Position numbers and translations under genes: made by a program. From Paludibacteraceae bacterium (GTDB taxonomy: Bacteria; Bacteroidota; Bacteroidia; Bacteroidales; Paludibacteraceae), in the NCBI GenBank assembly GCA_017479885.1, contig JAFVBR010000026.1, forward strand, positions 42,184-106,183: a stretch of DNA of 64,000 nucleotides, given 5' to 3'. The notes under the pieces were generated by a model. That model had not been told where the DNA came from. It saw only the letters and a list, made by a program, of their open reading frames with translations, and ran no database searches. This document shows, in pieces, positions 1 to 64,000 of the stretch (its first letter is position 1; every line of letters starts with the position of its first letter).

Positions 1-994
1 AGTTGCCATGGCGGACAATCACTACATTCTGTCCGTCGCTGACAAAGATAGCACTTACCTCGCCTTCGTAAACAGCACGTGCATTGGTGCCTGAGGTCGT
101 TTGTATATATACGCCCCGGTTGTTTACTGTTACGTGAGCAAGTGTGGGGTGTTGTTGTACTCCGAAGTGACCACTGATGAAACCTTTCTCCGTCGGCCAT
201 GGCAGTCTGCCCTTGTTCTTCTCGAAGCCACCGGCAAGCAGTTTCTCCTCTTTGGTAAGAGTGTTGGCTGTACGCTTTACGTCTTTATTGATAAGTTCAT
301 CTATCTTCTTATTCAGATCATTAGCGCGTTTCTGCTGTTTCTTCTGCTGTGCGAGCAGGTCTTTCTCTTTCTTCTGAAGCTCTTGAAGCATCTTTTTCTG
401 CTTGCGTTCATCGCGTGTGAGGTTCTCCTGCTCACGTTTTTGCACAGTGAGTACATCCTGACGGTTGCGTCTGTTCTGCTGAAGTTCGGTGTTTTTCTGC
501 TCTATCTCTTGCTGCTTGTTTTCTATCATTCCAACCTGCTGCTTTCTGTACTGAGCAAACTCCTGCATATACCTCAACCGGCGTACCAGTTGGCGAAAGT
601 TGTCGGCAGAAAGCAGGAACAGAAGAGGGGACTGCTGCATAGAGGCATAATGTGTTTGACGCACAAGTTCGGCATAGTCAGCCTTCAGCAACTCAAGTTC
701 ACGCTGCAGAGTGTCTTTTTGTCGTGCCAGAAACGACATCTCATTGTCGAGTGCACGAATCTCAGTATTGATACCGGAGATAAGCTGCTTGCGCGTAGAG
801 ATATCTTTGCCCAGCAGCGTCAGTTTATTCAGAGTGGCAGTCTCATTGGTTTTGGTCTGACGAAGCATCTTGTTTGTCTCCTCAAGCTGCTTCAGTGTCT
901 GTTGGCGTTGCTTCTGAAGATCTTTCACACTCTGTGCCGACAGCGGTAACAGGCTGCAGAACAGAATTGTCAATATGTAACCTAAGCGTCTCAT
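1..994 (-). CDS. EnvC-like murein hydrolase activator, M23/LytM domain (3' end outside window)
   Basis: About 331 residues are visible before the window edge cuts the gene. Residues 1-20 form a signal peptide ending near LSAQ. Residues ~21-230 are a long coiled coil rich in K, Q and E. A LytM/peptidase M23 domain starts near residue 260 (GRLPWPTEKGFISGHFG). Members of this family act in the periplasm and switch on cell-wall amidases at division. In the LytM domain the usual zinc-ligand block HxGxD reads N-x-R-G-V-Y, so both metal ligands look lost. That fits a non-catalytic activator like EnvC rather than a hydrolase. The start ATG overlaps the stop of the upstream DUF4292 gene (ATGA), so the two are probably translationally coupled. 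Confidence 0.88.
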   Translation of the reverse strand, partial: MRRLGYILTILFCSLLPLSAQSVKDLQKQRQQTLKQLEETNKMLRQTKTNETATLNKLTLLGKDISTRKQLISGINTEIRALDNEMSFLARQKDTLQRELELLKADYAELVRQTHYASMQQSPLLFLLSADNFRQLVRRLRYMQEFAQYRKQQVGMIENKQQEIEQKNTELQQNRRNRQDVLTVQKREQENLTRDERKQKKMLQELQKKEKDLLAQQKKQQKRANDLNKKIDELINKDVKRTANTLTKEEKLLAGGFEKNKGRLPWPTEKGFISGHFGVQQHPTLAHVTVNNRGVYIQTTSGTNARAVYEGEVSAIFVSDGQNVVIVRHGN

Positions 995-1797
995 TTGATA
1001 ATAGCAGAAAGAGAGGTGGGAGTCAGTTTGTCAAGGTTGGCAGGTGTTACATTTGCTTTCTGGTTGAAAACAGGTTGCACGAATGTTATCTGGCATGTGG
1101 CATCAAGTCCGCCTGCAGATATATTCAACTGCATACGTTCAGGGAAAAGAGTTTCGCCGAACAACCGGTGACCTTCGTAGTCCACAGTCAACTCAGCATC
1201 TTTCTCAGGCATGGCGACAGCGGTCTGCAGCAGTTGAAGGTTCTGCTTGTCGGCCACAAAGTTGTAACTCAGGTTGCCTTCAGAAAGAGAGAACTGATGC
1301 TCTGACGTATTCGAACCGGTAACTATCTTCTTCTGCAGCATCTCGCTCTGAGTGTTCTCCAGCATAAACACTCTGTTCATGAAAAGCGACTGAATATCGT
1401 TGTATGCGAGGCTGACACCAGTATGTCTGCTCAGTTCCTGATAGGTCAGACGCACATATCTGCGGTTCATCTTGTCGATAAGAGTAAGATGCCCGGGCAG
1501 AATCTCCATACGATAGAGTTCTATGCCCAACAGAGGCTGCAGAGATATGACAATTGCCGAGTCTGCTATCAGGTTTATCGCACCGCTCACTGCATAGGAA
1601 TGCTGACTGTAGTCGATTTTGAATCTTGCTTTGGATGATTGCATTGATTGGAAAGCGGGTTGCACTGCCACAACCTGCTCAAGCAGTTGGCGCGAGGGAT
1701 CTGTTTCTATTTGTTGTTGTACCTGTTTTACCCGCTTTGTGGTAGAGCAGGAGAGAAGCAGCAATGCTGAGATAATGATTACACTAATCTTTTTCAT
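991..1797 (-). CDS. DUF4292 family lipoprotein
   Basis: 268 residues. The N-terminus has a lipoprotein signal with lipobox (LLLLSCSTTKR, Cys near 16). The rest looks like a beta-rich outer-membrane-associated fold, with segments such as IVISLQPLLGIELYRMEI and LSYNFVADKQ, matching the DUF4292 family as I remember it. Family members in Bacteroidota usually sit between a TPR lipoprotein and an EnvC/M23 gene, as here; the fold resembles LolA/LolB-type lipid carriers, but the function is not established. The start overlaps the TPR gene stop by 4 bp (1794-1797), and the stop overlaps the EnvC-like start, so this is the middle gene of a tightly coupled trio. Confidence 0.82.
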   Translation of the reverse strand: MKKISVIIISALLLLSCSTTKRVKQVQQQIETDPSRQLLEQVVAVQPAFQSMQSSKARFKIDYSQHSYAVSGAINLIADSAIVISLQPLLGIELYRMEILPGHLTLIDKMNRRYVRLTYQELSRHTGVSLAYNDIQSLFMNRVFMLENTQSEMLQKKIVTGSNTSEHQFSLSEGNLSYNFVADKQNLQLLQTAVAMPEKDAELTVDYEGHRLFGETLFPERMQLNISAGGLDATCQITFVQPVFNQKANVTPANLDKLTPTSLSAIIK

Positions 1798-3401
1798 TTG
1801 TCTATGGTTTTTCCTGTTATGACGGTATAATGCTGTTTTATCTCCTCCGCCTCATCCGTCTTCATATTGTCGATGGCTTTCTGTATATAGTACTGCGCCA
1901 GAAAATCCTGATTCTGCAGATGAAGAATCCACGCATAAGTGTCAAGGTAAGTGGCATTGTCAGGCTCTGCCTCTATGGTCTTGCGGCTCATCTGCTCCGC
2001 ACGTCTCAGGTCTCCGTCGTGAGTGGCAAGCATATAAGCATAGTTGTTGAGCACATACACATTGTTGGGGTCGATGGCAAGAGCCTGCTCGTAAGCGGCA
2101 TACGTGGCAGGCATATCGCCTTGCAAAGTACAGATGTCGCCCTCCAGTATCCGCAGTCCTAACCGATAGCGCACATCACCTTGCTTGGCCGCCCCCTCCC
2201 GTGCCACTGTCAGGGCGGAGTCGGTCTGCTGGTTCATCAGCAGGACACGTGTCATCCAGTATGCCCACAGAGGGTCATCCGGCATACGGGAGTATGCACC
2301 TCTTATCAGGTGTTCGTATTCATCATTGCCTGTGGTGGAGTCCGCCTGCATAACCTGCAGAGCCGTCTGCCAGGTCGAAGAGTTGGAGCCGTTGATGTCA
2401 ATCATAGTGTAGAGCACAGGCAGAGCATCGCGGTATCTCGCCTGAGAAATATAGTACTGCGCCAATGCATTGTGCGAAGCCTCCTCTATAGGATAATCAC
2501 GTGTCAGACGAAGCAGTGTCGTTTCGACCATCGATGCTCCGTCAAGGCGCTGCATACCGCCATCGCGCAATGCCTGAAGTTTCTGCTGAAGGTCCCACTC
2601 GTCAGAGAACAACGCTTTCTGCAGATATTCGGCTGCTGTCTCCGGCATATCCTTGCTGCCGTAGTAGTTGCTAAGTGAGAGAAACACAAACGGGTTGTCA
2701 GGGTGCTTTTCCAACTCCTGCCTGTAAAGTTCCAGAGCCTCATTCTCCTTGCCTTGGGAGAGAAACAAGTCCGCACGAAAAACGCGGAAACGCAGGTCAT
2801 CGGGATTCTCGAGCAGATAATTGTCGATAGCCTGAACCGCCTTATCAGCATTACCCAGTTGAAGATACAATCTGTAACGGGCAAGTGCGTTATAAGCCGT
2901 TATGCCCTCTACCGTCTCTATTTTGTCCTGCACAAGAAGCGCTTTCTTGTATTTCTTCTGGTCAGTATATACAGCCGACAGCGCCTCCATGATATCGATG
3001 TCCTTAGGGGCGAGTGCGGATGCACGGTTGAGCACTTCTGCCGCCTTGTCTTTCTGATCAAGTTCGAACAGCATAGAAGCATAGTGCGACCAGTAAGCGG
3101 TCGGTTCACCGGCAAACGCCTTCTCATAGTGTGAAAGAGCCAGTTCCTTCTGCGATGTTGCCTGATACATGTAACCTAAAGCCTGGTGAGTGGCGGCATC
3201 ATCGGGACACAGTTGCTCGCAGAACACCAACAGACACATCGCGCGGTCGAACTCCTGCTGACTCAGGCAACGCTGTGCTTCATAATAGTAGTACATAAAG
3301 CGACCGTCACGCTGCACAGGCTCCTGAACATGAGCACTCTTCTGCACCTTGCAACCGGCAATCAACAGCAATACCGACAATATGTAAAAAGTCTTCTTCA
3401 A
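1794..3401 (-). CDS. Tetratricopeptide-repeat lipoprotein
   Basis: 535 residues. The start is a lipoprotein signal (ILSVLLLIAGCKVQ, Cys at 17). The remainder is a run of TPR helices from about residue 35 to 520; recognisable units include AALGYMYQATSQKELALSHYEKAF-type blocks and NVYVLNNYAYMLATHDGDLRRAEQM near the C-terminus. TPR solenoids bind partner proteins; here the partner is unknown, but the fixed company of DUF4292 and EnvC genes suggests an envelope assembly role. The gene lies 23 bp downstream of dut and overlaps the DUF4292 start, so all are likely co-transcribed from the promoter before the lipid kinase. Confidence 0.85.
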   Translation of the reverse strand: MKKTFYILSVLLLIAGCKVQKSAHVQEPVQRDGRFMYYYYEAQRCLSQQEFDRAMCLLVFCEQLCPDDAATHQALGYMYQATSQKELALSHYEKAFAGEPTAYWSHYASMLFELDQKDKAAEVLNRASALAPKDIDIMEALSAVYTDQKKYKKALLVQDKIETVEGITAYNALARYRLYLQLGNADKAVQAIDNYLLENPDDLRFRVFRADLFLSQGKENEALELYRQELEKHPDNPFVFLSLSNYYGSKDMPETAAEYLQKALFSDEWDLQQKLQALRDGGMQRLDGASMVETTLLRLTRDYPIEEASHNALAQYYISQARYRDALPVLYTMIDINGSNSSTWQTALQVMQADSTTGNDEYEHLIRGAYSRMPDDPLWAYWMTRVLLMNQQTDSALTVAREGAAKQGDVRYRLGLRILEGDICTLQGDMPATYAAYEQALAIDPNNVYVLNNYAYMLATHDGDLRRAEQMSRKTIEAEPDNATYLDTYAWILHLQNQDFLAQYYIQKAIDNMKTDEAEEIKQHYTVITGKTIDK

Positions 3402-3424
3402 TATTACTCTTACGACCTCTGCTC

Positions 3425-3859
3425 TTATTTCACTCCGCTGTGACCGAAACCGCCTGCTCCGCGCTCTGTCTCGCCAAGAATATCCACCTCAACCAGTTGC
3501 GGCTGTTCGTGCTTTGCAATAACCATCTGGCAAATACGTTCGCCATCTTCTATTATTACCGGTTCAGAAGAGAGATTAACAAGAATCACGCCAATCTCGC
3601 CGCGATAGTCAGCATCTATCGTACCGGGAGTGTTCAAAACAGTAATACCGCGCTTCAATGCCATTCCGCTGCGGGGACGTATCTGCGCCTCATAACCTGC
3701 AGGGAGTTCTATGTACAAACCCGTAGGGAACAGGCGTCTCTCAAGAGGCTGCAAGGTAACAGGTTCCGAGAGAGAGCAACGTATATCCATTCCTGCTGCC
3801 TGCGCACTCTCGTAACGTGGCAACGGATTCTTCGACTTGTTTACTATCTTCACTTGCAT
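3425..3859 (-). CDS. dut: dUTP diphosphatase
   Basis: 144 residues, the normal length for a trimeric dUTPase. It converts dUTP to dUMP and pyrophosphate, keeping uracil out of DNA and feeding dTMP synthesis. All five motifs are present in order: AGMDIR (22-27), RPRSG (61-65), [10 protein letters not shown] (79-88, with the catalytic Asp), GERICQMVI (106-114), and the flexible P-loop-like tail [11 protein letters not shown] (132-142). The tail has H where many homologues have S or T. It lies 40 bp downstream of the lipid kinase gene and 23 bp upstream of the TPR lipoprotein gene. Confidence 0.97.
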
Positions 3860-3899
3860 AATCTGAATATTTTAACACGACATCGTTAACACTGCATCA

Positions 3900-4799
3900 T
3901 CAGTAACGTCTCTCTACCAACACTTTGAGACCATCATGCACTATTCGCACATTCACCTCGGCAGGCATAGTTACAGGATCACCGTCAAAATGGAACGCGC
4001 CCTCCGACTCACGATACAATGTGATGTCATCGGTATGAAGTGTCGTCATATACAACGACTCGTCAAGACTCTTCTCAAACAAACGCAATGCCAACGACGG
4101 CACAGAGCGCAAGGGGAACTTTGACAAAACTGCCACATCAAGCATGCCGTCCTGCATACTGGCTTTAGGAGCTATGTACGCCGCATTGCCCCACTGGTTG
4201 GCATTGGCGAATGTCACAAGGAATGCGTCTGTCTCCATCTCCTCCTTATTGCCATTCTCCATGTTGTTAAACACCAGTCGATAGTGCCCTGACTCATAAT
4301 GGAAGAAATCTCTTATTATATGCTCTACATAAGTTGCAAAGCCACGTTTGCCAGCCTGGGCGAACTTCTCCGCTATATATGCGTCAAAACCCGTACCACA
4401 TGTGCAGAAAAAAGGCTGTTCACCCATCATTCCGTAATCTACAGTGATTGACTCCGAACGGTTGAGCATCTCTATCGCACGGTTGACACGCAGAGGAATA
4501 CCCAAATGGCGGGCAAAACCATTGCCGCTGCCTATCGGTATAATACCCATTGAAGTGTTGGTATGGCGCAATCCGCTTGCCACTTCGTTCACCGTGCCGT
4601 CACCACCAACTGCGACCACAGCGTCGAAACCCAGACCTGCATATTGTTCTGCCAACTCAGTGGCATGCTTGGCATACTCCGTGAACACTATGTCGGTAGC
4701 CCACTGCTGCTTGTCAATCAACTTGTCAATCAACTTGGGTATCCGGCGCTTGTTCTGCGTACCTGATATAGGATTAATAATAAAAGCAATATTCTTCAT
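3900..4799 (-). CDS. Diacylglycerol/lipid kinase, YegS/BmrU family
   Basis: 299 residues. The catalytic domain carries the nucleotide-binding motif GGDGTVNEVASGL (65-77) and the second glycine-rich block IPIGSGNGFARHLGIP (~95-110), both diagnostic of the DAGK catalytic family. These enzymes phosphorylate diacylglycerol or related lipids with ATP at the membrane. The C-terminal half is the expected beta-sandwich ending in DGDPVTMPAEVNVRIV. It is the first gene of the minus-strand operon; a good promoter sits 26 bp upstream of the ATG. The exact lipid substrate cannot be read from sequence. Confidence 0.93.
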   Translation of the reverse strand: MKNIAFIINPISGTQNKRRIPKLIDKLIDKQQWATDIVFTEYAKHATELAEQYAGLGFDAVVAVGGDGTVNEVASGLRHTNTSMGIIPIGSGNGFARHLGIPLRVNRAIEMLNRSESITVDYGMMGEQPFFCTCGTGFDAYIAEKFAQAGKRGFATYVEHIIRDFFHYESGHYRLVFNNMENGNKEEMETDAFLVTFANANQWGNAAYIAPKASMQDGMLDVAVLSKFPLRSVPSLALRLFEKSLDESLYMTTLHTDDITLYRESEGAFHFDGDPVTMPAEVNVRIVHDGLKVLVERRY

Positions 4800-4824
4800 A
4801 GTGCGATATACATAAATTAGGCCG

Positions 4825-4856
4825 CAAAGTTAAGAAAAAAAACACACTTATGCAAA
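4825..4856 (-). promoter_or_regulatory. Bacteroidota-type promoter for the lipid kinase operon
   Basis: On the minus strand TTTG (4856-4853), a 20-bp spacer, then TAACTTTG (4832-4825). This matches the TTTG-N19/20-TAnnTTTG consensus of the housekeeping sigma factor in this phylum. The downstream ATG is at 4799. Confidence 0.8.
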
Positions 4857-4905
4857 TCTTTTATTGCGGAGCGAAGAATATGCAGTACGATATGACAGAC
4901 AACAC

Positions 4906-5520
4906 TCAAGCAATGAGCAGTCCGCGGAAGAGAAGAGTGAGAATCTCGTGTTTGCGCTGGCTTAGATATGCATCCACTTCATCTTGCGACTTCAGCAGCA
5001 AGTCCTGATATATAGGCAGCGACACAAAAGTCATAACCACCAGAGAGGCAATATCGAGCAGAAGGTCAAGAGGCTCTATCTGACGAATATTGCCCTTCTC
5101 TATCTCTGATTTGACTATAGCGGAGAAGTTATAATAAACACGTTGACGGCGCTCGTCTTCAACAAAAGCAAGACGTATCCACCGGCGGCGCTCGGGATTA
5201 AGCACCAGCTCGTTCATCACGAAGAACGGCAACTTGGGATTCTGCGTAAGGAGGACAAAATAGAAATCAACCACACCGCTGACAATCTCAACTATATTGC
5301 CATTGTAGTCTGCATGTTCAAGATAGTCGAGCAAGAGACTGAATTTCTGCTCGAAGATACCCTGGAAGAGACGTTCTTTGGTTCGGTAATAGTAGTGTAC
5401 AAGTGCCTGGTTGCACCCCACTTCGCGTGCTATATCGGTAGTGCTTGTACCTGCGAATCCTTTTTCAAGAAAGAGTTTCTCCGCAGCGAGGAGGATTTGT
5501 TGTTCAAGTTCGGTGGTCAT
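4906..5520 (-). CDS. TetR/AcrR family transcriptional regulator
   Basis: 204 residues. The N-terminal helix-turn-helix is clear: ILLAAEKLFLEKGFAGTSTTDIAREV followed by GCNQALVHYYYRTKERLF (about residues 9-52). The C-terminal ligand-binding half is helical and does not point to a ligand. TetR proteins usually repress neighbouring or own genes. It lies on the same strand as, and downstream of, the dehydratase/activase pair, separated by a GTTGARA heptamer array, so it could control that pair; this is inference from position only. Confidence 0.9.
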   Translation of the reverse strand: MTTELEQQILLAAEKLFLEKGFAGTSTTDIAREVGCNQALVHYYYRTKERLFQGIFEQKFSLLLDYLEHADYNGNIVEIVSGVVDFYFVLLTQNPKLPFFVMNELVLNPERRRWIRLAFVEDERRQRVYYNFSAIVKSEIEKGNIRQIEPLDLLLDIASLVVMTFVSLPIYQDLLLKSQDEVDAYLSQRKHEILTLLFRGLLIA

Positions 5521-5523
5521 ATT

Positions 5524-5618
5524 AGTTGAGAGTTGAGAGTTTAGAGTTGAAAGAAGTTGAGAGTTGAGAGTTGAAAGAAGTTGAAAGTTGAGAGTTGAAA
5601 GTTGAGAGTGGAGAGTTT
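5524..5618 (+). repeat. Heptamer array, GTTGARA family
   Basis: About 95 bp of near-continuous GTTGAGA/GTTGAAA units with occasional GTTTAGA and AGAA interruptions. It fills the gap between the TetR gene start and the dehydratase gene stop. Other copies are at 7644, 9236, 14266, 26032, 27068 and 34409, all in the same orientation. Confidence 0.9.
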
Positions 5619-5623
5619 AATGT

Positions 5624-8197
5624 TTAGAGTTGTTTGCGGGCATTGTCAACAAGGAAATGCAGGCGGTTATAGACGTTGGCTTCGGAGGTAGAGCTATCGA
5701 AGTCGAGGAAAAGCATATTCACATCAGGATAGAGAGTACGGAGACGCTTCTCTATACCTTTGGAAATGACATGGTTGGCAATGCAGCCGAAGGGTTGCAG
5801 AGATATGACATTGCTCACACCCGACTCCGCCAAGTGGCATATCTCGCCCGGCAAGAACCAACCCTCGCCGAAGTCTGCCGCTGTAGAAATAACCTGTTTG
5901 CTCAAACGGGCTATATCGAATATGTCGGACGAAGGACGGTAGAAAGGATATGAAGCACATATACGGTCATACTTTTTGACTATATGCCTGATATAGCGGT
6001 ATATGCTGTCGGTTATCCACACAGGAGTGTGCTCCGCACGTATATTCAGTTCACGATTGGCATGACGGCTGACAAAAGATGTTGAGAAGAACTCGATAAG
6101 GCTCGGAGGCACCACTTCGACACCCTCTTGCAACAGCCACTTGACTACATTCTTGTGCGAGAAGGAGTTGTATTTCACATATATCTCCCCCACGAGTCCC
6201 ATCACAGGCACGCGTTTCTCACGGTCGATAATTGAGTTATACTCCGCTACCGCCTCCGTCATCAGTCGCTGCAAGGCTTTCTTGTCTCTCAGGCGCACTG
6301 CCTCTGTGCCAAGATTGATATATCTGTTACGGAGTTCAAGGGCAGAGACGTGCGCAGAAGGCAAGGTTCGCACCGCTGCCGAGTGATAGAGACGGTTGAG
6401 TGCATCGGCATAAGCCATTGCATGAATGAGCATGGGAGCCACCTTACGCCATGGAATATCGAACCCTGGTTGGGTGTTGCTAATATCGGAGCTTGTGGCA
6501 AGAGAGAGCAGTGGCACATTCTCGTATCCGCTGCGTACCATGGCATTCTTGATAAGAGAGTAGTAGTTGGTGGCACGGCATTGCCCGCCTGTCTGAGTGA
6601 TGATGACGGCTGTGTTAGAAAGGTCGTACTTGCCACTGTTGAGAGCATTCATTATACTGCCGATTACTATGGTAGCAGGGTAGCACACATCGTTGTTGGC
6701 ATATCGGAGTCCCGTTTCAGCATCAGCCTGACTGCCTGTGGGCAGGCATACAAGATTATAGTCTGCCAAAGAGAAGAGTGCAGGCAGGAACTCGGAGTAG
6801 CCTTCGGCAAAATATGGGGCGATGATAGTCCTGCGAGTATCTTCGGGCATGAAGGTCTTGGTAGTGACGAATGGTTCGGGTGGTTCTGCAGGTGCAGGTT
6901 CGGTATTATACACACTCTCAACGAGAGAGCGAATGCGCAGGCGAAGCGAACCGATGTTGTTGACATCATCTATCTTGAGGATAGTGAGGTTCTTGTGATA
7001 ACGGTTCAATACAGACTGCACTTCATCGAGTATGAAAGCATCAGGCCCGCAACCGAAACTTGTCAGTTCAACCATCTGCAGATAGGGGTAGTCACACTCA
7101 CCTACGAAATGCGCCGCCTTGAACACCCGGTTGGGGTATGCCCACTGAGTGACAGCATTGAGTTCTTCATACACCTCGGAACCTGCATGACGGGCGGCGT
7201 GCTCGGTGATAACATCGATACCCATGTCAGCAACCGCTGAGGATATCTTATGCTCAATGAGAGGGTCGGTATGATATGGTCTGCCCGCAAGCATGATGAC
7301 CATTCTGCCTTCCTGGCGGGCTTTGTCAAGTATTTCGAGACCACGCCGCTCAAGCGTGGAGAGATAGTCTTCTTGTGCTGCCACTGCCTTTTGTACTGCT
7401 TTCTGTGCGAGTGACTTGCTTACTCCGAGAGTGCCGAGATACTGCACACACGAGGCGGTGAGCATCTTCATGCTGTTGAATGAGACGACAGGCGCGTCGA
7501 AGGGTATGCCGTAGTTCTTTTCAGTGTCGATGGCACTGCGCAGTACATCGGAATAGGCAGACACAATCGGACAGTTGAACGAGTTGCGGCTCTTCTCATC
7601 CTCTTTCTGCTCGTAAACGACAAAGGGGTAGAAGATTCTTTTAGTTGAAAGTTGAGAATGGAAAGTGGAAGGAAGTTGAGAGTTATGAGCAGAGAGTTTC
7701 TCCACCAAATCCATCACATGACCATGCATCAGTTTCGCGGGAAAACAGATGTTGTCCGCCATTATGGTACGCACTCCCTTCTCATAGAGGCGCACTGTAG
7801 AAGTGCCTGAGAGGACGGTCTGAATGCCACATTCGGAGAACAACGTGCGCCAAAAGACCCAGTTCTCATAGATGCCGAGACCGCGGGGAATACCGAGGAC
7901 GGTGGTTTGACGGTCGTTTGACAGTGGTTTGACAGTGGTTTGACGGTGGTTTGACAGTGGTTTGACGGTCGTTTGAGAGTTGGCAAAGAGAAGACGGTAC
8001 TTCTCGTGGAAGAGGTTGACACCCTTCTGCTTGGTTTCGCGGAAACTGCTGTACACCTTCTCGCAGTTGTTTCCTGAGGCAAAAGTCTTACCATTGGCGA
8101 ACGTAAAGAGCCGTACTTGACAATGGTTCTCGCAACCACTGCACACCTCAAAACGTGTCGTATAGGAGTTGGATTCTATCAATTCTGATATATTCAT
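5624..8197 (-). CDS. 2-hydroxyacyl-CoA dehydratase-related protein (DUF2229/HgdB-like)
   Basis: 857 residues. The N-terminus has a cysteine cluster (CSGCENHC, ~19-26; NNCEKVY, ~43-49). The DUF2229-type core follows (IPRGLGIYENWVFW, DNICFPAKLMHGHV, MLAGRPYHTDPLIEHK). The second half resembles the HgdB-like subunit (PTGSQADAETGLRYANNDVCYPATIVIGS, LQPFGCIANHVISKG). In many Bacteroidales this polypeptide is fused behind two BadF ATPase domains; here it is a separate gene 228 bp downstream of them. Family enzymes use ATP-driven one-electron chemistry on CoA thioesters, but this subfamily has no assigned substrate. Two short tandem-repeat insertions, at about residues 72-98 and 171-185, are in frame and encode low-complexity linkers (see repeat entries). 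Confidence 0.85.
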   Translation of the reverse strand: MNISELIESNSYTTRFEVCSGCENHCQVRLFTFANGKTFASGNNCEKVYSSFRETKQKGVNLFHEKYRLLFANSQTTVKPLSNHRQTTVKPLSNDRQTTVLGIPRGLGIYENWVFWRTLFSECGIQTVLSGTSTVRLYEKGVRTIMADNICFPAKLMHGHVMDLVEKLSAHNSQLPSTFHSQLSTKRIFYPFVVYEQKEDEKSRNSFNCPIVSAYSDVLRSAIDTEKNYGIPFDAPVVSFNSMKMLTASCVQYLGTLGVSKSLAQKAVQKAVAAQEDYLSTLERRGLEILDKARQEGRMVIMLAGRPYHTDPLIEHKISSAVADMGIDVITEHAARHAGSEVYEELNAVTQWAYPNRVFKAAHFVGECDYPYLQMVELTSFGCGPDAFILDEVQSVLNRYHKNLTILKIDDVNNIGSLRLRIRSLVESVYNTEPAPAEPPEPFVTTKTFMPEDTRRTIIAPYFAEGYSEFLPALFSLADYNLVCLPTGSQADAETGLRYANNDVCYPATIVIGSIMNALNSGKYDLSNTAVIITQTGGQCRATNYYSLIKNAMVRSGYENVPLLSLATSSDISNTQPGFDIPWRKVAPMLIHAMAYADALNRLYHSAAVRTLPSAHVSALELRNRYINLGTEAVRLRDKKALQRLMTEAVAEYNSIIDREKRVPVMGLVGEIYVKYNSFSHKNVVKWLLQEGVEVVPPSLIEFFSTSFVSRHANRELNIRAEHTPVWITDSIYRYIRHIVKKYDRICASYPFYRPSSDIFDIARLSKQVISTAADFGEGWFLPGEICHLAESGVSNVISLQPFGCIANHVISKGIEKRLRTLYPDVNMLFLDFDSSTSEANVYNRLHFLVDNARKQL
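7644..7684 (+). repeat. GTTGARA heptamers inside the dehydratase gene
   Basis: A diverged heptamer array lies in frame in the minus-strand gene and encodes the segment HNSQLPSTFHSQLSTK. The conserved text on both sides (DLVEKLS and RIFYPFVVYEQ) continues in the same frame. Confidence 0.85.
7905..7981 (+). repeat. 11-bp tandem array inside the dehydratase gene
   Basis: Seven 11-bp units, GTTTGAC(A/G)GT(G/C), the last one diverged. Read on the minus strand they encode an 11-residue repeat, QTTVKPLSNHR / QTTVKPLSNDR, between LLFANS and VLGIPRGLG. Eleven is coprime with 3, so all three reading frames give the same cyclic peptide, with no stop on this strand. Confidence 0.9.
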
Positions 8198-8231
8198 AAT
8201 TTACAAGGAGTTATAGCAAGGAGTAGGCTTG

Positions 8232-8308
8232 AGGTCTCTATCAGGTCTCTATCAGGTCTCTATCAGGTCTCTATCAGGTCTCTATCAGGTCTCTATCAGG
8301 TCTCTATC
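8232..8308 (+). repeat. 11-bp tandem array, AGGTCTCTATC x7
   Basis: Seven perfect head-to-tail copies of AGGTCTCTATC in the 228-bp gap between the BadF-type activase gene and the dehydratase gene. Its unit is unrelated to the 11-bp units at 7905 and 49498 but has the same length. Confidence 0.97.
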
Positions 8309-8335
8309 GGGGTGGCTGCGGGTTTATCGAGTCAT

Positions 8336-8401
8336 ATATATGAATGAGGGTGGTTAAATATATGAATAAGGATGGTTAAATATATGAATGAGGATGGTTG
8401 G
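8336..8401 (+). repeat. 22-bp tandem repeat x3
   Basis: Three adjoining 22-bp units of the form ATATATGAATGAGGRTGGTT plus AA or GG, with one or two changes between copies. It lies next to the 11-bp array in the same gap; the unit is twice 11 bp. The rest of this gap shows no gene. Confidence 0.92.
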
Positions 8402-8425
8402 AATTCGGAGTTATAATGTTCATGT

Positions 8426-10234
8426 TCAGGATTTTGCATGTTGCTGCAGAGCATAGAGTGCTGCACCATAGGCCCCCATCAGTTCGGGCATATCGCTGAA
8501 AGCGACAGTGCAACCTGTGAGGAGTTCGAGGGCACGCACCACAGAGTGATTGCGCATGGTGCCACCCTGAACCACAATATGTTTGCCGAGTGAGGTTACA
8601 TCGTGCAGTTTGAGTACCTTGTAGAGACAGTTCTTTACAACAGAATAGCTGAACCCTGCCGCTATATCTTCGACTTTGGCACCTTCGCGCATTGCCTGTT
8701 TGACTTTGGAGTTCATGAAGACGGTGCAGCGCGTGCCGAGGTCGCAAGGGTGTTGCGCGGTGCATGCCTTGCGCGCGAAATCTTCCACCTTATAGCCGAG
8801 GCGGGTAGCAAAAGTCTCGATGAAGGAGCCGCAACCAGAGGAGCAAGCCTCGTTGATTTCGATACGGCGGATTGAGCCGTTCTCGACCCAGATGGCTTTC
8901 ATATCCTGGCCGCCGATGTCGAGCACGAAAGAGAGGTCAGGCATGAGAGACTTTGCCCCCATGAAATGCGCCATGGTCTCCACTATACCATAGTCAAGAG
9001 AGAAAGCGGTCTGCAACAGACTCTCGCCATAACCGGTTGCGCAGGATATGATGTTGATATCAGACATTCCTTTCGGGTCTGCCATCAACTTGTCATGCAT
9101 GCGGTTCAGAGCTTCAGAAAACGCCCGAAAGCTGTCACCGTTATTGCGGCTGTAGTCGGTATAAACAAGTTCGCCGGCTGAGTTGAGAAGCACAAGTTTG
9201 GTGGTTGTAGAACCGGAATCGACACCGAGGAAGTAGTTGAGAGTTGAGAGTGGAGAGTGGAGAGAAGTTGAGAGTTGATAGTTGAAAGTTGAGAGTTGAG
9301 AGTGGAGAGAAGTCTGCTTGCTCTGCAGCCATTCGTCGTACTCCTCGTCAGAAGAGAACAGAGCCGGCAGTCGTGTGCTGTAGTCAATATTCATATCATC
9401 TGGCTTAGAGAAAGAGGCGATGATATGAGAAAGCATAACTTCGGGGGCAGACTCAGACGCAATCAGAGCGCACCCCAGAGCAGGGATAATCTGGGCATTG
9501 TCAGGAATGGTACAGTCGGCCTCAGTATAGCCGAGAATATCGAGAAAAGACTTTCTCAGACGAGGAAGAAAAGCAAAAGGTCCGCCACAGAAGAACATCT
9601 TGGGCATGATGTCCATACCTCGTGCGAGAGACCCAATCACCTGAGTAGCAACCGCATGAAACACGGAAGCGGCAATATCAGCCTTGGAGACATTGCGCGC
9701 AATAAGATTCTGGATATCCGTTTTAGAAAAGACTCCGCACCGAGAGGCAATGGGATAGACCGTCTGCGCCTGCTCAGCCAGAGAGTTGAGTTCGGAAGTG
9801 TCAACACCGAGCAGGGTAGCAGTCTGGTCGAGGAAAGCCCCTGTTCCTCCGGCACATGAGCCGTTCATACGTATATCGGGTACCTTGCCGTCCTCGAAAA
9901 AAATCATCTTCGAGTCCTCTCCGCCCATATCAACAAAAGTATGCACGTCGGGGTAGAAATGGGTGACAGTGCGTGCAGACGCCACCACCTCCTGCACAAA
10001 AGGTGCAGAGAAATGCTCGGCGACACCCATACCCACACTTCCGGTAATGACTACGGAGAGAGAGCACTCGCCAACGCGCTCGAGCATAGAGCGAAAAGTG
10101 CGCTGCGCCGCAGCCGAGACATCTGCATTATGACGTCGATAGTCGAAGAAAAGCAATCGGGAATGCTCGTCAAGCAAGGCAACCTTAAGGGTAGTGCTAC
10201 CGATATCTACGCCGAGACTATAGTTTTTTCTCAT
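8426..10234 (-). CDS. BadF/BadG/BcrA/BcrD-type ATPase (2-hydroxyacyl-CoA dehydratase activase), two domains
   Basis: 602 residues made of two tandem ASKHA-fold ATPase domains. Each starts with the phosphate-binding motif: [16 protein letters not shown] (7-22) and [16 protein letters not shown] (~334-349). Each then has a GGxD signature: [15 protein letters not shown] and [16 protein letters not shown] [4Fe-4S]-ligand pattern is present twice ([28 protein letters not shown]). Activases of this type use ATP hydrolysis to inject an electron into the partner dehydratase, here probably the product of the downstream gene. The linker between domains (~residues 307-333) is a GTTGARA heptamer array read in frame ([14 protein letters not shown]). 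A TACTTTTG promoter is upstream. Confidence 0.9.
9236..9313 (+). repeat. GTTGARA heptamer array inside the activase gene
   Basis: 78 bp of GTTGAGA, GTTGAAA and GTGGAGA units in frame between the two ATPase domains. The minus-strand translation is a repeated SQLSTF/L-N-type heptapeptide, with no stop codon. Confidence 0.92.
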
Positions 10235-10273
10235 ACGGTGTTATCTTATTTAATAGACCTATTAAACACGCCG

Positions 10274-10305
10274 CAAAAGTACTACAATTTTTTTATATGC
10301 ACAAC
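10274..10305 (-). promoter_or_regulatory. Promoter for the activase/dehydratase genes
   Basis: Minus strand GTTG (10305-10302), 20-bp spacer, TACTTTTG (10281-10274). It sits 40 bp upstream of the activase ATG and back to back with the porQ promoter. Confidence 0.65.
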
Positions 10306-10320
10306 AAAAATGACGATAAT

Positions 10321-10352
10321 TTTGCATAAGTCAGGAAATTTCTCTAATTTTG
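10321..10352 (+). promoter_or_regulatory. Promoter for porQ
   Basis: TTTG (10321-10324), 20-bp spacer, TAATTTTG (10345-10352); the porQ ATG is 22 bp further on. A second TAATTTTG at 10317 lacks a suitable upstream element. Confidence 0.78.
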
Positions 10353-10373
10353 CGGTGTAAATAGTTTGCATAA

Positions 10374-11462
10374 ATGTTGCTAAAGACGAAACATATATTA
10401 TTGAGTGCCGGATTGTGGACAATGTTTGCCATAGGTGCCTATGCCCAGGCAGGCTCCAATGCCTTTGCTTTTATGTCTTTTCCCGCTTCCGCAAGACTCA
10501 ACTCGCTCGGCGGGACCAACGTTTCGCTTGAGGACGGAGAGATGAGCATGGCTCTCTGCAACCCCTCGATGCTGTCGGACAAGACGCACATGAATCTGGA
10601 GTTGGGTTATTCGTACTACATGAGCGGAATGAACTTTGCCTCGGCGATGTACAGCCACAACTACAAAGAGAACAGATTTGCTTTCGCTGTGCATTTTCTT
10701 GACTACGGCAAGATGCAGTATGCCGATGAATACGGGAACAGGACCGGCCTTACCTTCGGAGCAAGAGACATGCTGTTTGACCTTATCTACACCAGGCAGT
10801 TGGGCGAATATTTCAGAGTAGGCGCATCGCTGAAACCGATATACAGCATATACGAGAGTTACAGTTCGTTCGCTCTTGGAGCCGATGTGGGTGCACATTT
10901 CCAGACCAAGGACAAGTCGTTTCAGTTGGGACTCAGTCTGCAAAACATAGGCTGGCAGCTGAAGAAGTTCCACAGGGAGTCTGACGGCGGCAAGCGCCAG
11001 ATGCTGCCTTTGAATCTGCAATTAGGACTCAACTACAAGTTCGCTCACGCGCCTATCCGAATAGGCATGACCATACACAATATACAGCGCTGGAATCTCG
11101 GATATGAAAGAAGCGGCAACAGCACATACGTATTAGGCAGCAAAAAGGGCATGACAAGCGAAGAATGGCAATTAGCGCAGGACAACGGAGCAGTGATGTG
11201 GTATGACATGCTTTTCAGGCACACCATTTTCTTCCTTGACATAGTGCCCAAAAGCGAGAAGTTCTATCTCACCCTCAGTTACAACCACAGACACAGAGCC
11301 GAACTGGCACTGAAAGACCAGCGGTCGCTTGCCGGCTTTGCCATAGGCGCCGGAGTAAACGTAAAGAAAGCACGAATAGGTGCCGCCTTCACACAATACA
11401 CCAAGGGGCAATACGTATTCCAAGTTTCGCTGACACTCGACATCAACGAACTGATGAAGTAG
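10374..11462 (+). CDS. porQ: Type IX secretion system protein PorQ
   Basis: 362 residues with a signal peptide (1-24, ending AYAQ). The N-terminal text SNAFAFMSFPASARLNSLGGTNVSL and the alternating beta-strand pattern to the end match PorQ, a predicted outer-membrane beta-barrel of the PorV/PorP class needed for type IX secretion in Porphyromonas. PorQ is one of the non-core barrel components; its direct partner role is unclear. The gene has its own promoter and is followed 41 bp later by cmk, an arrangement I recognise from other Bacteroidales. It fits with sprA, the T9SS translocon, later in the window. Confidence 0.9.
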   Translation: MLLKTKHILLSAGLWTMFAIGAYAQAGSNAFAFMSFPASARLNSLGGTNVSLEDGEMSMALCNPSMLSDKTHMNLELGYSYYMSGMNFASAMYSHNYKENRFAFAVHFLDYGKMQYADEYGNRTGLTFGARDMLFDLIYTRQLGEYFRVGASLKPIYSIYESYSSFALGADVGAHFQTKDKSFQLGLSLQNIGWQLKKFHRESDGGKRQMLPLNLQLGLNYKFAHAPIRIGMTIHNIQRWNLGYERSGNSTYVLGSKKGMTSEEWQLAQDNGAVMWYDMLFRHTIFFLDIVPKSEKFYLTLSYNHRHRAELALKDQRSLAGFAIGAGVNVKKARIGAAFTQYTKGQYVFQVSLTLDINELMK

Positions 11463-11503
11463 TTTAGGATGGTTTGGAGTGGTTAAAAGTTGTTTAAAAT
11501 AAT

Positions 11504-12232
11504 ATGAAAAAGATTGTAGTAGCAGTTGACGGATACTCATCGTGCGGCAAAAGCACAATAGCCAAGCAACTGGCACAATATGCCGGATACACATACGTGG
11601 ACACCGGTGCCATGTACCGTGCCGTGGCACTATATATATATGAAGAATGGAACGGTCTCCGACCTACTGAAACAGACTTAGTCCGATTTGAAGATTTGAG
11701 TGATGAGGAGATGACTGCGTTTCTGAACGAGCATATTCACATCTCTTTCATCCAGACAGACAACGGCCAGCACGTGTGTCTGAACGGAGAAGACGTAGAG
11801 AGCCGGATACGCACACTTGAGACCGGCAATCTCGCCTCACAGGTAAGCACCATAGGCGCAGTGAGACGTTTTCTGGTGGCACAACAGCAGAAGATGGGCG
11901 AGGAGAAAGGTATAGTGATGGACGGCAGAGACATCGGCACAGTGGTCTTTCCCGGGGCCGAACTTAAACTGTTTCTCACAGCCTCGGCTGAAGTACGCGC
12001 GCAGAGGCGTTATTTAGAATTGCGAGAGAAAGGCGGCAATCCGGTATTTGAAGACGTACTCCGGGACGTGGAGGACAGAGACTACAGAGACACTCACAGA
12101 GCGGAGAGTCCGCTCAAGCAGGCGGATGATGCCATAGTGATTGACAACACGAATATGACGCGAGAGGAGCAGATGCAGAAAGTAACGGAGTTGTTCGAGT
12201 CGATAGTTAAGGGTACTTCTAAAAACGTCTAA
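11504..12232 (+). CDS. cmk: Cytidylate kinase
   Basis: 242 residues, normal for bacterial (d)CMP kinase, which phosphorylates CMP and dCMP with ATP. The P-loop GYSSCGKST (10-18) is present. So are the substrate region YTYVDTGAMYRAVALY (~29-44), the RDIGTVVFPGAELKLFLTAS block, and the lid/arginine segment DVEDRDYRDTHRAESPLKQA near the C-terminus. It lies in the plus-strand run porQ-cmk-ispH-pfkA. The stop codon lies in the loop of a long RNA hairpin (12206-12252). Confidence 0.97.
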   Translation: MKKIVVAVDGYSSCGKSTIAKQLAQYAGYTYVDTGAMYRAVALYIYEEWNGLRPTETDLVRFEDLSDEEMTAFLNEHIHISFIQTDNGQHVCLNGEDVESRIRTLETGNLASQVSTIGAVRRFLVAQQQKMGEEKGIVMDGRDIGTVVFPGAELKLFLTASAEVRAQRRYLELREKGGNPVFEDVLRDVEDRDYRDTHRAESPLKQADDAIVIDNTNMTREEQMQKVTELFESIVKGTSKNV

Positions 12233-12252
12233 TTTTTAGAAATACCCTTAAC
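12206..12252 (+). promoter_or_regulatory. Long hairpin enclosing the cmk stop codon
   Basis: Left arm GTTAAGGGTA-C-TTCTAAAAA and right arm TTTTTAGAA-A-TACCCTTAAC pair over 19 of 20 positions around a 7-nt loop, cgtctaa, that contains the cmk TAA. There is no T-run after it, so it is not an ordinary terminator; it could be an mRNA stabiliser or processing site between cmk and ispH. Confidence 0.75.
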
Positions 12253-12279
12253 AACTGACAATAAACATACGAAACTCAG

Positions 12280-13149
12280 ATGACGGTAGAGATTGACAAT
12301 CAGTCGGGGTTCTGCTTCGGAGTGGTCACTGCCATCAGGAAAGCGGAGGAAGAGTTGCAGAAAGGCGGCACACTGTATTGCTTGGGCGACATAGTGCATA
12401 ACGGGCAAGAGGTGGAGCGACTGTCGGGTTTAGGATTAGTAACCATCAACCACGAGCAATTCGGGCAACTGCCGAGAGGCGCCAGAGTGCTGATACGCGC
12501 CCACGGCGAACCTCCTCAGACCTACATCACTGCAGAACAAAGAGAAGTGGAGATAGTGGACGCCAGTTGCCCTGTGGTAAGAAACTTGCAGAAGAAGATA
12601 AGAGACACATACAGACAGCATAAAGACGCACAGATAGTTATTTTCGGCAAACCCGGACATGCCGAAGTCATAGGTCTGCAGGGTCAGACCGAGAACAAAG
12701 CGATTGTGGTAGAGGGAGCGGAAGACATAAAGAAGATAGACTTCTCAAGAGACATATATCTGTTTTCGCAAACAACCAAATCGGTCGAGGAGTTTGAGAG
12801 TCTGGTAGAGAGCATACGGACACAGTTGCAGTCAGAAGGCAACAAAGTGAACTTCGAGTGGCATGACACTATCTGCGGACAAGTAAGGAACAGAGTAAGG
12901 CACATAAGAGAGTTCGCGGCGGGTCACGACAAGGTGATATTTGTAGGAGGCAGGAACTCTTCAAACGGCAAAGTGCTCTATCAGCATTGTATCTCAGTCA
13001 ATCCGGACACTGTATTTATAGAGAGCGCCGCCGAACTGACAAACGAATACATTGCTTCATGCAAAGGAATGAACATAGGTATATGCGGCGCCACCAGTAC
13101 TCCGCTTTGGTTGATGGAGGAAGTGAGGGAGAAGATTGTTAATAGTTAA
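12280..13149 (+). CDS. ispH: 4-hydroxy-3-methylbut-2-enyl diphosphate reductase
   Basis: 289 residues. IspH catalyses the last step of the MEP isoprenoid pathway, reducing HMBPP to IPP and DMAPP with a [4Fe-4S] cluster. The three cluster cysteines are in place: C12 (GFCFGVV), C97 (DASCPVV) and C199 (DTICGQV). The active-site text AHGEPP (74-79), GKPGHAEVIG (123-132) and NSSNGKVL also matches. It follows cmk by 47 bp. Its last codons and TAA stop are formed by the start of an AATAGNN heptamer array, so the array has been joined right at the gene end. Confidence 0.97.
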   Translation: MTVEIDNQSGFCFGVVTAIRKAEEELQKGGTLYCLGDIVHNGQEVERLSGLGLVTINHEQFGQLPRGARVLIRAHGEPPQTYITAEQREVEIVDASCPVVRNLQKKIRDTYRQHKDAQIVIFGKPGHAEVIGLQGQTENKAIVVEGAEDIKKIDFSRDIYLFSQTTKSVEEFESLVESIRTQLQSEGNKVNFEWHDTICGQVRNRVRHIREFAAGHDKVIFVGGRNSSNGKVLYQHCISVNPDTVFIESAAELTNEYIASCKGMNIGICGATSTPLWLMEEVREKIVNS

Positions 13150-13262
13150 TAGTTAATAGTTAATAGCGAATAGATAATAGCGAATAGCGAATAGATAATA
13201 GCGAATAGTTAATAGCGAATAGATAATAGCGAATAGATAATAGATAATAGCGAATAGATAAT
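13138..13262 (+). repeat. Heptamer array, AATAGNN family
   Basis: About 125 bp of AATAGTT, AATAGCG and AATAGAT units between ispH and pfkA. The first units supply the last sense codons and stop of ispH. Read on the plus strand every frame soon meets TAG or TAA; the minus strand is open throughout and yields an artefactual IRYYLLS-type repeat peptide. Confidence 0.95.
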
Positions 13263-13282
13263 ATTCTGAAAATCACATATAC

Positions 13283-14266
13283 ATGGAATACGAAATAAAA
13301 ACGATAGGTGTACTCACCTCGGGTGGTGATTCGCCCGGTATGAATGCTGCAGTACGTGCCGTGACGCGTGCTGCCATAGCAAACGGAATAAAAGTGAAGG
13401 CTATCTTCCGCGGCTACAAAGGTCTGATGGATGATGAGGTTCAGGAATTCACCACTCAGGACGTGAGCGGCATAATACAGCGCGGAGGCACGATACTGAA
13501 GTCCGCCCGCAGTGAGGAGTTCAAGACACAGGAAGGCAGAAAGCGTGCATGGCAGACGCTGAAAAAAGAGAAGATTGATGCGCTGATTGTGATAGGCGGC
13601 GACGGCACCTTCACCGGGGCACGACTTTTTGCACAAGAGTATAATATCCCCATCATAGGTATTCCGGGCACTATTGACAACGACCTCTGGGGCACCGACT
13701 CTACGATTGGTTACGACACCGCACTGAACACAATAATGGATTGCGTGGACAAACTGCGCGATACAGGCACCAGCCACGAGCGGCTTTTCCTTGTGGAGAT
13801 AATGGGTCGTGATGCAGGTTTTCTGACTCTCAATGCCGCAATAGCCGCAGGTGCGGAAGCAGCCATCATTCCTGAGCGTGCAACAGTTGCAGAGCAATTG
13901 GAAGACGCGATAGGTCAGGGGCGCAGGAAACACAAGAACTCGTCGATAGTGCTTGTACAGGAGCATGCGATAGAAGGCGGTGCCCAGGCAGTTGCAAAGG
14001 TAATAGAGAAAGAGCACCCCGAATACGGTACGCGCGTTACCATTCTCGGTCACCTTCAACGGGGAGGCAGTCCGACTGCCTTCGACAGAATACTTGCTTC
14101 GAGACTGGGAGTAGCCGCCATACAGGCATTGCTTGAAGAGCAGCGCTCGGTCATGGTAGGTTTGCAGAACGGGCAAGTGGTGTACGTGCCACTATCGAAA
14201 GCCATCAAACAGAAGAAAGACATAAAAGACGACAAATGGCAGGCACTGCAGGTACTGTCTATTTAG
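13283..14266 (+). CDS. pfkA: 6-phosphofructokinase (ATP-dependent)
   Basis: 327 residues, the standard length for bacterial PfkA, which phosphorylates fructose 6-phosphate in glycolysis. ATP-binding [12 protein letters not shown] (14-25) and GGDGTFTGA (105-113), and the catalytic loop [14 protein letters not shown] (~126-139) are intact, as is the substrate segment [10 protein letters not shown]. The Gly after GGDGT that marks ATP- rather than PPi-dependence supports ATP as donor. It lies between two repeat arrays: AATAGNN before and GTTGARA beginning exactly at its stop codon. Confidence 0.97.
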
Positions 14267-14430
14267 AGTTGAAAGTTGAGAGTGGAGAGTGGAGAGAAGT
14301 TGAAAGTTGAAAGTTTAAAGTGGAAAGAAGTTATTTAGTTGAAAGTTGAGAGTGGAGAGTGGAGAGAAGTTGAGAGTTGAAAGTTTAAAGTGGAAAGAAG
14401 TTATTTAGTTGAAAGTTGAAAGTTGAGAGA
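14266..14430 (+). repeat. GTTGARA heptamer array with a ~70-bp higher-order duplication
   Basis: GTTGAAA, GTTGAGA and GTGGAGA heptamers from the pfkA stop to just before the phosphoesterase start. A block of about 70 bp (ending TTTAAAGTGGAAAGAAGTT) is present twice in tandem, so the array has grown both by unit and by block. Confidence 0.93.
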
Positions 14431-14437
14431 TAAAGAT

Positions 14438-16516
14438 ATGAGAAAATTGTATTTGACATTAGCGGCAACCATTGTATGTGCATCATTGTGTGCAGACAAT
14501 ATTGTCAGTGTAAGCAAAGCAATTTGCGACAAAGATGAGAATGTGGATGTGACTTACACCGGCATGCCGGCAAGTTCATACCTTTATTTCTATCAGGATG
14601 CCGCTCTACTGCCGCTCAGTTGGTACGTAAACAACAGCACAGAGGCTCCGCTTACAGGCAATTTTCCCACTTACGGTCTGTTAGAGCCGTATGCGAACAA
14701 GATTCGTATAGAGCAAGAAGGCGCAGTGCTTGATTCGGCAATGATAACAGTGCGCGAAGTGCCTTTTGTAAGAAAGGGAGAAGAAGACAAGGCGGGTCCT
14801 GTCATATGGCTGATGACAGACATACACGTAATGGCACCAGCACTGATAATAAATGACGGCAAAGCATTGCAGGACGTTGTAGAGAGCGACAGAAAGATGC
14901 TCAGGCAGAGCGCAGAGATATTTGAAGCACTTACTGACTCAATACTGCTCTACAAACCTGATATCCTACTGATTGCCGGCGACTTGACCAAAGACGGGGA
15001 GAAAGTGAGTCACGAGTTGGTAGCACAAGGTCTGAACAAGATGAAGGCTGAGGGCATAGAAGTGTTTGTCATTCCGGGCAACCACGATATAAAGAACCCT
15101 AACGCCAAGTATTTCGACGGAGACCAAAGCAAGCCTGCAGAAGATGTTCTCGAACAAGAATTCAGAGAGATATACAAAGATTTCGGCTATGACAGTGAGA
15201 AATATCAGCAAGACACAAGTTCATTGTCATACATTGCCGAACCGACAGAGGGACTTACGATAATAGGCATTGATGCGACCCGCTGCCGCGAGAACCTCAG
15301 TACACAGCACGGCGACAGCAAGAACCAGCGTCAGGACTATGGCAAACTGCGCGATGAGACACTGCATTGGGTAACAGACAGGGCTGACGAGGCAAAGGCA
15401 AAGGGGAATATGGTGATAGCGATGATGCACCACCAGTTGGTAGAGCACTTCGCAGACCAGTCGGTAGTGCTTGCCTCTGCCGCTATAGAGAACGGCGACA
15501 GCATTGCTGATATTTTTATCGAGCACGGAATACACCTCGTACTGACCGGGCACATGCACATCTCCAACAATACCACTTATTACAACGAAGCCCTGACCGA
15601 CTCGCTGGTAGAAATAAGTACAGGCGCAACAGTCAGTTACCCTGTGCCATACCGCTCGCTGACCATCTACCCAGAGACGGAAGAATTAGTTGTATCAACA
15701 AGGAATCTTCATGCACTGAAAGATATAACAGACATGGGAGTATTCTCAAGAGACGAGTTATCGGCAAGAGTGGACAAGCTGATGGCAAGCGTCGCCAACA
15801 TGTTCAGCAAAGAGATTGACTCAGCACTGGCAGAGGCAAAGAGTCAGTCGAGCGACGACCAGATGATGCAGGTGATGATAGAGAAATTAGAGTCAGCGCT
15901 ACCCAAGAGCAACAGCGACAGGGCATTGCTGGCATACAAGTATTTCGGTGAACCGTTCACTCTGGCCATGCTCACCGCCTCTGAAGGCAACGAGGACAGG
16001 AAACTGACCGAACTGCTTGACCCGATGATAGAAACGGGAGTGGACTCGCTGATGGAATACATAATAGTGGCAGGCGACTTCGAACATACCACATTCACGA
16101 TGATGGGATTCCCCATTACTATTTCCACAGTAGAGATTGTACGCATGATGGGTGGAGTGGTGAAACTTATGATAGAAGGCAAAAGCGAGCAAATAGACTC
16201 ATACGCCGCATCGCTACCTGCCGGGTTCAAGAACATGCTGGAGAAGATGAAAACTGCACTTGAGAAAGTGGATAAGATTAAGAACAGCATGCTCAAAGAT
16301 ATAAGTTATCCCGACACAGACAAAGAGAACAAGACAGACGATATGTTCCTCAATCTGAGACTGCCCGGCATAAAGAATGTGAAGACCCCCACATCGTTGC
16401 AGACTGCCCGCCCCACCCTATATCCGCAAGGCTGGTACGATGTGCTCGGCAGAGAGACAGCCGCGCCGACTGAAAGCGGCATATATATTCACAACGGCAA
16501 AGTGGTAATCAAATAA
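14438..16516 (+). CDS. Exported calcineurin-like metallophosphoesterase with T9SS-type C-terminal tail
   Basis: 692 residues from the ATG at 14438; an in-frame TTG at 14423 lies in the repeat array and is not credible. Signal peptide 1-19 (ending CASLCA). The phosphoesterase metal motifs are in order: MTDIHV (D-x-H), LIAGDLTKDG (GDxx), VIPGNHDIKN (GNHD), MMHHQLVE, and LTGHMHIS (GHxH). The C-terminal ~150 residues are helical and of unknown role. The final ~25 residues (WYDVLGRE...GIYIHNGKVVIK) resemble the type A sorting signal of type IX secretion, so the enzyme is probably placed on the cell surface. The substrate cannot be told. Confidence 0.88.
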   Translation: MRKLYLTLAATIVCASLCADNIVSVSKAICDKDENVDVTYTGMPASSYLYFYQDAALLPLSWYVNNSTEAPLTGNFPTYGLLEPYANKIRIEQEGAVLDSAMITVREVPFVRKGEEDKAGPVIWLMTDIHVMAPALIINDGKALQDVVESDRKMLRQSAEIFEALTDSILLYKPDILLIAGDLTKDGEKVSHELVAQGLNKMKAEGIEVFVIPGNHDIKNPNAKYFDGDQSKPAEDVLEQEFREIYKDFGYDSEKYQQDTSSLSYIAEPTEGLTIIGIDATRCRENLSTQHGDSKNQRQDYGKLRDETLHWVTDRADEAKAKGNMVIAMMHHQLVEHFADQSVVLASAAIENGDSIADIFIEHGIHLVLTGHMHISNNTTYYNEALTDSLVEISTGATVSYPVPYRSLTIYPETEELVVSTRNLHALKDITDMGVFSRDELSARVDKLMASVANMFSKEIDSALAEAKSQSSDDQMMQVMIEKLESALPKSNSDRALLAYKYFGEPFTLAMLTASEGNEDRKLTELLDPMIETGVDSLMEYIIVAGDFEHTTFTMMGFPITISTVEIVRMMGGVVKLMIEGKSEQIDSYAASLPAGFKNMLEKMKTALEKVDKIKNSMLKDISYPDTDKENKTDDMFLNLRLPGIKNVKTPTSLQTARPTLYPQGWYDVLGRETAAPTESGIYIHNGKVVIK

Positions 16517-16520
16517 TATA

Positions 16521-16546
16521 TAGAGACTTAATATATCAAGTCTCTA
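16521..16546. terminator. TAGAGACTT...AAGTCTCTA hairpin, possible terminator
   Basis: A perfect 9-bp stem with an 8-nt loop 5 bp after the phosphoesterase stop. It belongs to the GAGAC...GTCTC palindrome group also seen at 21332, 27842, 28642 and 35451. A T-run is lacking, so the terminator role is uncertain. Confidence 0.5.
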
Positions 16547-16585
16547 CTGTGAGCCATTTTGTGATTCACTTTCTTAACTACGTGG

Positions 16586-17902
16586 TCAGAAGGGTAGCAT
16601 CTCTTTCGTAACATTGATAGGATAGACCAGAAGTTCTGTGGTCTGCTGTCCGTTCCATCCCCCTACAACAAGCGAGTGAAGACCTTCTCCCATCGCCTGC
16701 CAGCGTGCGGAGAAGGTTTGCACACCATGTTCCACATATTTGCTGCCGTATTGTGCGACAGCCTCTTTCCATGCAGCCTCGGCAGAGCCAGCCGCGCGGA
16801 CTTCATCGGGAGAGAAGAAGCCCCAATAGTAAGTAGAGGCAAGGTCGGAAGGAGTGATGGTAACGATGTATGTCTCAGGATTGTATGATATATCGAAAGT
16901 GAGGTCGGGCGCGGAAGGAGTGAAGGGTGTACGGAAGAGTTGCTTTGTTACGGCACTCTCCACCGCCCCTGTCTGAGGATTGACAGAGAAGCAGACGAAA
17001 TAGTAGTCAGTGTCCCCCATAAGTCCCTCATTAAAAACGAGATGTTTGTTCCCTTGATAGAGGTATGCCTCGGCAAAAGTCTGTCCGGGGAAATTGTAAG
17101 GCAGGTACTGAATGCACTGCTGAATCCAAAGTCTTGCGAGAGTGGTGTCGGCATATCGGTCGGCATCCGCACGCAGGATATAGTCTGCAAAATACCACAC
17201 TGAGTCTTGAGAAGGGATGATGTCAACTGCGACAGATACGGAGGTTAGTTCAGAGAAAGAGATGTCGAAAGAGAGAGGTTCAGGCAGCGAAGAGAAAGTG
17301 ATGCTGTCGGTAGCGGCAGTGAGCAGTGTGTCAGCAGGTATTCCGTTGCTCCAGAGCAACATAAGGCTGGATGAGCCATTGAATGAGAAAGCGGAAGCAG
17401 GCAGAGCGGAGGCAGTGTTCTGCTGCTGTGAGTCAGTGAGAGTGAACTCATAGAAGGCAAAAGGCGAAGATGCCTTTGTGCCGTCCCAAGCAGCGACTGC
17501 AAGTACGTAATGGTCAGGGGTGAAGGTGTTTGTGAGGTCGATGACGTTTTTTCCGCGCGAGAGCATATCCGTCTCAAGGAAGTTGTAGCGTATTGCGACA
17601 TCTACATTAGCCTGCCACGCCTCCACATAAGAGGAGTAGCCGTAAGAGCGATAGTCGGCATCAGAAGTGGCGACCCAGATGTAGTCGGCAAGAGTGTCGG
17701 ACGGAGTAACGGAAATCTGAGTATCAGAGAGGCGGAGGAAGGCAAACCGCGGGTAGTCGGGTGCAATGAATGTGATGCTGTCGGTTTTGAGTGATGCTTC
17801 GGAATGCATGAGCACGCCTGACTGCCAGACATGCAACTGTGCAGAGAGGGGAAGAGAAAACCGGATGAGGAGGAGAAGGAGCGGGAAGAGAGATTTTCGC
17901 AT
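16586..17902 (-). CDS. Secreted protein with three related repeat domains, function unknown
   Basis: 438 residues; signal peptide 1-21 (ending LPLSAQ). I do not recognise a named family. Three blocks look alike: DYIWVATSDADYR...AWQANVDVAIRYN (~75-110), VWYFADYILRADADR...ARLWIQQCIQYLP (~240-275), and YYWGFFSPDEVRA...AWKEAVAQYGSKYV (~360-395). Each is an aromatic-rich strand, an R/Y-containing turn and an amphipathic helix. The latter part of the first and third blocks also matches (YVLAVAAWDG / HSLVVGGWNG). This suggests a triplicated beta/alpha surface domain with fibronectin-like linkers. No sorting tail is visible. It lies downstream of another secreted protein on the same strand, with a hairpin terminator between. 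Confidence 0.8.
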   Translation of the reverse strand: MRKSLFPLLLLLIRFSLPLSAQLHVWQSGVLMHSEASLKTDSITFIAPDYPRFAFLRLSDTQISVTPSDTLADYIWVATSDADYRSYGYSSYVEAWQANVDVAIRYNFLETDMLSRGKNVIDLTNTFTPDHYVLAVAAWDGTKASSPFAFYEFTLTDSQQQNTASALPASAFSFNGSSSLMLLWSNGIPADTLLTAATDSITFSSLPEPLSFDISFSELTSVSVAVDIIPSQDSVWYFADYILRADADRYADTTLARLWIQQCIQYLPYNFPGQTFAEAYLYQGNKHLVFNEGLMGDTDYYFVCFSVNPQTGAVESAVTKQLFRTPFTPSAPDLTFDISYNPETYIVTITPSDLASTYYWGFFSPDEVRAAGSAEAAWKEAVAQYGSKYVEHGVQTFSARWQAMGEGLHSLVVGGWNGQQTTELLVYPINVTKEMLPF

Positions 17903-17938
17903 AGAATAGTATGAAGTGAGAGGTGTGAAGGGAAGAAT

Positions 17939-17974
17939 GAGGGTGTGTCAAGACCATGGTTTTGACACACCCTC
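17939..17974 (-). terminator. Hairpin terminator after the FN3-like secreted protein gene
   Basis: GAGGGTGTGTCAA pairs with TTGACACACCCTC, a 13-bp perfect stem, between the stop at 17999 and the next minus-strand start at 17902. T-rich sequence flanks it on both strands. Confidence 0.7.
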
Positions 17975-17998
17975 TTTTATCAGTTTGTCATAGTTGCA

Positions 17999-20900
17999 TT
18001 ATTCATTAACCTTGGTACCAAGGACATTGAACCTGCTGCCATCACGAATGATGAAGATCTGTCCGTTCTCAATAACTTTCACAGCCTTGACCATGTTCTT
18101 GATGTTGTCAAGAGCAGACTCAGTACCTGTGGTTGTGAAGGTGAACTGCTTGGTTGAGTACTTGTAAGCCTCATCAAATGCCAATACAGTGAATGTGTAC
18201 TGAGTACCTGCTTCGAGACCAGTGATAGTGGTTTCGAAGAGACCCGATGCAGCATTGTAAGCGGGATAAGGAGTTACTTCCAGTTGGTCTGCATCCTGAA
18301 TTGTGACATCGAGGTCGGCAACAGCGGTGTTGTCGTCAGTAACGGCGATAGTTACGACAGCGCCGTCGACAGTGGGAGTAGCAGTGATGTCACCAATGAC
18401 GGGAGCCTCGTTGGCGGCTGCTTCAGTGGTTACTTCTACAGACTTAGCAGCCTTGTTGCCAGCTTTATCAACGGCTATCACATAGAGAGTGTAAGTAGTA
18501 CTCGGCTTCAGACCAGTAGCAGTACCTGAGTAGTATGCCAATGTAGAGGATTTGGTTCCGACCTCAAAGTTCTCGGATATTTTCTGCTCACCAGCCTCAT
18601 CGAGTGCGGCATAGAGTGTCAGTTCGCCTACAGGGGTAGCGTTGTCACGCGCAGCGACACGCAGAGTAGCGGTGGTAGCGGTCTTGGCCTGGACGGTGAT
18701 GCTACCACTGAAGGTCGGAGCCTCTTCGTCCGCGGTCTTGAAGGTTACCTTGAGACGATCAGCAGCAGCGGTCTTGTTGCCAGCCTCGTCCTCGGCAGCA
18801 ATATAGAACGTGTATTCAGTGTTGACGGTCAGGTCAGCAACGGTTGCAGAGAACTGGTTGCTTGCATAGGTGAAGTCAGCCACCTTGGTGCCATTTTCCT
18901 GTTGCAGTTCCACCTTGATGCTTGCTGTTGCGGTCTCATTGTCGGTAGCACGCACTCTGATGGTAACGGATGTGAGATCAGCCCCAAGTGTATAAAGGGG
19001 ATTGCCAGCTGTTAGTGTCGGAGCAGTGGTATCAGGCAACTCACCTGCCATGGAGACATAAGAACTATTATCGCCGGATTTTGCAAAAGTCAGGACTTCA
19101 GTGGTAAATGCACCTTTGTAGAGGTTGCCGTCATCACCCATCGCCTCGAATGAAGCATTATAAGTGGCCTGGTTGGTGGAAGCATCCAGACTGACGAACA
19201 CCAAGGTTTGCGTTGCGGAAACGACCTTTATGGTAGCACCGTTATACTTAATATTGGAATATCCTGCATTAATTGTGCCGTCAGCAGTGGACCATGTGCC
19301 GGAGATGGCATTGTTCTTCTTTGTATATGTGTCGAATATTACATAGTTGTCGTCACCTTCCCAGTATGCGATTTCAAAATCGTATGCACCGGCAGAACTA
19401 TAACCGGAATAATACTGTGCTTGAATCCAGTCGATATTCATGACAATAGGAATAAGTTCCAGAGTAGTGAACGAAACCGTCTTAGCAACACTTTTGTTGG
19501 TTGCAGCATCTTGTGCAGCTACAGTGACGGTATATGCAGTCTGCGGAGTCAGACCTGTAAGTGTTATCACGCCTTCAACAGCAGTAAGATTAACCGAAGT
19601 CTCGTCAGCAAAGGTAACCACATATACCAACTCTGCGGCCGCTGTAACATCATCGGTAGCTTCTACGGATATGGCAGCCCATTTGTCGGACACTTCTTTC
19701 AACTCGGCTTTTGTAAGTGTAGGAGCTGTAGTGTCAGAAGTAGCTACTGTTGTGAATGTGAAAGCAAAAGGCTCGCTCGTCTTTCCCGAACGGTCGATAG
19801 CTGTGATAGTGAGGTTGTAAGTTGTACTCTTGGTCAGACCTGAGATAGTGAGTTTGCCGTCTGTGGTCTTGCCTGCATCAACCAGTGTGGTTGCACCATT
19901 TTTAACAGTGAAAGTCATATCGTCCACATTGTCAGCATCGTCATTTGCCACTATTTCCACTATTGCACTCTCTGCGCCAATGTAACTCTCATTGACAGCA
20001 GTAATGGTCGGGGTCTCAAGGTCGGGCAGTTCCACGATGAAACGCTGACCTGCGAACCATGTACCGCCATTGTATGCGGACAAACCTGCTTTGATGGCAT
20101 CAGCAGTGAAAGAGATGATGTTTTTGACTTTCTTACCCCAAACATTAGCGCCGTCACCGAGATTTGCAATGATTACATCTGTTGAATAGCCTGCATCAAG
20201 GTAGCGTCCGCCCTGACTAGTAAGCATCACATAGCCATACGAAGAACTGTAATATGCCAGTTCCGTCGGAAGGATATATACCAATTCGGGATCTTGCGCA
20301 TAGATAACAATCGGGTCGCCTGCTGCTGAAAGAGCATTGTCAATTTTGTAAATGCCCTTGGTATCTTCGCTCTCATAGACATTAAGCGTGTCCACTTGCT
20401 CCGTAGCACTTTGGAACATGGCCAGATATGTAGCGGTAACTACAGCTTTGCCGATGAGTTGGAATTTCTCGGCAGTATAGGTAAGATTGATATTGTATGT
20501 ATTCCCGTCACTACCGACAAAAGAACCAACCACACTGAATGAGCCGTAGGTATCGGTGAAAGTGATAGTAACAGAGCCGGAAGACAATGTTATTTTATTA
20601 TTATCAGCATCTTGAATAAACGAATAACTTGCATCCAACGAAGCGACATCCCATGTGCCTGCCACTTGTGTCACAGTGCCGTCATTGGACAGAGTGATGT
20701 AGTAAGAGTCATTTTCGGCTGTAATCTGCCACCAACCTCCGTCTGAAACATAATCAATAAGCTTGACACCGGTTGAGATTGTCAGGTCAACGGTTGCCAA
20801 TGTAGCTTTAGGTGCCTTGGCAGGAGCTACCACAGTGGAAGGAGCGGCAAAACGTGCCTGCTTTTGGAGTTTGACATTCTGCTTTGTCGGGTTAGCGAGT

Positions 20901-21022
20901 TGCTGCTTCTCAACTTTAGCAAGTTCGGCGACTTTGTTGACAGAGTTCGTCTTCACCTGCGGAGCAGCATTTGCGCTCAGTAATACCATGAGAGCGCAGA
21001 GGATAGAAGTAATCTTTTTCAT
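17999..21022 (-). CDS. Large secreted protein with fibronectin-III-like repeats and T9SS-type tail
   Basis: 1007 residues; signal peptide 1-19 (ending LLSANA). A beta-rich N-terminal half, with a repeated module about residues 85-190 and again ~550-660 (GGWWQITAENDSYYITLSNDG-like), is interleaved with at least six FN3-like units. Each unit carries DTTAPTL-type openings and a T.Y.LT...D.AGN core, for example YTVTVAAQDAATNKS and YTLYVIAVDKAGNKA. The end (VIENGQIFIIRDGSRFNVLGTKV) is a sorting-tail variant common in Bacteroidales. This is most likely a surface adhesin or glycan-binding protein; no catalytic motif was seen. It has its own promoter at 21112-21143. Confidence 0.85.
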   Translation of the reverse strand: MKKITSILCALMVLLSANAAPQVKTNSVNKVAELAKVEKQQLANPTKQNVKLQKQARFAAPSTVVAPAKAPKATLATVDLTISTGVKLIDYVSDGGWWQITAENDSYYITLSNDGTVTQVAGTWDVASLDASYSFIQDADNNKITLSSGSVTITFTDTYGSFSVVGSFVGSDGNTYNINLTYTAEKFQLIGKAVVTATYLAMFQSATEQVDTLNVYESEDTKGIYKIDNALSAAGDPIVIYAQDPELVYILPTELAYYSSSYGYVMLTSQGGRYLDAGYSTDVIIANLGDGANVWGKKVKNIISFTADAIKAGLSAYNGGTWFAGQRFIVELPDLETPTITAVNESYIGAESAIVEIVANDDADNVDDMTFTVKNGATTLVDAGKTTDGKLTISGLTKSTTYNLTITAIDRSGKTSEPFAFTFTTVATSDTTAPTLTKAELKEVSDKWAAISVEATDDVTAAAELVYVVTFADETSVNLTAVEGVITLTGLTPQTAYTVTVAAQDAATNKSVAKTVSFTTLELIPIVMNIDWIQAQYYSGYSSAGAYDFEIAYWEGDDNYVIFDTYTKKNNAISGTWSTADGTINAGYSNIKYNGATIKVVSATQTLVFVSLDASTNQATYNASFEAMGDDGNLYKGAFTTEVLTFAKSGDNSSYVSMAGELPDTTAPTLTAGNPLYTLGADLTSVTIRVRATDNETATASIKVELQQENGTKVADFTYASNQFSATVADLTVNTEYTFYIAAEDEAGNKTAAADRLKVTFKTADEEAPTFSGSITVQAKTATTATLRVAARDNATPVGELTLYAALDEAGEQKISENFEVGTKSSTLAYYSGTATGLKPSTTYTLYVIAVDKAGNKAAKSVEVTTEAAANEAPVIGDITATPTVDGAVVTIAVTDDNTAVADLDVTIQDADQLEVTPYPAYNAASGLFETTITGLEAGTQYTFTVLAFDEAYKYSTKQFTFTTTGTESALDNIKNMVKAVKVIENGQIFIIRDGSRFNVLGTKVNE

Positions 21023-21111
21023 ACCTTAAAAATTTATATTGTTAAACATTTTAATTTACAGTGTATGCACAAAGTAAATAAATATGCGAATCACATTAAC
21101 AAAAAGTTGTG

Positions 21112-21143
21112 CAAAAGTATAACAAATTATTAAATCTGACAAA
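21112..21143 (-). promoter_or_regulatory. Promoter for the FN3-like secreted protein
   Basis: Minus strand TTTG (21143-21140), 20-bp spacer, TACTTTTG (21119-21112), about 90 bp upstream of the ATG at 21022. Confidence 0.78.
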
Positions 21144-21331
21144 TATTTTTTGTATTTCCATGCATTTTGTCATAAAAAAGCATGTTTTTCCGGCATTATT
21201 ATTCTTAAAAGACATAAATATACAAGGAAACACGTTGTGCGATATTAAAGCGTCTCACCGTGGGATTTGCTGCGGGATTATTGTGGGATTATTGTGGAGA
21301 ATATATATGGAATCAATGTAGAATCACTGTG

Positions 21332-21353
21332 GAGACTGAATATATTCAGTCTC
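21332..21353. repeat. 22-bp perfect palindrome of the GAGAC family
   Basis: GAGACTGAATA paired with its exact reverse complement. The flank (TGTAGAATCACTGTG, CTACAACATATTCAGGCTCTAC) resembles the repeat block inserted in the MATE gene at 35388-35480. The rest of 21145-21480 shows no gene. Confidence 0.85.
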
Positions 21354-21482
21354 TACAACATATTCAGGCTCTACCATATATATAAGGCAAAACTTTACAG
21401 ATGGATATTTTTTGTGGGGGAGGGGGGACTTGAATCGGAAAGCATAAGAAGAGAGAGGCAAAAAGCATGAGAAGCGAGAGAT

Positions 21483-21514
21483 AAAAAAAGCCCCCACAAG
21501 GTGTGAGGGCTTTT
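21483..21514 (-). terminator. Terminator of gap
   Basis: On the minus strand AAAAGCCCTCACA-CCT-TGTGGGGGCTTTTTTT: a GC-rich stem followed by a run of T. It lies 38 bp past the gap stop. Confidence 0.9.
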
Positions 21515-21552
21515 GAATGTTTGGGTGCATCAGATGACTGATGCGGAAGAAC

Positions 21553-22620
21553 TTACTTGAGTTCAGCGAGGTACTTGATAGTGCGAACCATCTGGCTGGT
21601 GTAGCTGTTCTCATTGTCGTACCAGCTGACAACCTGTACCTGATAAGTGTCGTCGTCAATCTTCGAAACCATGGTCTGGGTAGCATCGAAGAGTGAGCCG
21701 AAGCGCATACCGATAACATCGCTTGATACAATCTCGTCCTCGTTGTAACCGAAGCTCTCGTTGGCAGCAGCCTTCATAGCGGCGTTGATGCCTTCTTTGG
21801 TAACGTTCTGACCCTTAACAACGGCGATAAGGATAGTGGTTGATCCGGTGGGAGTGGGAACACGCTGTGCAGAACCAATGAGTTTGCCGTTGAGTTCAGG
21901 AATTACGAGACCGATAGCCTTGGCAGCACCTGTAGAGTTGGGCACGATGTTCTGTGCACCTGCACGGCTACGACGGAGGTCACCCTTGCGCTGAGGACCG
22001 TCAAGAATCATCTGGTCGCCTGTGTAAGCGTGAATAGTTGACATGATACCGCTCTGGATTGCTGCGTACTTGTTCAGTGCGTCAGCCATAGGAGCAAGGC
22101 AGTTGGTGGTGCAAGAAGCAGCTGAGATAACGGTGTCAGCCGGAGTAAGAGTCTTGTGGTTTACGTTGTAAACGATAGTGGGCAGATCGTTGCCTGCGGG
22201 AGCAGAGATAACAACTTTCTTTGCACCTGCCTTGATATGAGCTTCAGCTTTAGCCTTGCTGGTATAGAAACCGGTGCACTCAAGAACTACGTCAACGCCG
22301 AGTTCGCCCCAAGGCAGTTCAGCTGCGTTAGGCATAGCATAGATAGTGATTTCCTTGCCGTCAACAGTGATGGAACCGGGGGTGAGAACGGTCTTGCCGT
22401 CTTCTGCCAGAACAGCGTCTTTATAAGCAACAGTGTGCTTTCCTTCGCCATACTTGCCGGCGAAACCGCCTTGAGCGGTGTCATACTTCAAGAGATGAGC
22501 CAGCATCTTAGGGCTGGTGAGGTCGTTGATTGCAACAACTTCGTAACCTTCTGCCTCAAACATCTGGCGGAAAGCCAGACGACCAATACGGCCAAAGCCG
22601 TTAATAGCTACTTTTGTCAT
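21553..22620 (-). CDS. gap: Glyceraldehyde-3-phosphate dehydrogenase, type I
   Basis: 355 residues, slightly longer than the usual 335-340. NAD-binding GFGRIGR (8-14) is at the N-terminus. The catalytic cysteine is C170 in [13 protein letters not shown]. The substrate-binding text [39 protein letters not shown] and the end [20 protein letters not shown] are typical. It oxidises glyceraldehyde 3-phosphate with NAD+ and phosphate in glycolysis. A TATCTTTG -7 element lies at 22685-22692 on the minus strand, with no good -33 match. Confidence 0.97.
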
Positions 22621-22755
22621 ACTTTTAGAATTTAATATTGTATAATTTATATTGTTTAACGTTGTTTTGTTTGCTTAGAGCATGCAAAGATACAAATAAT
22701 ATCTGAATTACGGATATTTTTCTTTATATTTTTTGCATTTTGTCAGTTCAACATA

Positions 22756-23433
22756 TCATTTTCTGCCAAAGTCAGCCGGTATTTCGCCCCAGTGAGGAGT
22801 GTCCCACTTGAGAATCGGGTTGTGCCAAGTGTGCGTCTGAAGCCACTTTTCGGCACGACGGATAAGGTCGAAAAGGACACGGTTCTTTTCCGTAGGCATG
22901 AGTTTGGTCTTGGCCTGCTTCTGTCTCACCCATGCCTGCGCAGTGCGTGAGTCAGAATAAACGGGCAGTGTATCGTTGCCCTGCTGCTGCAAAAGGGCGA
23001 GACCGTGAACTATTGCAAGAAACTCGCCTATATTGTTGGTTCCTTCGGGAAACGGGCCGCGGCGAAACAATTCCTGTTCCTCACGTTCCCCGCCTTGGTG
23101 TATATCAAGCAAATACACGCCCCTGTACTCCATCATACCGGGGTTGCCCGAGCAAGCGGCATCCACACAAAGCGAAGGTATGTGTATGCTTGCAGTCTGG
23201 CTGTTTACCTTTATGCTGCGCTTTACCTGCACTTCGACAGGAGACACGGACTTGCCGACATATTCATCCGCCAGTCTCAGGAATGCCTCTTCCGCTTCTT
23301 TACGCGTAGGGAACGACTTGTAGCGGGCACCTTCAAAGCCCTTCACTTGGGACTCGCACTGAGTCCAGTCGGTGTAGATTCCCGGCTGTCTGCCATGCCA
23401 AACTACATAGTATTTTTGTTTTGGTTTTGCCAT
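22756..23433 (-). CDS. Ribonuclease H with N-terminal viroplasmin-like (RNase H1 binding) domain
   Basis: 225 residues from the ATG at 23433 (MAKPKQKYYVVWHGR); a longer reading frame to 23475 only adds repeat-derived residues. Residues ~5-50 form the caulimovirus viroplasmin/RNase H1 hybrid-binding domain (YYVVWHGRQPGIYTDWTQCESQVKGFEGARYKSF). The C-terminal part is the RNase H fold with the acidic residues in VDAACSGNPG, GTNNIGEFLAIVHGL and VYSDSRTAQAWV. It degrades RNA in RNA:DNA hybrids. This two-domain form is common in Bacteroidota, and no fault is visible in it. Confidence 0.9.
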   Translation of the reverse strand: MAKPKQKYYVVWHGRQPGIYTDWTQCESQVKGFEGARYKSFPTRKEAEEAFLRLADEYVGKSVSPVEVQVKRSIKVNSQTASIHIPSLCVDAACSGNPGMMEYRGVYLLDIHQGGEREEQELFRRGPFPEGTNNIGEFLAIVHGLALLQQQGNDTLPVYSDSRTAQAWVRQKQAKTKLMPTEKNRVLFDLIRRAEKWLQTHTWHNPILKWDTPHWGEIPADFGRK

Positions 23434-23460
23434 TTGAATAATTGATAGTGGTGAATTGTG

Positions 23461-23505
23461 AGTTTCAGGTTTCAAGTTTCAAGTTTCAGGGTTCAGGGTT
23501 TTCCG
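23461..23505 (+). repeat. Heptamer array, GTTTCAR family
   Basis: GTTTCAG and GTTTCAA units upstream of the RNase H gene. The same family and orientation appear at 25314 and 61049. Confidence 0.9.
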
Positions 23506-23601
23506 TGTTACTTCGTAACATTAAGGCAATTTGGACAATTATTTACTATTGACTATTTAATTTAGTAATTGTTGATTATTGAATCTTAGATAACAATATA
23601 T

Positions 23602-23632
23602 TTTGTAGTGTGGAATAAAATATGTATCTTTG
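23602..23632 (+). promoter_or_regulatory. Promoter for tRNA-Arg
   Basis: TTTG (23602-23605), 19-bp spacer, TATCTTTG (23625-23632). It is about 150 bp upstream of the tRNA, leaving an unusually long leader that holds two hairpin repeats. Confidence 0.75.
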
Positions 23633-23656
23633 CAGCGTGTTTTTGCATTTGGTTTC

Positions 23657-23788
23657 GTAGTTTCTTCGCAACTACCGACCTCGATGGCATAGCTTACAAA
23701 TATCTCGGCCCTTGTAGTTGTTGCCAACTACTTGGCCTCAGCGGCATAGTCCGCAAATAAATTTGCGCCTCTGCGCGCCTTCGGCCCT
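23657..23788 (+). repeat. Tandem hairpin-bearing leader units before tRNA-Arg
   Basis: Two imperfect repeat units, 23657-23713 (57 bp) and 23714-23788 (75 bp). Each opens with a GTAGTT...AACTAC hairpin, then a CCTC..G.GGCATAG block, a CAAATA segment, and ends in CGGCCCT(T)GTAGTT. That last piece is also how the tRNA itself begins (GGCCCTGTAGTT). They are not tRNAs: no T-arm is present. Confidence 0.7.
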
Positions 23789-23857
23789 GTAGTTCAATGG
23801 ATAGAATACGGGTTTCCTAAACCTTAGATCCGGGTTCGATTCCCGGCGGGGCTACCA
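23783..23857 (+). tRNA. tRNA-Arg (anticodon CCU)
   Basis: 75 nt including an encoded CCA. The acceptor arm GGCCCTG pairs with CGGGGCT (two G:U pairs), the T-arm is CCGGG-TTCGATT-CCCGG, the D-arm is GTTC...GAAT, and the anticodon loop TTCCTAA gives CCU, reading AGG. One anticodon-stem end pair is weak, as in related Bacteroidales tRNA-Arg(CCU). Confidence 0.93.
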
Positions 23858-23880
23858 GTTCGCAAAGCGAACAGATAACA

Positions 23881-23960
23881 GTTAATAGCGAATAGCGAAT
23901 AGCGAATAGTTAATAGCGAATAGCGAATAGCGAATAGTTAATAGCGAATAGCGAACAGTT
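23881..23960 (+). repeat. AATAGNN heptamer array
   Basis: AATAGCG and AATAGTT units following the tRNA, same orientation as at 13138 and 61773. Confidence 0.93.
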
Positions 23961-24046
23961 AATTGTTAAAACATATAGAATTTGTAGTTTTGAGTACGAC
24001 TTTGGCATTGCAAAATTACAAAGAAAATCCCAAATCCACAACAACC

Positions 24047-25309
24047 ATGACTATGCGTAAGACGATTTCCCTGTTTTTTATTGTTCTGACCGCCTCTGTA
24101 ATGCAGCTGACGGCACAAGTGTACACCGTTCAAACTATTCCCGACCCGAAACAACGGGGTCAGGAGTACTACGTGAGCAATCCTGACGGAGTGCTGCAAC
24201 GGGAGGCAGTGAATAACCTCAACCGGAACTCCGCTGATTTGGAGAAGATGACAGAAGTGGAACTATGCGTGGTGGCGATAGAGAGTTTCGATGAAGAGAA
24301 TTATGGCGATGCCCATAGTTTTGCACTCGACCTGTTCAACACATGGGGCATAGGCAAGAAAGACAAGAACAAGGGCGTGCTGCTGTTTCTGGCAAGGCAG
24401 AGCCGTGACGTACAGATAATAACAGGCGGCGGAGTGGAAGGTCTGCTGCCCGATGTCACCTGCGGACAGATACTGGACAACAACCTGAGTTACCTCTCGG
24501 CAGGCGATTTTGACAACGGTCTGGTATATATCTCGAAAGAGATAAGCAACCACCTTACAACAGATGCCGCAAAGGCGGAGCTTCTGCTCGGATGGAAACC
24601 CAAAGAGAACTACTCTAATGCTTTCAACTACTTCATCTGGGGCTTCGTCATTCTGATTATACTTGCCCTGATAGGTTACAAACGTCTGCAAGGCGAACCT
24701 GGTGACGGCAGTAATGAGTTACGGAGGAAGTCGAAGGACACCCAGACAGCGTCAGGTTGTCTGAGTTGGCTGTTCCCGTTCCCGATTCTGCTGTTCTATC
24801 TATATTATAGGTACGCGCGCAAGCACGTGAAGCAAGTGCCACTGAAGTGTCCTCATTGCGGGAAAGAGATGAAGATACTAAGTGAGGAAGAGGACACGAA
24901 ATACTTGAACGGTACACAGCTGCAGGAACGCATACTGAAATCGATGGAATATAATGTATGGCAATGTCCGGACTGCCAGACCACCAAGTTGATATCACAT
25001 AAGGGGCAGACGATATATAAATACGAAGAATGTCCTGAATGCAAGGCACGTGCATATGAGACAATAGACCGCCTGACACTGCAGAATGCCACCTATACGA
25101 GTAAAGGTAAGCGCCGCGACACGAAACGCTGTGCAGTATGCGGCTTTGTAGGCACTGCGATGGTGGTATTACCTATGTTGGCGCATACTACTTCGTCGGG
25201 AGGAGGATACAGAAGCAGCGGTGGCGGAGGATACCGCAGCAGCGGAGGAGGAAGAGGCAGCTGGGGCGGAGGACGAAGCTTCGGCGGAGGAGCAGGGAGG
25301 AAGTTTTAG
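24047..25309 (+). CDS. TPM-domain membrane protein with zinc ribbons and Gly-rich tail (YgcG-like)
   Basis: About 420 residues from the ATG at 24047; a TTG at 23963 is upstream in the frame but lies in repeat-flanking DNA. Signal peptide ~1-22 (MTMRKTISLFFIVLTASVMQLTAQ). The TPM (YgcG/psb32) domain spans ~35-175 (VNNLNRNSADLEKMTEVELCVVAIESFD, GVLLFLARQSRDVQIITGGGVEGLLPD). Two hydrophobic segments lie near 198-215 and 245-260. Then come CxxC pairs (CPHCGKE, CPDCQ, CPECKA, CAVCGF), i.e. two zinc-ribbon-like units. The last ~40 residues are GGGYRSSGGGG repeats. The neighbour lemA is a usual partner of TPM genes, so the two probably form one envelope unit of unknown role. Confidence 0.85.
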   Translation: MTMRKTISLFFIVLTASVMQLTAQVYTVQTIPDPKQRGQEYYVSNPDGVLQREAVNNLNRNSADLEKMTEVELCVVAIESFDEENYGDAHSFALDLFNTWGIGKKDKNKGVLLFLARQSRDVQIITGGGVEGLLPDVTCGQILDNNLSYLSAGDFDNGLVYISKEISNHLTTDAAKAELLLGWKPKENYSNAFNYFIWGFVILIILALIGYKRLQGEPGDGSNELRRKSKDTQTASGCLSWLFPFPILLFYLYYRYARKHVKQVPLKCPHCGKEMKILSEEEDTKYLNGTQLQERILKSMEYNVWQCPDCQTTKLISHKGQTIYKYEECPECKARAYETIDRLTLQNATYTSKGKRRDTKRCAVCGFVGTAMVVLPMLAHTTSSGGGYRSSGGGGYRSSGGGRGSWGGGRSFGGGAGRKF

Positions 25310-25313
25310 TTAG

Positions 25314-25352
25314 TTTCAGGTTTCAAGTTTCAGGTTTCAGGTTTCAGGTTTC
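25314..25352 (+). repeat. GTTTCAR heptamer array
   Basis: GTTTCAG/GTTTCAA units immediately after the TPM gene stop, same orientation as the other copies. Confidence 0.92.
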
Positions 25353-25430
25353 AAGCATAATTGATAATACGCAATTCACTATGCATAATTAAACAGACCA
25401 ATATAAAACAACATTAAACAACTTAAAATT

Positions 25431-26021
25431 ATGAGCAAAAAGATTCTTTGGACCATCATCATCGTAGCAGTGGTGGCAATCATCGGCTTCTGGATGGCCG
25501 GCAAGTACAACTCAATGGTAACCGAGCAGGAGAACGTAGAGACCTCCTGGGGTCAGGTAGAGAACCAGTATCAGCGCCGTATGGACCTGATTCCTAACCT
25601 CGTGGCAGTAGTGAAAGGTTATGCCACTCACGAGAAGGAGACACTGGAAGGCGTTATCGAGGCACGTGCCAAAGCAACACAGATTACCGTCAGTGCAGAC
25701 GACCTGACAGAAGAGCAACTGCAGGCATTCCAACAGGCACAAGGCGAACTGAGCCAGGCACTGGGACGACTGATGGCAGTAGCTGAGGCTTATCCTGACC
25801 TGAAAGCCAACGAGAACTTCAAGGACCTTCAGACACAACTGGAGGGCACTGAGAACCGCATCGCCGTTGCACGTAACACTTTCAACGAGCAGGCACGCGT
25901 GTACAACACACTGATTCGTCAGTTCCCCAACAACATCGTAGCAGGCGTGTTCGGCTTCAAGAAGAAACCCTACTTCGAAGCCGATGCAGAAGCAAAGCAC
26001 GCTCCGAAGATTGAGTTCTGA
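25431..26021 (+). CDS. LemA family protein
   Basis: 196 residues. N-terminal membrane anchor (ILWTIIIVAVVAIIGFWMAG, ~5-24), then the LemA helical core: NSMVTEQENVETSWGQVENQYQRRMDLIPNLVAVVKGYA, and TQLEGTENRIAVARNTFNEQARVYNTLIRQFP. LemA proteins are single-pass, mostly periplasm-facing helical-bundle proteins of unclear function, often beside TPM-domain genes as here (122 bp upstream). Confidence 0.95.
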   Translation: MSKKILWTIIIVAVVAIIGFWMAGKYNSMVTEQENVETSWGQVENQYQRRMDLIPNLVAVVKGYATHEKETLEGVIEARAKATQITVSADDLTEEQLQAFQQAQGELSQALGRLMAVAEAYPDLKANENFKDLQTQLEGTENRIAVARNTFNEQARVYNTLIRQFPNNIVAGVFGFKKKPYFEADAEAKHAPKIEF

Positions 26022-26031
26022 TTATAGGATA

Positions 26032-26139
26032 GTTGAAAGTTGAGAGTTGAAAGTTTTTATCCTCGTTTTGCTCGGAACGATCGGCGGAGCCGTAGAAAGA
26101 AGTTCTTTAGTTGAGAGTTGAAAGTTGATAGTTGAAAGG
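26032..26139 (+). repeat. GTTGARA heptamers, left flank of the S23-type gene
   Basis: Two short arrays (26032-26055 and 26109-26139) separated by unique sequence, ending 2 bp before the ATG of the four-helix bundle gene. Confidence 0.85.
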
Positions 26140-26141
26140 AT

Positions 26142-26519
26142 ATGGAATTCTTCGGGTATAGGAAATTGGTAGCATACACTAAAGCTTGCGATGTAAGGCG
26201 AAGAGTATATCTCATACTCAAATCATTTCCTAAGGACGAGCAATTTGCGCTATGTAGCCAGATGCGCCGTGCTGCAGTTTCCATAACCTCCTATATCGCA
26301 GAAGGAATGACGCGATACTCCAACAAAGACAAGTCTCATTTCCTTGAGATTGCATTTGGTTCTTTGATGGAAGTTATGAGTCAAATGGAAGTTGCTTTGG
26401 ACGAAGGATATGTTTCAGAAGATGAATTTCACAATTTAGAGACTTTAAATTCCGAAACAGCTCGTTTACTTTCAGGTCTTCAAAATAGTTTTCTAAAAGA
26501 AAATAACGAAAAACTATAA
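26142..26519 (+). CDS. Four-helix bundle protein (S23 / 23S rRNA intervening-sequence protein family)
   Basis: 125 residues. The typical family text is present: FGYRKLVAYTKACDVRRRVYLIL, FPKDEQFALCSQMRRAAVSITSYIAEGMTR and FLEIAFGSLMEVMSQMEVALDEGYV. This family forms pentameric four-helix bundles; relatives are encoded in 23S rRNA intervening sequences, and the avd proteins of diversity-generating retroelements share the fold. No reverse transcriptase or rRNA lies nearby. The gene is visibly more A+T-rich than its neighbours and is flanked by heptamer arrays in opposite orientations, which suggests a separately acquired cassette between lemA and the DUF456 gene. Confidence 0.92.
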   Translation: MEFFGYRKLVAYTKACDVRRRVYLILKSFPKDEQFALCSQMRRAAVSITSYIAEGMTRYSNKDKSHFLEIAFGSLMEVMSQMEVALDEGYVSEDEFHNLETLNSETARLLSGLQNSFLKENNEKL

Positions 26520-26578
26520 ACTATAAACTTTTCAACTCCCAAACTTCTATAAACTATAAACATTAAACTTTCAACTGA
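26517..26578 (-). repeat. Right flank of the S23-type gene: AACTATA heptamers and inverted GTTGAAA units
   Basis: AACTATAAACTATAAAC twice, plus CTTTTCAAC and CTTTCAAC, which are GTTGAAA(A)G units on the minus strand. This is the only place where this heptamer family is seen reversed in the window. Confidence 0.75.
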
Positions 26579-26583
26579 AAAAG

Positions 26584-27057
26584 ATGGATATATTCTTGAT
26601 AGTATTGGCAGGAGTGTTTCTGGTGGCAGGACTGGTGGGCTGCATAGTCCCGGTGCTGCCATCAGTACCTTTGTCGTATATCGGACTGTTGATTCTTCAT
26701 GCCACCGACCGTGTGCAGTTCTCCACGCAGTTTCTGCTGATATGGCTCGCAGTGGTGGTGGTGCTTCAAGTGCTTGACTACGTAGTGCCGGCATGGGGAA
26801 CCAAACAGTTCGGAGGCAGCAAACTCGGGGTTTGGGGTAGTACTGTAGGACTGTTGGTCGGCTTTTTCTTCGGACCGTGGGGAATAGTGATTGGTCCGTT
26901 CGTGGGAGCAGTGGTGTTTGAACTGTTCGATGGAAAGAACGCCATGGCAGCCATAAAAGCCGGATTCGGGTCATTCATCGGACTTCTGGCCGGCACCATA
27001 CTCAAACTTATTGCCTGCGGAATGATGATTTACTATTATGTAGCGGCATTAGTTTAA
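26584..27057 (+). CDS. DUF456 family membrane protein
   Basis: 157 residues, nearly all hydrophobic, with four or five membrane segments (FLIVLAGVFLVAGLVGCIVPVLP, FLLIWLAVVVVLQVLDYVVPAWG, GLLVGFFFGPWGIVIGPFVGAVVFEL, GSFIGLLAGTILKLIACGMMIYYYVAA). The glycine-rich text matches DUF456; no function is established for the family. Confidence 0.9.
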   Translation: MDIFLIVLAGVFLVAGLVGCIVPVLPSVPLSYIGLLILHATDRVQFSTQFLLIWLAVVVVLQVLDYVVPAWGTKQFGGSKLGVWGSTVGLLVGFFFGPWGIVIGPFVGAVVFELFDGKNAMAAIKAGFGSFIGLLAGTILKLIACGMMIYYYVAALV

Positions 27058-27067
27058 TGCCGAAATA

Positions 27068-27118
27068 GTGGAAAGTTGAAAGTTGAAAGTGGAAAGAAGT
27101 TTAATAGTTTAGAGTTAA
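27068..27118 (+). repeat. GTTGARA heptamer array
   Basis: GTTGAAA, GTGGAAA and GTTTAGA-type units between the DUF456 and DUF2461 genes. Confidence 0.85.
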
Positions 27119-27147
27119 AAGTTTTTCTGAATAACGAAATAGCGAAG

Positions 27148-27816
27148 ATGGACGCAAGACGTATATTACATTTTCTTTCGGAGTTGGCAATGAACAACAA
27201 CCGCGAGTGGTTCAACGCAAACAAACAGACATACCTCGAATGCAAACAGGACTTCGAGGAGTTTGTGCAGCAATGGATAGACCGAATGGGAGAACTCGAC
27301 CCGCAACTGCGGGCACTGAAACCCGCCGACTGCAACTGGCGCATCTACCGCGACACACGTTTCTCGCCTGACAAGACGCCTTACAAAGACCACTTCGGCA
27401 GCTTCATTGCCGCACACGGAGGGAAAAAGAGCGAGTGGGCAGGCTGGTATCTGCACATGCAACCCGGGCACTGCATGTTCGCCTCGGGGATGTGGTGCCC
27501 CGAACCGGAACTGCTGAGAGCTGTGCGCACTTCTATTCTCGACAACAGCGACGAACTCGAAGAACTGATGGTTGCACCTGAGTTCCGCCGCTACTTCACA
27601 GACTTCGACACCGACTATATGCTACGAAAAGTGCCGGCAGGTTTCCCCGCCGATGCAGAACATGCTGACTGGCTGAAGAGAAAGACCTTCACACTGTCCT
27701 GTCATCTGACTGACGAGGAGGTCTGCCGACCCGATTTTCTTGAGTGCTTCATGAGTATTTGCCGAGCCGCCAAACCTGTCAACGATTTCCTCAACTATAC
27801 ATTTGAGGAAATGTAA
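27148..27816 (+). CDS. DUF2461 family protein
   Basis: 222 residues from the ATG at 27148; a TTG start 72 bp earlier lies in the heptamer array and is rejected. Family signatures: ILHFLSELAMNNNREWFNANKQTYLE, DCNWRIYRDTRFSPDKTPYKDHFGSFIA, and GWYLHMQPGHCMFASGMWCPEPELLRAVRTSI. A widely conserved cytoplasmic family (TIGR02453-like) without a known activity. Confidence 0.93.
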   Translation: MDARRILHFLSELAMNNNREWFNANKQTYLECKQDFEEFVQQWIDRMGELDPQLRALKPADCNWRIYRDTRFSPDKTPYKDHFGSFIAAHGGKKSEWAGWYLHMQPGHCMFASGMWCPEPELLRAVRTSILDNSDELEELMVAPEFRRYFTDFDTDYMLRKVPAGFPADAEHADWLKRKTFTLSCHLTDEEVCRPDFLECFMSICRAAKPVNDFLNYTFEEM

Positions 27817-27841
27817 CAGCACCTCCGCATACACCCACTGT

Positions 27842-27866
27842 AGAGACATCGTTATACGGCGTCTCT
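27842..27866. terminator. AGAGAC...GTCTCT hairpin after the DUF2461 gene
   Basis: A 6-bp stem 25 bp past the stop, followed by CATTT. It is of the same GAGAC...GTCTC type as other gene-end hairpins here, and a weak terminator candidate. Confidence 0.45.
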
Positions 27867-27870
27867 CATT

Positions 27871-28107
27871 TAACGTGAGTTCGATATAAGAAGTTTATAG
27901 TCTATGATGGTGGTACTTCGGCAGGAACGAGATCCTGAAACAAGTGCTTATCTCTGTATACTGCACTGGTGGTTGACGAGATCCTGAAACAAGTTCAGGA
28001 TGACGATGACAAGTTCTTATCTCCGTATATTGCACTGGTGGTTGAACGAGATCCTGAAACAAGTGCAGGATGACGATGACGATTCCGCTTATATCGAACT
28101 CACGTTA
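27871..28107. mobile_element. MITE-like element, copy 1
   Basis: 237 bp with perfect 20-bp inverted ends (TAACGTGAGTTCGATATAAG and its complement). The outer TA on both sides may be a TA target duplication, as for IS630/mariner-type elements. Inside are about 65-bp repeats containing the hairpin ATCCTGAA-ACAAG-TTCAGGAT followed by GACGATGAC. It has no open frame of note. A full homologous copy lies reversed at 46768-47009. From 28108 to 28196 nothing else is seen. Confidence 0.85.
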
Positions 28108-28196
28108 TTTACTCTTGTCCATTCCATACTCGCCCATTCCACACTGACCAATCCATATATTAGCACTTATTACACATATATCATATACTAACCATA

Positions 28197-28234
28197 CAAA
28201 AAGAGAGGACACACATTGCTGTCTCTCCTCTCTT
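28197..28234 (-). terminator. Terminator of the small-protein unit
   Basis: On the minus strand AAGAGAGGA...TCCTCTCTT followed by TTTTT-like sequence: a 9-bp stem then a T-run. It closes the transcript predicted from the promoter at 28545. Confidence 0.7.
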
Positions 28235-28285
28235 ATGAAAAAACCAACGCTGTTACTTATGTTCTATTGATGGTTATTATGATTA

Positions 28286-28375
28286 TTATTTCCTGCTTAA
28301 ATTCTCAAGTTGTTCATGAATGTGTTCAACTACATGCAAATTCTTTTCTGATATTTGAAAGGTGTATATACCCAT
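28286..28375 (-). CDS. Small protein, 29 aa, overlaps the upstream small ORF
   Basis: ATG at 28375 overlaps the stop of the 44-residue ORF (TAATG). The peptide begins MGIYTFQISEKNLHVVEHI and ends LENLSRK; it looks amphipathic and helical. No homologue is known to me. Support comes from stop-start coupling and from lying inside a promoter-terminator bounded unit. It may be chance. Confidence 0.35.
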   Translation of the reverse strand: MGIYTFQISEKNLHVVEHIHEQLENLSRK

Positions 28376-28509
28376 TACTCAGCGAAATAAAGATTTGCCT
28401 TGTTATTCAACTCCTCCAATTTACGCATTTTGTTATCTCTTAGTCTTTTAACAAAAGCAGACACTGCAGTGGATTTAGTGTTTAGATGTTTAATTGTAGT
28501 TGTTTTCAT
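28375..28509 (-). CDS. Small protein, 44 aa, function unknown
   Basis: Begins MKTTTIKHLNTKSTAVSAF, continues with a basic helix VKRLRDNKMRKLEELNNKA and ends NLYFAE. The ATG at 28509 lies 36 bp past a TATCTTTG promoter element. The region between 28235 and 28540 has no other gene. The opening residues resemble short Bacteroidales proteins I have seen without assigned role. No signal peptide or membrane segment is seen. Confidence 0.5.
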   Translation of the reverse strand: MKTTTIKHLNTKSTAVSAFVKRLRDNKMRKLEELNNKANLYFAE

Positions 28510-28544
28510 AACTATAATTTTTCTGCTTGTTTCAATTATGCTTG

Positions 28545-28576
28545 CAAAGATACAGGTAAAAAAACAAATATACAAG
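28545..28576 (-). promoter_or_regulatory. Promoter for the small-protein unit
   Basis: Minus strand CTTG (28576-28573), 20-bp spacer, TATCTTTG (28552-28545). Confidence 0.65.
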
Positions 28577-28641
28577 GATAATGGTCGGAAATGTGTATTT
28601 TTGAAGGACATTTCCGACCGGAATAGACCTTGCGAAACAAA

Positions 28642-28672
28642 CATAGAGACGGCACCGGTGTGCGTCTCTATG
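28642..28672 (-). terminator. Hairpin downstream of the Ig-like lipoprotein gene
   Basis: CATAGAGACG/CGTCTCTATG, a 10-bp perfect stem, followed on the minus strand by TTTGTTTCG. It is 65 bp past the stop at 28738. Same GAGAC family as other gene-end hairpins. Confidence 0.55.
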
Positions 28673-28737
28673 TTGCTGTGTCTTATAGCGCGTAGATTTT
28701 TCCGCCTATATATAAGACTTCTTTTTATACCTGCCGC

Positions 28738-30354
28738 TTAGAATGCTATTACAGCACGTACTACGTCTTTGGGGTTCTCCGTACCTTTAGCACCTGAAAC
28801 TGGTTCGTCTGAACTTACAAAGAGGTTGTTGTGAAGTTTACCGTCAGCCACACCCACATTAGCATAGGTAAGAGTTCCGAACAGACTCAGAGCCCAGACA
28901 AAAGAAGCACTGCCAATTTTTTCATACGTAACTTTGGTCGGGTCCAAGCCCCTGATGCTAACAAAGATTTCAATACGCTCTTTCGTGGTTTTGTAGGGCT
29001 CATATTTGGCATAGTCGTCACCTGCATTATCAGTCAGCCATTTGTACCATCTGGTCTCGTTAGCCATTCTCTTATCCATCTCCTCCTGAGCCTTTGCTGC
29101 ATCCTCGGTTTTACCTTTTTCTACAGCATCTTTATATGTGGCCTCATATTGGTAGTAACCGGTCGAGTCTTGGGTAACAACAACTAACTCGAAGAAATCT
29201 CCGCAGGGCATAAAGTCGAAAATAGAGTCAAACGGGAAATAGGCATCAGAAGCAGATGCAATAGCCGACGCTTTATCAGTGGGCAGTTGGTCAGCACCTG
29301 TTGTGGAACTGAGGACAGAGTTAAGAGCTGCAACATTGTAATTGTTGTGCTGGACAATCGGGTTGCCGTCTGAACCTGTTGAGGTATTGTTGAAGTCAGC
29401 AGGTTTGGTAAGGGCGGTGTTTACCATCAGAGCTGTCTCAAAGAGGCTGGGCACATACCAACGAGAAGTTGTGAGCGGAGTTTCAATATCCTTCACAAGG
29501 TCCATCGTGTTGGTATAAATCTGGAGAGGATACTTGGCAGCATCAGGGTCAGTCTTAGTATATTCCTCCATAATGGCAGTAATCGTATATCCGCCTATAC
29601 CGCAGAACATACCGCCTGTCCAGAGTTCTTTGGATTTATAATCAAGATAGGGTGCCAGCAGGTCGGAATAACTTGATACAGCGAAGCCATACTCTATGAT
29701 AGAACCTTTGCTATTGCACAGAGCAGAGCCCTTCAAATCTTCATAATTGTCAAGGCTGCCGTCGCCACCGAACCAGTATTCATGGAAATCCTTCTGCCAC
29801 TGCTCCACATGACCCTGCTTGAGCGACATGGCCAGACCATGGGTACAGTTAGGATATTCCGATTCGAGGATGGGGTCGAACAAAGTAGGATTGCCTACCC
29901 AATATACGACTGCGATAATCGACTTGCCGTCAACTACCTTCTGCTTTCCCCACGAACCATCCGAGTAGATGTAATCACCTACGGCAATCGGGTCAAGCAC
30001 GGTAACAACAGCCTCTGCTTTTTTTACGTCAGGATACTCTTCAACGGAAACACTGATAGTTGCTGTACCATTGGAAACGGCGGTTACATTACCTTCGTTA
30101 TCAACAGTGGCGATATCCTCATCGTCGGATTTCCAGACGAGAGTGTAGGCAACATTTATGCCGGTAGGAGCAATGCTATAGGATATTTGCATCGTCTCGC
30201 CCTTTGCCATATTGAACTCCTGGTAAGCTTCTGCGATAGTAATCTTCTGCGGTTCTACCTGCTCTTCAGGAGTGCCTTCTTCTTCCTTCGGACCACATGC
30301 TGCCATAGCGGCTACCATAGCCACCAATGACATGAAATAAAAATACTTTTTCAT
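28738..30354 (-). CDS. Lipoprotein with bacterial Ig-like (BIG_2) domain
   Basis: 538 residues. Lipoprotein signal MKKYFYFMSLVAMVAAMAAC (Cys 20) followed by an acidic stretch typical of surface export. A BIG_2 domain spans ~40-115 (SYSIAPTGINVAYTLVWKSDDEDIATVDNEGNVTAVSNGTATISV). The remaining ~420 residues resemble the DUF-type modules often found behind BIG_2 in gut Bacteroidales (DYIYSDGSWG...IIAVVYWVGNPTLFDP) but have no known activity. It is the last gene of a lipoprotein, beta-barrel, lipoprotein set reading leftward. Confidence 0.85.
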   Translation of the reverse strand: MKKYFYFMSLVAMVAAMAACGPKEEEGTPEEQVEPQKITIAEAYQEFNMAKGETMQISYSIAPTGINVAYTLVWKSDDEDIATVDNEGNVTAVSNGTATISVSVEEYPDVKKAEAVVTVLDPIAVGDYIYSDGSWGKQKVVDGKSIIAVVYWVGNPTLFDPILESEYPNCTHGLAMSLKQGHVEQWQKDFHEYWFGGDGSLDNYEDLKGSALCNSKGSIIEYGFAVSSYSDLLAPYLDYKSKELWTGGMFCGIGGYTITAIMEEYTKTDPDAAKYPLQIYTNTMDLVKDIETPLTTSRWYVPSLFETALMVNTALTKPADFNNTSTGSDGNPIVQHNNYNVAALNSVLSSTTGADQLPTDKASAIASASDAYFPFDSIFDFMPCGDFFELVVVTQDSTGYYQYEATYKDAVEKGKTEDAAKAQEEMDKRMANETRWYKWLTDNAGDDYAKYEPYKTTKERIEIFVSIRGLDPTKVTYEKIGSASFVWALSLFGTLTYANVGVADGKLHNNLFVSSDEPVSGAKGTENPKDVVRAVIAF

Positions 30355-30407
30355 TATTATAAAAATTTTGGTTGTTTGATTAGTCTTATTGTATGGGGTT
30401 TAAGTGA

Positions 30408-30443
30408 CTTAAGTTTCTTAAGATCCTTAAGTTACTTAAGCAC
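30408..30443. repeat. 9-bp repeat, CTTAAGNNN x4
   Basis: Four copies of CTTAAG spaced exactly 9 bp apart (TTT, ATC, TTA, CAC as spacers), just after the stop of the 313-residue protein gene. Confidence 0.9.
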
Positions 30444-30449
30444 CTTCGT

Positions 30450-31391
30450 TTAGAAATAGTAGTTGAGTGACACTTGGAAACCGAGGTTGTCTGTACCATA
30501 GAGGCATGACCATCCGCCCGGGCTGACAAGCATGTTGTATTGCTCCACTTGTCCGCTTATAGTGCTGAAACCTTCCATGATGGTGTAGGTCTGCGGCTGG
30601 AAAGTGAACATGATAGGAGTGAAGGTAACGGCTGCTCCGAGTGACATTCTGTCCTGGAAGAACCACTCAATACCCATATCTACCTGTACGCCGAGACCGT
30701 GGTGAATACCCGAGTTGTTGGTCTTCAGAGGACGTGCCCATGCAATACCTTGGTCGGCACCTGCAGCAGCGTCGGGGTTGAGAGCAGGGGTGGCACCGCT
30801 AATCCAGCCTGAATAAGGCAGAGTGCTGGGCACCTTGTTCAGTTCCGACATCTTGTTGCCGTAGTCGAACTTGAGCATACCGCCGCCGATAGCATACAGT
30901 ACATTGAAACCCATAACGAATTTCAGTTTCTTACCTTTCACGAACTCTGCACCGAGAGCAAGACTACCTGCATTCAGGTCTGACTTAACTACGTCGTTCA
31001 CCTTGTTCTCCGACTGCGGGTCGAGAGTCTTGGCAAGGTCATCCTGCACATACTCGGTATAGTTGATATGCGAACCGCTCAAACCGAGGGCAGCGCGGAA
31101 GTTCCAGTTCTCTGCAAAACGATATTTCAGACGGAAAGCTGCAACAGGGTCTTGCGAGAGAGCATACAACTGTTTGTTGAGAGCCATGTTGCCTGCCACT
31201 GTACCATTGACTGCCGTACCCAGTTTGGGTTGCACGTTGAGTCTTGAAGCAAGGCTGACCGGGTTGAAGGTGACACCGATGGCGATGTCGCCCACCTTGG
31301 GCTCGTTCCATTCTTTCTGAGTCTTCTCCTGAGCAAAGAGGACGGGAGCCGCCATCAGCACAGCGAGAAGGGTAAACATAAACTTTTTCAT
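30450..31391 (-). CDS. Outer-membrane beta-barrel protein
   Basis: 313 residues; signal peptide 1-20 (ending PVLFAQ). Strands with alternating hydrophobic/polar pattern run through the protein, and it ends with an aromatic residue (GFQVSLNYYF), the usual outer-membrane barrel finish. Text such as VAAFRLKYRFAENWNFRAALGLSG, KLKFVMGFNVLYAIGGGMLKFDYG and WFFQDRMSLGAAVTFTPIMF is typical of small surface barrels. No named family recognised. It sits between two lipoprotein genes in the same direction (56 bp and 95 bp gaps), suggesting a surface complex. Confidence 0.8.
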   Translation of the reverse strand: MKKFMFTLLAVLMAAPVLFAQEKTQKEWNEPKVGDIAIGVTFNPVSLASRLNVQPKLGTAVNGTVAGNMALNKQLYALSQDPVAAFRLKYRFAENWNFRAALGLSGSHINYTEYVQDDLAKTLDPQSENKVNDVVKSDLNAGSLALGAEFVKGKKLKFVMGFNVLYAIGGGMLKFDYGNKMSELNKVPSTLPYSGWISGATPALNPDAAAGADQGIAWARPLKTNNSGIHHGLGVQVDMGIEWFFQDRMSLGAAVTFTPIMFTFQPQTYTIMEGFSTISGQVEQYNMLVSPGGWSCLYGTDNLGFQVSLNYYF

Positions 31392-31447
31392 GCGATTGTT
31401 CCTTTCTTTAAGTTTGTAACTGTAAGTTAGGTGGATAAATCATCATG

Positions 31448-32017
31448 TTATTCTTTAAGCTCCGGCACCTCTCCTGGTTGCTGAAGGTCAGGATTTGAAG
31501 TGTAGGCGGACGGAATGAGATTCACGTCATAGAAATAAGCCTGACCTGCAGTCAGATTGGTCTTGCTGACTTCTATGTAGTAGATAGTGCTTGACTCCTC
31601 ATTCTTCTTGGTTGTCTTGTTGTAAGTAGCGGAAGCAGTGTACTTTCCGGGCTTGTCAGCGTCAACATAGAGAGTAGCCTGAATCTTCACTTCGTCGATA
31701 GTCTGACCTGGTTTCACACCGAGTTCGGTAGTGAAATTACCGTTCTTGTCGGAAGTGAGGTCATAACGCTTGTAGTTCATGTTGCCGGTCTCGGGGTCTT
31801 TTACACCGTAGTACAGGATAACGGGATAGTTGGCAAGAGCCTCGGGGTCTTGCTTCTTGAGAGAAGAACCCTTAAGTGTGGTTGCAGTGTAGCGCACGTT
31901 ACCATAAATGGTCACTTTGTCGGGCAGATCTTCTGCATTGATTTCTGTAGGTTGAACATTGCAACCCATGAGGAGCAGCGATACGGCTGCCACTGCGAAA
32001 AGAAATACTTTTTTCAT
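31448..32017 (-). CDS. Lipoprotein of unknown function
   Basis: 189 residues; lipobox SLLLMGCNVQ (Cys 19). The remainder is one beta-sandwich-like domain (KVTIYGNVRYTATTLKGSS, YPVILYYGVKDPETGNMNYKRYDLTSDKNGNFTTELGVKPG), reminiscent of carboxypeptidase-like or transthyretin-like folds seen in Bacteroidota surface lipoproteins. It is the first gene of the three-gene surface set; I could not identify its promoter. Confidence 0.8.
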   Translation of the reverse strand: MKKVFLFAVAAVSLLLMGCNVQPTEINAEDLPDKVTIYGNVRYTATTLKGSSLKKQDPEALANYPVILYYGVKDPETGNMNYKRYDLTSDKNGNFTTELGVKPGQTIDEVKIQATLYVDADKPGKYTASATYNKTTKKNEESSTIYYIEVSKTNLTAGQAYFYDVNLIPSAYTSNPDLQQPGEVPELKE

Positions 32018-32113
32018 TTCTGTGTTGTTTTAGTTAGTTAATATATATGTTAATTAGTTAGTTTGCTTTTTCGAGAGTGTTATCGGTTGTTGAATCCGGC
32101 ACTTGTCAGTGGT

Positions 32114-32410
32114 TTATATTGCAATACCCGTACGTATGATGTCATCGTAAAGGGGAGACTGATATCGTTTGTCAATAAGTACGGGTTCTATCAGGTAATT
32201 TACCTCTGGCGCTATTAGCCAAAGCTTTGCAGATATATCAAGCCAATCGCCCTTCACCTCAGGCACCACTACTGCCACATCAATATCGCTTTCCGGACGG
32301 GCATTACCCTTGCTGTATGAACCATACAGATAAACTTGGGCATTGTCAATCTGCTGTGAGACCATCTGCTTATATCTTTTTACTATTTCTATAACCTGTC
32401 CTTTATCCAT
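32114..32410 (-). CDS. MNT-type nucleotidyltransferase, antitoxin of a HEPN/MNT pair
   Basis: 98 residues. The minimal nucleotidyltransferase signature is complete: G30-S31 in YLYGSYSKGNARPESDIDVAVV with the metal-binding D42 and D44. In HEPN/MNT modules this enzyme neutralises the HEPN RNase, in studied cases by AMP transfer. Its start overlaps the 3' end of the HEPN gene by 22 bp, so the two are translated together. Confidence 0.9.
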   Translation of the reverse strand: MDKGQVIEIVKRYKQMVSQQIDNAQVYLYGSYSKGNARPESDIDVAVVVPEVKGDWLDISAKLWLIAPEVNYLIEPVLIDKRYQSPLYDDIIRTGIAI

Positions 32411-32781
32411 TGCTGTAAAGATTTTGTGTAGTCTATTATCTGCACACTGCTATCCTTAGTAAGTGATTTTGCAATGCTTTTTTTATATTCTGGATATCGC
32501 GCTTCAATATTCATAGGCATCAATCTTGCAATAAAAGCCTTCTGCTCTTGAGACATACTCTCATATAAATTACTGCGAATGGCAAGTTGTGCAAGATTAT
32601 GAATATAAGGCGGTTCATCGTCACGCACTGCACACCAGTATCCTTTCAGTGTTTTCTCTATCACCTGATGACACATGAATCCCACATACAACCACCGCCC
32701 GCTCTTGAGCAGGTCCTGAGCAGTACCAAAGTCGTAGTCTGCTATATCAAACCAATATGCCACCAGTTCTTCTCTTGTCAT
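32389..32781 (-). CDS. HEPN domain protein, toxin of a HEPN/MNT pair
   Basis: 130 residues of helical HEPN fold: FDIADYDFGTAQDLLKSGRWLYVGFMCHQVIEKTLKGYW (~11-49), then AVRDDEPPYIHNLAQLA (~51-67) carrying the family's conserved His. The spacing R-x7-H differs from the R-x4-6-H of proven HEPN RNases, so activity needs testing. It overlaps the MNT gene downstream. Confidence 0.88.
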   Translation of the reverse strand: MTREELVAYWFDIADYDFGTAQDLLKSGRWLYVGFMCHQVIEKTLKGYWCAVRDDEPPYIHNLAQLAIRSNLYESMSQEQKAFIARLMPMNIEARYPEYKKSIAKSLTKDSSVQIIDYTKSLQQWIKDRL

Positions 32782-32807
32782 CTTGTATTAAGGTGTAGTT
32801 TCAACTT

Positions 32808-33017
32808 TTAGTGTTTGAAGAAACCTTCGAAACAGAGGTCTTCGTCAAGTTGCTCCCAATGCAAGCCGAAGGGGGAACGGGTAAAAGCGGCACGCTGGGC
32901 CTCCGAAGCGTCCCTAAGAGCCTTATAGTCCTCAAAACGTTCGTATGCCTGTCTGCCATCCTTCGTCTGTATCCATATTTCAGATGGAGTAAGCCATATC
33001 TTGCTAACCTCAATCAT
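32808..33017 (-). CDS. DUF2442 family protein
   Basis: 69 residues from the ATG at 33017 (MIEVSKIWLTPSEIWIQT). The DUF2442 pattern is complete: strand-forming start, ERFEDYKALRDASEAQRAAFTRSPFGLHWEQLDEDLCFEGFF. It overlaps the upstream DUF4160 gene by 8 bp (ATGATTGA). DUF4160/DUF2442 pairs recur next to each other in bacteria and have been proposed as toxin-antitoxin-like, without proof. Confidence 0.9.
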   Translation of the reverse strand: MIEVSKIWLTPSEIWIQTKDGRQAYERFEDYKALRDASEAQRAAFTRSPFGLHWEQLDEDLCFEGFFKH

Positions 33018-33261
33018 TAGTTTTCTTAAAGAAGTCGTTCCAACGGTCAATTATCAATGCCTGATTTTCCACCACTATAGCCTCTACCAATTTGAGTTCT
33101 GCCGGTTTCATCCCCTTATTATCCAACAAGATAACATCAGGGTTAACTTGGAATCTCGCTTCCGTTCCACCTTTTATGATATGCACATGAACCGGTTCAT
33201 GGTCGTTTGAGTAGAACATAAACCTGAAACCAAAGATGGTGAATAATTGCGGCATAGGCAT
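33010..33261 (-). CDS. DUF4160 family protein
   Basis: 83 residues from the ATG at 33261 (MPMPQLFTIFGFRFMFYSNDHEPVHVHI). The GFRFMFYSNDHEPVHVHI block is the DUF4160 hallmark. A TTG 15 bp upstream is excluded because it falls inside the -7 element. It has a near-perfect promoter and leads the pair with DUF2442. Confidence 0.9.
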   Translation of the reverse strand: MPMPQLFTIFGFRFMFYSNDHEPVHVHIIKGGTEARFQVNPDVILLDNKGMKPAELKLVEAIVVENQALIIDRWNDFFKKTND

Positions 33262-33273
33262 ATTTTTACGCCG

Positions 33274-33305
33274 CAAAAGTACAACAAAACTTCGTAATAT
33301 GCAAA
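33274..33305 (-). promoter_or_regulatory. Promoter for DUF4160-DUF2442
   Basis: Minus strand TTTG (33305-33302), 20-bp spacer, TACTTTTG (33281-33274); start codon only 13 bp beyond, so the mRNA leader is very short. Between 33306 and 33538 no gene is seen. Confidence 0.85.
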
Positions 33306-33538
33306 CTAATTTTCATTTTGATTGTTTTTGTTGAACAATTTGAGAGTTTTTGTAGTATCTTTACAGGGGTATTTACAAATAATTGTTCTAAAAGGCAGAT
33401 TATCGAAGGGGGAGGAGTGAGCTAAGAGATTGCTTACACTTTGCTTGGTGATTGCTTGGGGAGAGCAGGCGAAAATTGTTCTAAAATGTAGATAAAGATA
33501 TGTTGAGGTCAGGAAGCAATAACAGTCACTGCGGTAAT

Positions 33539-34405
33539 CTACAAATCCATCAACTTCAGGCAACGTGCAAGAGAATCGGTCCAATGCGGAATACGGATGC
33601 CGAAAGCGGACTGAATCTTCTGCTTGTCAAGCACGGAGTAGTGCGGGCGGGGAGTAGGCTGCGGATACTGCTCCGAACGTATTGGAGACACTTTGCAACT
33701 GATACCTGCCAGACGGTGAATCTCACATGTGAAATCATACCACGAGCATACGCCGAGATTAGTGAAATGATAGATATTGTCTGACGTTTGCTCAAGAGTT
33801 TTGCTATTCTCTATAATACACAATATTGCGAATGCAAGGTCAGCGGCATAGGTGGGAGTGCCAATCTGGTCATAGACAACAGAGAGCGAGTCACGCTCCT
33901 TGCCGAGGCGAAGCATGGTCTTTACGAAGTTGTTGCCGAAACTGCTGTAGAGCCACGCAGTCCTTATTATAACTGCACTCGGGCAGGCTTGCTGTATCAA
34001 CCGTTCACCTGCCAGTTTGGTTCTGCCGTAGGCAGTCTGCGGATTGGGAGTGTCGGTCTCGCGATAAGGCAGACAGGCATTGCCGTCAAACACGTAGTCG
34101 GTAGAGATATGAACCAGCAGAGCCCCCGCCTCGTGAGCAACCACTGCCAGATTCTCCGCAGCCAGTGCATTAAGCAGATATGCCGTCTGCTCATCCCGCT
34201 CTGCCCTGTCAACATTGGTGTAGGCGGCACAATTGACAACGGCATCAATATTATTGTCCTTCACAAAAGCGGCAACGGCACTGCGGTCGGTGATGTCAAG
34301 TTCCTGCACGTCGGTAAAGAACCAAGAGTGGTTCCCGCTGTCTTGGGCAATAACGCGCATCTCATTGCCGAGTTGACCATTTGCTCCTGTGACGAGAATG
34401 TTCAT
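33539..34405 (-). CDS. rfbD: dTDP-4-dehydrorhamnose reductase
   Basis: 288 residues of extended short-chain dehydrogenase fold: NAD(P)-binding GANGQLGNEM (7-16), the catalytic YxxxK in YGRTKLAGE (~128-136), and STDYVFDG, PQTAYGRTK, TAWLYSSFGNNFVKTM typical of RfbD/RmlD. It carries out the last step of dTDP-L-rhamnose synthesis. rfbC lies directly upstream, on the far side of a heptamer array. rfbA and rfbB are not in the window. Confidence 0.95.
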   Translation of the reverse strand: MNILVTGANGQLGNEMRVIAQDSGNHSWFFTDVQELDITDRSAVAAFVKDNNIDAVVNCAAYTNVDRAERDEQTAYLLNALAAENLAVVAHEAGALLVHISTDYVFDGNACLPYRETDTPNPQTAYGRTKLAGERLIQQACPSAVIIRTAWLYSSFGNNFVKTMLRLGKERDSLSVVYDQIGTPTYAADLAFAILCIIENSKTLEQTSDNIYHFTNLGVCSWYDFTCEIHRLAGISCKVSPIRSEQYPQPTPRPHYSVLDKQKIQSAFGIRIPHWTDSLARCLKLMDL

Positions 34406-34408
34406 TAT

Positions 34409-34512
34409 AGTTGAGAGTTGAGAGTTGAGAGTTGAAAGAAGTTCTTAAGTTGAAAGTTGAAAGTTGAAAGTTGAGAGTTGAGAGAAGTTGGATTGTTGAA
34501 AGTTGAGAGTTA
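34409..34512 (+). repeat. GTTGARA heptamer array between rfbC and rfbD
   Basis: About 100 bp of GTTGAGA/GTTGAAA units starting at the rfbD start and ending at the rfbC stop. Confidence 0.92.
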
Positions 34513-35046
34513 TAAGTGAGAAAAGCGGGGGTGTTTCTTGTCCTTCTCGGAAAGAATCATCTTGTCGGCAGGAATCTGCCAGTCGATACCAAGGTCAGGG
34601 TCGGTGAGCAGAATACCGCCTTCCGACTCCGGGCAATACAGGTTGTCGCACTTGTATGAGAAGAGTGCCCGCTCGGAAAGCACACTGAACCCGTGGGCAA
34701 ACCCGCGGGGAATGAAGAACTGGCGATGATTCTCGGCAGTGAGAACCACAGAGTACCACTGCCCGAAGGTAGGGCTGCCTTTGCGTATATCCACTGCCAC
34801 GTCAAGCACTTTGCCTTCAATACATTGCACAAGTTTTGCCTGTGCATGCTCACCTTTCTGGAAATGCAACCCGCGCACCACTCCGAACTGCGACTGCGAC
34901 ATGTTGTCCTGCAGGAAACGCGCAGTTATGCCTGCTGCCTGATAACGCTCTTCATTATAGGTTTCCGCAAAGAAACCCCGGGCATCCTCAAACACCTTCG
35001 GCTCAATAACGAGCAGACCTTCTATGGGAGTAGTGTGTATTGTCAT
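34510..35046 (-). CDS. rfbC: dTDP-4-dehydrorhamnose 3,5-epimerase
   Basis: 178 residues from the ATG at 35046 (MTIHTTPIEGLLVIEPKVF); the longer frame to 35130 would include the promoter. Typical motifs: DARGFFAETYN, FLQDNMSQSQFGVVRGLHFQ (with the catalytic His), VLDVAVDIRKGSPTFG, FIPRGFAHGFSVLS. It epimerises the dTDP-sugar before rfbD. Its promoter overlaps that of the divergent MATE gene. Confidence 0.96.
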   Translation of the reverse strand: MTIHTTPIEGLLVIEPKVFEDARGFFAETYNEERYQAAGITARFLQDNMSQSQFGVVRGLHFQKGEHAQAKLVQCIEGKVLDVAVDIRKGSPTFGQWYSVVLTAENHRQFFIPRGFAHGFSVLSERALFSYKCDNLYCPESEGGILLTDPDLGIDWQIPADKMILSEKDKKHPRFSHL

Positions 35047-35075
35047 ACAAATAACGTAATACCGATTGTTGAGTG

Positions 35076-35107
35076 CAAAGGTAGTGCAAATTTGCCATAT
35101 CTGCAAA
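35076..35107 (-). promoter_or_regulatory. Promoter for rfbC-rfbD
   Basis: Minus strand TTTG (35107-35104), 20-bp spacer, TACCTTTG (35083-35076). Confidence 0.85.
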
Positions 35108-35122
35108 TTCTTTGTACCTTTG
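35091..35122 (+). promoter_or_regulatory. Promoter for the MATE transporter
   Basis: TTTG (35091-35094), 20-bp spacer, TACCTTTG (35115-35122). It interlocks with the rfbC promoter: the two share 17 bp, so the two transcripts probably compete for polymerase. Confidence 0.85.
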
Positions 35123-35139
35123 CGAGGCAAAATAACGAT

Positions 35140-36594
35140 ATGACCGGATTTTCAAAGCTAAACAAAGAGGTGCTCAGGCTCGCCGTGCCGAGCATTCTTG
35201 CCAACATCACCATTCCGTTTGTAGGAATAGTGGACACTGCCATTGCCGGCCATATCTCCGATGCATCGGCAATAGGCGGCATAGCCATAGGCACAATGCT
35301 CTTCGACCTGCTCTATTGGAACTTCGGATTCCTGCGTGCAGGCACAGCCGGCATGACGGCGCAAATGTGGGGACAAGAAAAAGAAACCATACATGCGCCA
35401 GAGACTGGGCATACTGTGGAGACTGAATATACTGTAGAGACCGTGCATATTGTAGAGACTGAATATATTCAGTCTCTACAGCGGCAGACAAAGCGGCAGA
35501 AACAGCTTTCATCTACAGGAGATATTCTGGCACAGTCGCTCGGAGTGGCACTGGCAGGTGCGGCTCTTATTCTGCTGCTTCAATGGGTGTTTCTCACGGT
35601 AGCTCTCAGTCTGATTCCCTGCTCTGACGAAGTGGCCGGTTTTGCCCGCAGATATTTCTATATCCGCATCTGGGCAGCGCCCGCCACACTGAGTCTGATG
35701 GCAATAAAAGGCTGGTTTATAGGCATGCAGAACACCGTTGCTGCCATGACAACCGACCTTGTGGTGAACATAACCAACATGCTTGCCTCCTGGCTGCTTG
35801 CAGTCTGTACCCCTCTTGGAGCGATGGGAGTTGCATGGGGTACTCTGATAGCGCAATATGCAGGTCTGCTGAGTGCCGTGATACTGATAATCAGAGTGGC
35901 ACGCAAGGACAAGACTGTATTCGGAGGAACAAGTCTCTCCAATGCTTTGCACCGGGAGAAGATACGCAGACTGGTAGTGCTCAACGGCAATCTGTTTGTC
36001 CGCTCGCTGTGCATGATGGTGGTTTATGTGGGATTCACATCACTTGCCTCCAAGTACGGCGATACAGAACTGGCTGTGAGCAGCATAATGATGAAACTGT
36101 TCCTCCTGTTCTCATATTTCATCGACGGTTTTGCCTACGCAGGCGAGGCTCTAACAGGCAGATTCTTCGGAGAGAAGAACACAGAGGGAGTGCGACAGTC
36201 GGTGAAGATACTGTTTGTCTGGACCATCTGCTTAGGTGCACTCTGCACACTGACATACGGGTTGGCAGGCACCGGCATGACAAGCCTTATGACCAACAAG
36301 CAGGAGATAATAGACGCCTCCCGACCATATCTTATATGGCTGATTCTGATGCCGCTCATCAGTTGCCTTGCCTTCATGTGGGACGGAATCTTCATAGGCG
36401 CCACAGCAGGCAAGGAACTCCGCAACTGCATGGTATGGTCGGCAGTGGGATTCGTGGCGGCATACCTTATATTATACAAGCATATCGGCATACAGGCATT
36501 GTATGCGGCATACTTTGTGCACTTGGCAGTGCGTACAATATATCTTACACTGAAATGGAAGAAAACAGAGAGAACTATAGCGAACGTGCAATAA
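35140..36594 (+). CDS. MATE family efflux transporter with repeat-derived insertion
   Basis: 484 residues from the ATG at 35140 (MTGFSKLNKEVLRLAVPSILAN). About twelve membrane segments, starting VPSILANITIPFVGIVDTAIAGHI, and the MATE texts GTAGMTAQMWG, AIKGWFIGMQNT, SYFIDGFAYAGEALTGRFFG. DinF-like MATE proteins export drugs or metabolites using H+ or Na+. Residues ~83-114 are a repeat insertion (VETEYTVETVHIVETEYIQS) in the cytoplasmic loop between membrane segments 2 and 3, encoded by the GAGAC palindrome block. The gene reads on into the prolyl-tRNA editing gene with a 40-bp overlap. Confidence 0.93.
   Translation: MTGFSKLNKEVLRLAVPSILANITIPFVGIVDTAIAGHISDASAIGGIAIGTMLFDLLYWNFGFLRAGTAGMTAQMWGQEKETIHAPETGHTVETEYTVETVHIVETEYIQSLQRQTKRQKQLSSTGDILAQSLGVALAGAALILLLQWVFLTVALSLIPCSDEVAGFARRYFYIRIWAAPATLSLMAIKGWFIGMQNTVAAMTTDLVVNITNMLASWLLAVCTPLGAMGVAWGTLIAQYAGLLSAVILIIRVARKDKTVFGGTSLSNALHREKIRRLVVLNGNLFVRSLCMMVVYVGFTSLASKYGDTELAVSSIMMKLFLLFSYFIDGFAYAGEALTGRFFGEKNTEGVRQSVKILFVWTICLGALCTLTYGLAGTGMTSLMTNKQEIIDASRPYLIWLILMPLISCLAFMWDGIFIGATAGKELRNCMVWSAVGFVAAYLILYKHIGIQALYAAYFVHLAVRTIYLTLKWKKTERTIANVQ
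35388..35480 (+). repeat. GAGACTGAATAT repeat block with 30-bp palindrome inside the MATE gene
   Basis: Three to four copies of a 21-24 bp TGTAGAGACYGnnYATA unit. The last is a perfect 30-bp palindrome (35451-35480, half-site TGTAGAGACTGAATA). The frame stays open through it. Confidence 0.9.
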
Positions 36595-37076
36595 GAGTGC
36601 TCGACTGGCTGGATGAGCACCGTATTCCTTACGAGTGCTACTCGCATCCGGAGGGCAGGACAATAGAAGAAGCAAAGCGTTGGTGGAGAGACGACGGCAG
36701 TGTGCACTGCAAGAATCTGTTCTTCCGCAACCACAAGGGCAACAGGCACTATCTGGTGTGTTTTGACTGCGAACACGACCTGCCTATCCACGACCTTGAG
36801 CATCTTCTTCACCAAGGCAAACTGAGTTTCGCCTCTCCCGAGAGAATGATGCGCTGGCTCGGACTTGAACCGGGCAGTGTGTCTCCATTCGGACTTATCA
36901 ACGACCCCGAGCAGCATGTTTATCTGTTTCTCGACGAGCAACTGCGCAAAGCAGACACTTTGTCGTTTCACCCCAACGACTGCCGTGGAACAGTGGTAAT
37001 CAGAAGAGAGGATTTCGAGAAGTATCTCGCAATAGTGGGTAACGGGTATGAATATATAAAACTGTACGATGAATGA
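36555..37076 (+). CDS. Prolyl-tRNA editing (YbaK/ProX) domain protein
   Basis: 173 residues from the ATG at 36555, inside the last 40 bp of the MATE gene. Typical ProX/YbaK text: LDEHRIPYECYSHPEGRTIEEA, HCKNLFFRNHKGNRHYLVCFDCEHDLPIHDL, LGLEPGSVSPFGLINDPEQHVYLFLDEQL, FHPNDCRGTVVIRREDFEKYL. These free-standing domains hydrolyse mischarged Ala- or Cys-tRNA(Pro). The overlap implies co-translation with the transporter, though no functional link is apparent. Confidence 0.93.
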   Translation: MEENRENYSERAIRVLDWLDEHRIPYECYSHPEGRTIEEAKRWWRDDGSVHCKNLFFRNHKGNRHYLVCFDCEHDLPIHDLEHLLHQGKLSFASPERMMRWLGLEPGSVSPFGLINDPEQHVYLFLDEQLRKADTLSFHPNDCRGTVVIRREDFEKYLAIVGNGYEYIKLYDE

Positions 37077-37124
37077 GCAGCGGCTCACACCCGACAGGAA
37101 AACAACAGATAACACCATAAAGAA

Positions 37125-38741
37125 ATGAAACGTACAATACTAATTTTGACAGTGCTGATTCCGTATTTTACGACTATCAGTGCCCAACCTTGGCAGGCAG
37201 ACAAGGGCAATGGCAAATACCGCAACCCTATCATCATGGCCGACTATTCCGACCCTGACGTATGCCGCGTAGGAGACGATTTCTACATGACCTCCTCAAG
37301 TTTCAACTGCGTACCGGGTCTGCAGATACTTCATTCGCGCGACCTTGTCCACTGGCAGATAGTCGGTGCAGCACTGCCCGACCGTGTACCTTATCTTGAC
37401 GACGGCAAGCAGTCGGGCAAAGGCGTGTGGGCTCCGTCTATACGTTATCATAAGGGCAGGTTCTATATCTTCTATGGTGACCCTGACAAAGGCATCATAC
37501 GTCTGAGTGCAGAAAAACCCGAAGGCCCGTGGGAGGAGCAACTGGTTATGCCTGCCACCGGCTATATTGACCCCTGCCCGCTGTGGGACGAAGACGGCAG
37601 AGTGTGGCTCGTGCATGCTTTGGCAGGTTCGAGGGCAGGACTGAAAAGCGTACTCCTCTTGGCAGAACTCGACTCTACCGCCTCACGCGTTGTGAGTCCT
37701 TCGCGTATTGTCTTCGACGGGCACCGGACACAGCCTACCTGCGAAGGACCCAAACTCTACAAACGCGGCGGTTACTACTATATCTTCACACCCGCAGGCG
37801 GAGTGCGCAACGGTTGGCAGACAGTACTACGAAGCGACCGGATATATGGCCCTTACGAGGAGAAGATTGTGCTTCAGCAGGGCAAGACCTACATTAACGG
37901 GCCTCACCAAGGGGCATGGGTCAGCACTGCAAGAGGCGAAGACTGGTTCATTCATTTTCAGGACAAGGGTGCATACGGCAGAGTGGTTCATCTGCAACCG
38001 ATGCATTGGGAAAAAGACTGGCCTGTGATTGGCAGCAATGGTGAACCTGTGAGCGAATGGCGGAAACCGGACATTGCCGTAAAGTCCGCAGATAAAGACG
38101 AAGATATTCAAACCGATGACGGTTTCGACTCACACGAACTGGGTTTGCAATGGCAGTGGATGGGCAACCCTCAGAACACATGGCACTTCTGCGACTCCGG
38201 CAACGGGTTGCTGCGCCTGTTCTCTGTAAGTTATGCTTGGACACAGCAGCGTCATGACGACTGGACACTGCAGAACTGGCTGCGTGCATCTACCAATCTG
38301 CTTATGCAGAAACTGCCGGCAGAAAGTTTCACCGTCACCACCAAAGTAAGATATTCGCCAAAGAAAGAGATACTGGGCGAAGCCGCAGGAATAGTCGTAA
38401 GCGGAGAGACTTACCACTATCTCGCTTTGAGAAACGAATCGGACAAGATTGCTATTTTTGCCGACGGCAAGCGGGCGGGAAGCGTCAAGGCTGACGAGTG
38501 GGTATGGCTGCGCGCCTCATTCTCCCCTGAAAAAGACGGTTGCCGGTTCTATCTCAGCAAAGACGGTGAGAAATGGAGCAAAGCAGGCGACAGTTTCACC
38601 CTCAAGCAGGAGAAAGACTCGTGGATAGGCTGCAAAGCCGGACTTTTCTGTCTGCGTCCGTTCAAGACCGACAAAGGCACAACCTACCAGACTTACAACG
38701 ACGGCGGCTGGATGGACGTTGACTGGTGGAAAGTGGAATAA
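37125..38741 (+). CDS. Glycoside hydrolase family 43 (beta-xylosidase / arabinofuranosidase type)
   Basis: 538 residues; signal peptide 1-20 (ending TTISA). The N-terminal five-bladed propeller has the GH43 triad region: DYSDPD (D40-D45, base), GYID149PCPLWDEDG (pKa modulator) and TCE207GPKLYKRGGYYY (acid). The C-terminal ~190 residues form a concanavalin-like domain (DDGFDSHELGLQWQWMGNPQNTWHF, HYLALRNESDKIAIF) common in xylan-active GH43. It probably acts in the periplasm or on the surface on xylan or arabinoxylan fragments. No SusC/SusD pair is nearby. Ends before a bidirectional terminator. Confidence 0.93.
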   Translation: MKRTILILTVLIPYFTTISAQPWQADKGNGKYRNPIIMADYSDPDVCRVGDDFYMTSSSFNCVPGLQILHSRDLVHWQIVGAALPDRVPYLDDGKQSGKGVWAPSIRYHKGRFYIFYGDPDKGIIRLSAEKPEGPWEEQLVMPATGYIDPCPLWDEDGRVWLVHALAGSRAGLKSVLLLAELDSTASRVVSPSRIVFDGHRTQPTCEGPKLYKRGGYYYIFTPAGGVRNGWQTVLRSDRIYGPYEEKIVLQQGKTYINGPHQGAWVSTARGEDWFIHFQDKGAYGRVVHLQPMHWEKDWPVIGSNGEPVSEWRKPDIAVKSADKDEDIQTDDGFDSHELGLQWQWMGNPQNTWHFCDSGNGLLRLFSVSYAWTQQRHDDWTLQNWLRASTNLLMQKLPAESFTVTTKVRYSPKKEILGEAAGIVVSGETYHYLALRNESDKIAIFADGKRAGSVKADEWVWLRASFSPEKDGCRFYLSKDGEKWSKAGDSFTLKQEKDSWIGCKAGLFCLRPFKTDKGTTYQTYNDGGWMDVDWWKVE

Positions 38742-38791
38742 TGATGGATAATGGTTGACAGATATAGCAGCATATAGCGCTTTAATACAGC

Positions 38792-38832
38792 AAAACACAG
38801 CGCATCTTCTTGTGGGAGATGCGCTGCGTTTT
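38792..38832. terminator. Bidirectional terminator between GH43 and pnp
   Basis: AAAAcACAGCGCATCT / AGATGCGCTGcGTTTT: a 10-bp GC-rich stem with A-run before and T-run after, between convergent genes. Confidence 0.92.
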
Positions 38833-38878
38833 CATTCTGTCATCGGTGCATCAGTGCACCGGCAATCAGTTACCTTGA

Positions 38879-41164
38879 TTAGTTCCTCTTCAGACGTGCA
38901 CCGTCTGCTTCGGGGTCACGGGGACGACGGGTCTCATGTCCGAAACGCTCATCCCGGCGGGGATACTGGCGGTTGCCTTCTCCTCGAGGAGCACCTTCAG
39001 GACGGGGACCACGCTCAGGACGCGGGCGGCGTTCAGGCTCTACATAACCTTCGGGTTTGTCTTTCAACACCTTGGCTGAGAGTTTGAACTTGCCTGTCTT
39101 CTCGTCTATCTCAAGCAGTTTGACATTGATGGTATCGCCTTCCTTTATTCCCGTTTCCTCCATTGTCTCATAGCGTTTCCAGTCAATCTCGGAGATATGA
39201 AGCAGACCTTCCTTGCCGGGCATGAACTCTACGAAGCAACCGTAAGGCATTATGCTCTTCACGGTAGAGGAGTAAATCTCTCCCACCTCGGGCAGAGCCA
39301 CGATAGCACGAATCTTGGCGTATGCTGCATCAAGGTTCTCCTTGTTGTTGCTTGCTATTTCCACTATGCCGTGGTCGTCATCCTCGTCAATCGAGATAAC
39401 GGTGTTGGTGTCAGCCTGAATACCTTGTATTATCTTGCCGCCGGGGCCAATCACTGCACCAATCAGTTCTTTAGGAATAGTGAACGTAATCAGGCGCGGA
39501 GCATGAGGCTTGAGGTCAGGACGCGGAGCAGGCATGCATTCTTCAATCTTGTCAAGAATATACATGCGGCCTTCGTGAGCCTGACGCAGAGCATTCTCCA
39601 GAATCTCATAGCTGAGACCGTCAACCTTTATATCCATCTGGCATGCTGTCAGACCGTCACGGGTACCTGTGGTCTTGAAGTCCATATCGCCAAGGTGGTC
39701 CTCGTCACCAAGGATATCGCTCAAAACAGCGTAGTTGGTACCCTTGTTCTCAGAGATAAGACCCATGGCAATACCGCTGACAGGTTTCTTGATAGGCACA
39801 CCTGCATCCATAAGAGCCAGAGTGCCGGCACAAACGGTAGCCATTGACGATGAACCGTTCGACTCAAGAATGTCGCTTACAATGCGCACGCAGTAAGGAT
39901 AATTGTCAGGAATGATGGGTTTCAGTGCACGCAGTGCCAGGTTGCCGTGACCAATCTCACGACGGCCTACGCCGCGTTGCGCCTTTGCCTCGCCTGTTGC
40001 AAACGGCGGGAAATTATAGTGGAGCAGGAAGCGGTCGTAGCGTTGTACAATGGCTTCGTCAACCATCTTCTCGTCACGCTTGGTGCCGAGTGTAACCGTT
40101 GACAGCGACTGTGTCTCTCCACGGGTGAATATGCTGCTTCCGTGAGGACCGGGCAGCGGACTTACTTCGCACCAGATAGGACGTATCTCGTTGGTCTTGC
40201 GGCCGTCGAGACGTTTGCCTTCGTCAAGCACTGCACGACGCATTGCCTCTTTCTCTACATCATGATAGTAGCGGTCGATAAGTGCACCCTTGGTTTCGAG
40301 TTCCTCTTCTGTGAACTGTGCCTTGAATTCTTCGCGGATTTGTGTGAACATCTCCTCGCGGTGATGTTTGTCGGTATCTGCCGAAGTAGCTTGTGCGTAT
40401 GCCTTGGCGTAGCATTCATCGTGTACGCGCTGACGCAGTTCCTCATCGTTCTCCTCGTGGCAATACTCGCGTTTCACTGTCTTGCCGTAAGCCTCCATCA
40501 TCTCAAGCTGAGCCTGGCACTGAGGTTTGATAGCCTCGTGAGCGGCACGGATAGCGTCAAGCATCTCTGCTTCGCTTACCTCCTTCATCTCACCTTCCAC
40601 CATCATGATGTTGTCCAATGTGGCAGCTACTACAAGTTCGATGTCGGCTTTCTCGCACTGCTCGAAAGTAGGATTGATTACGAACTCTCCGTCAACACGG
40701 GCAACACGCACCTCCGAAATAGGACCTTCGAAAGGTATGTCTGAGCAAGTGAGAGCGGCACTTGCAGCCAGTCCTGCTATCGACTCGGGCATGTCAACTC
40801 CGTCAGCCGAATAGAGAGTGACGTTTACAAATGTCTCTGCATGATAGTTGGCAGGGAACAGGGGACGCAGAGCACGGTCTATAAGGCGGGCTATCAGAAT
40901 CTCATAGTCCGAAGCCTTGCCTTCGCGACGGGTGAAACCGCCGGGGAAACGACCCATCGAAGCAAATTTCTCTTTGTACTCTACTGTAAGAGGCATGAAG
41001 TCTGTTCCGGGAACAGCATCTTTGGCGGAGCAGACGGTGGCAAGCACGGTTGTGTTGCCAAGTGTTACCATCACTGCGCCGTCGGCCTGCTTGGCAAGTT
41101 TGCCGGTCTGAAGCGTAATCTCACGACCGTCGGGCAAGGTAATGGTTTTTGTAACAATATTCAT
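38879..41164 (-). CDS. pnp: Polyribonucleotide nucleotidyltransferase (PNPase)
   Basis: 761 residues. Two RNase PH domains (starting [31 protein letters not shown], and [30 protein letters not shown]), an alpha-helical linker, a KH domain with the GxxG loop GPGGKIIQG, and an S1 domain ([33 protein letters not shown]). It degrades RNA 3' to 5' using phosphate. The last ~60 residues are an R/P/E-rich tail that is variable among relatives. It has its own promoter. Confidence 0.97.
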
Positions 41165-41232
41165 ATAATGTGATTTTAATTAATGAGAGCCGGATTGCTC
41201 TCGGGTTAATACATGACTTTCAAAAAATCGTG

Positions 41233-41264
41233 CAAAGGTAGTTATAATTATTCAATTATGCAAA
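41233..41264 (-). promoter_or_regulatory. Promoter for pnp
   Basis: Minus strand TTTG (41264-41261), 20-bp spacer, TACCTTTG (41240-41233). Confidence 0.85.
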
Positions 41265-41286
41265 TATAAATAGCACTTGAAGAAAT

Positions 41287-41320
41287 AAAAAAGGAGTCAC
41301 AGGTAGATGTGACTCCTTTC
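41287..41320 (-). terminator. Terminator after the decayed T9SS-cargo gene
   Basis: Minus strand AAAGGAGTCACA...TGTGACTCCTTTTTTA: an 11-bp stem and T-run, 15 bp beyond the stop at 41335. Confidence 0.9.
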
Positions 41321-41334
41321 TTGGCAAACTCCGC

Positions 41335-41805
41335 TTATTGTAGCAGATACTTTCGCCCGTTCTGGATTACTACACCCTTGTAGCTCTTGTCAACCTGACT
41401 GCCGAGCACGTTGTACATCGGAGCGTTGACATCAAGAGTACCTTTTATATTCTCAAGAGCATCTAAGACCTCAGCCTCAATCTTGCCTTCATAAACTGCA
41501 TTGACAGTAGAACCTTTGTAAGATTTGCCGTTAACGGTAATCTTATATATATCATTGGTGAGTTCCACTTTCACGCTACCTTCAACAATGAAGAAGAACG
41601 TCGGCATTGCATACTCATCAGACATGTCTAACTCTCCGTAGAAGCAACCATCGGGACCTTCATTAGCTAATCCGGCACTTGCAGATACCGTTCCTGCCTC
41701 TTTGGTGTAATCTATTGTGTACTCGCCGGGAAGAAGAGTATAGTCGGCATCAGGCTCAATGTTGTTTGCACGACTTGTAGAATTTCCACGTTGCCGGACT
41801 CGAAC
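41335..41805 (-). pseudogene. C-terminal fragment of a T9SS-type secreted protein
   Basis: The frame runs from a stop at 41806-41808 to 41335 with no credible start at its head. The translation (ADYTLLPGEYTIDYTKEAG, then VEGSVKVELTNDIYKITVNG and the tail MYNVLGSQVDKSYKGVVIQ) matches the ends of the two intact paralogues at 42297-43727 and 45139-46596. The region just upstream reads best by hopping through three frames (FESGNVE, FYKS, RANNIEPDADY), as expected after several small indels. Its terminator is intact. Confidence 0.75.
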
Positions 41806-42148
41806 TCATCTGCAACCCCTTCTTGTTCTTCTTGTTGAAGCAGATGGAGCCGTTCTTACGTAGTATCACTCCCTCGGTAGCACGGCGTTGCACCATCGGC
41901 CAGTCCTTCACCCAGTCCTGTCCCTGCTTCTGATTGTATTGGGCCACCGTACCTAACTTCTTCTCCACCTTCATATTGCGGTCGAACTCCACCACCTGTG
42001 CCTTCGACCAGTCTATCTCAAGGTAGGCATATTCGCCTGACTTCTTCAGAAAATCCAACTTGCCCGACTTCAGGCTTACTTCTGTATCGGATGCATATAA
42101 CATACCGAAAAACATCATTGAAATGAAAACTAAAACTATTTTTCTCAT
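41756..42148 (-). pseudogene. N-terminal fragment of a different exported protein, truncated
   Basis: 130 codons from the ATG at 42148 (MRKIVLVFISMMFFGMLYA, a signal peptide). The body (GEYAYLEIDWSKAQVVEFDRN, QDWVKDWPMVQRRA, FNKKNKKGLQM) looks like the start of a Bacteroidales exported family I cannot name, then ends in an out-of-frame run (SSPATWKFYKSCKQH). The latter overlaps the paralogue-like fragment in another frame. It therefore appears to be an old fusion of two genes at a deletion; the promoter is still good, so a short protein may be made. Confidence 0.65.
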
Positions 42149-42178
42149 AATAATTGTTTGTTTAATGAATTTACGGTG

Positions 42179-42210
42179 CAAAGATAAGAAATATTATCAA
42201 TATCTCCAAC
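42179..42210 (-). promoter_or_regulatory. Promoter before the truncated gene
   Basis: Minus strand GTTG (42210-42207), 20-bp spacer, TATCTTTG (42186-42179). Confidence 0.7.
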
Positions 42211-42217
42211 ACATTGC

Positions 42218-42257
42218 AAAAAAACCTATCATGCATAACCAATGCACGATAGGTTTT
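42218..42257 (-). terminator. Terminator of the 476-aa secreted protein gene
   Basis: Minus strand AAAACCTATCGTGCAT...ATGCATGATAGGTTTT then TTT; about 15-bp stem with one mismatch. Confidence 0.88.
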
Positions 42258-42296
42258 CTGTAACAAGTCGAACCCTTTGCCGGGGTCAGACTATTG

Positions 42297-43727
42297 TTAT
42301 CTCAAGATAAACTTCTTGCCGTCTTGGATGAGGATAGCGCCTCTGTGGTTCTTGTTTGCCTCTATACCGAGCACATTGTAAATCTTGCCGTTGGTCGTCT
42401 TGACCTCTACATCTTCTACAGCAGTATCTTCCATTTCGTAGGTGTACGTAACATTCACTGTGCTACCCTTTGCGGAAGTTGCATTTACGGTTATCGTGTA
42501 GATATTGCCGTTTATTGCAACTGTAACCGTACCGCCTACCAGGTAGTAGGTTTCGTCATAGTAGCCCTCGTCACCTGACCATATTCCGTAGAACGAAGGA
42601 GCGTCATATTCACCATCGTAACCCTCCGAAGCGAGGAAATCACCCTCGGCTTCCGGCTCGTCGGTAATATTGTATGTACCTACTGCAAGAGGCATCTCCA
42701 GATTCTCAGGAGCAGCAGAAGCTACGTATGCAAGATCAAAGAAACCGTTGTCTGTGTACAGTATCATTTCAATTACATTGTAGTCAAGATAAGATGTATC
42801 AAGTTCCATTTCTGAAGCTTCCTCGGTAATAGTGGTAACTTCGTCAGGCTCATACTGATAAGGATCAGCCTCATATATACCGTAAACTCCTGTGTAGTTT
42901 ACTGTATACAAAGCATTATCCTCTGTCAGAATTGAACCTGCTATTGTTATCAAACCGTCTTTGGTGCTTACTGTCACATTTGCCTCTATTGTGCCTAATT
43001 CCTCTTCTGCATCTGCAAACATACCAAGAGTTACACTTGTGTATTCAATATCAAGACTTTTGTCTGCTGTGCTGTAAGTGCCATCGAAATCGTCAGCAGC
43101 TTCTGCCATCGCATCAAATACCATAACTACATCGTTGGCGATATCATACACTTGGAACATCACATCGCCGTATTCATCAAAATATGCCGGATTCACAATC
43201 ACTGTATCTACGCTGATAGCTATTGTGTCTGCCTGGGGAGCTTCGCATGTGCCCTCCTCAGCCGAGAGAGTCACATCAATCGAAACAATGTGAATCTGAC
43301 CGGCACTCGTTGTTTGTTTGCCCAACGTTGCTTTATCACCTACCGTCAGGGTAACTGCCGCATGGCCGGCGGTAGGATCAGACCATGTAGCCGTCCATGT
43401 CGTGGAATCTACAACAACTTCTCCGGCAGTTGCGTCCATTGTGGTCAGACGGTTCCTGTTCGTTGAATTAAGATTCAGCACTACCGACTCGATGTTCACA
43501 TCACCTGCATCAATTGTGATGGTGTTGCCTGCGTACAAGCGGAGTGTCGGAGTTCCGTTAGTGTTGAGGGCAGGAGAAGTCGAAGGGTTGGTTCCTTGGG
43601 CAGTTGTAACACATACACCCGATCCATTTGCGCCATTCGCCTTCAGGTTTGTCAGAGAAACCTTGGTCGAGGCATTGACTAATACCACTGCAGCCATCGC
43701 TGCAAAAAGAAGATAAAATTTCTTCAT
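42297..43727 (-). CDS. Secreted beta-rich protein with T9SS-type tail (paralogue A)
   Basis: 476 residues; signal peptide 1-19 (ending VVLVNA). An N-terminal jelly-roll-like part (TLRLYAGNTITIDAGDVNIESVVLNLNSTNRNRL, TTWTATWSDPTAGHAAVTLTVGD) resembles domains with a carbohydrate-binding look. Two repeat modules follow, each with a YSTADKSLDIEYTSV- or LPLAVGTYNI-type core. The tail GKIYNVLGIEANKNHRGAILIQDGKKFILR is a sorting signal variant. Same architecture as 45139-46596, and as the fragment at 41335. Function unknown; it is likely to be on the cell surface. Own promoter at 43803-43834. Confidence 0.85.
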   Translation of the reverse strand: MKKFYLLFAAMAAVVLVNASTKVSLTNLKANGANGSGVCVTTAQGTNPSTSPALNTNGTPTLRLYAGNTITIDAGDVNIESVVLNLNSTNRNRLTTMDATAGEVVVDSTTWTATWSDPTAGHAAVTLTVGDKATLGKQTTSAGQIHIVSIDVTLSAEEGTCEAPQADTIAISVDTVIVNPAYFDEYGDVMFQVYDIANDVVMVFDAMAEAADDFDGTYSTADKSLDIEYTSVTLGMFADAEEELGTIEANVTVSTKDGLITIAGSILTEDNALYTVNYTGVYGIYEADPYQYEPDEVTTITEEASEMELDTSYLDYNVIEMILYTDNGFFDLAYVASAAPENLEMPLAVGTYNITDEPEAEGDFLASEGYDGEYDAPSFYGIWSGDEGYYDETYYLVGGTVTVAINGNIYTITVNATSAKGSTVNVTYTYEMEDTAVEDVEVKTTNGKIYNVLGIEANKNHRGAILIQDGKKFILR

Positions 43728-43802
43728 AAGACTAATGTTTTTTAGTTAAAAAATATAAGTTAATTGAATGATTATGCAAAATGTACCTTACAAAATCGGG
43801 TG

Positions 43803-43834
43803 CAAAGGTACATATTTTTTTCGAGGTATGCAAA
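43803..43834 (-). promoter_or_regulatory. Promoter for paralogue A
   Basis: Minus strand TTTG (43834-43831), 20-bp spacer, TACCTTTG (43810-43803). Confidence 0.85.
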
Positions 43835-43849
43835 AATGTTGTATCTTTG
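43819..43849 (+). promoter_or_regulatory. Promoter for the sigma-54-type response regulator
   Basis: TTTC (43819-43822), 19-bp spacer, TATCTTTG (43842-43849), 35 bp before the ATG. It overlaps the divergent promoter of paralogue A. Confidence 0.65.
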
Positions 43850-43883
43850 CACCTGAAAACTGAAATACTATAATAATCGCACC

Positions 43884-45035
43884 ATGGCAAAAATTCTTGT
43901 GATTGACGACGAGCGAAGCATACGCAACACGCTCAAAGACATACTCGACTTCGAAGGCTATACCGTTGTACTCGCCGAGAACGGCAGGCAAGGCCTCCAA
44001 CTCGCTACTGAAAACAGCTTCGACCTCATCTTCTCCGACATCAAAATGCCCGAGATGGACGGTATCGAACTGCTCGGCGCACTCAGGAATGCGGAAGTGG
44101 AAAGCCCTATTGTCATGATTTCCGGGCACGGCAACATCGAGACTGCCGTCGAGTGTATCCGAAACGGTGCCTTCGACTTCATCGAGAAACCTATCGACCT
44201 CAACCGCCTCCTCGTCACTGTCAAGAATGCCCTCGAGAAAAAGAGCCTTGTCAAAGAAACAAAGGTGCTGCGCAAGAAAGTCCAGTCCAAAAACCAAATG
44301 ATAGGCGAAAGCGCTGCCATCAAACGCGTCAGAGAGATGATTGAACGAGTGGCTCCTACTGAAGCGCGCGTACTTATCACCGGCGAAAACGGCACAGGAA
44401 AAGAAGTTGTCGCCCGGCTTATTCATGAGCAGTCTGCACGTGCAGCCGAGCCTCTTGTTGAAGTCAACTGCGCCGCCATTCCTTCCGAACTTATCGAATC
44501 CGAACTTTTCGGACACGTCAAAGGGGCTTTCACCAGTGCCATCAAAGACCGTGCAGGCAAGTTTGAGCAAGCCGACGGAGGAACACTTTTCCTCGACGAG
44601 ATTGGTGACATGTCGCTCGCGGCACAGGCTAAGGTGCTTCGTGCTCTCCAGGAAAGCGAAATAACGCGGGTCGGCTCCGACAAGGCTATCAAAGTCAATG
44701 TTCGCATCCTCGCCGCCACCAACAAAAACCTCCAGCATGAGATTCAGGAAGGGCGGTTCCGCGAAGACCTCTTCCATCGGCTCAATGTCATACCTATCAA
44801 CGTGCCGCGGCTCGACGACAGAAAAGACGACATACCACTCCTCGTTGACTATTTTGCCGAACAGATTTGTGCCGAGCAGGGATGGGCGAAAAAAACTTTC
44901 CGGAAAGAAGCAGTAGAAGCACTCCAGGCACGCAGTTGGACCGGCAATATACGTGAACTGCGCAATGTAGTCGAGCGACTCATCATCCTCTGTGGCAACA
45001 CCGTCACCGCCGACGATGTCAAACTCTACAGCTGA
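43884..45035 (+). CDS. Sigma-54-type response regulator without DNA-binding domain
   Basis: 383 residues. Receiver domain 1-120 with acidic pocket D8-D9 and phospho-acceptor D52 (FSDIKMPEMDG). AAA+ domain ~140-375 with Walker A GENGTGKE (167-174), Walker B LFLDEIGD (235-242), and arginine segment RFREDLFHRLNVIPI. The sigma-54 contact loop reads GAFTSA (214-219) instead of GAFTGA. The protein stops right after the AAA+ lid (TADDVKLYS), so the usual C-terminal Fis-type helix-turn-helix is missing; no frameshift is visible before the terminator. It probably works with an unlinked sensor kinase. The GAFTSA form is, as far as I recall, usual in Bacteroidales. Confidence 0.92.
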   Translation: MAKILVIDDERSIRNTLKDILDFEGYTVVLAENGRQGLQLATENSFDLIFSDIKMPEMDGIELLGALRNAEVESPIVMISGHGNIETAVECIRNGAFDFIEKPIDLNRLLVTVKNALEKKSLVKETKVLRKKVQSKNQMIGESAAIKRVREMIERVAPTEARVLITGENGTGKEVVARLIHEQSARAAEPLVEVNCAAIPSELIESELFGHVKGAFTSAIKDRAGKFEQADGGTLFLDEIGDMSLAAQAKVLRALQESEITRVGSDKAIKVNVRILAATNKNLQHEIQEGRFREDLFHRLNVIPINVPRLDDRKDDIPLLVDYFAEQICAEQGWAKKTFRKEAVEALQARSWTGNIRELRNVVERLIILCGNTVTADDVKLYS

Positions 45036-45089
45036 CAACCTATAAATATAGGAAACTCTAACTCTACAAAACCATAGAACTCTAATAAC

Positions 45090-45119
45090 AACAAAGGGCA
45101 CCTCATCGTGCCCTTTGTT
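45090..45119. terminator. Bidirectional terminator
   Basis: AACAAAGGGCAC/GTGCCCTTTGTT, 12-bp perfect stem, 6-nt loop, between the convergent regulator and paralogue B genes. Confidence 0.9.
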
Positions 45120-45138
45120 ATTTCATCTTTATATTTCT

Positions 45139-46596
45139 CTACTCCATAACCGCATATTTCCTTTTGCCTTGTATCACTATTCCCTTGTAATCCTTTCCGA
45201 CCTCCGTTCCTAATACGTTATACCTCGGAGCCTCAGAAGCAGTCACCGCCATATTCTCCACTCCAGTACTTATACCCGGTATCGTGCCTTCATATACGCC
45301 GTTGATAGTAGAGCCGTTGTATGATGTTGCATTTATCGTCAGTTTCACTCCCTTTGCCGTCGTCTCCACCTTCACCTTCCCCGACACAATGAAATACGTT
45401 GCCACTGTCTCTAAATACTCCACTCCGTTCTCTTCCTCCGTAACGTTCAACTCTAACCTGCTACCCTCTGTAATCTGCCAGTCGTCATAACCTGTCGATG
45501 CCATCACCGTCCCTATCTGCTTCGTATCGTTTATCTCATATTCGCCTCTCGGAATCACATTATCACTACTCAAATCATCTACCATGAACACAAGTATAAT
45601 GTCATTATAGTCTTTGTCATACATCGTTACTTCCAACTCATTGTAGAACTGCACGTTGTCATCGTCATAATCTGCCTCTACGCCAACGAAATTCAGAGTT
45701 GTTGCCGTCTTCGGCTCTTCGTCATAAGCATGATTCGTCTCCTCTCCCGATAGCACTCCCGTCCATGTCAGTCTGTATAGTATCAGGTTCTCCGCTATCA
45801 TCTCAAACTTCACATCATGCTTCAGCGTGTCCTGCGCGTTCTTCGCTATATTCAAATACACATACTTGGCATCGTATGTGCCCTCGTTCGGCACTTCTAC
45901 CTCTCCACCCGAGTACTCTTCATACTCGTCCTCTATCACTTCATCCCAATATGGGGTGAATGAGAACGACACTGTATGACCCGAACTCCTGTCAGTAGCC
46001 GTAAACGTGTATTCCCACTCCTCCCAAAACGTATTATATGACCTGTTCAGTGCCACCTTCGACGGCTCTATGTCTATCGTATCTTTCAGTATGCCGTCAA
46101 CCACTCCGTAGTAACCCCAGTCACCGTCTATCTCTATGTCGGCGCTCACTATCTGCACTTTGTTCTTCTGGAACTGATACTGCACATCGCTCGGCTCAGC
46201 CGTCTCAGCCAGTCTCAGTTCCACTGTTGCTACCGCCTTGCCCGTGTTTGTCCACGTGACTGTCTTCTCAGGCTCTTTCACTGTTTCCACACTCCCCTCT
46301 GTCGCCGTCATTGTCAGGTGAGGTACATCCGAACCCGAATACAAATGAAGCACTATTTTCTTTATGTTCACGCAGCCCGTGCTTATCGTTACTACACCTG
46401 GCGCCGGCAATTCTATCTTACTGTTTGATATCACTACTCCGTTCTCGTCATCTTCATCTATCGGCGAGTATGCGGCCTGCAGTAATATTCCGTTCTCAAT
46501 CACGCGCGAGTTTCTGAAACTCTCGAATGTATAAACACCCGCCTGCAACATTTGCAGAGTCAATACCATTGACACAATTAGTAAAATTTTCTTCAT
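45139..46596 (-). CDS. Secreted beta-rich protein with T9SS-type tail (paralogue B)
   Basis: 485 residues from the ATG at 46596 (MKKILLIVSMVLTLQMLQAGVYTF, signal peptide); the frame open to 46692 would run through the promoter. It has the same layout as paralogue A: an N-terminal beta domain (VVTISTGCVNIKKIVLHLYSGSD, KTVTWTNTGKAVATVELRL), two homologous modules, and the tail RYNVLGTEVGKDYKGIVIQGKRKYAVME. Many acidic residues (YDDDNVQFYNELEV). Codon use is rich in CTC/TCT pyrimidine triplets compared with the genes left of it. Confidence 0.85.
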   Translation of the reverse strand: MKKILLIVSMVLTLQMLQAGVYTFESFRNSRVIENGILLQAAYSPIDEDDENGVVISNSKIELPAPGVVTISTGCVNIKKIVLHLYSGSDVPHLTMTATEGSVETVKEPEKTVTWTNTGKAVATVELRLAETAEPSDVQYQFQKNKVQIVSADIEIDGDWGYYGVVDGILKDTIDIEPSKVALNRSYNTFWEEWEYTFTATDRSSGHTVSFSFTPYWDEVIEDEYEEYSGGEVEVPNEGTYDAKYVYLNIAKNAQDTLKHDVKFEMIAENLILYRLTWTGVLSGEETNHAYDEEPKTATTLNFVGVEADYDDDNVQFYNELEVTMYDKDYNDIILVFMVDDLSSDNVIPRGEYEINDTKQIGTVMASTGYDDWQITEGSRLELNVTEEENGVEYLETVATYFIVSGKVKVETTAKGVKLTINATSYNGSTINGVYEGTIPGISTGVENMAVTASEAPRYNVLGTEVGKDYKGIVIQGKRKYAVME

Positions 46597-46679
46597 AATG
46601 GTTTGTTTTAATGGTTTATATTGTTTGTTTAAATGATTTATATAGGGTTGATTACTGGCATACAATTCATATTCGCTCG

Positions 46680-46711
46680 CAAAGATACACATTTATATTT
46701 TTACCCGCAAA
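46680..46711 (-). promoter_or_regulatory. Promoter for paralogue B
   Basis: Minus strand TTTG (46711-46708), 20-bp spacer, TATCTTTG (46687-46680). Confidence 0.85.
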
Positions 46712-46767
46712 TCAAAAATTTCATAAAATCACATTAAAGACATCTTAAGAGTATCTTTTACATAACT

Positions 46768-47009
46768 TAACGTGAGTTCGATATAAGCGGAATCGTCATC
46801 GTCATCGTCATCCTGAACTTGTTTCAGGATCTCGTCAAGCATCAATGCAGTATGCAGAGATAAGAACTTGTCATCGTCATCCTGAACTTGTTTCAGGATC
46901 TCGTTCAACCACCAGTACAATATACAGAGATAAGAACTTGTTTCAGAATCTCATTCCTGCCGAAGTACCACCATCAAGAATATAAACTTCTTATATCGAA
47001 CTCACGTTA
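46768..47009. mobile_element. MITE-like element, copy 2 (reversed)
   Basis: 242 bp with the same 20-bp ends as the element at 27871-28107, and homologous throughout when reverse-complemented, including the TGGTGGTACTTCGGCAGGAA block and the GAGATCCTGAAACAAG units. It differs mainly in the number of GACGAT triplets and scattered bases. Outer TA is again present on both sides. Confidence 0.88.
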
Positions 47010-47091
47010 GTATGTGATGAATATTATTGTTAATATTTGCAGACGACTATTTATTTGAATGTACGATATATATCTTCAAAACGAAAATGTT

Positions 47092-47122
47092 TTTGATTAT
47101 TCAATCTTTTTGTTTACCTTTG
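47092..47122 (+). promoter_or_regulatory. Promoter for the YafQ toxin-antitoxin pair
   Basis: TTTG (47092-47095), 19-bp spacer, TACCTTTG (47115-47122), 28 bp before the antitoxin ATG. Confidence 0.85.
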
Positions 47123-47149
47123 CACCGAAAAACTATAGGTGACTTTTAT

Positions 47150-47353
47150 ATGGCTACTTACACTATTACATTAAATGAACGTTCATCCAGTGGCAAGGCT
47201 CTTATAGAGTACCTGAAGGCATTGGGTGTGCAAATAACCAAACTGAGCCCTTCGAAAAAGAATAGTTACCACCGTTCACAGGAAGACATCGCAGCAGGCA
47301 GAGTGGAGAAATTTGTGTCATCAGAAGATATGTTTGCATCATTAGGAATTTAG
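47150..47353 (+). CDS. RelB/DUF2683-like antitoxin
   Basis: 67 residues from the ATG at 47150 (MATYTITLNERSSSGKALIEYLKALGVQ), placed after a good promoter. A beta-strand start, a short helix and a basic/acidic tail (RVEKFVSSEDMFASLGI) suit a toxin-wrapping antitoxin. Four bp upstream of the toxin gene. Confidence 0.82.
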   Translation: MATYTITLNERSSSGKALIEYLKALGVQITKLSPSKKNSYHRSQEDIAAGRVEKFVSSEDMFASLGI

Positions 47354-47357
47354 GATT

Positions 47358-47630
47358 ATGTATTCTGTTCAGATTACTAAAACTTTCCGCAAAGATGTTG
47401 AACGCTGTAAGAAACGCGGATACAATATGGAATTGCTGAAAAAAGCAATTCGTCTGCTTGAGATGAATGGTAAATTGCCAGATTCGTACAGACCTCATAA
47501 ATTGGCAAGTGATTATGCCGGGTGTTGGGAGTGTCATTTGAAGGCTGACTGGTTACTAATCTGGGAACAAAACGATACAGAGCTTATACTTCTTTTCACA
47601 GGAACAGGCTCGCACTCGGACTTGTTTTGA
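47358..47630 (+). CDS. YafQ family mRNA interferase toxin
   Basis: 90 residues. RelE/ParE fold with the YafQ signature: TKTFRKDVERCKKRGYNMELLKKAIRLL, PHKLASDYAGCWECHLKADWLLIWEQNDTELILLFTGTGSHSDLF. The C-terminal His-Ser-Asp-Leu-Phe and the earlier His match YafQ active-site positions. YafQ cuts mRNA on translating ribosomes. The whole unit lies 140 bp from a MITE copy. Confidence 0.93.
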   Translation: MYSVQITKTFRKDVERCKKRGYNMELLKKAIRLLEMNGKLPDSYRPHKLASDYAGCWECHLKADWLLIWEQNDTELILLFTGTGSHSDLF

Positions 47631-47737
47631 ATATAAACCATAACGCAATAAATTGCCAATAGGCAATCAGCATATCTTGTCGCTTACCGACATTAAACAG
47701 AAGGACATAATTAATTTAAAGAAGCGTTTGCTTTACT

Positions 47738-47900
47738 CTTGTTGTAAGAAAACTTCGGAACTTTTCTAATGGAATAATGAGAGCATTGCAAGATGGCTTC
47801 ACGTGTATTGCGTGAAGTTTCTATCTGCATACTTATTATTCCAAGGTTTCCGAAGACCGTCTTACAACAAGTGTGTGGCATAGCAGCCTCACGCTTTTTG
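47738..47900 (+). ncRNA. Structured small RNA candidate (6S-like rod) with terminator
   Basis: A nested rod: CTTGTTGTAAGA/TCTTACAACAAG (12 bp), internal loop, CTTCGGAA/TTCCGAAG (8 bp), internal loop, GGAATAAT/ATTATTCC (8 bp), larger central region, then CTTCACG/CGTGAAG with a 7-nt loop. It is followed at 47873-47900 by GTGTGGC-ATAGCA-GCCTCAC and TTTTTG, a Rho-independent terminator. One long rod with a central bubble and its own terminator recalls 6S RNA and the Bacteroidota '6S-Flavo' class, but I have not compared sequences. No clear promoter was found before it. The remainder of 47631-47947 has no gene. Confidence 0.55.
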
Positions 47901-47947
47901 TATGTATAATACTCTATGGAGGTTGATAGAGATAACTCTGAAACAAT

Positions 47948-48346
47948 ATGAAAAGAAAAGTCTTATTATTGGTATTGTTTATATTACCAATAGCAATCTT
48001 CTCCAACACTACGGCACAGCAACAAGAGCAGCTGGCAAAGTCGCAGGCACAATTACAAGAAAGTCTGGAAAGTTTAGGAAAATCTGTGCAACAACTAACA
48101 CAGACAATCAATTCTTATGTCATAGAAATTAGCAATACAACGAAAAATCCATATAAAGTTGTAATAGATGGGCACTTACTTGGAGTAGTTAATCCTTATA
48201 AATCACAACAATATTTAGTTCCGCTGGAATGGTATGGCAGATTACAAGCAACACAAACAAGCGGATACATATTGTCGCCTACTGTGTTGAATTTTAAGAT
48301 TCCTCAACAACAAAGAAAAGCCCATGTTAAAATAAGGATACAATAA
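47948..48346 (+). CDS. Exported protein of unknown function
   Basis: 132 residues; signal peptide 1-23 (ending SNTTAQ). A Q/S-rich coiled coil follows (QQQEQLAKSQAQLQESLESLGKSVQQLTQ, ~24-53), then a small beta-rich domain (SYVIEISNTTKNPYKVVIDGHLLGVVNPYKSQQYLVPLEWYGRLQA). No family recognised. The region is more A+T-rich than the core genes. Confidence 0.75.
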   Translation: MKRKVLLLVLFILPIAIFSNTTAQQQEQLAKSQAQLQESLESLGKSVQQLTQTINSYVIEISNTTKNPYKVVIDGHLLGVVNPYKSQQYLVPLEWYGRLQATQTSGYILSPTVLNFKIPQQQRKAHVKIRIQ

Positions 48347-48372
48347 CCAATTAATAAAATAAGGGATATACT

Positions 48373-48400
48373 CAACGGCTGCCCCCTCCGGCAGCCGTTG
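48373..48400. terminator. GC-rich hairpin after the exported protein gene
   Basis: CAACGGCTGCC/GGCAGCCGTTG, 11-bp perfect stem, 6-nt loop, then TTCTT. Confidence 0.8.
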
Positions 48401-48483
48401 TTCTTCCACGAACTCCTACACTCCCCAACAAGAGATCTGCGCAGATTAGATAATAAAGATCTTATTGACAACAAGCAATACAA

Positions 48484-48855
48484 TCACACTCCCAAAACCA
48501 CAGATGGTGCAATGTTGAGTTTTATGCACATCTGGCGAGCGAGAGCAAGACTCGGCTCAGCCTTGCCATGCATAATCTCACTCATACGTGGTGCGCTTAT
48601 TCCCAACAATTCAGCAACACCTTTTTGCGACAAACCCATCTCATACATACGCAGTTTGAGCGTGTCGGCAAGAGTCGGAGCACTAATCGGATAATGAACA
48701 TCCTCATAGTCTGCTACCAAATCTCCAAGCAAGGCCAGTTCTATGTTTTCAGGACTGTCTTCCGGAACTCCCTCGCCCCAAGTAAGTGGCAACAACTCCT
48801 CTATGCGAGCCATCGCTGCCTCATATTCCTTCTCTGTTCTTATTTGTGCTGCCAT
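48484..48855 (-). CDS. higA: HigA-type XRE antitoxin
   Basis: 123 residues. N-terminal ~70 residues give a helical toxin-binding part (EYEAAMARIEELLPLTWGEG...LLGDLVADYEDVHYPI); the helix-turn-helix is at ~75-110 (LKLRMYEMGLSQKGVAELLGISAPRMSEIMHGKAEPSLALARQM). It follows the toxin gene by 3 bp, the typical higBA order, and probably represses the shared promoter. Confidence 0.92.
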   Translation of the reverse strand: MAAQIRTEKEYEAAMARIEELLPLTWGEGVPEDSPENIELALLGDLVADYEDVHYPISAPTLADTLKLRMYEMGLSQKGVAELLGISAPRMSEIMHGKAEPSLALARQMCIKLNIAPSVVLGV

Positions 48856-48858
48856 AAC

Positions 48859-49155
48859 CTAAATGTTTTGTATGTCTGTTATTTTATCATATTCTGCATG
48901 AGTGCCTACAAAACGAATAAACACTTGACGAGGAGTAAATTTGATAACTACCACAAGCCTGAAATCATTACCCTTGATATTAAAAACATAGTGTTGGTTA
49001 CCAATATAATCAACCGAGTTGAAAGTCTGCTTAATATCAGCAAGACTCTGCCACTCCGCCTGCTTGGTTTTGTCATACCAATCTTCAAGTGCACTCTTAG
49101 CCTGCGGATGAATCTTGTAATACTCAATCAATGTTTGTCGCTTTATTACTCTCAT
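48859..49155 (-). CDS. higB: HigB-type mRNA interferase toxin
   Basis: 98 residues with the HigB signature: MRVIKRQTLIEYYKIHPQAKSALEDWYDKTKQAEWQSLADIKQTF and GNDFRLVVVIKFTPRQVFIRFVGTHAEYDKI. HigB proteins are RelE-like ribosome-dependent RNases. First gene of the pair. Confidence 0.94.
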   Translation of the reverse strand: MRVIKRQTLIEYYKIHPQAKSALEDWYDKTKQAEWQSLADIKQTFNSVDYIGNQHYVFNIKGNDFRLVVVIKFTPRQVFIRFVGTHAEYDKITDIQNI

Positions 49156-49177
49156 GATTCTCTATCTTTTCACACTG

Positions 49178-49208
49178 CAAAGATATAATAAAAATTCCAA
49201 ACTACAAA
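49178..49208 (-). promoter_or_regulatory. Promoter for higBA
   Basis: Minus strand TTTG (49208-49205), 19-bp spacer, TATCTTTG (49185-49178), 23 bp before the ATG. Confidence 0.85.
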
Positions 49209-49497
49209 ATATAATTACATCATTTCGAAACTTTACCTGTCTCAACATCTCTACTCTGCCCCTTCGGCAACCATTTTCACCTACTCTCCCTCTCGTAAAA
49301 TATATCATCATGTTCACACTCTGTGTCCGCCGTGAACTCTCCTCTGCAACAGATGTGCTAAACAAGCACCTTTGCATGAACTCCGGAACAAAGATTCCCT
49401 AAAGTCCGTAGGAAATCTATAACCCCATTAAAATCGCATTTTCCCTTTGCAAATCCCGATATTTTACATAACCTTTGCACCTGATTATATGCATTTA

Positions 49498-49552
49498 TTA
49501 GTATGTGATTAGTATGAGATTAGTATGAGATTAGTATGTGATTAGTATGTGA
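49498..49552 (+). repeat. 11-bp tandem array, TTAGTATGTGA x5
   Basis: Five adjoining 11-bp units, TTAGTATG(T/A)GA. The surrounding 49209-49594 shows no gene. A TTTG-N20-AACCTTTG near-promoter lies at 49445-49477 on the plus strand. Confidence 0.95.
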
Positions 49553-49594
49553 TTAACCTATGTGTTACATATAACCTGTTAATTATCACATAAT

Positions 49595-49619
49595 AAAGGC
49601 GGGCATCTCTACCCGCCTT
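49595..49619 (-). terminator. Terminator of the YgjP-like gene
   Basis: Minus strand AAGGCGGG-TAGAGATG-CCCGCCTTT, 8-bp GC stem then TTATT. Confidence 0.85.
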
Positions 49620-49635
49620 GCACATAATTCTTTTT

Positions 49636-50319
49636 TCAGTACTTGCCCAACTCTTTCTTCCTATCCTTGTAGTCAGGCATTCGGCTTTCCACCAATTCCC
49701 AAAACTGCCTGCTATGATTCTGCACACGCAAATGACATACTTCATGAACTATCACATAATCAATCAATTCCTTCGGCACCTTCGATAGCCTCAGATTAAA
49801 CATCATACTGCGTTTTCGTGCCATACAGCTACCCCACTCCCTTTTCATCTGTCGGATGCGGAAACTTACTTTCTCTTCCTTATACATATCGCAGTAGTAT
49901 CGCAGTCTGTCTTTCAGATACTCTGACAGTCGTGCTCGGTAAAACTCCTCCATCAATGCCTGACGGTTCTCTCTGTCAGTACCCTTCCTGCAGTACATAA
50001 CCAAACCTTCACTCCTCTCCAACACTCCGTTTGAACCTGAATTGACGTACTCTATCCGCAGCCTCATCGGCACACCGAACAGCAGATGCTCCTCGCCGTC
50101 TGTATATTGCAGTTCCTTTCTCTCCTTGCGCTCTTTGGCGGCTGCATAATGTTTCAGCACCCATTCTCTTCTCGATTCCACGAAACTCTTTGCAGTCAGC
50201 ATAGAAGTCAGCCATGGCACAACAAGTCTCACTCTGCCGTCAGGGTAAACCGTCAGACGAAGAGAGCGCACACGCCTGCGTTCTACCTCCACTTTGATGT
50301 CGTCTATAATCAATTCCAT
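49636..50319 (-). CDS. YgjP-like zinc metallopeptidase (DUF45/WLM-like)
   Basis: 227 residues from the ATG at 50319 (MELIIDDIKVEVERRRVRSLRLTVYPDGRVRL); the longer frame to 50583 is rejected because it crosses the promoter. The zinc site HEVCH (192-196) is followed by H202 in NHSRQFW, matching the family's HExxH...NHS.xFW pattern. The mid-part KREWGSCMARKRSMMFNLRLSKVPKELIDYVIVHE is typical. YgjP-like proteins are cytosolic, of unsettled substrate, and sometimes linked to restriction loci; no such genes are here. The leader is extremely short. Confidence 0.92.
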   Translation of the reverse strand: MELIIDDIKVEVERRRVRSLRLTVYPDGRVRLVVPWLTSMLTAKSFVESRREWVLKHYAAAKERKERKELQYTDGEEHLLFGVPMRLRIEYVNSGSNGVLERSEGLVMYCRKGTDRENRQALMEEFYRARLSEYLKDRLRYYCDMYKEEKVSFRIRQMKREWGSCMARKRSMMFNLRLSKVPKELIDYVIVHEVCHLRVQNHSRQFWELVESRMPDYKDRKKELGKY

Positions 50320-50327
50320 AAACTTTG

Positions 50328-50359
50328 CAAAGGTATAAAGAAAAACACAAACCTGCAAA
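50328..50359 (-). promoter_or_regulatory. Promoter for the YgjP-like gene
   Basis: Minus strand TTTG (50359-50356), 20-bp spacer, TACCTTTG (50335-50328). The ATG lies only 9 bp beyond the -7 element, so the mRNA should be nearly leaderless. Confidence 0.82.
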
Positions 50360-50375
50360 ATCATAATAAATAATG

Positions 50376-50407
50376 ATTGCAAGTATATGTTTTTAGTAGT
50401 AATTTTG
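50376..50407 (+). promoter_or_regulatory. Promoter for the TonB-dependent receptor
   Basis: ATTG (50376-50379), 20-bp spacer, TAATTTTG (50400-50407), 16 bp before the ATG. Confidence 0.65.
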
Positions 50408-50422
50408 CACCCCGAAAAAAAT

Positions 50423-52717
50423 ATGAGGTACAAGATTGCAAATATAAGTCTGTTTCTGATTCTGCTGTTACTATGCCTGCCATTGGCAACACAAGCCGCC
50501 TTACCCGCTGCTGACGAACCGTCTGCCGACTTGCAGGACACTCTGCAGGAGGTAACTGTTGTCAACCAACGGCTTGCAACCATTCAGCAGAGTGCATCCT
50601 CGCAACACACCGATATATATATGCGGCGCATTGAACAGGAGCAAAGGTTTACCTACAAGGACATGTCGGGACTTGTGCCTAATTTTTATGTGCCTGACTA
50701 CGGCAGTCGCATGACTTCAAGTATCTATATACGCGGATTAGGCGCACGAATAGACAACCCCGTACTCGGATTGTATGTTGACGGCATAGGTCTGGCAAAC
50801 AAAAACTCATACGACTTCGACCTGTTCGACATTCGCTCTATGAGTCTGTATCGAGGTCCTCAAGGCACCTTGTTCGGAAGAAACACCATAGGCGGAGTTC
50901 TGCTTGTGGAGACACTCTCTCCGCTAACCTACCAGGGTACGCGCGCCTCTGTGGGTTATGGCAACTACAACACTGTTGACGCCAAAGCCAGTCACTATCA
51001 CCTGATAAGTAACAGGCAAGGTGACGACGGAATAGAACATCGCTGGGGAATAGGTGCAGCTGCATATTACAAACACACTGACGGATACTTCACCAACCAA
51101 TACAACGGCTCGCGTGTGGATGCTTCCAACGAGGCAGGAGCAAGAATACGCATCGACGGGGAGAACTCTCGAGGATACCGCAACAGCACATTCATCAACT
51201 ACAACTTTGTCAGTCAGGGAGGATTCCCTTACCACCTTCCCGAGGAGGCAATCAACCACAACGACACCTGTGCCTACCTTCGGCACAACCTCACTTTCGG
51301 CAGCAGCTACACTGTTCCTGTCGGCGACTATCTGATTAGCGGAACTACTGCATACCAGTATCTGCAAGACCGGATGCAGATGGACCAGGACTATCTACCG
51401 CTGTCATATTTCACACTTGAGCAGGCACAGAAAGAACATTTCGTCAGTCAGGAGGTCAGCCTGAAACCTAAAACAGAGTTTCACAGCAAGTCAGGGAAAA
51501 CCGTGTGGAACTGGCTGACCGGTATATCTCTTTCATACAAACACAACCGGATGTCTGCCCCCGTAACCTTCAAACGCGACGGCATAGACTCGCTGATATT
51601 GAAAAACGCCAATGCATCTTTTGCCGATTGGGAGATAATGATAAGAGAACCGGAGTTCGTAATCAACAGTGAATTCACTACACAGAACACCGATGCTGCC
51701 GCCTTTCACACCTCTTACCTCACCTTCGGAGACTGGCGCTTGGAGGCCGGCTTGCGACTGGATTTCGAGCACCAGAGTTTCATCTATGACTCCTACGGCA
51801 CCATTCACCCTCATTTGCACAACCTCAAGACCGATGCTCACCTCGAAGAGAAAGAAATCACCAGTCGCAAGCAAGGAAGAGCCACCCTGAACTACTTCGA
51901 AGCGTTGCCTCGACTCGGTGCCTCATACAACCGCCCTGAGTGGCAGGTCTATCTCTCTGTAGCAGAAGGTTACAAAGCCGGCGGTTTCAACACCCAACTG
52001 TTCTCCGACATCCTGCAGAATCAGATGCGTGCTGACATTATAGGCACTAAGCCTGCCGGTTACGATGTTGACAAGGTGATTACCTACAAGCCTGAGCGAT
52101 GTCTCAGTTTTGAGGCTGGAGCCAATGGCAGAAAGCAATGGGAGAACATCAGTCTGCAAGGGAGTCTGACAGCGTTCTGTCTTGAAGTTTTCAACCAGCA
52201 GCAGACCGTTTTCCCTGAAGTGGGTACAGGCAGACTGATGACCAATGCAGGCAGGAGCAGAAGTGCGGGAGCGGAAGTTAGTTCAAGTTTCAGTTTCAAA
52301 GACCTGACCATCAACGCTGCCTACGGCTATACATACGCCGTATTTGTGGACTACGACAACGGCAAAGCCGACTACTCGGGCAACCGTGTGCCATACGTTC
52401 CAAACAACACTCTGTCGGCGGGCATCACCTATCACCTTGCTTTTTCCCACTCATTCTTTCACTCACTTGACCTCAACGTCAACACCTCGGCATACGGAAA
52501 GATTTATTGGGATGAAGAAAACAAGTACGTGCAACCTTTCTACGCACTGCTTAATGCCAACATAAGTTTGCAGATGAAATACCTCACTCTGACATTATGG
52601 GGCAAGAATCTCACTGATACACACTATGATGTGTTCCGCTTTGTTAGCATGGGTAACACTTTTCTTCAAAGCGGCAAGCCTCTGACATTCGGAGCAAGAC
52701 TGAATTTTGAAATATAA
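50423..52717 (+). CDS. TonB-dependent outer-membrane receptor
   Basis: 764 residues from the ATG at 50423 (MRYKIANISLFLILLLLCLPLATQA, signal peptide). A TonB-box-like LQEVTVVNQR (~40-49) and the plug domain (MSGLVPNFYVPDYGSRMTSSIYIRGLGARIDNPVLGLYVDGIGL, LYRGPQGTLFGRNTIGGVLLVETLSP) precede a 22-strand barrel ending LQSGKPLTFGARLNFEI. There is no N-terminal carboxypeptidase-like domain, so it is not SusC. The ligand is unknown; iron chelates or cobalamin-like compounds are the usual choices. A lipoprotein gene follows after 35 bp. Confidence 0.94.
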   Translation: MRYKIANISLFLILLLLCLPLATQAALPAADEPSADLQDTLQEVTVVNQRLATIQQSASSQHTDIYMRRIEQEQRFTYKDMSGLVPNFYVPDYGSRMTSSIYIRGLGARIDNPVLGLYVDGIGLANKNSYDFDLFDIRSMSLYRGPQGTLFGRNTIGGVLLVETLSPLTYQGTRASVGYGNYNTVDAKASHYHLISNRQGDDGIEHRWGIGAAAYYKHTDGYFTNQYNGSRVDASNEAGARIRIDGENSRGYRNSTFINYNFVSQGGFPYHLPEEAINHNDTCAYLRHNLTFGSSYTVPVGDYLISGTTAYQYLQDRMQMDQDYLPLSYFTLEQAQKEHFVSQEVSLKPKTEFHSKSGKTVWNWLTGISLSYKHNRMSAPVTFKRDGIDSLILKNANASFADWEIMIREPEFVINSEFTTQNTDAAAFHTSYLTFGDWRLEAGLRLDFEHQSFIYDSYGTIHPHLHNLKTDAHLEEKEITSRKQGRATLNYFEALPRLGASYNRPEWQVYLSVAEGYKAGGFNTQLFSDILQNQMRADIIGTKPAGYDVDKVITYKPERCLSFEAGANGRKQWENISLQGSLTAFCLEVFNQQQTVFPEVGTGRLMTNAGRSRSAGAEVSSSFSFKDLTINAAYGYTYAVFVDYDNGKADYSGNRVPYVPNNTLSAGITYHLAFSHSFFHSLDLNVNTSAYGKIYWDEENKYVQPFYALLNANISLQMKYLTLTLWGKNLTDTHYDVFRFVSMGNTFLQSGKPLTFGARLNFEI

Positions 52718-52752
52718 CTAACTATAATAATAACAATCAAAACATCAACAAA

Positions 52753-53322
52753 ATGAAGACTTACAAACTTTTAATGGCAGCAGCCTTGATAATGTTGGCT
52801 GCTTGCAACTCTAACCCGCCTGAGAATGAGAATCAGGGAGAAAACAATCATGAACAAAGCGCACCAAAAGAAGGACGATTCAACGGCACAGTGGTTGTGG
52901 TTGGCGGTAATGTGGATATGACGGTCACCCCTCCCGTTGTCGGAGACTTCAGCAAAGATGAAGTGTACGTAACTCTCGAAAAACAAGAAGACGGCACTTA
53001 CAATATTCTGCTTGAGGAAGTCAACTTTTCCAACATGATGCCCAATTCAATCAACATGGCAATACCCCAAGTCAGTCTCAATGACGGTGTGATTAGCAGT
53101 GCTGCGGACGAGGAGTTTGTGAATCCTCTGCTCATTACGGCTGTAGGGACTGCACCCGACAGCAATTACGAGATCAGCAAACTGACGGGAAAAGTGAACT
53201 ACACCTCAGATGGCGGCTACAAGGATATTACACTTTCAATGACAGTTACCATGGTTCGTAACGAGCGCCGGACAGCCTACCCCACCTCATACGAAGGAAA
53301 GTTTGAAGAAGTAACGGAATAA
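52753..53322 (+). CDS. Calycin-like lipoprotein partner of the TonB receptor
   Basis: 189 residues; lipobox LIMLAACNSN (Cys 19), an acidic N/E-rich spacer, then a single beta-barrel-like domain (GRFNGTVVVVGGNVDMTVTPPVVGDFSKDEVYVTLEKQEDGTYNILLEEVNF). The domain resembles the calycin-like group found with receptors in Bacteroidales. It is probably a surface ligand-capturing partner of the upstream receptor, by analogy with HmuY-HmuR; this is inference. Confidence 0.82.
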   Translation: MKTYKLLMAAALIMLAACNSNPPENENQGENNHEQSAPKEGRFNGTVVVVGGNVDMTVTPPVVGDFSKDEVYVTLEKQEDGTYNILLEEVNFSNMMPNSINMAIPQVSLNDGVISSAADEEFVNPLLITAVGTAPDSNYEISKLTGKVNYTSDGGYKDITLSMTVTMVRNERRTAYPTSYEGKFEEVTE

Positions 53323-53369
53323 GGATTAAACCCAAACTCTGAATAGAGTATAACTGTTATCTTAAACTG

Positions 53370-53402
53370 AAACTGCCCGACCTATCGTCAGGCAGTTTTT
53401 TG
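53370..53402 (+). terminator. Terminator of the receptor-lipoprotein operon
   Basis: AAACTGCC...GGCAGTTTTTTG: 8-bp stem with inner GAC/GTC pairs, and a T-run. Confidence 0.92.
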
Positions 53403-53478
53403 TGTGTCTGCTTTTATCTGATTCTGCGTCTGCTTTTGTCTGACAATGCAGTGACATACCGTAGCAAGACGCTGCCTT

Positions 53479-56400
53479 CTATCGAGTAAGCATCAGTTTG
53501 ATGTTGATACCTGCATTGTCGGAGCGGATTGGATACGAACTTGAGATGAGCGGTGTAGTGCCTTGGTGGTCGTAGAAGAACTGCAGATTGATTTTCTGCG
53601 AGAGCACATAATCAGCGGTTACCTTTATGCCAAGCACTTTGTTGCCTGCACTTGCCTGTGTGATGTTCTCTTCCACCTTCCGAAGCAGAGTCTTTATGTC
53701 CTTGTAGCTTACGTCAACCGAGAGTTTGAGGTCGTTGCTGACCTTCTTCTGTCTGCCGTCCTTGTTCTTTGCTGTGAAATTCAAGTCTTTGATGGTATAG
53801 CCGAAGCCTGCCACGAACTCGTTGGTGGCACCCTCCATCAGTTGTGCGGAGGTTACATTCAGTGTCAGGTTGCGCTGTTTGCGATACTCTACCTTGGCAG
53901 TCATCGAGTTCTTCATTGCCACATTTACACCTATCAGAGGAGAGAACTGCTCGGTCAGACTCACACTTGATATGTCGTATGACGATGATGGTATAGGCAT
54001 ATCTGTTTCCACGTCACGCACGAAACCTACCTGCTTGTTGTTGCCGTCGCCTGCCCCCACCCATGTGGAATAAGTGCCGTAACTGCCTATTGCATACTTG
54101 CATGTGTATGCATGTGTGAGGTTGACACTGCGGAAGTGGTCGCGCATCCAAGGCAGTTTGCCGAGACCGTCGTAGGTGATACTCCAATTGGGGAGGATAT
54201 TGAGTATACCGAGGAACGGATTGGTGGTGGCACGGTTGACATCTCTGCCTGTATAAGCGGCAAGGAAGGCGGGTACGAGCACGTCTGCAGAGTTGCGGTT
54301 GATTTGTCCCTTGCTCTTGTCGTACACCTTTCCTGCCATTGCACTGCCGCGCATGAAGCCTGTGGATGGATAAACCACACCTTCATATTGTGCCTGCACG
54401 CGCTCGCGCATGGCGTCTCTGTACTGCAGGAAGCGGTCGAAAGAGGCGGCAGCATAGTTGTCCTCCGCCTTGCCTATCTTGTCGAATGCAGTTGCTATTG
54501 CCACCTGCGTTATATTGAACGAGCCCGTCATTGTCTCCTGCAGATGGTCGTAGGTGTAGATAATCGACGATGAAGAAGAGGTGTAGCGTTTGCCGTTGAC
54601 CTGTATCTTGAAACCGGGGAAGGGTTCAAGAGTAACCTTTATGTCGAAGTCGGTAGTGCTCGACTTGACTGCGGGCTGCACTACGGTTGTGTCAGGCGAG
54701 AGCCATCCTCTCTCTTTAGCCTTCTCGAGGAAGTTATTAGGTACGAAACCGAATGCGAAGTCGAAACCCGGTGCATACACATCCCCTGTCTTGCGTTGCC
54801 CCATGAAGCCTGCCTGCGGATAAAAACCGGGTACCACAAGCGAATTGGTTGACCTATATGTAACCTGTGCTTTGCGTATCAGCATCAAAAAGCGCATACC
54901 AAGGTCGCCTGCAGTCTGCAGAGGAGTACGGGCGTTGGGGTCCTGACTCGTGATGCTGACGGTCAGGTTGCTCATATCTTTCTTCGAGGATATCTCTATA
55001 GTGTTCGAGTCAATGCTCTTGGTCTTCAACTGCACCTTCTTTCCCTTGCTGTCGGTGATGCTGATTTGCAGACGGTCCGAACCGAGGCGGTGGGAGAGTG
55101 AAACAGTGGAGTCAGCCTTTACACTGATGGTCTGCGTGTATGTCTTAGGGCGGAAGCGGGAACGCTGCGGCCGTCCGTTAAACCGTTGGTTGACCTGCTT
55201 GAGATACTTCGACTTGTTGTACAGTGTCTCGAAGTTGAGCGCACCGTCTGCCTGCCATGAGCGCATGGAAGTGATGGAGTTGCCGAGTTCTGCCTGCTCT
55301 TCTCCATCCTGCGAGTTGCGGGTGGCTGTGCGGTTCCAATTGTAGTTGGCGTTGTAGGAACCGTTGGCGGTAATCCAATCGAGACTCTTGAAGCGATTGA
55401 AGGGCACACTGACCGAAGCTGTGAACACTTGCTGATACTGATACGGCACACCCATAGTCTTCATTGAGCGCAGCACAGTGTCGCGCCATGCTTCGTAGTA
55501 GTCGTTGGTGAAGGCATAGTCGCGTATTATTTCAGGTGTATAGCGGCCCTCCTCCACAGTGCTGTTCATCGCCGTTTGGAAAGAGAACTTGATGTTCTTG
55601 GTCAGGTCGTACTTGAAGTCGAAGTTGCGGTTCCACATCCAATCCTTCGAGAAGGTGAGGTCCTGCTTGTTGATTCCGTTGTTCTCACCTGTGAAGTCGC
55701 GCATGCGCATGTGCGTGTATTGGCGTCGCATGTCGGTTGTAAAGCCCCACGACTGAGGCAGATAGTAGATATTGAGTTCGCTTATCCACTTCAGTTTCTG
55801 CACCTTCTGTATCTTCTTGAACGGTTCCCAAGGCTTGGGGTTGAAGTTGTAGGAGTAAGTGAATGAGCCTTTGTCCTCCTTCTGCATGTCACGTTCGAGT
55901 TCGGGTGTATGCTTGTCCTGCTCCATTCGCGAATAAGATATGGAGAAGTTGGCAGGGTCGTAGAACATGTCTTTCTTCTTCGACTTGATGTTGACCTTGA
56001 CGTTGCTGACTGAGAAGTTGGTTGACTTCTGCACCGTGTTCGACATTGCCTTCACCGAGTCTCGCTCTGCCTTGGTCTCATAGGTGTCGAGGTTGTCGGA
56101 CAGTTTGATGTCGGTGTCAAGCGGGTCGTATTTGGGTGAGAGTGTCTCGTTGGTGTAGGCGAAATACAGCGGTATCTGCAGCTTGGCCTGCTCGGGGAAC
56201 AGTCGTCCTGCCTCAAGCGCCGCACTGACAGAGAGTTGGTACATGTTGTCCATGTTTCGGTCGAGCACATTTGACTCAATGCTTCCGTATCCTGCTGTTT
56301 CAAGACGTCCTGCCACATTCACCTGTGCTATATCACTGACAGCAAGAGCCACGTTACCCATGGCAGCCACACCGCCTTCCTCATTGAACTGTGACATGCG

Positions 56401-59400
56401 CAGTTCGTTCACCCACACCTCTCCCGAGTGAGGTTCGCCCGACTTGTTGCGGATACCTATCATGATGTTGTCCACCTCGCCGAGAGTGGGATTACCCATC
56501 ACTGTTATCCGGCAGTCAGGACGTGCATGAGCATCGTCATATACTACGTACGGTTCGGTATTGCTTACTCCCGCTGTACCGCTGCGTTTTGCTTTGTTGC
56601 GTGCCACCTTGGCATCGGTCAGTGCCTCGAAGGGGAAGTCAAACTCGTTTTCAAGCGGCCACACTTTCCATCTGTCCTGCTCGTTGGAGTTGTTGTAGAG
56701 GCCTTCGGGAGTGAGTTCAAGAGGTATCTCGTACTCGTAGTAGTTCTGCTTCATATCGCTTCCGAGACGAATGAAGACACTCAGGTCGCCGTTCTTGAGA
56801 GTGGGGTCTTCTGTCATCTGCTCCGCGTGTACGAACATCTGCAGGCGCTTGTACTGACGCATGTCGTAGCCTGTCTTCTTATATACCGCCCGTGCATCAG
56901 CGGGAGCAAGGTCGTGCACACGGAGTACCATAGCCTGCTCGTTCTGCTGAATGAGTTGCGCCTGACCGGGGTCGGTCTGACGTGATATACCTGGAGGAAG
57001 CACATAGTTGACAGGGGTCTTCGACGAGTTCTCTTCTATGTTGACAGCCTGCACATCCATCTGTCCGTCAGTAACAGGAGGTTGAGTGACTGGATAGAGC
57101 GGCTTGCTGTAACTGCGCCATTCGCCGCGCACAAGGTCGAGCGAAGCCAATCTGAGGTGTGTCTCCTGCTTGAAGCCTGTCAGATACAGACGGGCGAAGC
57201 GAATCGACTTGAAGTTTCTCACACCGCCCACCTTCTGATATACGTTAGGGTCGCGGATAGGTATCTTGAACTGATACCAACGCACATCGGCTGACTCGCC
57301 GTTCTGCAGTTTGACCTTCGTGATGTACTCCTGAGCGATATACTGTTTGCCCACAGCCAAGTCCGTGGGGCGAAGAGATACATGATACTCGAAGTATTTC
57401 TCATACTCTGAGAGGGTGTTGTCGGCATTGATGTCCTCCATATCAGGTGTGAGGGTGGCAGCAGTGCCATAACTCTCGGTGTTGTCTTCGGTGGCAGGCG
57501 AGTTGCCTTCGGTGCCGTTGTAGTGTTTGTAGCGTGCAAGTACAGGCAGTTCCTGACGGTCGTAGTCGGAACCGCGGTAATAGTGATACTTGTCGCCTGA
57601 GGGGTCGTTGAGAGGTGAGAAGGGGTCGTCTTCCCATTCGGCACGCACATCGGCATTGAGTTTGCCGCGCAGTGCACTCACATAATCGGCATAAGGATGC
57701 TTGCCGTCATACTCGAATGCAAACTCCTCGTCAGTGCTCAGTCCGTTGAGTCCCACATCCTGTCGGAGCCGTGCCCCTGCCTCGTTTGAGAAGGCAGTGA
57801 CGGTGCTTGTGGTCTTCGGTACGCGGCCCCAAATGGTGGTTTCCACGTTCTGCTGTTCGCTTTCACTGACAGGCAGACCGTGCTCAAAGGCCTTCTTGCC
57901 GTCTTTCAGTATGTCTTCCGACACATCACCGAGGTCGATATACAGGTCACCGCCTTCATACGATGGGTCGGGGTTGGTGAGCATCGGGTCCATCATCCAA
58001 AACTCTATGTACTCGATGTTGGCAGTCTCGAAATCAGTGTTGTCGAGTCGGCGCATCATGCCACCCCATCGTGTCTCGGGTTTGGTCAGACGTCCGTCGG
58101 CACCTATCTCATCGGCGGAGATATTGTATTGACCGCGCTCCTGAGGGTAATAACTGAGGTTGAGCACAGAGAGGCGTTGCTCCTCGTTGGCAAGTGCCTG
58201 ACGGTTGGGGAAAATCTCCTGTTCATATACTATACGTGTGCGATGGTCTGACATGGCATTCAGGTCGTCGCGTATATGCTGCGGAGTGTTGGGATAGGCA
58301 TGCCCGAATATTTGGTCCACGGTGAACCAAGCGAGGTGTGCACGGTTCTTGCCGTAGTCGAGGTTGTTGCTGAGTTTCGACTCATCATAGCGTGAGGGAG
58401 TGCTCGCAAGATACCAATAATTGGGATAGTGTATGTCGATGTTGGTCTTGGTGGCTTCAAAGTCATCGATGTATGCAGTACCCGCCTTGCCCACTTCACG
58501 GGTATGACCGGGTATGAGGTGCGCGAACTCGGCATTCACCTGAATGGACGAGGGTTGCGTGGCATTGATCCACGGTATGGCATTCAGTCCGTTGGTCAGC
58601 CACATGAACTCCTTCTTCCAACTGCCGTTCACGCCCCAGATGGTGTTAGAGAGAGGTTCGCTGCCCGTGTTGACCTTCGTGGTGAGAGGACGCTCGTTCA
58701 TGTACATGATGGTACCGCCGATGACGAGGTCTTTGGTAAAGGCATATTCCAAATGTGCGCCCATAAGGCTCTTGCGCTTCATGGAGAAAGTGCTTTGGTT
58801 CTCAAGTTGCACATCAACATTGGTGCCGCTCTCAAGAATACTCTGATTGAGAATGGTGACGGTACCCATAGTGTAGTCCACGGTGTAGTCCACGTTCTCC
58901 GTCAACTTGGCACCGCCTGCGGTCACTGTGACCGAACCGCGGGGTATGTTCATCGCATTCAGGCGTATCTCGCTGCCCGAGGTGCCCTTGTACTTGCCCG
59001 TCAAGCGGAACTTGTTCTTCTCGCTCAACTCCTGCGCCACCACAAGGGTGGAGTCGTAGAGTTCCTGAAAGATGTATTTCTCCGCCAATGCATCATCACC
59101 TATGGCTTTCTTTAGATGACTGCCGAAGGGCTCAAGCACAGGGAAGATGATGCGTCCTGAGGAAGAGATGGCGGTGTAGCCCTCCACGTAGTCGAACTTG
59201 CCATCAGCAGACTGATTGTTCTTCGAGTCAAGGCGGTCGAGGTTCATCACACGCAGCAACTGCTTTCCTTTCACATCACCTTCAGGCAGGTACTGAAGCG
59301 TGGTACCCACCGAATCGTTGCGGTAGTTGACGTACAGTTCGAACTTGTCGGAAGACATCTGCGAAGCACCGAGACTATAGACGTTCTTCATCATCAAGTC

Positions 59401-60993
59401 CCACGTACCTTTCTCTTTCTCCTGAGGGGCGTTGGTGGTACTCTTCAGCATCTTCAGTATCAGAGCGTTGGGAGCACGCAGGCTCTCGCTTGCATCGGTT
59501 GAGAACTCACCCACCTGATACACCTGACCGCCATAAGTATATTCGTATGCCACCATCAGCACCTCGTCCTGATTCAGTGCCGAGCGCAAAGAGATATAGC
59601 CGAGGGTTGAGTTGAGAGTGTATTCCGAACTTGAGAGCAGTCGAGCAGACTCCACTTTCTCGTAGTCTATACCGCCCGTTATATCGTATGCCGAGAGGGC
59701 TGCAAGTACAGCGTTGGACTGCTGAATATCGCGCACGTCGGGCATGGAGGTTATCTCTTCGTACAGAGTGTTCGCCTTGTTGTAAGGTTGAACCGATGTG
59801 CCCTGTTCTGCCCAATGGCTGCTGCTTATATGTTTCGACTGAGCCTCTGCAAGGTCTTGAAAAGCAATGATATTGCGGCTTTCGTCATAGCGACCGCGCT
59901 TGTTGGTAACCCACACCTCGATGCGGTTGATGGTCACACCCGAGGCAATATACGGCAGTTGCGCCATGTTCTTCTCATAGTTGTCGCGGAACCAATGCGC
60001 GAGGAAGAAATGGCGGTTCTCGTCGTAGGCATCGATGTCTATCTCGAAGGAGGTGGTCTGTGCACCGCCCTGACTGCTCACCGACTGACTCTGAGAGTTC
60101 TGCTGCGAGATAAGCGCCTGAACCGTGAACTTGCCGAATTTGAGGTTGGTCTTGATACCGAACAGGGCCTGACTGCCGCGAATGAGGCTGCTGTTCAAAC
60201 CCATCGACACGTTACCTGCCTCTATTGACTGAATGATGTCGTCCTCCTTGCCTTTGTAGTTGAGTTTGATGTTCTGACGGTCGAAGTCGAACGACGACTC
60301 TGTGTTGTAATTGAGGTTGAAGTTGAGTTTGTCACCCACCTTGCCGTTCACACTCAACTGTATCTTCTCGTCGAAGTCGAAGATGTTGTTGTTGCGTGCA
60401 CGCTGTGTAAGTGACGGATTGTCGATATATTGATGCTTGAAACCAAACAGCAGTTCTGCGCTTCCCTGCATCTTGAGTTGAACTCCGCCGGGACCGAACA
60501 CCTTGTCCGCGGGACCGATGTTGAACTTCATATCGGTGATGTCGAACTTGCGCTCGTTGTTGTGCTCCACCTCGCCTATCTTCTGCTGCCAATACTGCTT
60601 CATCGCTTGGTCGGCACTCCACTCGCGGTACTCCTTTTCGGTCATCAGATAGGGCGTTGCTATGTCCACATCACCTATCTTGGTGTGCATTATGTAGTAG
60701 CCTGTTTCGGGCTGATACTCTACCTCTTTCTTTACGTTCTCAGGGTCTTGCAGGTCGAGCGAGGAGCGTGGTGAAGTCAGTTGGTCGTAGGTGTCCTGAC
60801 CGTACCCGCTTACCTGCAAGGGAGCCATAATGACGCTGTCAGCGGCAGATAAAAGCGTATCACCTCCGACTGTAGTGTCGGAAGTGACATCTGCTGTCTG
60901 CGCCGTTGCCGTCAGAGGCAACACCACCGTAATGAGCAGCAGCATGAGCCGCAGCGGCATTAGCCGCGTTATCAACAGCCTTGTCTTATTCAT
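53479..60993 (-). CDS. sprA: Type IX secretion system translocon SprA (Sov)
   Basis: 2504 residues, right for SprA/Sov, the huge 36-strand outer-membrane barrel through which T9SS cargo leaves the cell. Signal peptide 1-31 (ending TATAQ). N-terminal SprA region: DVATPYLMTEKEYREWSADQAMKQYWQQKIGE and FNIGPADKVFGPGGVQLKMQGSAELLFGFKHQYIDNPSLTQRARNNNIFDFDEKIQ. A second copy-like block lies further on, and long runs of alternating strands reach the end (INLQFFYDHQGTTPLISSSYPIRSDNAGINIKLMLTR). It lies next to ruvA, as in other Bacteroidota. With porQ and several sorting tails in this window, a working T9SS is very likely. Confidence 0.96.
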   Translation of the reverse strand: MNKTRLLITRLMPLRLMLLLITVVLPLTATAQTADVTSDTTVGGDTLLSAADSVIMAPLQVSGYGQDTYDQLTSPRSSLDLQDPENVKKEVEYQPETGYYIMHTKIGDVDIATPYLMTEKEYREWSADQAMKQYWQQKIGEVEHNNERKFDITDMKFNIGPADKVFGPGGVQLKMQGSAELLFGFKHQYIDNPSLTQRARNNNIFDFDEKIQLSVNGKVGDKLNFNLNYNTESSFDFDRQNIKLNYKGKEDDIIQSIEAGNVSMGLNSSLIRGSQALFGIKTNLKFGKFTVQALISQQNSQSQSVSSQGGAQTTSFEIDIDAYDENRHFFLAHWFRDNYEKNMAQLPYIASGVTINRIEVWVTNKRGRYDESRNIIAFQDLAEAQSKHISSSHWAEQGTSVQPYNKANTLYEEITSMPDVRDIQQSNAVLAALSAYDITGGIDYEKVESARLLSSSEYTLNSTLGYISLRSALNQDEVLMVAYEYTYGGQVYQVGEFSTDASESLRAPNALILKMLKSTTNAPQEKEKGTWDLMMKNVYSLGASQMSSDKFELYVNYRNDSVGTTLQYLPEGDVKGKQLLRVMNLDRLDSKNNQSADGKFDYVEGYTAISSSGRIIFPVLEPFGSHLKKAIGDDALAEKYIFQELYDSTLVVAQELSEKNKFRLTGKYKGTSGSEIRLNAMNIPRGSVTVTAGGAKLTENVDYTVDYTMGTVTILNQSILESGTNVDVQLENQSTFSMKRKSLMGAHLEYAFTKDLVIGGTIMYMNERPLTTKVNTGSEPLSNTIWGVNGSWKKEFMWLTNGLNAIPWINATQPSSIQVNAEFAHLIPGHTREVGKAGTAYIDDFEATKTNIDIHYPNYWYLASTPSRYDESKLSNNLDYGKNRAHLAWFTVDQIFGHAYPNTPQHIRDDLNAMSDHRTRIVYEQEIFPNRQALANEEQRLSVLNLSYYPQERGQYNISADEIGADGRLTKPETRWGGMMRRLDNTDFETANIEYIEFWMMDPMLTNPDPSYEGGDLYIDLGDVSEDILKDGKKAFEHGLPVSESEQQNVETTIWGRVPKTTSTVTAFSNEAGARLRQDVGLNGLSTDEEFAFEYDGKHPYADYVSALRGKLNADVRAEWEDDPFSPLNDPSGDKYHYYRGSDYDRQELPVLARYKHYNGTEGNSPATEDNTESYGTAATLTPDMEDINADNTLSEYEKYFEYHVSLRPTDLAVGKQYIAQEYITKVKLQNGESADVRWYQFKIPIRDPNVYQKVGGVRNFKSIRFARLYLTGFKQETHLRLASLDLVRGEWRSYSKPLYPVTQPPVTDGQMDVQAVNIEENSSKTPVNYVLPPGISRQTDPGQAQLIQQNEQAMVLRVHDLAPADARAVYKKTGYDMRQYKRLQMFVHAEQMTEDPTLKNGDLSVFIRLGSDMKQNYYEYEIPLELTPEGLYNNSNEQDRWKVWPLENEFDFPFEALTDAKVARNKAKRSGTAGVSNTEPYVVYDDAHARPDCRITVMGNPTLGEVDNIMIGIRNKSGEPHSGEVWVNELRMSQFNEEGGVAAMGNVALAVSDIAQVNVAGRLETAGYGSIESNVLDRNMDNMYQLSVSAALEAGRLFPEQAKLQIPLYFAYTNETLSPKYDPLDTDIKLSDNLDTYETKAERDSVKAMSNTVQKSTNFSVSNVKVNIKSKKKDMFYDPANFSISYSRMEQDKHTPELERDMQKEDKGSFTYSYNFNPKPWEPFKKIQKVQKLKWISELNIYYLPQSWGFTTDMRRQYTHMRMRDFTGENNGINKQDLTFSKDWMWNRNFDFKYDLTKNIKFSFQTAMNSTVEEGRYTPEIIRDYAFTNDYYEAWRDTVLRSMKTMGVPYQYQQVFTASVSVPFNRFKSLDWITANGSYNANYNWNRTATRNSQDGEEQAELGNSITSMRSWQADGALNFETLYNKSKYLKQVNQRFNGRPQRSRFRPKTYTQTISVKADSTVSLSHRLGSDRLQISITDSKGKKVQLKTKSIDSNTIEISSKKDMSNLTVSITSQDPNARTPLQTAGDLGMRFLMLIRKAQVTYRSTNSLVVPGFYPQAGFMGQRKTGDVYAPGFDFAFGFVPNNFLEKAKERGWLSPDTTVVQPAVKSSTTDFDIKVTLEPFPGFKIQVNGKRYTSSSSSIIYTYDHLQETMTGSFNITQVAIATAFDKIGKAEDNYAAASFDRFLQYRDAMRERVQAQYEGVVYPSTGFMRGSAMAGKVYDKSKGQINRNSADVLVPAFLAAYTGRDVNRATTNPFLGILNILPNWSITYDGLGKLPWMRDHFRSVNLTHAYTCKYAIGSYGTYSTWVGAGDGNNKQVGFVRDVETDMPIPSSSYDISSVSLTEQFSPLIGVNVAMKNSMTAKVEYRKQRNLTLNVTSAQLMEGATNEFVAGFGYTIKDLNFTAKNKDGRQKKVSNDLKLSVDVSYKDIKTLLRKVEENITQASAGNKVLGIKVTADYVLSQKINLQFFYDHQGTTPLISSSYPIRSDNAGINIKLMLTR

Positions 60994-61048
60994 TCATAGT
61001 GCCCCCCCTGAAAAAAGTCAGCCGGGCATAAAGGTAGAGTTTCTCAAT

Positions 61049-61138
61049 AGGCAATAGGGGTTTCAAGTTTCTTAAGTTTCAGGTTTCAAGTCCTGTTTCA
61101 AGTTTCATGGAGTCAAGGACTCCTGTTTCAAGTTTCTT
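61049..61138 (+). repeat. GTTTCAR heptamer array with GGAGTC-AAG-GACTCC palindrome
   Basis: GTTTCAA/GTTTCAG and CTTAAGTTTC units in the 175-bp gap between ruvA and sprA, with a 6-bp inverted repeat around 61107-61122. Confidence 0.88.
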
Positions 61139-61168
61139 ACATCATGCATTATAAATTATGCATTTTAT

Positions 61169-61768
61169 TTACAGCATCTTCAGTGCCTCCCGTATCACCT
61201 GTTCCACCGTTTTACGAGGGTCATCTGCGAGTATCTTGTCTACAGCTTTGCCGCTTGCAAGAGCGCTGAAACCGAGCATGGTGAGTGCGCTGACTGCCTC
61301 TTGTTTGGTCTCGCTGTCAACTGCGACAGATGCCGCCATGTCGCTCACTGCATCTGAGTTTACTTCTATCTTCAGCACTTTATCCTTCAAGTCCACTATC
61401 ACGCGCTGTGCCGTCTTTGCGCCCAATCCTTTTATCTGACTGAGTGCACGCACGTTACCCGTCGCTATCACCTGCCTAAGTTCACCTGCCGAGAAGCCTG
61501 ACATCATCAGCCGTGCCGTGTTGGCACCTATGCCGCTCACACTCGTCAGAAGGCGGAACAACTCCCGCTCGCCCTTGTTCATAAAGCCGTACAGGTCGTG
61601 GGTGTCCTCGCGGATAATCTCCTCCACATACAGTTTCGCCTCTTTCTTGTCCTGCAATTCAGTAAATACAGGCAGGGCTATGTTTATCTCATACCCTACT
61701 CCCGCCGCCTCTATCACAGCCGCAGTCGGACTCAGTTCTGATATTTCTCCTTTTATATAGTCTATCAT
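61169..61768 (-). CDS. ruvA: Holliday junction DNA helicase subunit RuvA
   Basis: 199 residues from the ATG at 61768 (MIDYIKGEISELSPTAAVIEAAGVGYEI); the upstream extension to 61897 crosses the promoter. Domains: OB-fold 1-62, two helix-hairpin-helix motifs ~70-130 (LLTSVSGIGANTARLMMSGF, ALSQIKGLGAKTAQRVIVDLK), and the C-terminal RuvB-binding three-helix part ~150-199. RuvA binds four-way junctions and guides RuvB. Confidence 0.97.
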   Translation of the reverse strand: MIDYIKGEISELSPTAAVIEAAGVGYEINIALPVFTELQDKKEAKLYVEEIIREDTHDLYGFMNKGERELFRLLTSVSGIGANTARLMMSGFSAGELRQVIATGNVRALSQIKGLGAKTAQRVIVDLKDKVLKIEVNSDAVSDMAASVAVDSETKQEAVSALTMLGFSALASGKAVDKILADDPRKTVEQVIREALKML

Positions 61769-61772
61769 TTTA

Positions 61773-61805
61773 GTAGTTAATAGCGGGCAACTAATAGCGA
61801 ATAGC
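61773..61805 (+). repeat. AATAGNN heptamer remnant
   Basis: AGTTAATAGCGGGC-AACTAATAGCGAATAGCG between the ruvA start and its promoter; short and partly diverged, same orientation as the other copies. Confidence 0.75.
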
Positions 61806-61829
61806 GTATTGTTACATTGAATTAGGGCG

Positions 61830-61860
61830 CAAAGATAGAGAAAATTTTTGAATATGCAAA
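61830..61860 (-). promoter_or_regulatory. Promoter for ruvA (and possibly sprA)
   Basis: Minus strand TTTG (61860-61857), 19-bp spacer, TATCTTTG (61837-61830). The heptamer remnant lies in the mRNA leader. From 61861 to 62128 I see no gene. Confidence 0.85.
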
Positions 61861-62128
61861 ATGCATTTGTTTCCTGTGCAAAAATGTAGTGCAGCAAGCG
61901 GATACAGCGCAGGCTGTTAATGCTTAGTCACATAGTGATACTGCGATAGGGATAACATCCAAATATTCCACTTAAAAACCTGTCAGAATAATCAGATATG
62001 CGCTGCTATAATTCCGCCAACGTGTTAACACTATATATATTTTAACATATTTAGCAATATAAACCATAGGAAAAGAGACATTATGCATACAGCTTTCAAT
62101 TAAAAATACGATCGGCATACAATACATA

Positions 62129-62165
62129 GAAAAATAAGAGAGAACCTCTACTAAGATTCTCTCTT
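62129..62165 (-). terminator. Terminator originally of tRNA-Asp
   Basis: Minus strand AAGAGAGAA...TTCTCTCTT then ATTTTTC: 9-bp perfect stem and T-run, directly after the tRNA fragment's CCA. Confidence 0.88.
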
Positions 62166-62195
62166 GGCGGTGCGGACGAGACTCGAACTCGCGAA
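62165..62195 (-). other. Attachment-site junction: 3' fragment of tRNA-Asp
   Basis: 31 bp on the minus strand: from TCGCGAG through the T-arm GAGTTCGAGTCTCG and acceptor strand TCCGCACC, discriminator G and CCA. This is how tRNA-Asp(GUC) ends in Bacteroidales as I remember it; discriminator G also fits Asp. No matching 5' acceptor (GGTGCGG) or D-arm is found upstream. It is therefore read as the duplicated 3' end left at the far end of an element integrated into a tRNA-Asp gene, which should lie beyond position 64000. Confidence 0.8.
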
Positions 62196-62324
62196 AAAGT
62201 GGAGTCTCTATCTAAACTTTCTTCCTGATTTACAATCAGTTAGTTAGCATTTTCAAATACCGTCCAGCCTTAGGACTGTTTGTGCAGTTTTTGGGCTGTT
62301 TCACTTCTTTTTCAAAAGCGAGTG

Positions 62325-62356
62325 CAAAGGTACTGCTTTTTTTTGACATATGCAAA
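62325..62356 (-). promoter_or_regulatory. Promoter reading out of the integrated element
   Basis: Minus strand TTTG (62356-62353), 20-bp spacer, TACCTTTG (62332-62325). The transcript would cross the attachment site and stop at the tRNA terminator, about 190 nt, with no good ORF but with a CTGATT-TAC-AATCAG inverted repeat. Confidence 0.75.
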
Positions 62357-62525
62357 TTTTTAAGCAAAAAAATGCAAAATTTGTACACTTTTGTAATATT
62401 TACTGCACAAAGTTAAGGAAACGCTTTGCGCACATGCACGCACGCACAGCGCGTACCTTATTTTATTGTTTATGAGATTTTCTCGGAAAGCAAAAAAATA
62501 GAGGCTTTTCAGCCCCTATCGGATT

Positions 62526-63029
62526 CTATTTATCTTCCTTGAATCCCGTCGGTCGTTCGCCTTCCCATCCGAAGGCATCTTTCGGTATTGGGTGCTCTGT
62601 CGGTTTATGGCGTGGCACTTTTACTTTATGCTCATGCAAGAGGTCACGCAACTCTCGCACCTCATCCTCCAGATTCAAAATACGCTCTCGTTGCATTTTG
62701 ACCAAATCAGCTTGTGTGTTACGATCGAATTCCAATGCAGCGATTACATGGTCTTTAGCAACCATAGCACGCTCATAGTATTCTGCACGTTTATCGAAAG
62801 TCCACACTTGCTCCACTTCCGGCAACTTCTCGTTCCGCAGAAATAGCGTATCAATTGACACCAAGAAGAAGTCCGCTATCTTCTCCAGCGTTTCAGCTGT
62901 CGGGTTAGCGCCTGCTTTCGTGATACTCGATAACGGCTGACGTTCGTTCCCCGTCAGATACTTTGCCAAATCCTTGACACGCTTGCCTTGCTGCCCGAGC
63001 AAGATGGTTATCATCTCCGGATTGTACAT
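62526..63029 (-). CDS. XRE-family helix-turn-helix regulator with coiled coil
   Basis: 167 residues from the ATG at 63029 (MYNPEMITILLGQQGKRVKDLAKYL); a GTG 9 bp upstream is also possible. Helix-turn-helix ~5-60 (GKRVKDLAKYLTGNERQPLSSITKAGANPTAETLEKIADFFLVSIDTLFL), then a helical coiled coil ~75-135 (KMQRERILNLEDEVRELRDLLHEHK) and a basic, proline-rich tail. Such repressors govern prophages and conjugative elements. Its likely promoter (63157-63187) faces the promoter of the replication genes, suggesting a two-state switch. Confidence 0.85.
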   Translation of the reverse strand: MYNPEMITILLGQQGKRVKDLAKYLTGNERQPLSSITKAGANPTAETLEKIADFFLVSIDTLFLRNEKLPEVEQVWTFDKRAEYYERAMVAKDHVIAALEFDRNTQADLVKMQRERILNLEDEVRELRDLLHEHKVKVPRHKPTEHPIPKDAFGWEGERPTGFKEDK

Positions 63030-63118
63030 AACTTTCACCTATTTTTGGTTCAACTTATATTGTTTGCGAAATTATATTATAACAAACTACTAACTTTGCA
63101 CACTTTTATTATCCTAAA

Positions 63119-63150
63119 TTTGGTCATGTGGTAGAATTTGCATAATTTTG
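63119..63150 (+). promoter_or_regulatory. Rightward promoter of the element (replication genes)
   Basis: TTTG (63119-63122), 20-bp spacer, TAATTTTG (63143-63150). Confidence 0.8.
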
Positions 63151-63156
63151 CACTCG

Positions 63157-63187
63157 CAAAGGTACAACAAATATTTGGATTGACAAA
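63157..63187 (-). promoter_or_regulatory. Leftward promoter of the XRE regulator gene
   Basis: Minus strand TTTG (63187-63184), 19-bp spacer, TACCTTTG (63164-63157). Its -7 element lies 6 bp from that of the rightward promoter, and each promoter fires across the other. Confidence 0.8.
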
Positions 63188-63243
63188 ATTTTGGCGTACT
63201 TTTTTAACTTAGAACTAAATTTTTAAACCAAAAAACTATAATT

Positions 63244-63486
63244 ATGAAAAGCTTTAAATCTTTTTACGAGCAATTGTACGGCAGTCGTCGCCGTCAGTTC
63301 AAGAACCAAGTCATGCAGCGCACAGGCTGGAGTAACTCTACTTTTTACTACAAGTGTGACCATGAGAACCTAACCAAGTTGGAGGATGAAGTAGTCGACA
63401 CTATCATCGCTCGTTTTCGTTATGCTGATCGTTCGCAAGAGCGGTTCGCGGAGAAGTATTACAGAACTTATCATATTTCTCAATGA
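63244..63486 (+). CDS. Small basic protein of the integrated element
   Basis: 80 residues. Starts MKSFKSFYEQLYGSRRRQF and continues with NQVMQRTGWSNSTFYYKCDHENLTKLEDEVVDTIIARF. The block TGWSNSTFYYKCDH could be the recognition part of a small helix-turn-helix (like the Q-rich antirepressor-type proteins), but I do not recognise a family. It lies between the rightward promoter and the primase gene, so it may be a regulator or replication accessory. Confidence 0.75.
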   Translation: MKSFKSFYEQLYGSRRRQFKNQVMQRTGWSNSTFYYKCDHENLTKLEDEVVDTIIARFRYADRSQERFAEKYYRTYHISQ

Positions 63487-63550
63487 CGGTAGTTAATGTG
63501 AGTTGGACGCGTTCCAACTCTTTCTTCAAATCCTAAAATCTTAATTTGGT

Positions 63551-64000
63551 ATGATTTCGAATAAAACGATCGAATTAGTTCACGCTCAGGTGAATATTCA
63601 CGACGTTGTCGCGGATTACGCTCACCTGCAAGCGTCCGGTAGTAAGTTCAAGTGCTGCTGCCCGTTGCACCATGAAAAAACGCCGTCTTTCCATATCAAT
63701 CCCGTGCTCAACACATGGCACTGTTTCGGTTGTGGCGAAGGCGGTGATGCCATCGCCTTCATCCAGAAAAAAGAGAACGTCGATTTCCCGGAAGCAGTCC
63801 GCATCCTTGCGAATAAGTTCCACATAACTATTGAGGAAGATACGCGCGAACGCACAGCAGAAGAGCATGAGCAAGACAAGCAACGCGAAGCTATGTTCAC
63901 GGCTTATGAGTATGTCCAGAAGTACTACGTTGCCAACATCCATAATGATGATAACGAGGCACGTGCTGCCTACACGTATGCGTGCAACCGGTGGGGCAAG
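63551..64000 (+). CDS. CHC2 zinc-finger DNA primase (3' end outside window)
   Basis: 150 residues visible. The primase zinc-binding domain is complete: C37-P-L-H40 and C58-F-G-C61 in CCPLHHEKTPSFHINPVLNTWHCFGCGEGGDAIAFIQ. The following helix (VDFPEAVRILANKFHITIEE) is the usual CHC2 extension. Such primases head the replication region of conjugative elements and phages in Bacteroidales and start DNA synthesis with RNA primers. It is cut by the window edge before any catalytic TOPRIM part. Confidence 0.92.
   Translation, partial: MISNKTIELVHAQVNIHDVVADYAHLQASGSKFKCCCPLHHEKTPSFHINPVLNTWHCFGCGEGGDAIAFIQKKENVDFPEAVRILANKFHITIEEDTRERTAEEHEQDKQREAMFTAYEYVQKYYVANIHNDDNEARAAYTYACNRWGK

Follow-up and report, generated by a model that had tools for sequence, protein, structure and literature searches.

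In-frame heptanucleotide arrays in a two-domain activase and other conserved proteins of a Paludibacteraceae bacterium and its relatives

In-gene tandem repeats are usually expected to have periods that are multiples of three, to lie near gene ends or to serve as switches. Here, we describe arrays of AGTTGAR-family heptamers in a Paludibacteraceae bacterium that are read in frame in the interior of seven conserved genes, the best studied being that of a two-domain acyl-CoA dehydratase activase, in which we confirm that such an array encodes residues 308-334. Within the genes looked at, across this genome and its relatives, the dominant period is one not divisible by three and unrelated units reoccupy the same loops; as related species carry other heptamers at like soft spots, repeat DNA appears to keep rewriting protein loops. 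The position of the activase array, its open frame, the predicted disorder of its peptide, the replacement at the linker, the recurrence at loops, the scarcity of arrays in genes and one 49-nt block common to two loci were all obtained by computation, and the peptide itself is presumably translated in the cell and probably neutral. Our preferred reading, to which we give a probability of about 0.6, is that a genome-wide process generates and copies heptamers and that selection filters them to in-frame, mostly loop or linker positions.

In-gene arrays in the window and the source genome

The window, that is the whole 64,000-nt stretch analysed, comes from a 2.8-Mb draft assembly of 50 contigs, and the nearest relatives of its activase protein are MAGs labelled Paludibacteraceae, Salinivirgaceae or Bacteroidales, many of them from the rumen. 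Profile searches matched two stretches of the activase with both TIGR00241 (282.5 bits, cut-off 125.4) and PF01869 (252.1 bits, cut-off 31.5). As the preliminary description of this DNA had it, the array lies in frame between the two ATPase domains, the first reaching to residue 258 and the second starting at 334-336 (Table 1), and it adjoins the first strand of domain 2. TRF gives it a period of 7 and 10.3 copies (9235-9309), and a scan with the unit AGT[TG][TG]AR places it at 9233-9312. The heptapeptide repeat described earlier is indeed encoded, though only in pieces, the units being a mixture of seven AGTTGA and three AGTGGA with AGAAG interruptions between them. The likeness to selfish palindromes that had been drawn does not hold for a 7-nt unit that is neither palindromic nor self-complementary, and no mobile unit was noticed in the material analysed; period 7 in several head-to-tail copies fits the dispersed heptanucleotide tandem repeats of bacteria. 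In an AlphaFold model of the activase (40 sequences, mean pLDDT 85.4), whose best PDB matches are the activases 4ehu, 4eht and 1hux, residues 312-329 form the only segment of three or more residues with pLDDT below 50.

Table 1. Features of the window and the seven in-frame, in-gene arrays of the source genome
Feature	Position in window	Strand	Residues	Placement	Basis
Two-domain acyl-CoA dehydratase activase gene, 602 aa, bearing an array	8426..10234	-			ORF and profile matches
Activase, ATPase domain 1	9461..10222	-	5-258		TIGR00241; PDB matches 9gai_C, 7yyl_E
Activase, AGTTGAR-family heptamer array	9233..9313	gene -, G-rich strand of array +	308-334	between two ATPase domains	TRF, unit scan
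Activase, ATPase domain 2	8450..9229	-	336-595		PF01869; solved activases 1hux, 4eht align from residue 334
Downstream gene, 857 aa, DUF2229 half of a larger protein	5624..8197	-			ORF, profile match, locus comparison
DUF2229 protein, second in-frame AGTTGAR-family array, +16 residues	7640..7690	-	170-186	inside domain	
In-frame 11-nt array, GACGGTGGTTT unit on + strand	7898..7976	-		another indel-rich site of the DUF2229 protein	
Intergenic 11-nt array, AGGTCTCTATC	8232..8308	+		between activase and DUF2229 genes	
AGTTGAR array	5522..5633	+		between genes, overlapping 3' end of DUF2229 ORF	TRF, unit scan
AGTTGAR array, 37-nt exact block in common with activase array	14260..14434	+		between genes	unit scan
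Two AGTTGAR arrays	26026..26139	+		intergenic	unit scan
AGTTGAR array	27064..27124	+		intergenic or ORF edge	unit scan
AGTTGAR array	34404..34518	+		between genes	TRF, unit scan
GSCFA-family protein, domain 21-255			array 68-80	inside domain	
GH149 1,3-beta-glucan phosphorylase, domain 15-1114			array 902-914	inside domain	
DPP-IV, domains 94-437 and 536-737			array 505-516	between domains	
TrmH/SpoU-type RNA methyltransferase, domains 11-58 and 102-242			array 80-100	between domains	
PreA, DHO_dh domain from 92			array 67-89	just before domain	

Across the window, the unit scan found nine intervals on the + strand (eight strong, and a weak one at 59602) and two weak ones on the - strand. Of 20 dinucleotide-shuffled controls, 19 gave no interval and one gave a single interval, and 199 permuted units gave a mean of 2.1 and a maximum of 15, so that one or more permuted units score too in this repeat-rich window. 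In the genome, genus and order searches a reversed pattern was of little use as a control because AGTTGA read backwards is itself, and period, permutation and shuffle controls were used instead. The G-rich strand lies on + in all eight strong intervals; of the other contigs, several show one orientation only and others both. Orientation is possibly linked to replication direction, and GC skew at the arrays, taken as a leading-strand marker, occurs with both signs.

Genome-wide pattern searches counted 62 and 102 overlapping AGTTGAR-family matches, part of which were listed individually. The material analysed from the source genome, 33 stretches plus the window, yielded 48 array intervals, nine of which were flagged inside ORFs; two of these, lying close to an N-terminus and within a protein's final residues respectively, were set aside, leaving seven in frame with conserved sequence on both sides. 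ORFs of at least 150 aa cover 85% of this material, yet only 7 of the 48 intervals lie in conserved genes, which bears out the earlier view that the family elsewhere fills gaps between genes. Further in-ORF heptamer arrays of the source genome (L195 6278-6354 and L191 2047-2103) belong to the families GGTTTCA and AAAGTCR, and the GTTTCAG family is also present in the window at 23462 and 25313.

By Pfam and NCBIfam placement, four of the seven arrays lie between domains or just before one, and three lie inside one. The site in DPP-IV overlaps a 14-residue gap in two solved homologues (5olj and 7y4f), the aligner placing the gap slightly differently in the two, and the match of PreA to a solved dihydropyrimidine dehydrogenase begins directly after the array. 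The array regions of GH149, GSCFA and PreA have lengths equal or near to those of some relatives; the array-like stretch of PreA is as long as in the relative L326 and the seed GAGTTGAAAG is common to both, and this array looks seeded in place.

Inside the DUF2229 protein, encoded next to the activase, the alignment has the appearance of a clean insertion. The segment at the array has 37 residues in the window, and among 103 homologues (2 of 105 matches that did not span the region were dropped, and a few genomes are represented twice among the 103) 94 have 21 residues, 4 have 22, 1 has 20 and 4 have 28-30. A rule that in-gene arrays occur only in variable loops is thus not general, this site being nearly constant in length. 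Most loci outside the genus carry a single ORF of about 1400-1470 aa that spans the activase and DUF2229 parts; here (window 5624-10234) and in most genus members seen there are two genes, of ~600 and ~850 aa, and the gap between them contains 11-mer and 22-mer repeats. Intergenic repeats of the genome and the genus often have a period of 11 or 22; arrays noted in this connection lie at 8232-8308, 8336-8399 and 49497-49568 of the window, and the 11-mer array at 7898-7976 is in frame within the DUF2229 gene.

The seven arrays do not all use the same strand. Pure CAACTTT and CAACTCT units give one cyclic peptide in every frame and no stop, and pure AAAGTTG and AGAGTTG units give a stop every seven codons. 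The frame logic of the preliminary description is therefore sound for pure units, but at other loci of the genome the G-rich strand also serves as the sense strand, its stop being abolished by a variant unit or by an interruption. The RNA methyltransferase and PreA read the G-rich strand, which rules out confining coding to the CAACTYT strand. The 52 array intervals outside the seven genes contain 154 AGTTGA, 45 AGTTTA, 33 AGTGGA and 2 AGTGTA units, the share of AGTTTA, which places TAA on the C-rich strand, being 45/234. Among the in-gene arrays, the five with the C-rich strand as sense contain 21 AGTTGA and 4 AGTGGA (AGTTTA 0/25) and the two with the G-rich strand as sense 7 AGTTGA, 2 AGTTTA and 2 AGTGGA, counts that are small, come from units that are not independent within an array and owe their freedom from stops partly to the picking of open frames.

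Replacement and turnover at the activase linker

The preliminary description had expected homologues of the activase to lack about 25 residues at the array. We aligned 101 sequences including the window, five partial or own rows and exact duplicates being excluded, and all 100 others have residues there, which rules out a simple insertion of ~25 residues. The counted linker segment has 64 residues in the window, 51-57 in 85 of the other sequences and 60-78 in the remaining 15, 8 of which form one clade (L042-L044, L052, L121, L122, L125 and L126). Measured from a conserved K-Q/E to domain 2, the window has 27 residues and its three nearest relatives (L112, L113 and L114) have 14-16, which are repeat-free and unrelated to the window's array. 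The presence of a linker in the homologues argues against simple insertion and for replacement, and because the nearest relatives hold 14-16 unrelated residues there, the alignment suggests that the array replaced a linker with a net gain of 11-13 residues. The phenomenon is broader than had been supposed, and its simple-insertion version is wrong for the activase site. The linker DNA of L031, a Paludibacteraceae record, is identical to that of L114, from the genus member G069.

The linker has also turned over among close relatives. On an activase tree computed without it, seven close species (end branches 0.009-0.026) have three unrelated linkers at this site: AGTTGAR arrays encode that of L042, L122 and L125, an ATCGTCA-type repeat that of L043, and a GGTCTAACAG-type repeat that of L044, L121 and L126. 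On the same tree, L125 nests with L044 and L126 (support 99/98). The array label, with the window included, needs three changes, two of them being forced by well-supported branches, and 394 of 500 shuffled labels do equally well, so that the tree shows turnover and not clustering. The array-bearing activases of L042, L122 and L125 are under purifying selection, with dN/dS of 0.11-0.14; between the window and L112 the ratio is 0.12, with a nearly saturated dS of 1.8. Sequence similar to the GGTCTAACAG-type element was also seen in L308, L352 and L140/L365. In one genome, G064, the activase is broken away from the linker, with no array at the break.

Recurrence in related genomes

Three exact AGTTGAR-family units were found in 73 of 121 genomes of the genus and, in the order, in 33 of 295 genomes and 27 of 183 genera, the source genome being included in each count. 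For five of the seven genes, we searched 60 further genomes of the genus for orthologues and aligned these (up to 30 loci each, own included), and, as had been anticipated, related genomes carry such repeat peptides in otherwise conserved proteins. A scan blind to the unit, run on 162 loci of relatives, found 44 period-7 arrays well inside ORFs of at least 150 aa, together with 14 in-ORF arrays of period 14, a multiple of 7; periods 4, 5, 8, 10, 11, 13, 16, 17, 19 and 20 gave 0, 0, 8, 0, 3, 0, 6, 1, 0 and 0, and a set of 80 named loci from mixed taxa, some of them genus members, gave 9 arrays of period 7, 4 of period 8 and 2 each of periods 11 and 16, the ORFs in these scans being stop-to-stop frames and not gene calls, and the loci having been chosen around genes that bear arrays here, so that the counts are not genome averages.

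The sites recur as well as the period. Twenty of the 37 in-gene arrays of period 7 in the five orthologous genes overlap the position occupied in the source genome, the random expectation being 2.7, in a set where L285 and L293 are one genome and the species are related and not independent. By gene, the arrays of relatives at that site number 3/3 in DPP-IV, 4/11 in the methyltransferase, 11/13 in GSCFA, 2/2 in PreA and 0/8 in GH149. The GSCFA loop alone holds seven distinct heptamers in 11 genomes (10 of the 11 relatives with an overlapping array, and the source genome). In L249, the RNA methyltransferase gene has one AGTTGAR-like array at the linker and another at a second loop, which bears other heptamers in L238, L248 and L253. 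In the DPP-IV gene of G035 (L364, G035:C24), an AAATTTC array occupies the loop used in the source genome and the frames differ on its two sides, a break that may be a cost of such arrays, a switch or an assembly error.

Origin of the arrays and earlier work

A block of 49 exact nt, which includes an AGAAG interruption and an AGTTGAT unit, is common to the activase array (at 9235-9283) and to an intergenic array at C42:56192. Among 50 arrays compared, three pairs have at least 35 nt in common; in 15 unit-shuffled controls the longest common block was 28-35 nt, one control having a pair at 35. This single 49-nt case points to copying between loci, at least once and in one direction or the other. 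The C42 array (L196 about 6001-6110) passes in phase, at AGTTGAT, from AGTTGAR into the AATAGCG/TAATAGY family, which also forms window arrays at 13140 and 23866. Copying from intergenic arrays is not general, as the AATTACM unit, found in 16 of 61 genomes, has in G034 only two exact matches, both in the gene itself.

The process that we favour would make 7-nt-period DNA of several unit sequences throughout genomes of the genus, regardless of genes, and would have copied such DNA between loci at least once. Selection would remove nearly all copies from genes, and those that survive there would keep the frame by their total length, lack an in-frame stop and lie mostly where a loop or linker can accommodate foreign residues. 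An array would replace or extend the old loop, giving a disordered low-complexity peptide that could later be replaced by another array. The machinery may be replication- or repair-based, with slippage at near-matching seeds and template switching or recombination between arrays. Among the results that stand against this account are that none of the eight in-gene arrays of relatives in GH149 lies at the site of the source genome and that the DUF2229 site is not variable in other species. In a wider and more tentative form, to which we would give less than even odds, a genus-wide and possibly order-wide process writes 7-nt-periodic DNA, soft loops are its recurrent landing sites, and linkers are exchangeable cassettes in which heptamer arrays, 11-mer arrays and hairpin elements alternate at one position. 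If this were true, protein loops of the lineage would owe most of their evolution to repeat rewriting rather than to point mutation.

Much of the above could also arise by local birth, in which each array arises on the spot, through slippage at a chance seed within a weakly constrained loop, nothing is copied, and the loop was variable first with the repeat as its by-product. The different heptamers at one loop would fit, as would the seed that PreA has in common with L326, the occurrence of the AATTAC unit of G034 solely at its in-gene site, and the orthologue alignments, in which relatives that lack arrays show many indels at several of the array sites. We nevertheless think it unlikely that local birth is the only source, given that the 49-nt block, with its irregular AGAAG and AGTTGAT, goes beyond all 15 shuffles, that the AGTTGAR family occupies dozens of places in the source genome and that the DUF2229 site does not vary in length. 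A phase-variable switch, with gain or loss of one unit shifting the frame and turning an enzyme on or off, has in its favour that 7 is not a multiple of 3 and that the two halves of the G035 DPP-IV are in different frames; this is the sole frameshift at an array noticed in the orthologue tables, however, in a comparison with two split genes checked in detail and one genome per species. Degenerate, interrupted units should moreover lower slippage, and the arrays are found in the middle of genes for household-type enzymes (RNA methyltransferase, PreA, activase) rather than for surface antigens, all of which makes a switch quite improbable.

The low dN/dS of the gene in L042, L122 and L125, which keep an array at the activase linker, would fit an adaptive linker, its Ser/Thr/Leu/Asn-rich peptide having a function of its own such as flexibility or partner binding; with three unrelated linkers among seven close species, and no array there in the three nearest relatives of the window, we hold this to be very improbable. 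That the arrays are artefacts of mis-assembly or of decayed genes is scarcely credible: the source is a draft in 50 contigs and one relative's gene, the DPP-IV of G035, is broken at such an array, but the full-length activase ORF matches both domain profiles, like in-frame arrays occur in several separately deposited assemblies, and dN/dS in relatives is well below 1. The repeated occupation of loops by unrelated units offers natural replicates for two old questions, namely the preference of bacterial genomes for 7-nt repeats and the amount of sequence that a protein linker requires at all. Low-complexity peptides such as SQLST, ITNYQLP, KVESQKSK and LRVES in their conserved proteins are likely repeat-derived, and annotators would do best to exclude them from alignments, HMMs and functional inference.

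The heptanucleotide repeats that fill a variable loop of the cyanobacterial tRNA-Leu intron offer a parallel from a structured molecule, although the loop there is one of RNA and not a protein linker. The nearest precedent for the arrays themselves is the TAACTGA repeat of a Beggiatoaceae genome, also present in five Bacteroidetes and in Cyanobacteria, which in the excerpted text of MacGregor (2015, PMC4679880) is likewise a dispersed, mostly intergenic heptanucleotide tandem repeat with stops in all frames on one strand and an open heptapeptide on the other, and with intergenic regions that, as here, hold several heptamers. Eleven ORFs with stop-free repeats are reported in the same excerpts, the peptide being mostly at the periphery or ends of the protein; here, in contrast, the unit differs, and conserved enzymes carry the arrays in interior linkers and loops, where arrays of different units turn up at the same loops; an array can take the place of the ancestral loop, and variant units make the stop-prone strand usable as well. 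The claim that such repeats were undescribed in Bacteroidales is consequently half right, since heptamer repeats, their frame logic and ORFs with stop-free repeats had been reported for the Beggiatoaceae genome, and the repeats also for five Bacteroidetes. Our search of the open-licence literature found no account of different heptamers repeatedly occupying the interior linkers of conserved proteins, nor of interior-linker replacement by heptamers in Bacteroidales; for heptamers in Prevotella the literature search found nothing, and among the matches listed none was relevant to tandem repeats in Bacteroidales. The G-rich heptamers of Xanthomonas and Nostoc are dispersed and partly intragenic (68% intergenic in a Nostoc strain), form quadruplexes through their G runs and are argued to act on expression, in-frame loop replacement not being described in the excerpted source (PMC4692102).

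Rickettsia palindromic elements (RPE), MITE-like palindromic units of ~150 bp, similarly place a repeat family in frame in unrelated metabolic genes whose proteins are thought to tolerate the added peptide, according to the excerpted account (PMC10969869). AGTTGAR arrays are in frame in seven unrelated conserved genes, but they are not palindromic units of about 150 bp; unlike RPE as characterised in that excerpt, they consist of 7-nt tandem units of many families and take the place of loop residues. Strongly hairpin-forming, G+C-rich sequences translated in frame were also seen in L365 (G064), L082, L110, L065 and L353, at variable positions in these proteins or related ones. No second copies of them were found in the loci at hand, and they may represent an RPE-like type of in-gene element in Bacteroidales, with dispersal as a candidate property.
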